Program-made: the position numbers and the translations under genes | Virus record (IMG/VR): IMGVR_UViG_3300006030_000149 | Span: 1-20,126 of that record | From: a virus | Reading direction: 5' to 3' (one strand) | Length of the DNA stretch: 20,126 nucleotides | Shown here: in pieces, positions 1-20,126 of the stretch | How positions within the stretch are numbered: position 1 is the first letter of the stretch | How the letters are laid out: each line of letters starts with the position of its first letter | Notes under the pieces: model-generated | Seen by the model: the letters and a program-made list of their open reading frames with translations, nothing else | Told to the model about the DNA's origin: nothing | Database searches by the model: none

Positions 1-753
1 GAGGAAGCCAAACACAAGCCCGCAGCCCTTAACGAGTTCCTGTGCAAGACGCTTAACGTATATGTAAGCGCAAACTCCGCATGGGTTGACCGCGCTTATT
101 GGGATGACAAACGCGCACTTAAAAAAGAAGAGCGCACGCCGGAGTCAGTATTTATAGGCTTTGACCTAGCGGCAACACGAGACTTAAACGCGGTCTGTAC
201 CCTAAAGCGGTTCGCCGACAATGACTATGAAGCCGAATGGAAGTTCTTTTTGCCCGAGGACGGCTATAGCCTCATTCCTGCTCATTACGCGGACATATTT
301 AGGCTTGCCCGACAGTCGGGCCTGCTTCAGATCACCGAAGGTAACGTGATGGACGACCGGGAAATCTCGGACTACATCCTTCAACAAGCCACCAAGCATG
401 ACGTCAAGGAAATCGGCTTTGACGCCTACAACGCGGCAAGCCTAGTCGCTCGGTTGCACGAGGCGGGCCTGCCGGTCAAAAAGGTCGGGCAGGGCATGGC
501 GGTGCTATCTAACCCGTCCAAGCACGTCGAAAAGCTGATCATGAATCACGCGATCAAGCATGACGGCAACCCTTTCATCGGTTGGCAGCTTGGCAACTGC
601 GAAGTCTACGAAGACGTGAATGGCAACGTCAAAGTTCGCAAGAACGAGGCCGACAAGTCGGCAAAAGTGGACGGCATTATCAGCTTGATCATTGCCATGC
701 ACTGCTCCCTTGACAACCCTGCCGTAAGCGGATTTGGCTTTCGCACCTTTTGA
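1..753 (+). CDS. terL: Terminase large subunit, C-terminal nuclease part (5' truncated)
   Basis: The frame is open from base 1, so the ATPase half lies upstream of the window; 250 residues are visible. The large terminase pumps DNA into the prohead through the portal and cuts it with a C-terminal RNase H-like nuclease. The fragment shows that nuclease fold: a beta strand ending in GFDLA (Asp 55 of the fragment) followed by ATRDLNAV, a second strand IGFDAYNA (Asp 141), and a late KVDGIISLIIAM (Asp 224). These are the three acidic metal-binding positions of the family. The TTG near 250 is an internal codon, not a start. The portal follows after a 31-nt gap, the usual phage order. Family assignment is firm; the packaging type (cos or pac) cannot be told from this half. 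Confidence 0.9.
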   Translation, partial: EEAKHKPAALNEFLCKTLNVYVSANSAWVDRAYWDDKRALKKEERTPESVFIGFDLAATRDLNAVCTLKRFADNDYEAEWKFFLPEDGYSLIPAHYADIFRLARQSGLLQITEGNVMDDREISDYILQQATKHDVKEIGFDAYNAASLVARLHEAGLPVKKVGQGMAVLSNPSKHVEKLIMNHAIKHDGNPFIGWQLGNCEVYEDVNGNVKVRKNEADKSAKVDGIISLIIAMHCSLDNPAVSGFGFRTF

Positions 754-784
754 GTGTTAAAGTTGCGGGAAACGGGGGCCAAAC

Positions 785-2188
785 ATGGGAATCCTAGACA
801 TTTTCAAGCGGAAAGAAGTGCAAAAAAGTGAGTCAAACTCGCTTTTTGGGCAGACTGCGCTAGGAAACAACATTGTTTATCAGGGCGACAACAAACGTCC
901 TACGGTAAACACGCAGATTCTTTATGTCACCACCTCATCGGTAAACGATGCGGGGCGCTTGGTGGATATGTCCACCTTGCAGCGAAACAGCACGGTTTTG
1001 GCTTGTGTTGGCGCAAAAGCGCGTGCAATGGCGCAGTTGCCCATCAAGGTGATGTGCGAGTTGTCAGATGGCACCGTGGTTGATGCCGTCAAGGATTCCC
1101 GCGTCAGTGCAAGAGAGAAAGCTAAAGCCAAGCAAGTTCTTAGCTTGCTTCAGGAACCCAACAAATTCCAAAGTCAATACGAATTTTGGTATCAGTGGAT
1201 GATGTGGCTTGACCTGTCGGGTGAAGCCTTCACGCTTTGGTGGCGCAAGGATCAGAAAAATCCCACGCAGACCCCGCTTGAGATGTATATCTTGGATAGC
1301 ACCCTAATTGCTGTTCAGATCACGCCCACCCGCTACCCCTCTTACCGACTGTCCACGCCTTCCTACGGGTTCTCCAAGGATGAGCCGTTGGACTACTGGC
1401 AAGTCATGCACATCAAGGATATGGCATGGCAAGGTTCTGCCGGTTGGAACAAAGGCATTGCGGCGGTTGAACTGGTCAGCCTAGACCAAGACATTGACCT
1501 GTACGCCAACTACGTCATGCTCAACGGCGCAAAGCCCTCGGGGATGTTTGTTACCGAGTCGGTCATTCCTGACGCCAAGTACAAGGAAATCGCGGCGCGA
1601 CTCAAGGAAGCATGGTCAAGCATGACGGGAAGCCGGACGACCGACCCGTCCAAGCCCGGTCAAGGGATGCTGCTTGATCAGGGCATGAAGTATGAACCCC
1701 TGAAGATGCTGTCCCTTCAGGACGCAGACGCTGCCAATCTGAAGATTCAGACGATGAAGCGCATCTGCGGAATCTTTGGCGTGCCCCCGGCCATGATCGG
1801 GATTGCCGATCAAAAGTACAACAATACGCAGACCATGTTGGATGAATTCTATAAATCCACCATGTATCCGCTAATTGTTTCGGTGCAGCAAAAGCTCAAG
1901 TCTCACCTTTTGTCGGGTTACCCGACTTTGAGCGTGCAATTCGATACTCAGAATTTCCTGCAAGGTGCCCCGCTTGATCAAATGAATTACGCGGTGGCCG
2001 GAGTCAAGAACGGCATTCTCACGCCCAATGAGGCGCGGGAATACCTTGGTCGGGCGGCTTTGGATAGCGGCAACGATCTTGCGGTGGATGTGGGCGGCAA
2101 GGATCAGCCGATCCCCGGTTCTTCCCCGCAAGACACAGGCGGCGGCGGCGGCAGTCAAGCGCGGCGCATGAACATTGGCACAACTTGA
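785..2188 (+). CDS. Portal protein (HK97 gp3-like)
   Basis: 467 residues, the usual size for HK97-type portals. The portal is the dodecameric ring at one capsid vertex through which DNA enters and leaves and on which the connector and tail are built. The middle of the protein has the expected family features: an aromatic-rich stretch with a Tyr-Trp pair (FWYQWMMW), the HIKDMAWQG strand, a segment around residues 330-360 reading RICGIFGVPPAMIG and then NNTQTMLDEFYKSTMYPLI, which corresponds to the stem/clip helices, and a late GILTPNEAREYLG. The C-terminus is a low-complexity Gly/Ser tail, probably disordered. The ATG is preceded by a G-rich stretch that makes only a weak ribosome site. Its stop overlaps a possible TTG start of the next small ORF (TTGA). 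Confidence 0.92.
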   Translation: MGILDIFKRKEVQKSESNSLFGQTALGNNIVYQGDNKRPTVNTQILYVTTSSVNDAGRLVDMSTLQRNSTVLACVGAKARAMAQLPIKVMCELSDGTVVDAVKDSRVSAREKAKAKQVLSLLQEPNKFQSQYEFWYQWMMWLDLSGEAFTLWWRKDQKNPTQTPLEMYILDSTLIAVQITPTRYPSYRLSTPSYGFSKDEPLDYWQVMHIKDMAWQGSAGWNKGIAAVELVSLDQDIDLYANYVMLNGAKPSGMFVTESVIPDAKYKEIAARLKEAWSSMTGSRTTDPSKPGQGMLLDQGMKYEPLKMLSLQDADAANLKIQTMKRICGIFGVPPAMIGIADQKYNNTQTMLDEFYKSTMYPLIVSVQQKLKSHLLSGYPTLSVQFDTQNFLQGAPLDQMNYAVAGVKNGILTPNEAREYLGRAALDSGNDLAVDVGGKDQPIPGSSPQDTGGGGGSQARRMNIGTT

Positions 2189-2212
2189 CAACCGTAATGG
2201 TTAATACAAAAT
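2185..2212 (+). promoter_or_regulatory. Possible sigma70-like promoter ahead of protease/capsid genes
   Basis: TTGACA (2185-2190) matches the -35 consensus exactly and is followed after 16 nt by CAAAAT (2207-2212), four of six to the -10 consensus. A transcript would start around 2219, in the portal-protease gap. TTGACA is frequent in this window within Leu-Thr and Leu-Asp codons, so chance is a serious alternative. Confidence 0.25.
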
Positions 2213-2412
2213 ACCTAGCAGCACTTGCTAGGATGGTGCAACAGCCAAAGCAGATTCCTGTTTTGTTGCAGCCGCCTGTAGCCCCTAAAATACAAGACAA
2301 TAACCAATCTATAGGTTTAGGGGTCATCAATGAAACAAGTCCAAATGATCTGCGAGGCTCGCCTAGTGCTCCCCGAAAGCGCGGCCGACCAAGAGCCAAC
2401 CGGAAAGATTGA
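2185..2412 (+). CDS. Possible small basic-tailed protein with AT-hook-like end
   Basis: A 75-codon frame between portal and protease. It can start at TTG 2185, which overlaps the portal stop as TTGA, or at ATG 2197 (71 residues); neither has a clear Shine-Dalgarno site. The frame reads plausibly: a helical N-terminus, a Pro/Gln middle, and a C-terminus APRKRGRPRANRKD containing the RGRP core of an AT-hook. It overlaps the first 83 nt of the prohead protease in another frame. The same TTGA overlap starts the acetyltransferase at 12474, so this coupling style occurs elsewhere in the cluster. The alternative is that 2189-2329 is only a regulatory leader, since the TTG also lies inside a TTGACA hexamer. 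Function unknown; DNA binding is inferred only from the basic tail. Confidence 0.4.
   Translation: MTTVMVNTKYLAALARMVQQPKQIPVLLQPPVAPKIQDNNQSIGLGVINETSPNDLRGSPSAPRKRGRPRANRKD
2214..2232. repeat. Perfect 7-bp inverted repeat (hairpin or operator-like)
   Basis: CCTAGCA (2214-2220) and TGCTAGG (2226-2232) are exact reverse complements around a 5-nt loop. The repeat lies just downstream of the possible promoter at 2185-2212. There is no T-run after it, so it is not a terminator. It could be an operator, a hairpin at the 5' end of a transcript, or chance. Confidence 0.4.
2282..2323 (+). promoter_or_regulatory. Hairpin that would sequester the prohead protease ribosome binding site
   Basis: CCCCTAAA (2282-2289) is the exact reverse complement of TTTAGGGG (2316-2323), extended by one G-U pair (2281 with 2324), around a 26-nt loop. 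The 3' arm contains the AGGGG that is the only Shine-Dalgarno candidate for the protease ATG at 2330. When folded it would block initiation. A ribosome translating the 2185-2412 ORF would pass through and open it, so translational coupling is a natural reading. The pairing is seen directly; the regulation is inferred. Confidence 0.4.
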
Positions 2413-3124
2413 GGCTACCGTTACAACTTGGGGACCACGCGAGGGCGCAGACGGTCGCAAGTTTTTTTATAAGCCGGAAGGCTTCATGCAATGGGCTAAG
2501 GAATTCGCTGAGACTAAGCGGCCGCTGCCCATGTTTGTCAATCACAACGCCGATGCAATGCCGGTGGGTGAGTGGACTGCATTCGAATTCACTGACAAAG
2601 GCATGACCGCAGAAGGTCGCCTTTACATCAATACCACTCAAGGGTCTGATCTTTACCAAGTGATGACCGAATCCCCGGCCATGTTCGGAGGCGTCTCTGT
2701 AGGAGCATACGCAGATGAATACTGTATGGTCGATGGTGAAGGCAATCCCCTCCAAAGCAGCAGCGATATGGAGGAAGGTTATTTCCAAATTACGCAAGGA
2801 GGACTCCGAGAAGTCTCCGTCGTAATGCACCCCAACAATCCAATGGCAGAAGTTCACAAGTTGGAATTCTTCCGACCCGATGGAACTGCTGACCTCAAGA
2901 TTTTGGAAAAGGCTCTGCGTGAGGCAGGGCTGTCCAAGAAAGATGCGGTCGCTGCCGCATCTACCTTCAAGAAAGTGTTGGAGCAGCGTGAGGTTGCTAT
3001 GACCGTTCTTGAAATTGCGCCGACTCAGGGTGAGCCTGATGCGGAAGCGACCGAAGCCGAACTTCTCGCAGCCTTAGAGCAGCGGGAAATTCTCAAGCAT
3101 CTTTCCAATCGTCTGAAAGGCTAA
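2330..3124 (+). CDS. Prohead (capsid maturation) protease, HK97 gp4 / S78-like
   Basis: 264 residues. This serine protease is packaged in the prohead, removes the delta domain of the capsid protein and degrades itself, letting the shell expand. The core shows the family marks: a start of the form IEATVTTWG, then FVNHN with the likely catalytic His 72, a strand MTAEGRLYI, and GGVSVGAY with the likely catalytic Ser 123, then GGLREVSVVMHPNNPMAEV. The C-terminal third (about residues 185-264) is helical and charged, as expected for a part that contacts the scaffold. The start is taken at ATG 2330 because AGGGG lies 6 nt upstream; ATG 2345 is an in-frame alternative. It sits just before the capsid gene, its substrate, with a 2-nt gap. 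Confidence 0.88.
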   Translation: MKQVQMICEARLVLPESAADQEPTGKIEATVTTWGPREGADGRKFFYKPEGFMQWAKEFAETKRPLPMFVNHNADAMPVGEWTAFEFTDKGMTAEGRLYINTTQGSDLYQVMTESPAMFGGVSVGAYADEYCMVDGEGNPLQSSSDMEEGYFQITQGGLREVSVVMHPNNPMAEVHKLEFFRPDGTADLKILEKALREAGLSKKDAVAAASTFKKVLEQREVAMTVLEIAPTQGEPDAEATEAELLAALEQREILKHLSNRLKG

Positions 3125-3126
3125 AA

Positions 3127-4482
3127 ATGTCTAAGGAAATCATCGAAAAGTTGGACGCAATCGAAGCGTCTACTCTTGCCAAGGCTGAAGAAATTGCAGC
3201 CAAGGCCAATGAGTCTGTTGAGGCTGCAAAAGCTGAACTGACCGAGAAGGTTGCGGCTCTTGAAGCCAAGATCGCCACGGTGCAAGCTCCCGCGATTCAG
3301 CGTCCTATCGCCAAGTCTGTGCGTCAGGATGTGAACCGCGCCGTTCGTGAGCAACTGAAGGCTTACGCCAACAGCGGTCGCACGTTTGAAAAAGAACTCA
3401 AGATGTTTGCCGATGAGAGCGAATATCTTGCATACATGAACGAAGCCTCTGCGCTGACCGCAGGCGGCGATGGTAAGGGTGGTCGCACCGCTTACGATCC
3501 CGTGTTCGTTGCTCTGCGTCTGTACAACCCGATGCGTGGTCTGTCGCGCACTGTGGCTACTGAAGGTTCGTCCTATCAGTTCCGGGTGAAGACGGGCAAC
3601 GCGGGCGCACAGTGGGGCTACGACATTCAGAACAACGGTACGACTAACGTCAACCCGACGACTGAAAACACCTCCATTTGGCAACTGGTGCTGAAGGACA
3701 TCAACGTGCAGTTCCCGATCCGTACCGCGGCTCTGGACGACATCGACGGTTTGGAAGCAAACGTGGTTGACGATATGTTGGCTGAATTCTCGCAAGCCGA
3801 GGCTCAGTCAATGATCAGCAACAACGACCAAACCGGCACGGGTTCTACCGTGTCCACTGGTGGTGCTGATGGTCTGCGCGGTCTTGATCAGTATGGTGGC
3901 GCAAATGCAACCTACACTGGTGGCACGACCTCTACCGCTGCATTCGGTACTTCGGGCACGTCCTCAACCTCCGGCTTGCACTCGCTTGCAACGTATGACC
4001 AATTGACCACGAACGGTTTTGGCACGGCTAACAACGTGACCTTCCAAGACGTTGTGAACATGGTCTATGCGCTGCCGCAGCAGTACTGGACGAAGGATGC
4101 CAAGTGGATGATCAACCCGGTCATGCTCTCGGCTATCCGTGGTCTGAAGGACGACAACAACACCCCGGTGTTTGAGCGTATGCACCCCGCTGAGGTGGAT
4201 GGCATCGTCGGCCGCTTGCTTGGATTCGATGTGGTGGTCAACAAGTACGTTGACACCCCCAACGCTTCTGGCGCTGCGGCAGGCACGACCTCCAAGTACC
4301 CCATGTTCTTCTGCGATTGGAGCCGGTTCCACACCATCGTGGACCGTCTGAACATGGTGATGCGTCGCTATGACCAGACGCTGCCGGGTTACATCACGTT
4401 CTTCGGCGAGAAGCGTCTTGCCACCTCGGTGCGTGACCCCTTCTCCGGTGTGCGTTATCGCTCGACTGCCACTGGTGCTTAA
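3127..4482 (+). CDS. Major capsid protein 1, HK97 fold, with delta-type scaffold domain
   Basis: 451 residues. Forms the icosahedral shell. Residues 1 to about 60 are an Ala/Glu/Lys-rich coiled coil (heptad-like repeats of AKAEE, AKAEL, LEAKI), typical of the delta domain that acts as internal scaffold in HK97-type phages. A linker to about residue 105 leads to ASALTAGGDGKGGR, where the shell domain begins; HK97 gp5 is cut after residue 103, so the geometry matches. Shell marks include NPMRGLSR, the E-loop-like QFRVKTGNA segment, SIWQLVLKDINVQFPI, and a C-terminal GYITFFGEKRLATSVRDPFSGVRY. A weak AAAGG lies upstream of ATG 3127. The gene directly follows the protease and is followed by a terminator-like hairpin and a second paralogue. 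Confidence 0.92.
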   Translation: MSKEIIEKLDAIEASTLAKAEEIAAKANESVEAAKAELTEKVAALEAKIATVQAPAIQRPIAKSVRQDVNRAVREQLKAYANSGRTFEKELKMFADESEYLAYMNEASALTAGGDGKGGRTAYDPVFVALRLYNPMRGLSRTVATEGSSYQFRVKTGNAGAQWGYDIQNNGTTNVNPTTENTSIWQLVLKDINVQFPIRTAALDDIDGLEANVVDDMLAEFSQAEAQSMISNNDQTGTGSTVSTGGADGLRGLDQYGGANATYTGGTTSTAAFGTSGTSSTSGLHSLATYDQLTTNGFGTANNVTFQDVVNMVYALPQQYWTKDAKWMINPVMLSAIRGLKDDNNTPVFERMHPAEVDGIVGRLLGFDVVVNKYVDTPNASGAAAGTTSKYPMFFCDWSRFHTIVDRLNMVMRRYDQTLPGYITFFGEKRLATSVRDPFSGVRYRSTATGA

Positions 4483-4488
4483 TGAAAC

Positions 4489-4511
4489 GGGGGGGCGAAA
4501 GCTCCCCCTTT
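4489..4511 (+). terminator. Stem-loop with GAAA tetraloop between the two capsid genes
   Basis: Seven G plus C (4489-4496) pair with GCTCCCCC (4501-4508) through one G-U pair, closing a GAAA tetraloop (4497-4500). The 8-bp stem is followed by TTTCT. The stem is very stable but the T-run is short, so partial termination or RNA 3'-end protection after capsid gene 1 is likelier than complete termination. Confidence 0.65.
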
Positions 4512-4533
4512 CTCCACTGCATTAGGAACGAAC

Positions 4534-5547
4534 ATGACCATCACCGAAAAAATTCTCGACGGGATCAAGCAAGCCATTCACGAACACAAGCGAGTCAACA
4601 TTGACTTGCGCGAAGCATCGGCAATCACGGGTTCCGGTTCGGGCATCGGTGGTCGCGTAATCTTTGATGATGCATTCGCTGCTCTGCGTTACGCCAACCC
4701 GTTCCGTATGGGTTCGCGCATCGTGCCGGTGAATGGTTCAGATATGCAATTCGTTGCCAAGACGGGTAACGCAACTAATCAAGCCGGTAACCCTTGGGGC
4801 TATCCGGTGCAAGACAACGTGGGTTCGCCCAACATCGACACAAGCATTTGGCAATTGCCGGTGCGTGCGATTACTGCTCAATTGCCCATTCGCTCGGCAG
4901 TTCTGTCGGACGTGAATGCGTTGCAATCGACCTTGGTTGAAGACCTCGCCCTTGAGTTTTCGCAACTTGAAGGCGCGTCGATGGCGATCAACAACGATCA
5001 AGCCGGTTCGACCACTACGACTACCGGCGCGACCTCGGGCTTGCGTGGTCTGAATATGTACCTTGATGGTGCGGCCTCGGCCTATGGTACCTCGGGCACG
5101 GCCATGACCAACGGCATCCACACAATTGCCACGCAGACTGCCACCACCTCGGTCAAGTACGTTGATCTTGTGGCCGCGGCCAGTTTGCTGCCGGGTCAGT
5201 ATTGGAGCTTGCCGGGAACGGCATGGCACATGAGTCCTGCTGTTATTCAGACATTGCGTAATCAGACCGATCTTCAGAATTTGCCCATCCTGATGGAAAC
5301 GGGCGATGAGGATGGCGGCGCGGTCACTCATGTGTTTGGGTGGCCTGTTATTCCCAATCCGTACCTGTCCTCTGCTTATCCGGTGTACCTTGCAAATTGG
5401 CCGCGTTTCTTGACCATTGGTGATACCGAAGAAATGTCGGTGCAACTGATGGAGCAAACGAAGCCCGGTTTTGTGACCATGTATGCGGAAAAGCGTGTTG
5501 TCAGTTCGGTGCGCGATCCTTTCGCGGGTGTTCGCATCAAAGTTTGA
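4534..5547 (+). CDS. Second HK97-fold capsid protein paralogue, without delta domain
   Basis: 337 residues, clearly homologous along its length to the protein encoded at 3127-4482. Shared blocks in order are EASAxT-GxGGR, the ALRxxNPxR segment, GSxxQFxxKTGNA, WGYxxQ, TSIWQL, PIRxAxLxDxxxL, EFSQ-E--SM-NNDQ, GLRGL, and a C-terminal PGxxTxxxEKRxxSVRDPFxGVR. The ASA block sits at residue 28, against residue 107 in the neighbour, so the coiled-coil scaffold is missing and the protein begins close to where mature capsid 1 would begin. AGGA (4524-4527) lies 6 nt before ATG 4534. It may be a vertex or minor capsid subunit, as T4 gp24 is to gp23, or a duplicate under divergence. It is intact, with no frameshift or stop. 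Confidence 0.88.
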   Translation: MTITEKILDGIKQAIHEHKRVNIDLREASAITGSGSGIGGRVIFDDAFAALRYANPFRMGSRIVPVNGSDMQFVAKTGNATNQAGNPWGYPVQDNVGSPNIDTSIWQLPVRAITAQLPIRSAVLSDVNALQSTLVEDLALEFSQLEGASMAINNDQAGSTTTTTGATSGLRGLNMYLDGAASAYGTSGTAMTNGIHTIATQTATTSVKYVDLVAAASLLPGQYWSLPGTAWHMSPAVIQTLRNQTDLQNLPILMETGDEDGGAVTHVFGWPVIPNPYLSSAYPVYLANWPRFLTIGDTEEMSVQLMEQTKPGFVTMYAEKRVVSSVRDPFAGVRIKV

Positions 5548-5556
5548 GGTTAAGCC

Positions 5557-6243
5557 ATGTCGGTGAATTCCTACTTGACCTATGGCGGGCCTTACCTTGC
5601 CCCAACGCGCAATCCGTTCAACTATTCCAAGTTTGAACAGATCAATCGGGACAACGTAACCCCGTGGCTCACGCTTGAGGAAATTACCCAACAACTCAAC
5701 CTATTCAATGATGAGTCTCAAGACACCTATCTGACGGGTCTTGAGTTGGCTACGCGGCAAGCTATTGAGGACTTAATTGGCTTGCCGATCATGCCGGTGA
5801 CCTATCGGGTGTACTACAACGCCAATGCGTTGTGGGGCATTCCGCTTGCGCTTGACCTTCCCGAAGTCAGCCCCGGCACCACCGGCGGCTACAACTGCGG
5901 AAACAACGGCATCACGATCAATCGCGTGGGCTATTGGAACGACGATGAGCCTTCGGTATTTGTGCCATTGGCTTCAACGCAATACAGCTACGACAACAGC
6001 GGCAACAAGGTGATCCTTGCTGACCTCCCAAGCAGCATCAATTACTTCAAGACCGCGCCAGTTGAATGCGAATACACGATTGCGCCAAGTCCCTTGGGGG
6101 CGTATCCCGTGATCAAACAAGCCGGTCTTTTGCTTCTCACGCACCTCTACAACAACCGCAGCAACAGCACCGAAGGAATGCTTAGAGACATTCCTTTTGG
6201 CGTGACGGCACTCTTGCGTCCTTACAAGCCACTTGTCATGTGA
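5557..6243 (+). CDS. Head-tail connector (gp6-like / phiE125 gp8-like)
   Basis: 228 residues. Members of this family form the ring that attaches below the portal. After a variable N-terminus the helical core begins at LTLEEITQQLNLFND, with the pattern of a short helix pair (EEI..QL, then TGLELATRQAIEDLIGLPI) seen in gp6-type connectors. A beta-rich middle (residues about 75-170) follows, with a Tyr/Asn-rich loop insertion. The C-terminal helix ends in DIPFGVTALLRPYKP, a typical ending for this family. GAGGT, overlapping the stop of the capsid paralogue, lies before ATG 5557. Position right after the capsid genes fits the role. The longer-than-minimal size comes mostly from the beta-rich insertion. 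Confidence 0.75.
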   Translation: MSVNSYLTYGGPYLAPTRNPFNYSKFEQINRDNVTPWLTLEEITQQLNLFNDESQDTYLTGLELATRQAIEDLIGLPIMPVTYRVYYNANALWGIPLALDLPEVSPGTTGGYNCGNNGITINRVGYWNDDEPSVFVPLASTQYSYDNSGNKVILADLPSSINYFKTAPVECEYTIAPSPLGAYPVIKQAGLLLLTHLYNNRSNSTEGMLRDIPFGVTALLRPYKPLVM

Positions 6244-6249
6244 GTTGAA

Positions 6250-6594
6250 ATGGCAATCGCACGGTTTGAGAACATCGCGGTCAACAATCTGACATTCGGC
6301 AAGTCAGATTTTGGTGAGCAATCAACCACTCAAACCAAGTGGTTCGACACTCGTGCGCGTGTCTCGGACGTTGCCAACAGTCTGCGTATTTCCGAGCGTT
6401 ACCGGCTCTATCAGGACTTGGTGCAACTCACGCTGAACTACACGCCAAACACAAAGGCGATTGTTGATCGTCAAGACCTCTATTCTTTCACTTGGCGTGG
6501 TCACGATTGGCGCATTACCGATTGCCGAGAGGCAAACGACCGCATGAGCATTACGTTCATGTGCTATCGCAACGATCCGGTAACGGCAGTTTGA
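6250..6594 (+). CDS. Head closure / head-tail joining protein
   Basis: 114 residues, the usual length of small beta-barrel head-closure proteins (SPP1 gp16-like, Phage_H_T_join type). The sequence is nearly all beta strand and carries the pattern near the C-terminus WRGHDWRITDCREAN-RMSITFMCYRND, which resembles the family's G-x-x-W-x-I ... L-x-C ending. Such proteins stack under the connector ring and plug the channel until tail joining. The ATG lies 6 nt after the previous stop with only a weak Shine-Dalgarno site, so translation is probably coupled. One base separates its stop from the next ATG. Family identity rests on size, pattern and position. Confidence 0.7.
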   Translation: MAIARFENIAVNNLTFGKSDFGEQSTTQTKWFDTRARVSDVANSLRISERYRLYQDLVQLTLNYTPNTKAIVDRQDLYSFTWRGHDWRITDCREANDRMSITFMCYRNDPVTAV

Positions 6595-6595
6595 T

Positions 6596-7012
6596 ATGGC
6601 ACAGAGCAATCCGGTTGTATACGGCAAGGCAATTCAAGCGGCGCTTCAGGCTGTCGTTACGCCTGTCCCCGTCTATGCCGCATTCAATCGGAACTTTGCT
6701 TCACAACCCAAATTCGTGACTTGGTTCCTGAGAAACATTCATCAGGACGTTTACACGGGTCAAAACCAAAACAACAAGGGCATTGATCGGCCTGTTTTCC
6801 AAGTCAGCATCTTCACGCAACAGATAGAAGACGGTTTCACAATTTCCAATCAAATCCTACAATCCTTGCACGGGTACAGCGGTTTGTTTGGGGGTTCACC
6901 AAACGGCATCTATGTGTCCAAGGTTGATGTGATGTGGCTCTATAACTCGTATGACAACGAAGAAAAACTCGCGCAGATTTTTCTAGATTGTCAGCTTGAC
7001 ATTCCAACATAA
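6596..7012 (+). CDS. Tail terminator / tail completion protein (DUF3168-like)
   Basis: 138 residues. It begins with a helix VVYGKAIQAALQAVVTPVPVYAAF, the usual opening of tail terminator proteins in which a basal helix leads into a strand naming the input value. A central strand GIDRPVFQVSIFTQQ and a helix IEDGFTISNQILQSLHG follow, then a final strand pair that ends in FLDCQLDIPT. This alpha/beta layout matches DUF3168/gpU-like proteins that cap the tail tube and join it to the head. The location between head closure and tail tube genes supports it. The ATG starts 1 nt after the previous stop. Assignment is by pattern and context, not a sharp motif. Confidence 0.68.
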   Translation: MAQSNPVVYGKAIQAALQAVVTPVPVYAAFNRNFASQPKFVTWFLRNIHQDVYTGQNQNNKGIDRPVFQVSIFTQQIEDGFTISNQILQSLHGYSGLFGGSPNGIYVSKVDVMWLYNSYDNEEKLAQIFLDCQLDIPT

Positions 7013-7052
7013 GACAATCGCATAACCCTGATTTCTTGGAAAGGAAAGAAAA

Positions 7053-7574
7053 ATGGCTCTCCCGAATAAAGTTTTGCCCGGTTTTAGTGCTGCTCTGTGG
7101 GCGCAATCCGGCGCAACCCCCACGCCTCTTTCGACAACCAATCTGTCGGTTTGGACTGCTGAAGTTCAAGATATTGTCGGCACTTCTGCCGGTGGTCTTG
7201 GCACCAGTGGTTTGCAACTGAATGTCGAAGCCGTTCCTGCCTTTGGTCAGGACGATGCAATGGCTAACTTCTCGGTTGCCGGATCGCGTCAGTCGGACAA
7301 GATTCCGACTCAAGCAGCGCCGACTTCCATGACCATCACCGCAGCTTGGAATCCTTCGGATACCGGTCTGCTGCTGATGCGTGCTGATGCAGCCAACGGC
7401 ACGATTGACCGCACCTTCGTGGTGTCGGCCTATGACGGCACGAACGTGGTTGCCTATGCTTTCAACGGTCGCGTGAGTCAGTTCCAAATTGACGCACAAC
7501 CCGGCGCGGAAGCTAAGTGCATCTTCACGATTCACCCGCGTGGCAATCAGTACGGTTGGTCAAACAACACCTAA
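7053..7574 (+). CDS. Major tail tube protein
   Basis: 173 residues. It is predicted to form stacked hexameric rings around the tape measure. The sequence is beta-rich and Ala/Thr/Ser-rich, with a segment SMTITAAWNPSDTGLLLMRADAANGTIDRTFVVSA in the middle that resembles the strand-helix-strand of tail tube proteins, and a C-terminal run FNGRVSQFQIDAQPGAEAKCIFTIHPRG typical of the last strands. It has the strongest ribosome binding site in this part of the cluster (AAGGAAAG, 7041-7048, 5 nt before the ATG), as expected for a protein needed in large amounts. A 40-nt gap precedes it, larger than most here. Confidence 0.82.
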   Translation: MALPNKVLPGFSAALWAQSGATPTPLSTTNLSVWTAEVQDIVGTSAGGLGTSGLQLNVEAVPAFGQDDAMANFSVAGSRQSDKIPTQAAPTSMTITAAWNPSDTGLLLMRADAANGTIDRTFVVSAYDGTNVVAYAFNGRVSQFQIDAQPGAEAKCIFTIHPRGNQYGWSNNT

Positions 7575-7577
7575 GAC

Positions 7578-7802
7578 ATGACCACGACAATACAAAACAC
7601 GAATGACCTTCTTTCCTTTCTTGTGACCCAAGCCGAGTCCCGCAAGGACTGGTTTGGGTTCACACAACAAAGGATGACGGCGATTTCGTTAGCGCACGAG
7701 ATTGCTGCGCGTCATGCCAACACGATGACCCCCGAGGAGGTTGTCGAGTACGCTATCGCAATCAACACGCAAATCTTTCACAAGATCATCAAGCCACAAT
7801 AG
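7578..7802 (+). CDS. Small hypothetical tail-module protein
   Basis: 74 residues, not recognised. It looks mainly helical, with LLSFLVTQAESRKDWFGFTQQRMTAISLAHEIAARHA and then TPEEVVEYAIAINTQIFHKII; no signal peptide, membrane segment or Cys pair. It starts 3 nt after the tail tube stop and ends 6 nt before the gp10-like gene, so it belongs to the same transcript and is probably translated by coupling. The context suggests a tail assembly factor, but that is inference from position only. Confidence 0.65.
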   Translation: MTTTIQNTNDLLSFLVTQAESRKDWFGFTQQRMTAISLAHEIAARHANTMTPEEVVEYAIAINTQIFHKIIKPQ

Positions 7803-7808
7803 GTCATC

Positions 7809-8363
7809 ATGGCAGGCTTCACATTCAAGTTTGAAGGTCTGTCGGATGTCTTACAAGTCTTTGATGAACTTGCCCGAGAGATCGGGGACAAGGAAGCCCG
7901 AAGCAAAATCCTAGTCCCGGCGACCAAAAAGGCGATGCAGCCTGTTTTGGCAAACGCTCAACAAAACGCCCCCGTCGACACGGGCGGTCTGCGCCTTTCG
8001 CTTCAAGTAGAAGCCCGCCGACCGAATCGGCGTGATCGTCGCTCCAAGTATGTGAGCGAGACTGATACGGTCATTGCTGCGGTCACAACCGCATCGGGGC
8101 GCAAACTCAAAGCAATGAGCGAGGGAAAAGGACTAGCCCGCGCCAAGAAAAAACTTGAGAGAATGGGCGTGGATTCCTCCCGCTTCATGGGGGTGGATTC
8201 TGATGCTCGGGCTATTGCTCAAGAGTTTGGCAGCGCACATAACGGGGCAAAACCGTATTTGCGACCTGCGCTTGAAAGCAATGCAATGGTGGTGGCTAAT
8301 GACTTAGGCAAAACATTAGCCGCACAAATTACTAAATACAAGTCAAGGAAATTTAAGAAATGA
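7809..8363 (+). CDS. HK97 gp10-like tail completion / neck protein
   Basis: 184 residues. The family marks are clear: N-terminal FKFEGLSDVLQVFDELAREIG, then a long helix leading to NAPVDTGGLRLSL (the APVDTG-LR pattern around residue 57), and a C-terminal AIAQEFGSAHNGAKPYLRPALES, the aromatic/Gly-x-Pro-Tyr-Arg-Pro-Ala signature. A charged, Lys/Arg-rich insertion lies between (about residues 75-125). These proteins act at the head-tail interface. AGGT lies 4 nt before the ATG. In most HK97-like clusters this gene precedes the tail terminator and tail tube; here it comes after the tube gene. Its stop overlaps the next gene as ATGA. Confidence 0.85.
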   Translation: MAGFTFKFEGLSDVLQVFDELAREIGDKEARSKILVPATKKAMQPVLANAQQNAPVDTGGLRLSLQVEARRPNRRDRRSKYVSETDTVIAAVTTASGRKLKAMSEGKGLARAKKKLERMGVDSSRFMGVDSDARAIAQEFGSAHNGAKPYLRPALESNAMVVANDLGKTLAAQITKYKSRKFKK

Positions 8364-8839
8364 GCAAGATTGCAGCGGCTCTCGGTGAGTCATACCAAGC
8401 TAAGCGGGAAGAACTCCGCACCCGAAAGTTTGAACTTGCAGGGCATACCTTCAAGGTTCGCGTGCCTATCGTTGCCGAGACTGATGCCATGTTCAAACGC
8501 ATCAGTGAACCCGATGAGGCTTTAATTCAGACGACCTACGAAAAGTTGGCAAAGCCAATGATGCAATTCAAGGAAGAAGCCGACAAAACCGGCTTTGAAT
8601 TCCTTAAGGATGACATCATCATCAATGGCAATTCCCTGAAGCAAACCGCCAAGACTCAAGTGATGACGCAAGCCCGCATCACTGAGTACATCAAGTTACT
8701 GGTGCCGGTCGAAGGCACGATGGATGACATTACCTATGAGGACATTGAGGCTGAATTTCCAATGTCCACTCAGCTTGCCCTGATTGAGAAGATTACTGAG
8801 GTTATCTCCCCGACCTACAGGGAATCGCGGGGAAACTAA
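8360..8839 (+). CDS. Tail assembly chaperone G (0-frame product)
   Basis: 159 residues. By analogy to lambda gpG it binds the tape measure before the tail tube polymerises. The protein is helical and acidic with a beta start (KFELAGHTFKVRVPIVAETDAMFKRI), which is common in this family. It opens on an ATGA overlap with the gp10-like gene, with AAGGAA 9 nt upstream. The assignment depends on the context: it sits just before the tape measure and ends in a slippery sequence that joins it to the next frame. The last sense codons, Gly-Asn, are the slip codons themselves, and the stop follows at once, which is the arrangement expected for programmed frameshifting. Confidence 0.82.
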   Translation: MSKIAAALGESYQAKREELRTRKFELAGHTFKVRVPIVAETDAMFKRISEPDEALIQTTYEKLAKPMMQFKEEADKTGFEFLKDDIIINGNSLKQTAKTQVMTQARITEYIKLLVPVEGTMDDITYEDIEAEFPMSTQLALIEKITEVISPTYRESRGN

Positions 8840-9195
8840 CACGCTCGTTGAGGAAACAGGTAGAAGCCGCCATGATCTTCAACGGGCACACTCAAGACTC
8901 CATCGCGGCTTTGGACGAACCCATCATGGCCGACATACAGACGATGTATGCCGATGGCATGGTGGGCAATCACAACTCAATCTATCTTCTTGGCACTCTC
9001 ATCACCGGGGTATTCAACTACCTTCGCGCAGAGTCGGCTTCGCCATTCTCATTGGCTAAGATTCTTGGGCCTGCCAATGACTACATCTTTCCCCCGTTGT
9101 CGGAAGAACAAAAGAAAGCTCAGGCTAGTGAGCAGCTTCTTTCTTTTATGACGATGGCCCCCGGCTTTAATAAAGAGAGGTTCAACCGTGGCTAA
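8360..9195 (+). CDS. G-T fusion tail assembly chaperone made by -1 frameshift
   Basis: Predicted minor product. Ribosomes slip back one base at GGGAAAC (8830-8836), reread the C as the first base of CTA (8836-8838), and continue in the frame that runs to the stop at 9193-9195. The result is 159 residues of G plus 119 more, about 278 residues, close in size to lambda gpG-T. In lambda the T part recruits tail tube subunits to the tape measure bound by G. The downstream frame has no good independent start and is open back to 8800, beyond the slip site. The frameshift is inferred from sequence, not observed. Confidence 0.75.
8830..8887 (+). promoter_or_regulatory. Programmed -1 ribosomal frameshift site with downstream stem-loop
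   Basis: GGGAAAC at 8830-8836 is an X-XXY-YYZ heptamer in the right phase (codons GGA AAC of gene G, then stop TAA). Six nt later a 12-bp stem forms between 8843-8854 and 8876-8887, with ten Watson-Crick and two G-U pairs, and a 21-nt loop. The spacing is in the range known for stimulatory structures. The lambda G/T slip site is GGGAAAG, one base different. Confidence 0.8.
8848..9195 (+). CDS. T domain frame of the G-T fusion (no good start of its own)
   Basis: As a free-standing frame it could start at TTG 8848 or ATG 8872, but neither has a ribosome site and both lie inside the predicted frameshift stem-loop. It is therefore read here as the C-terminal T part of the fusion, entered at 8836. 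The encoded domain is helical: IFNGHTQDSIAALDEPIMADIQTMYADGM, then an apolar stretch YLLGTLITGVFNYLRA and a Pro-rich link FPPLSEEQKKA before a last helix. Its stop overlaps the tape measure start by 8 nt. Confidence 0.7.
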   Translation: MRKQVEAAMIFNGHTQDSIAALDEPIMADIQTMYADGMVGNHNSIYLLGTLITGVFNYLRAESASPFSLAKILGPANDYIFPPLSEEQKKAQASEQLLSFMTMAPGFNKERFNRG

Positions 9196-11176
9196 CATGA
9201 TTGCCCGTTTGGGCGTATTGCTCGGTCTTGACACCGCAGAATTCAACAAAGGGCTTGCAGAAGCCGAGCGCAAGCTAGAAACATTCACGGCACAGGCTCA
9301 ACGCGGCGCGGCTATCGCGGGCACTGCTTTCGTGGCGATGACCGCCAAGGCAATGCAATATGCCGATGAGATTGCCGATGTTGCCAAGGCTAATGAGTTT
9401 GCGATTGACAGCATCATCAAGCTGCAAGATGCCCTAGCCAACTCAGGCGGGAAAGCCGAAGACGCAGGGAAGTTGCTTTCCTCATTCAGCAGCTATGTAG
9501 ACAAAGCGGCTGAAGGATCGTTTGAGGCTCAGAAGCTCTTTGCCAAGCTCGGCGTTTCCTTTCAAGACCTCGGCAAGCTATCCGGCGAAGAATTGTTTGG
9601 CAAAGCGGTCAAGGGCATCGCGGCTATTGACGATTCGGTCACTCGCTCGGCCAAAGCAATGGAAATCTTCGGCAAGGCAGCTAAAGGCGTTGACTTTGGC
9701 GGCATTGCCGAAGGCATGGACAAGGTGCTTGTCGAAACACAAAAGCAAGCCGCAGCTATTGAGCAGCTTGCGGAACTCTACGATAAGTTGGCGCAGGCCG
9801 GTCGGGAATTTTTGCTCAAGTTCATCAAGGAATTTGGCCCGCTAGTCTCGGATGCTTTTGATTACTTCAACAAACTGAAAAGCGGCGGCGATATGCTGTT
9901 CAGCATTTTCAAGACTGTTGGCGAAACAATTCTTGTTCTTGGTGCAAATGTCGCGTATGTCTTTACGCAAATTTACAAGGACATTGAAACCATCTTTAAG
10001 CAAGTCGGCGCACTTGCTCGTGGCGATTTAGACGAATTCAGTAGGCTTCACAAGGAAGCTGTTGAGCGTGCAAAGAAAGACCGCGAAGAACTAGACCGCT
10101 TTGAGCAAAAGGTATTGGGTGGCGCGGGCGGCGGTCGCGGCAGCATCATCCCCCCGCTTGCCGGCGCAGGACAGCCAACAGGCCAAAGGCGAGAAGTGGC
10201 GATTCCAAAGGAGGTGGAAGCCGAACTCAAAGCCAAGATGAAGATGTGGGCAGACTCTATGCGGCGCTATCAAGCCGAGCAAGATGCCCTGAACAATCTT
10301 GAAATTGCGTACGGCAAGCTCATCAGCACCACAGTTGATTATGAAAAAGCGTTAGATCGTCGCGTTGATCTAGAAGAACAACTGATTGAGTTGGACTTCA
10401 AAAAGAAAGACCTGACTGATTACGAATTTGAGTATCGGCGCAAGATGATTGAACTCAATCATCAGCAAATGGAAGCTTTGCGCGAAATTCAACAAATGGA
10501 ATTGCTGCCCGATGACCGATCTGCACGCATTGAAAAGCAAAATCAACTTTATGAGCGTCAGGTTGCGCTGATCAAAAAGGTGCGCGATACCGAAGAATTA
10601 CGGCGCACGGGCGACATCACCAAAGGTTTCATGGAAGCGGCCAAAGATTTTTTCCAAAACCTTCCGACCGAAATGGAAACCGGCGCGGCAATGTTTGGTT
10701 CTATGGTGGGCAACATGGGCCGTGCTCTTGATAATTTTGTCCGCACCGGCAAGTTGAACTTCAAAGACTTTGCGCGAAGCGTCATTCTTGACTTGATTGC
10801 CATTCAACTCAAGGCGCAAGCCATGAAGATGTTTGCAAATCTTCTTGGATTCAGTGCAGGCCCGCAAACCGGCACTACGGTTCCTGTGGCCGATATTCCT
10901 TTGCCCGGTCGCGCAGAAGGCGGCGCAGTTGTAAGTGGCTCGGCCTACATGGTTGGAGAGCGTGGGCCTGAGTTGTTCGTGCCGCGCATGAGTGGGTCAA
11001 TCATTCCCAACAAGGCATTGGGCGCAATGGGCAACACAACCAATGTGACCAACTACAACATCAACGCAATTGATGTGAAGTCTTTTGAAGAACGCATCAT
11101 GGGAAGTTCAAACGCTGTATGGGCGGCTAACATTTATGCGCAGAAGCGTCTGCCTCTTGGCGCAGGGAGAATGTAA
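9188..11176 (+). CDS. Tail tape measure protein (lambda-family type)
   Basis: 662 residues. It fills the tail tube during assembly, sets its length and is ejected ahead of the DNA. The protein starts with a motif common to tape measures, RLGVLLGLDTAEFNKGLAEAE, followed by long Ala/Lys/Glu helices. A hydrophobic stretch at about residues 235-265 (TVGETILVLGANVAYVF) is the usual membrane-active segment. Long coiled coils follow (about 340-470). The C-terminus carries GSAYMVGERGPELFVPRMSG near residue 590, a typical ending of lambda-family tape measures. The start is GTG 9188 because GAGAGG ends 7 nt before it; ATG 9197 is the alternative. At 1.5 angstroms per helical residue, 662 residues suggest a tail near 100 nm. 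Confidence 0.92.
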   Translation: MANMIARLGVLLGLDTAEFNKGLAEAERKLETFTAQAQRGAAIAGTAFVAMTAKAMQYADEIADVAKANEFAIDSIIKLQDALANSGGKAEDAGKLLSSFSSYVDKAAEGSFEAQKLFAKLGVSFQDLGKLSGEELFGKAVKGIAAIDDSVTRSAKAMEIFGKAAKGVDFGGIAEGMDKVLVETQKQAAAIEQLAELYDKLAQAGREFLLKFIKEFGPLVSDAFDYFNKLKSGGDMLFSIFKTVGETILVLGANVAYVFTQIYKDIETIFKQVGALARGDLDEFSRLHKEAVERAKKDREELDRFEQKVLGGAGGGRGSIIPPLAGAGQPTGQRREVAIPKEVEAELKAKMKMWADSMRRYQAEQDALNNLEIAYGKLISTTVDYEKALDRRVDLEEQLIELDFKKKDLTDYEFEYRRKMIELNHQQMEALREIQQMELLPDDRSARIEKQNQLYERQVALIKKVRDTEELRRTGDITKGFMEAAKDFFQNLPTEMETGAAMFGSMVGNMGRALDNFVRTGKLNFKDFARSVILDLIAIQLKAQAMKMFANLLGFSAGPQTGTTVPVADIPLPGRAEGGAVVSGSAYMVGERGPELFVPRMSGSIIPNKALGAMGNTTNVTNYNINAIDVKSFEERIMGSSNAVWAANIYAQKRLPLGAGRM

Positions 11177-11827
11177 ATGTCTTTCCAAACTATCGTTGAC
11201 ATTCAGCAGTCGATGACGGTGAACAACCGTCGAACTATCGGTCAGCAAGTCACCCGTGGTGGGCAGATCAGGACGGCGCAATACCTTACGTCAGTGCCTT
11301 GGGTGTTCACCATCACGCCGCATAACTTCCTGTACTACCCGCAAGTTCGAGATGTCATTCAGACGATTGACAACCTAGACCGAGAGCTTCCTGCAAACAT
11401 CACATTCAGCAGCGCCACTCTTTCTTGGTTTACTGAATATAAAGGTGGATTAAATGCAGTGCAGGCGGCGGCATTGACCCTTGCATCAGTTCCCCCTGCC
11501 AACTCACAGACCATCACGGTTGGCAATCTTCCTGCGGTTGGATCAAGTACGGTTGTATTTGCAGCAGGCGATTTCCTTCAATTAGGAAGCTATGTCTACA
11601 AAGTCACGCAACAAGTCTTGCGCGGCAGTGCATCGACTGTATCGGTTAGCCTGCACCGGCCTGTAATCGGAACCCCGGCAACTGGCACGCTTACTGCTGT
11701 TGGTTCTGCGGTGTATTTTCCTGTCTATGCTGAAGTCTGCCCGACCTACACGCTTACGCCCATGACCGCCGGCGCGTTTGTAAACTGGGATCAGCCGTTC
11801 GTGTTTCGGGAGAATGTCGCGCCATGA
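11177..11827 (+). CDS. Minor tail protein in the gpM/distal-tail position
   Basis: 216 residues, almost wholly beta strand. It begins MSFQTIVDIQQSMTVNNRRTIGQQVTRGGQIRTAQYL and continues with PWVFTITPHNFLYYPQVRDVIQTIDNLDREL, a strand-helix pattern seen in ring-forming tail proteins. Lambda has gpM, and many siphophages a distal tail protein, directly after the tape measure; this gene has that slot. A Thr/Ser/Val-rich middle (about 105-175) looks like an inserted beta domain, with GDFLQLGSYVYKV at its core. The ATG directly follows the tape measure stop, and AGGGAG lies 7 nt before it. No sharp motif fixes the family, so the role rests on position and fold pattern. Confidence 0.65.
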   Translation: MSFQTIVDIQQSMTVNNRRTIGQQVTRGGQIRTAQYLTSVPWVFTITPHNFLYYPQVRDVIQTIDNLDRELPANITFSSATLSWFTEYKGGLNAVQAAALTLASVPPANSQTITVGNLPAVGSSTVVFAAGDFLQLGSYVYKVTQQVLRGSASTVSVSLHRPVIGTPATGTLTAVGSAVYFPVYAEVCPTYTLTPMTAGAFVNWDQPFVFRENVAP

Positions 11828-12477
11828 CTACCACAATGACCGCGCTGAATAGCGCGAACATTCGACACGCCGAATTCGTCAAGTTGTCTGTTGGCAATCC
11901 GGCATCTCCAACGATCTACACATTCTGCAATGCTGCTGCGCCGATTACGGTTGGTGGCAATACATTTAGTGCATTGGGTGCATTGCTGTCTGTTGGGGAA
12001 GTGCAGCGTGATGTCAAGGCCACATCGTTTGATATGTCGATTGCCCTGACTGGCATCGATCCAAATTACGTTGCGCTGATTCTTTCAAGTGACATCAAAG
12101 GCAGCACCGTAGAGGTTTGGCGCGGTTTTTTAGATTCAAACAATCAAATTATCACCACGCCGACGACACAATTCTTTAAGCGGTGGCAGGGCATCATCAA
12201 CAACGTCAGCATCACTGAAGACTTTAACGAACAGATGCGGCAGCGGGTGGCGACTTGCAACATCACTTGCTCAAGCATGAGGCGTGTTTTAGAAAATCGC
12301 ATTGCAGGCATCAAGACCAACAAAACCATTTGGCAGTCGATCTATTCGGGCGACACCTCCATGAGTCGAGTCGATGCCATCTCTAACACCTATTTTGACT
12401 TTGGCGGCAAACCTAACACCGGAAGTATTTCGGAGCCGGGGGGTAGTCAAGACATACCGGATGTGCAACAAAATTGA
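11824..12477 (+). CDS. Tail tip / hub protein in the gpL position
   Basis: 217 residues. The first 120 residues read as a beta-barrel hub domain of the kind found in gpL-, DUF1833- and DUF2163-type tail proteins: AEFVKLSV, then ITVGGNTFSALGALLSVGEVQ, SFDMSIALTGIDPNYVALIL, GSTVEVWRGFLD and FKRWQGIINNVSI. A second, shorter part has TCNITCSSMRRVLENRIAGIKTNKTIWQSIYSGDTSM. Two Cys (near 145-150) recall the metal-binding Cys of gpL, but a full four-Cys set is not visible. It starts on an ATGA overlap with the previous gene and stops on a TTGA overlap with the acetyltransferase. A six-G run near 12438-12443 lies in its disordered C-terminus. Confidence 0.65.
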   Translation: MTTTMTALNSANIRHAEFVKLSVGNPASPTIYTFCNAAAPITVGGNTFSALGALLSVGEVQRDVKATSFDMSIALTGIDPNYVALILSSDIKGSTVEVWRGFLDSNNQIITTPTTQFFKRWQGIINNVSITEDFNEQMRQRVATCNITCSSMRRVLENRIAGIKTNKTIWQSIYSGDTSMSRVDAISNTYFDFGGKPNTGSISEPGGSQDIPDVQQN

Positions 12478-12920
12478 TCCGCGAAGCTTCAAAGTTTGAT
12501 TTGGATGCGTGCGTTGAGATGATGCGTAAGTACGCATCAGAATCACCCATCTTCAAACTTCGGCAAGCGGCTTTCCATGACAATCAATATGTAAGGCATT
12601 TCCTTTTTAGTCTGATTGCCGGTCGCGGATTCATTTTTGTCGATAGCAACTATCGTGGGATGCTTGCGGCGATTGTGACTCCTAACATTTGGTGTCCCGG
12701 CGTGCATGAAGTAAAAGAGTTAGCTTGGTGGGTTGATCCTATGTGCAGAGATGGAACAATTGGCGGCAAGCTGTTCATTGCCTATAAGACAAGAGCAGAA
12801 AGATTGATTAAAGAAGGTCGAGCGCAAGTAATGAGCGTATCCCTTATGGCAAACAGTCCATCAATAGATTTAGAAGGGCGCGGATTCAAGCGAATTGAGT
12901 CCACCTTCTGTAAGGAATAA
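12474..12920 (+). CDS. GNAT-type acetyltransferase
   Basis: 148 residues. The start is TTG 12474, within a TTGA overlap of the previous stop; it gives the opening MIREASKFDLDACVEMM, which matches the usual first strand and helix of GNAT proteins, so TTG is preferred over later ATGs. The acetyl-CoA binding region is visible: strand ELAWWVDP (residues 82-89), then RDGTIGGKL (92-100), the Arg-x-x-x-x-Gly-Gly pattern of motif A, the following helix, and a strand QVMSVSL. The C-terminus has GRGFKRIESTF, like the usual GF ending. The substrate is unknown; the place between tip genes suggests a virion or tail-tip protein, or a cargo gene. No Shine-Dalgarno site is seen, so translation is presumably coupled. 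Confidence 0.72.
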   Translation: MIREASKFDLDACVEMMRKYASESPIFKLRQAAFHDNQYVRHFLFSLIAGRGFIFVDSNYRGMLAAIVTPNIWCPGVHEVKELAWWVDPMCRDGTIGGKLFIAYKTRAERLIKEGRAQVMSVSLMANSPSIDLEGRGFKRIESTFCKE

Positions 12921-12923
12921 GAA

Positions 12924-15900
12924 ATGCCATCATCAATTGTTCTTGCGGCGGCATACGCAGTCGGTTTTGTAACCGAGATGTATGCATCAAGTATGTTGTT
13001 TGCTATGGCGGCAAATTTCGCCATTTCCTACACCGTCAATCGTGTATTTGGCGCAAAGCCTCCGCGTCAGCAGGACAACGGCGTAAGGCAGCAGATTCCC
13101 CCAAGTGCAGACAACTCTATCCCTGTCGTCTATGGCGACGCATGGATGGGCGGCACGTTTGTTGATGCGGTGCTGACCTCTGACAACCAAGCGATGTATT
13201 ACGTTTTGGCAATCAGCAACATTTCGCCAAACGGTCAGTTTACTTTCGACACTACGCAGTTCTACTACGGTGATCGGCTTATTACGTTTGCGCCGGGAAC
13301 CAATCAAGTTGCTTCATTGACTGACGGCGCGGGTAATGTTGATACAAAGATCAACGGCTATCTTTACATCAATCTCTATACCTCAACCGCAGCAGGAACC
13401 ATCACAACAGTTTTGGGCACTGCGCCGAATGTGGCGATGGGCGGCACTGACATACCTGTAAGCCTGCGGTGGCCCTCATCGGGACGGCAGATGAACGGGC
13501 TTGCGTTTGCCATCGTCTATCTTAAATACAGCACTGATGCAGGCTCTACCGGCCTTCAGCCTTTGACCTTCAAAGTCAAACACGCATTGAACGGCACCGG
13601 CGTTGCAAAGCCCGGCTCTGTCCTCAAGGACTATCTGACCAACACTGTCTATGGCGGCGCGGTGCCTTTGGCAAACGTCAACACCACGGCTTGCGACGAT
13701 CTTGACACCTACTCAGACCAAACAATCACCTACACACCTTCGGGCGGTGGGTCAGCCACTCAAGCGCGGTATCGAATCAATGGTGTGCTTGATACGGGTG
13801 AAAGCGTACTCAACAACATTGAAAATATCCTGATTGCCTGCGATTCATGGATCGGCTATCAAGCTGAATCGGGTCAATGGGCACCGATCATCAATAAGGC
13901 AGAGTCCACGGGCTTTGCGTTCGATGACACCAACATCATTGGCGACATTCGGGTGTCGGCCACCGACATCACATCAAGCATCAATCAAGTTGAGTTGTCG
14001 TTTCCTTGGAAAGACAACAAAGATAAACCCGGCTATATCTTCCTCGATCTAGCGGTACTCAATCCTTCGCTGCTCTATCCGAATGAGCCGGTGAACAAGT
14101 ACACCGCGACCCTGAGCATGGTCAATGACTCTGTTCAGGCGCAGTACCTCGGGAATCGGATGTTGGAGCAAGCCCGCGAAGACCTGATCGTTTCCTTCAA
14201 CACGGCATACCCCGGCATTCAGGTCAATGCGGGCGATGTGGTGAGCGTGACCAACTCTGCTTATGGTTGGACGAACAAGCTGTTCCGCGTCATCAAAGTC
14301 AATGAGACTTCATTGCCTGACGGCAATCTTGGTGCTCGATTTGAATTGAGCGAATACAACGCTCAGGTTTACGACGACGCAAGCATCACAGCATTTGCGC
14401 CTGCGCCAAACAGTGATCTTCAATCGGGCTATTATTTCCCTGCACTTCCTGCGCCAACTTTTAGCGATCAGCAACCGGCGCTTTCTCCTCCGACTTTTAG
14501 CGTTACCTGTCAATTGCCAAGCACGGCGCGGGTCACAAGTGTGACTCTGTATTACACCAAGTCGGCAACCCCCTCAATAACAGATTGGGATGTGTGGAGC
14601 GTTCAAACGCCGATCAATGAAGCAGTGTTTCCTGCCGGTGCTGCAATTAAATTTAGCAATGTCATTGTTGGATCAGGCACTTATTATTTTGCGTTTTCAG
14701 TCAGCAATGAACTTGCTACATCTCAAAAATCTACGACTTCTGCTTCGTTCTCTTGGGCACCAATCATTTCATCACTGATTGCTACTTCATGGTCGCCATC
14801 AGTAATTCAGGTTCCCCGCACAGGGGGGGTGCCAACATTCACAAATATCAATCCCCGTTTGTATCTGACATTTGGTGGTGTTCAGGTCAATTTTGTTACT
14901 TCGCAAACCGATAGTGATGCGGCATTTGTAAACAACACATGGCGCATTGGTAACTCAGCAACGACTGGAAACGGCGACATCACCACCACGGGTGGATTGG
15001 TGATGGGCGCAATTACAGATGGTGGCGTTTATGCACAGTGGGGCGACCCCACTGCCATGACAAGTTCGCCTGCTCTTTTGTCGGTTCCTGCCCGATACAA
15101 AGACAACACGGGCACCATTTATCAAACAAGCTTCAATTCGCTTCAATTCATTTTTCTTGATAGTGGCATTGTCGGTCCAACTGGTCCGACCGGCACTATT
15201 GGTCCAACTGGCAATCAAGGGGCAACAGGTGGGCAAGGCCCAACCGGGGCATCGGGTCCGACCGGCACTCAAGGCCCAACGGGTAGTTCGGGTCCGACAG
15301 GTGGATCAGGTCCGACTGGGCCTTTGGGTCCAACCGGCACATCAGGGCCAACTGGCGCGACTGGCGTAACTGGTCCAACTGGTATTGGCGGGAATCAATA
15401 CGCCACCGCATATCTATATCAATGGTCGCCAACGCAACCCGGAAATCCTTCGGGATCATCTACTTATGTTTGGGCAAGCGGTTCTAATACTTCGTATACG
15501 GGCGGCAGTGGATGGTCTGTTACGCTTTCGGCCAATCCCGGAACCCCCGGCTTATATTTGTGGATTGCTTCAAAAGCCGTTGCTGATGTTGGTGGCGTAA
15601 CAAGTACATCTGTCAATTGGACTAGCGGTTTTTCTGTCGTTGCTCAATCTGCCAATGGCACAAATGGCAGCACTGGTCCCACGGGTATCAATGGAAGCAA
15701 GACGGCGCGACCTGTTGTTTATCAATGGGCGGCAACCATTCCATCAGGTCCAACTGGCACATCCACTTATACATGGTCAAGCGGAACATTTACGCCTGAT
15801 CCTCCGGGATGGAGCTCCACAATTACATCTTCTCCATCTCCGGGGTACACATTGTGGGCAGCTACCGCATCAATTATTGATAGCGCAACAGCGACAACAA

Positions 15901-16955
15901 CAACAATTAATTGGACAACCGCAAGCATTTTGGCGGCGGGATACGCGGGGATTACTGGTCCGACTGGCACAGTGGGAGCAACTGGTGCCACTGGCGCTAC
16001 CGGCGCACAAGCTCGGTTAATGTTTGCGCGTATTGCCAATAATCCCGTTGCCGTAGCAGGCACAGTTACGGTAAGTGGCGACAACAAACCGACAAGCGGA
16101 CAAAGTTCTGCTGTTTGGGGTGCGGCATTTGCTGTCACTTGGTATGACTCCGATCCCAATCCGTCGAGTAATGATTCTCTTTATCAATCAGATGGTATTT
16201 ATAACGGGGTCACAACCGTTTGGTCCGCACCTTACATTTCTGCGTTAAAGGTCGGCACGCTATCAGCTATCACAGTCAATACGGGTGCCTTGACTGTTCA
16301 AGACACGATCACCACAAGCTCGACTGGAAAAATTCTTGGTGGACAGACTGACTACAGCACAGGGACTGGTTGGTTCTTGGGTTATAGCGGTGGTGCCTAT
16401 AAGTTTTCGGTTGGCTCTAGCACTCAATCTGTCAAATGGACTGGTACGGCACTTGAGGTGACTGGAAACATTTTCGGTGTTGGCAAGGCTGAATTCACTG
16501 GCGACAACCAAGATTTATTTGGTTCAGTTGTAAAGGCCACATCAACTGGAACGGCTTACATTGCGCTCTATGGAACATCTTCGTTGACATTTGGGCGCGG
16601 TGCTTCGGGAGTTGTCAGTGGGTCTAGCGGTGTCGGCGTTGTCGGTTCGGCAGCTGCTTCAGGAACTCGTGCAGGGGTTTTGGCATTTGCCACAAGTGGT
16701 GGTACTACTGCGCTTGAAGTCAGTGGCGGCGCAATGATCATTGACAACTCGACATTGGTTGCCAATTTGAATGCTGATTATGTTGATGGCAAACACGCAT
16801 CAGCATTTGTGCAAGTTGCAAGTGGCGCGACAAATGGACAGTACGTTTACTATGTGAACAACAATACTGCTCCAAGTGATCCAAATAATCGCGCCGCATG
16901 GATTAGGGTTGCGACCAACGATGGTGGATATGTGTACTTCCCCGGCTATCTGTGA
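12924..16955 (+). CDS. J-like tail tip protein with collagen-like and repeated Trp modules
   Basis: 1343 residues, probably the tip/central fibre that binds the host. AAGGA lies 7 nt before ATG 12924. Layout: residues 1-45 hydrophobic, Ala-rich; [12 protein letters not shown] near 66, a mark of J-type proteins; a tip-attachment domain to about 490; a Fn3-like domain about 494-611; a collagen-like stretch 751-822 of 24 Gly-x-x triplets, mostly GPT; two homologous Trp-rich modules (about 824-925 and 926-1010), each with a YQW, a GW and a LW block; short collagen-like GATGATGATG; a shaft-like region with [16 protein letters not shown]; and a C-terminal tip with [14 protein letters not shown] at about 1282, common in phage fibres. 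No NlpC/P60 or I gene lies before it. Confidence 0.85.
15174..15389 (+). repeat. Collagen-like Gly-x-x coding repeat in the tip protein
   Basis: Twenty-four in-frame triplets with Gly first, most of them GPT alternating with GAS, GTQ, GSS, GGS and similar. The DNA is correspondingly periodic at 9 and 18 nt (GG-CC-AC). Such segments form triple helices in trimeric fibres. Confidence 0.9.
15393..15950 (+). repeat. Tandem duplication of a Trp-rich module in the tip protein
   Basis: Module A (15393-15698) and module B (15699-15950) encode related sequences: [21 protein letters not shown] against [21 protein letters not shown], then [13 protein letters not shown] against [10 protein letters not shown], and TSVNWTSG against TINWTTAS. 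The DNA has diverged considerably, so the duplication is not recent. Confidence 0.75.
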
Positions 16956-16963
16956 GGCTTGAA

Positions 16964-17242
16964 ATGGAAACAAAGATTCAATCTTTTGATCACAACATTG
17001 GCAACTTTGTTCGTGTGCTTGTCGGGATTGGTCAGACAATTGACGGCAAGTTTGTGTTTGATGTGCCCCAACAATTTACAAGCTATTTCATTGCTGATGA
17101 TCCGGGAAGGGTAAACCCTATGACCGGGGAAGTTTTGAAAGCTCCGATCACCGACTACACCGACTTGCTTGCTATGGGCAATGGCAACGTCACGATTGAA
17201 AATCTTTGGTCAATCATTGACCGAATTAAGGCCCGGTCTTAG
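16964..17242 (+). CDS. Small hypothetical protein after the tail tip gene
   Basis: 92 residues from ATG 16964. This start is chosen because GAGG (16954-16957), overlapping the stop of the tip gene, lies 6 nt upstream; GTG 16952 would add four residues and overlap that stop. The protein is not recognised. It has a beta-like first half (NFVRVLVGIGQTIDGKFVFDV) and a short helix at the end (IENLWSIIDRIKARS). Its place between tip and fibre genes suggests a fibre assembly factor or a small structural protein, but nothing in the sequence proves it. A promoter-like sequence overlaps its last codons. Confidence 0.65.
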   Translation: METKIQSFDHNIGNFVRVLVGIGQTIDGKFVFDVPQQFTSYFIADDPGRVNPMTGEVLKAPITDYTDLLAMGNGNVTIENLWSIIDRIKARS

Positions 17243-17245
17243 AAT
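17217..17245 (+). promoter_or_regulatory. Sigma70-like promoter for the fibre genes
   Basis: TTGACC (17217-17222) and TAGAAT (17240-17245) each match consensus at five of six positions and are separated by exactly 17 nt, the optimum. Transcription would start near 17252 and read into the fibre genes at 17319 and beyond, in the largest gap (76 nt) of the tail region. Confidence 0.45.
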
Positions 17246-17268
17246 TTAGCAAGACAAGACACCATTCC

Positions 17269-17301
17269 GTAGCCCCGCAAGAGCGTGGGGAGCGTCACTA
17301 C
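17269..17301 (+). promoter_or_regulatory. Structured leader before the fibre adaptor gene
   Basis: CCCCGC (17273-17278) pairs with GTGGGG (17285-17290) around a 6-nt loop, and an outer GTAG/CTAC (17269-17272 with 17298-17301) can extend it past a 3' bulge. The same CCCC could instead pair with the GGGG (17309-17312) of the next ribosome site. No T-run follows, so it is not a terminator. Regulation is speculative. Confidence 0.35.
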
Positions 17302-17318
17302 CCGGTTAGGGGAATCGC

Positions 17319-17807
17319 ATGGCGATCTTCAATAAGAACACGCTTGCCCAAGTCAGCGGGTTCGACAATCCAATTCTTGCCGGTGAACTGGTTTGGAACC
17401 AAAAGACCTACTGGAATCTTTCGTTCACCAATTGCGCTACCGGCCTGCCGATCCCTCTGACCGGCGCAACGCTTGACGCTCAGATCGTCCGGCGACAAGT
17501 CAGCAACATCGTAGACACCCGCAACGGTCTGACATTCGACATTGCGGATTACACGCCGACCCCCACGCCGGTCAACCTCACGATAAGCAACCGCAATGAC
17601 GCGGCAGGCACGTTCACGCTTGTCATTGACGATTCCACTTGGTCGCTGATCAACAGCGATCCTCAGCTAGAAATCAACGCTCAGGATTGCGTGGGTTTCT
17701 CAGGTCGCATCAAGGTTTCCTTCCCCGCTAGTGGCAGCACGCCGCAGGATGACGCAATCATCTTCCTGCTGTTCCTTGTTCGCTCCGACGGGGTGGTGGT
17801 GGTATGA
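17319..17807 (+). CDS. Probable fibre adaptor or baseplate-type structural protein
   Basis: 162 residues, beta-rich. AGGGGA lies 5 nt before ATG 17319. The pattern [36 protein letters not shown] resembles the first sheet of Ig-like or BppU N-terminal domains, in which a natural-language-like turn LTGA precedes a strand. The second half has [15 protein letters not shown] and a strand-rich end SGRIKVSF...[14 protein letters not shown]. It overlaps the collagen fibre gene as ATGA, so the two products are probably made in similar amounts, which suggests that it anchors the fibre to the tail tip. The family is not firmly recognised. Confidence 0.6.
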
Positions 17808-19744
17808 GCAACATCAAGGTTGTCGTCCAAGACGGTAACAACGTCAATCTTCAGGTTACTCCCACGCCTGATGTAAGCGTCAGGCTTGACCGCAGCGTTT
17901 CCGGGGCCACGGGACCAACCGGGCCTTCGGGTGCGCTTGGCCCAACCGGCCCTTCAGGTACTGCCGGACCCACGGGCGCTACGGGTGCCCCCGGCCCTGC
18001 GGGTGGGCCTACTGGTCCCACGGGCGCTACGGGCAGCACAGGCAATACCGGCCCGACCGGAAGTGTTGGTGCAACCGGCCCGACTGGGGCGCAGGGCATT
18101 CAAGGCGCGACCGGCCCCGCGGGAAGCATTGGGCCTACGGGTCCGACCGGCAATCAAGGCGGGCAAGGAACAATTGGCCCGACCGGCCCGCAGGGCGTTC
18201 AGGGCATCCAAGGCATTCAAGGCGATCATGGGCCTACCGGACCGCAAGGCCCGACCGGACCACAAGGGGTGGCAGGCCCGACCGGCGCGATTGGCCCTAC
18301 CGGAGATATTGGACCTACTGGACCGACTGGTACACAGGGCGCTCAAGGCAATATCGGCCCGACCGGACCGCAAGGAAACCAAGGCATTCAAGGTGACCAC
18401 GGCCCAACAGGACCGCAGGGCGCTACAGGCCCGACCGGAGCGCAGGGAAACGTAGGCGCAACCGGCCCAACTGGCGCTCAAGGGGACACTGGGCCTACGG
18501 GACCGCAGGGCGTACAAGGTATTCAGGGTGACCAAGGCGTGCCCGGACCGACCGGCCCGATTGGGCCTACAGGTTCTCAAGGCAACGTAGGCCCGACTGG
18601 TCCTACAGGCGATGCCTCAACCGTCCCCGGCCCGACCGGCCCAACAGGCCCGCAAGGTATTCAGGGCGACCACGGCCCCACCGGTCCCCAAGGTATTCAG
18701 GGCGATCAAGGCTTTGTTGGACCTACCGGCCCTCAAGGCTCGACAGGCCCGACTGGACCGCAGGGCAACCCCGGTGCGGGCGGCACGGTTGCGTATTGGG
18801 GATCGTTTTGGTCTACGCAAGATCAAGTCGCGGCGGCAGCGGATACGGCTTATTCAATCACACTTAACAACACCGATCCTGACTCAAACGGGATTAGCGT
18901 TGTCTCAAATAGCCGCGTTACGTTCTCGCAGGCGGGAACCTACAGCCTGACGTTTTCAATTCAGTTCGTCAACACAGACACGCAGATTCACGATGTCAAC
19001 GTGTGGCTGCGGAAGAATGATTCGGGCAGCACTGGCGACATTCCCGATTCCGATACGCGACTGAGTATTCAGCAGCGTCACGGCAACGTGGATGGGTATG
19101 GTCTGATGACTGTCAACTTCGTGCTGAAGTTGGCGGCAGCAGATTACATTGAAATGATTTGGTCTACGACAAGTACGACCACATCAATTCAAACTGTTCC
19201 CGCAGGGACAACGCCGGTTTCACCGCAAATTCCCGGCGTTATCTTCACGGCTACCCAAGTTACCTACACGCAGAACGGCCCGACTGGTGCTGCCGGTCCT
19301 ACGGGTCCACAGGGCTTTGTTGGTCCCACTGGTCCACAGGGACCGCAAGGTATCCAAGGCATTCAAGGGAACACCGGGCCTACAGGACCGACCGGGGATC
19401 AAGGCGCAATCGGCCCGACTGGGCCAACGGGGGCGCAAGGCATACAAGGTGTTGTCGGCCCGACCGGACCAACGGGTGACCAAGGCATAGCAGGCCCGAC
19501 CGGGCCTACCGGAAGCGCGGGTGCGGTTGGCCCCACCGGGCCTACGGGAGATCAGGGAACCCAAGGAATCCCCGGCCCGACCGGCCCTCAAGGGGTACAG
19601 GGCATTCAGGGTATTCAAGGAAACCCCGGCCCGACCGGCCCTACAGGTGATGCCTCGACGGTTCCCGGCCCTACCGGTCCAACCGGACCCGCAGGAACCG
19701 GGGGCGGCGGCGGTGGCAGTGCATTTGCATGGTTTATTGTTTAA
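17804..19744 (+). CDS. Collagen-like tail fibre with internal C1q/TNF-like domain
   Basis: 646 residues. An N-terminal beta segment (1-33, [19 protein letters not shown]) probably anchors it. Residues 34-327 are collagen-like Gly-x-x triplets rich in GPT, GPQ, GIQ and GDQ. Residues about 328-491 are a globular beta domain ([40 protein letters not shown]) with the look of a C1q/TNF jelly roll. Residues 492 to about 637 are a second collagen segment, ending in a Gly run and AFAWFIV. Collagen-like trimers make thin, stiff fibres; the middle domain may set the trimer or bind a receptor. It begins on an ATGA overlap with the adaptor gene. Thr in the third position replaces hydroxyproline, as is usual in bacterial and phage collagens. 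Confidence 0.85.
17903..18784 (+). repeat. First collagen-like repeat region of the fibre gene
   Basis: A long run of in-frame Gly-x-x codons with recurring DNA units such as GGCATTCAAGGC and GGCCCGACCGG. The phase breaks at GDASTVPG (18608-18631), where four extra residues interrupt the triplets. Confidence 0.9.
19277..19717 (+). repeat. Second collagen-like repeat region of the fibre gene
   Basis: The same Gly-x-x vocabulary as the first region resumes after the globular domain, including GIQGIQG and a second GDASTVPG interruption (19646-19669), and it ends in a poly-Gly run. Confidence 0.9.
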
Positions 19745-19753
19745 GGAAATCCC

Positions 19754-20126
19754 ATGTCAACCTTAGTTCTTGATTCGACCACGAAATCAATCAAGGTTTC
19801 AATGTCCGGCGCTGCCGCGACAACCAACCCTGATTTCACTGCGGCATGGGCAGACAACAACAGCACCAACTTTGTTGAGGGTGCTTCTGATGGTGCTTTG
19901 TCGGGCACTTCGGATGTGACGGTGGTCGCTGCTCCTGCTGCGGGGTATCGCAGGATCATCAAATACATCACTATTGAGAACAAAGATACTGCCGCAATCA
20001 CAATTACGGTTAAGTATGACAACAACGGCACTCAACGCACGATTGCCAAAGTCACGCTTAATGTTGGCGATACTTGGACAACCGACGGCACTTTTGACAC
20101 CTATGGAAGCCTGAAGCAGACGGTAG
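19754..20126 (+). CDS. Structural protein, 3' end outside the window
   Basis: A start at ATG 19754 with AAGGAAA 4 nt upstream (19743-19749) opens a frame that runs to the last base without a stop; 124 codons are visible. The peptide starts MSTLVLDSTTKSIKVSMSG and is beta-rich with many Thr, Asn and Ala, with strands DVTVVAAPAAGYRRIIKYITIENKD and AITITVKYDNNGTQRTIAKVTL. This looks like a virion decoration, tip or fibre-associated protein. It follows the fibre gene by 9 nt and belongs to the same transcript. The family is not recognised. Confidence 0.65.
   Translation, partial: MSTLVLDSTTKSIKVSMSGAAATTNPDFTAAWADNNSTNFVEGASDGALSGTSDVTVVAAPAAGYRRIIKYITIENKDTAAITITVKYDNNGTQRTIAKVTLNVGDTWTTDGTFDTYGSLKQTV

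Follow-up and report, generated by a model that had tools for sequence, protein, structure and literature searches.

Two capsid genes in the head operon

Most dsDNA phage genomes are without paralogs (PMC5694885), and the introduction of a 2025 paper names T4 as the single virus in which two distinct HK97-fold proteins have separate structural roles (PMC12407261). The viral DNA analysed here (20,126 nucleotides of the IMG/VR record IMGVR_UViG_3300006030_000149, hereafter the window) carries two capsid genes in tandem, A and B, and raises the question of what a second shell protein does in such a head. Gene A (positions 3127–4482, + strand, 451 aa) runs from an ATG at 3127 to a TAA at 4480–4482 and gene B (4534–5547, + strand, 337 aa) from an ATG at 4534 to a TGA at 5545–5547, both with intact frames. 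The head operon, all on the + strand, is ordered as terminase, portal, S78 protease, A, B, connectors and tail genes. It comprises the C-terminal nuclease part of the large terminase (1–753; Pfam PF20441, 8.5e-29; 5' end beyond the window), the portal protein (785–2188; PF04860, 5.9e-61), a prohead maturation protease of the Peptidase_S78 type upstream of A (2330–3124; PF04586, 3.5e-06) and a head-tail connector that adjoins B downstream (5557–6243; PHROG_40 head-tail adaptor, 3.6e-14). The tail operon includes an acetyltransferase-like gene with a TTG start (12474–12920; PHROG_1249), and two tail proteins (12924–16955 and 17804–19744) contain long collagen-like Gly-Pro-Thr repeats.

From its sequence and context, A is an HK97-fold major capsid protein: it matches Pfam Phage_capsid (PF05065, E 3e-26, 92.9 bits against a cut-off of 24.2) and PHROG_10 major head (3.7e-31), it lies in a terminase-portal-protease-capsid operon, and its profile finds the capsid of RcGTA by sequence (E 3.7e-10). 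The assignment of B to the HK97-fold capsids comes from its homology to A, a match to PHROG_10 (8.5e-10) and a fold match; the B of the window reached no Pfam match, while that of a relative (L016) did (2.6e-18). The two proteins are 39% identical over 349 columns of the shell (pairwise BLASTP, E 3e-68), and in a profile-profile comparison residues 104–444 of A align with residues 24–336 of B (probability 100%, E 6e-87). The first-pass annotation, which described two intact HK97-fold capsid paralogs in tandem, is thus borne out, and every motif that it listed is common to A and B. Moreover, A and B agree at 65 of the 75 columns that each family conserves, over a span that begins with the first shell motif and ends with the C-terminal EKR motif, leaving just 10 fixed differences.

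A shared shell domain and different N-termini

The HK97-fold shell domain of A, delimited by the alignment with B, the Pfam match and the profile match, spans residues 104–451 (3436–4479, + strand). The preceding residues 1–103 (3127–3435, + strand) form a helical region at the position of an HK97-type delta domain, to which a scaffold-like role can be tentatively ascribed. The alignment of A with B begins at residue 104, so that the coiled-coil region of about 100 residues is missing from B, in agreement with the earlier claim that only the first protein possesses it. The AlphaFold2 model of A, of low confidence (pLDDT 47.8), predicts long helices for this region. It had also been proposed that B simply starts near the mature N-terminus of A, but the situation is different: B begins with a conserved, B-specific short helix of about 25 residues (residues 1–25, 4534–4608, + strand; helix 3–17 in the model), with the consensus M.ITEKIL.GIKQAI.EG..V.IDL.EAS.

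Structure prediction, suggested in the first-pass annotation as a check, gave for B an AlphaFold2 model (pLDDT 66.6) with the HK97 fold. This model matches the RcGTA capsid in Foldseek (E 3.5e-16) and the capsids of cf-PICI EcCI2 and RcGTA with a VIA Z of about 20; the chains 9bje and 9bix score about 16, as do many HK97-fold chains. By motif content and predicted fold, B is a true shell-fold protein. The RcGTA capsid (6tb9/6tsu) and the cf-PICI EcCI2 capsid (9gyi) are the closest solved relatives, of A by profile and of B by fold; unlike the A/B pair, RcGTA uses one capsid protein for both pentamers and hexamers (PMC7296036).

Conservation and origin of the pair

Relatives were collected from IMG/VR and from contigs of bacterial MAGs by similarity to family members, so the resulting counts speak for retention of the pair within the family and give no measure of its frequency among all phages. 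The first-pass annotation had pointed to relatives with a decayed or absent second copy as evidence that would speak against its reading; instead, A is followed by B on one strand in each of the 402 loci that could hold both genes, among which 316 A-B stretches are distinct. Apart from one contig (L123, described below), the loci with a single gene are truncated by a contig end, 14 of them after A and 5 within B or shortly before it. All 288 complete distinct B genes are unbroken and A is likewise intact, with median dN/dS values of 0.147 for A and 0.161 for B, indicating purifying selection on both. The presence of the pair in all relatives with room for it shows that this is not a local duplication, and the view of B as a real, conserved shell protein that always accompanies A is well supported.

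The group carrying the pair consists mostly of freshwater phages and has hundreds of members. Within INPHARED, B was found in one phage record only, that of the freshwater Methylophilaceae phage P19250A (KX815270), the sole cultured relative in this collection, in which A and B (59% and 56% identical to those of the window, respectively) stand in tandem with matching gene order and B is annotated as hypothetical. The marine OM43 phage Venkman, reported to be close to P19250A (PMC8163748), was rejected as a relative for the pair, as it has a different head module with one annotated capsid gene. A possible exception to the conservation of the pair is a contig from a Polymorphobacter MAG (L123:1-753), in which the end of A and the hairpin described below are followed by an ORF of PHROG_26742 and bacterial genes, with no B; this copy of A is truncated by the end of the contig, which could be either a chimera or what remains of a prophage. 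In two other loci (L038:5704-6246 and L040) an ORF of 180 aa is inserted in the A-B gap; by eye it resembles a GIY-YIG homing endonuclease (MFYTYIHFRQDDGIPFYVGKGKGRRH), and it gave no Pfam match above the cut-off.

A maximum-likelihood tree sets A and B jointly apart from six single-capsid phages with a support of 100/100, and within it B forms one clade (99/100). No other sequence comes nearly as close to A or B as they do to one another, and the tree gives no sign of exchange between the copies. The exact root is unsure, as the outgroups are long branches. Since B is monophyletic and single-capsid relatives fall outside A and B, the data are best fitted by one old duplication, which would predate the radiation of the lineage and would not have been followed by exchange.

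A conserved hairpin between A and B

Between the two genes lies a terminator-like hairpin, absent from the first-pass annotation and here considered a putative A-B attenuator (4489–4513, + strand; MFE -21.9 kcal/mol, z -3.8), composed of an 8-bp stem, a GAAA loop and a following TTTCT. Every one of the 316 distinct loci has a hairpin downstream of A, and in 304 of them it is terminator-like; the latter figure compares with 60 of 287 (21%) downstream of B and 90 of 948 (9%) for random windows. Its sequence varies (181 different versions) while the structure stays, which argues for a function. Some of these hairpins are without a T run; that of the window, whose T run is short, was not picked up by a simple terminator scan of the + strand, and an Rfam search gave no match. 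The conserved hairpin implies that B is transcribed below the level of A, and the A-B gap usually offers scant space for a promoter, so that B would be expressed by read-through. In T7 the same logic is seen, with a terminator following capsid gene 10. The hairpin may also stabilise or protect the mRNA of A.

Codon usage gives a second indication of relative amounts. The bias is strongest in A, followed by B, the connector and the protease (median ENC over 186 loci of 38.2, 41.7, 46.6 and 48.7, respectively), and it is weaker in B than in A in 201 of 222 loci. Together with the hairpin below A, this weaker bias points to B as a minor component, while its still fairly strong bias means that B may not be rare. 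On these genomic signals, B is probably made in clearly fewer copies than A.

Additional modules carried by B

In some relatives B carries extra modules. Of the first 256 loci surveyed, 11, spread over at least three different subgroups, have an extended form in which the frame of B opens about 100 codons upstream and so includes a PHROG_2859 domain of unknown function (in frame in L016:5875-7212; also in L002, L007, L019, L020, L024, L025, L151, L156, L168 and L204); in L068 a short PHROG_2859 remnant is present on B. Elsewhere, PHROG_2859 heads long capsid products, protease-capsid fusion-like, of S-CBS1 and Roseobacter phages, with capsid genes of about 836–974 codons in the cyanophage S-CBS1 (L280) and the Roseobacter phage CRP-821 (L281). 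The fact that it leads such products indicates that PHROG_2859 belongs to head assembly. Furthermore, in two loci (L348:2852-4105 and L354:4390-5646) about 60 residues are inserted in B between the motifs GNATN and NPWGY. The insert falls in the predicted E-loop, is not found in A and matches both PHROG_21413 and a family of tail fibres. The length of A is 437–474 residues (296 genes), with no such extension or insert, while B reaches 412 residues, or 482 with the extension. As these modules occur on B alone, it seems that B can accept decorations not seen on A.

Comparison with known two-protein shells

The closest parallel is the gp23/gp24 pair of T4: there, too, one phage encodes two HK97-fold paralogs, of which the second has a far shorter N-terminal part. 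In T4, gp23 loses a propeptide of 65 residues and gp24 just 10 residues; gp24 forms the vertices, is thought to have been duplicated from gp23 and can be bypassed by mutants of gene 23 (PMC9958956). The differences are also clear: the T4 proteins are about 17–20% identical (PMC12407261, PMC9958956), against 39% for A and B, and T4, a large myophage, uses separate scaffold proteins and the gp21 protease, whereas the lineage of the pair has siphophage-type genomes of about 39 kb (P19250A), a delta-type region on A and an S78-type protease. B resembles gp24 in being a paralog of the major capsid protein in the same phage. No link to T4 emerged at the sequence level: gp24 is absent among the PDB sequence matches of the B profile, and the engineered T4 nanocage 7mh2 appears among the Foldseek matches of the B model at the general fold level only; B is not claimed as a member of the gp24 family.

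A second parallel is the family 2B encapsulin of Streptomyces lydicus, whose two HK97-fold paralogs, Enc1 and Enc2, co-assemble in one shell (PMC12407261). Unlike A and B, they build a cellular nanocompartment with mixed pentamers of variable composition, without portal, packaging or delta domain. An identity of the pair as a two-component encapsulin was rejected, as the neighbours of B are genes for terminase, portal, protease, connectors and tail.

Where B may sit in the head

The first-pass annotation offered two readings of B, a vertex subunit by analogy to T4 gp24 or a component of a mixed shell dependent on the scaffold of A, and the present data support it in part. With moderate confidence, we propose that A is the major shell protein and B a minor co-assembling paralog, most likely at the pentameric vertices, in a gp23/gp24-like arrangement of independent origin. 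In the corresponding assembly scheme, the N-terminal region of A would act as a built-in scaffold and nucleate the procapsid, and would presumably be trimmed by the adjacent S78-type protease. B, which arose by an old duplication and retained the HK97 shell fold without the A-type N-terminal region, would be made in a smaller amount owing to the hairpin between the genes, and would join the A-nucleated procapsid in smaller number. There it would take the sites not filled by A, the vertex pentamers being the likeliest, with A in the hexamers. That B is a subunit of the virion shell is highly probable; that it is specific to pentamers, for which T4 serves as a working analogy, is evenly balanced. 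Weighing against this proposal are the small number of fixed differences between A and B, the fairly strong codon bias of B and the alternative role of the hairpin in mRNA stability. A fuller version, in which, across a widespread phage lineage, A would form the hexamers and B dedicated, independently evolved, scaffold-free vertices, in some members also a site for surface or internal modules, is put forward somewhat more tentatively.

The first alternative, an unlikely one that nevertheless ranks ahead of the others, is a mixed shell in which B replaces A in hexamers or pentamers without fixed positions, tuning stability or head size. The near identity of A and B at the jointly conserved columns means that their interfaces may be compatible, the S. 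lydicus proteins do form mixed pentamers (PMC12407261), and 9bje and 9bix are among the matches of the B model, although at a score shared with many other HK97-fold chains. Against free mixing, two distinct families universally kept with no sign of exchange suggest distinct positions, as do the inserts found in B only, and the attenuator suggests fixed unequal amounts. Less probable still is a placement of B only at special sites, for example around the portal vertex or in an assembly-initiation ring, rather than in pentamers. The position of B next to the connector genes and below the terminator, the conserved B-specific helix at its N-terminus and the domain, known from protease-capsid fusion proteins, that some relatives carry on B would be in line with such a role, but B keeps the whole set of shell-domain motifs, which a collar protein would not need. 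There is a slim chance that B works outside the virion, in an alternative particle or a non-shell function: it shares the lack of a delta domain with encapsulins, but all relatives encode it within the head operon, and it retains its shell motifs under purifying selection. Finally, a recent or relic duplication without function, to which the tandem position might lead, is already contradicted by the intact B genes (0 of 288 broken), their dN/dS of 0.16 and their one old origin, and has a negligible probability.

Significance of the pair

The open-licence papers searched for two or duplicated phage capsid genes contained no description of the A/B pair. This appears to be a second, apparently unrelated lineage with a two-shell-protein head, an arrangement for which T4 has until now been the one documented case. 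If the proposal is true, it would be the second viral case of a two-protein HK97 head after T4, and the evolution of a specialised pentamer would become testable in a small system, as would the assembly of a shell in which one subunit has no scaffold domain. It would also provide a likely identity for a gene that is kept by every examined member of the group and is listed as hypothetical in P19250A.
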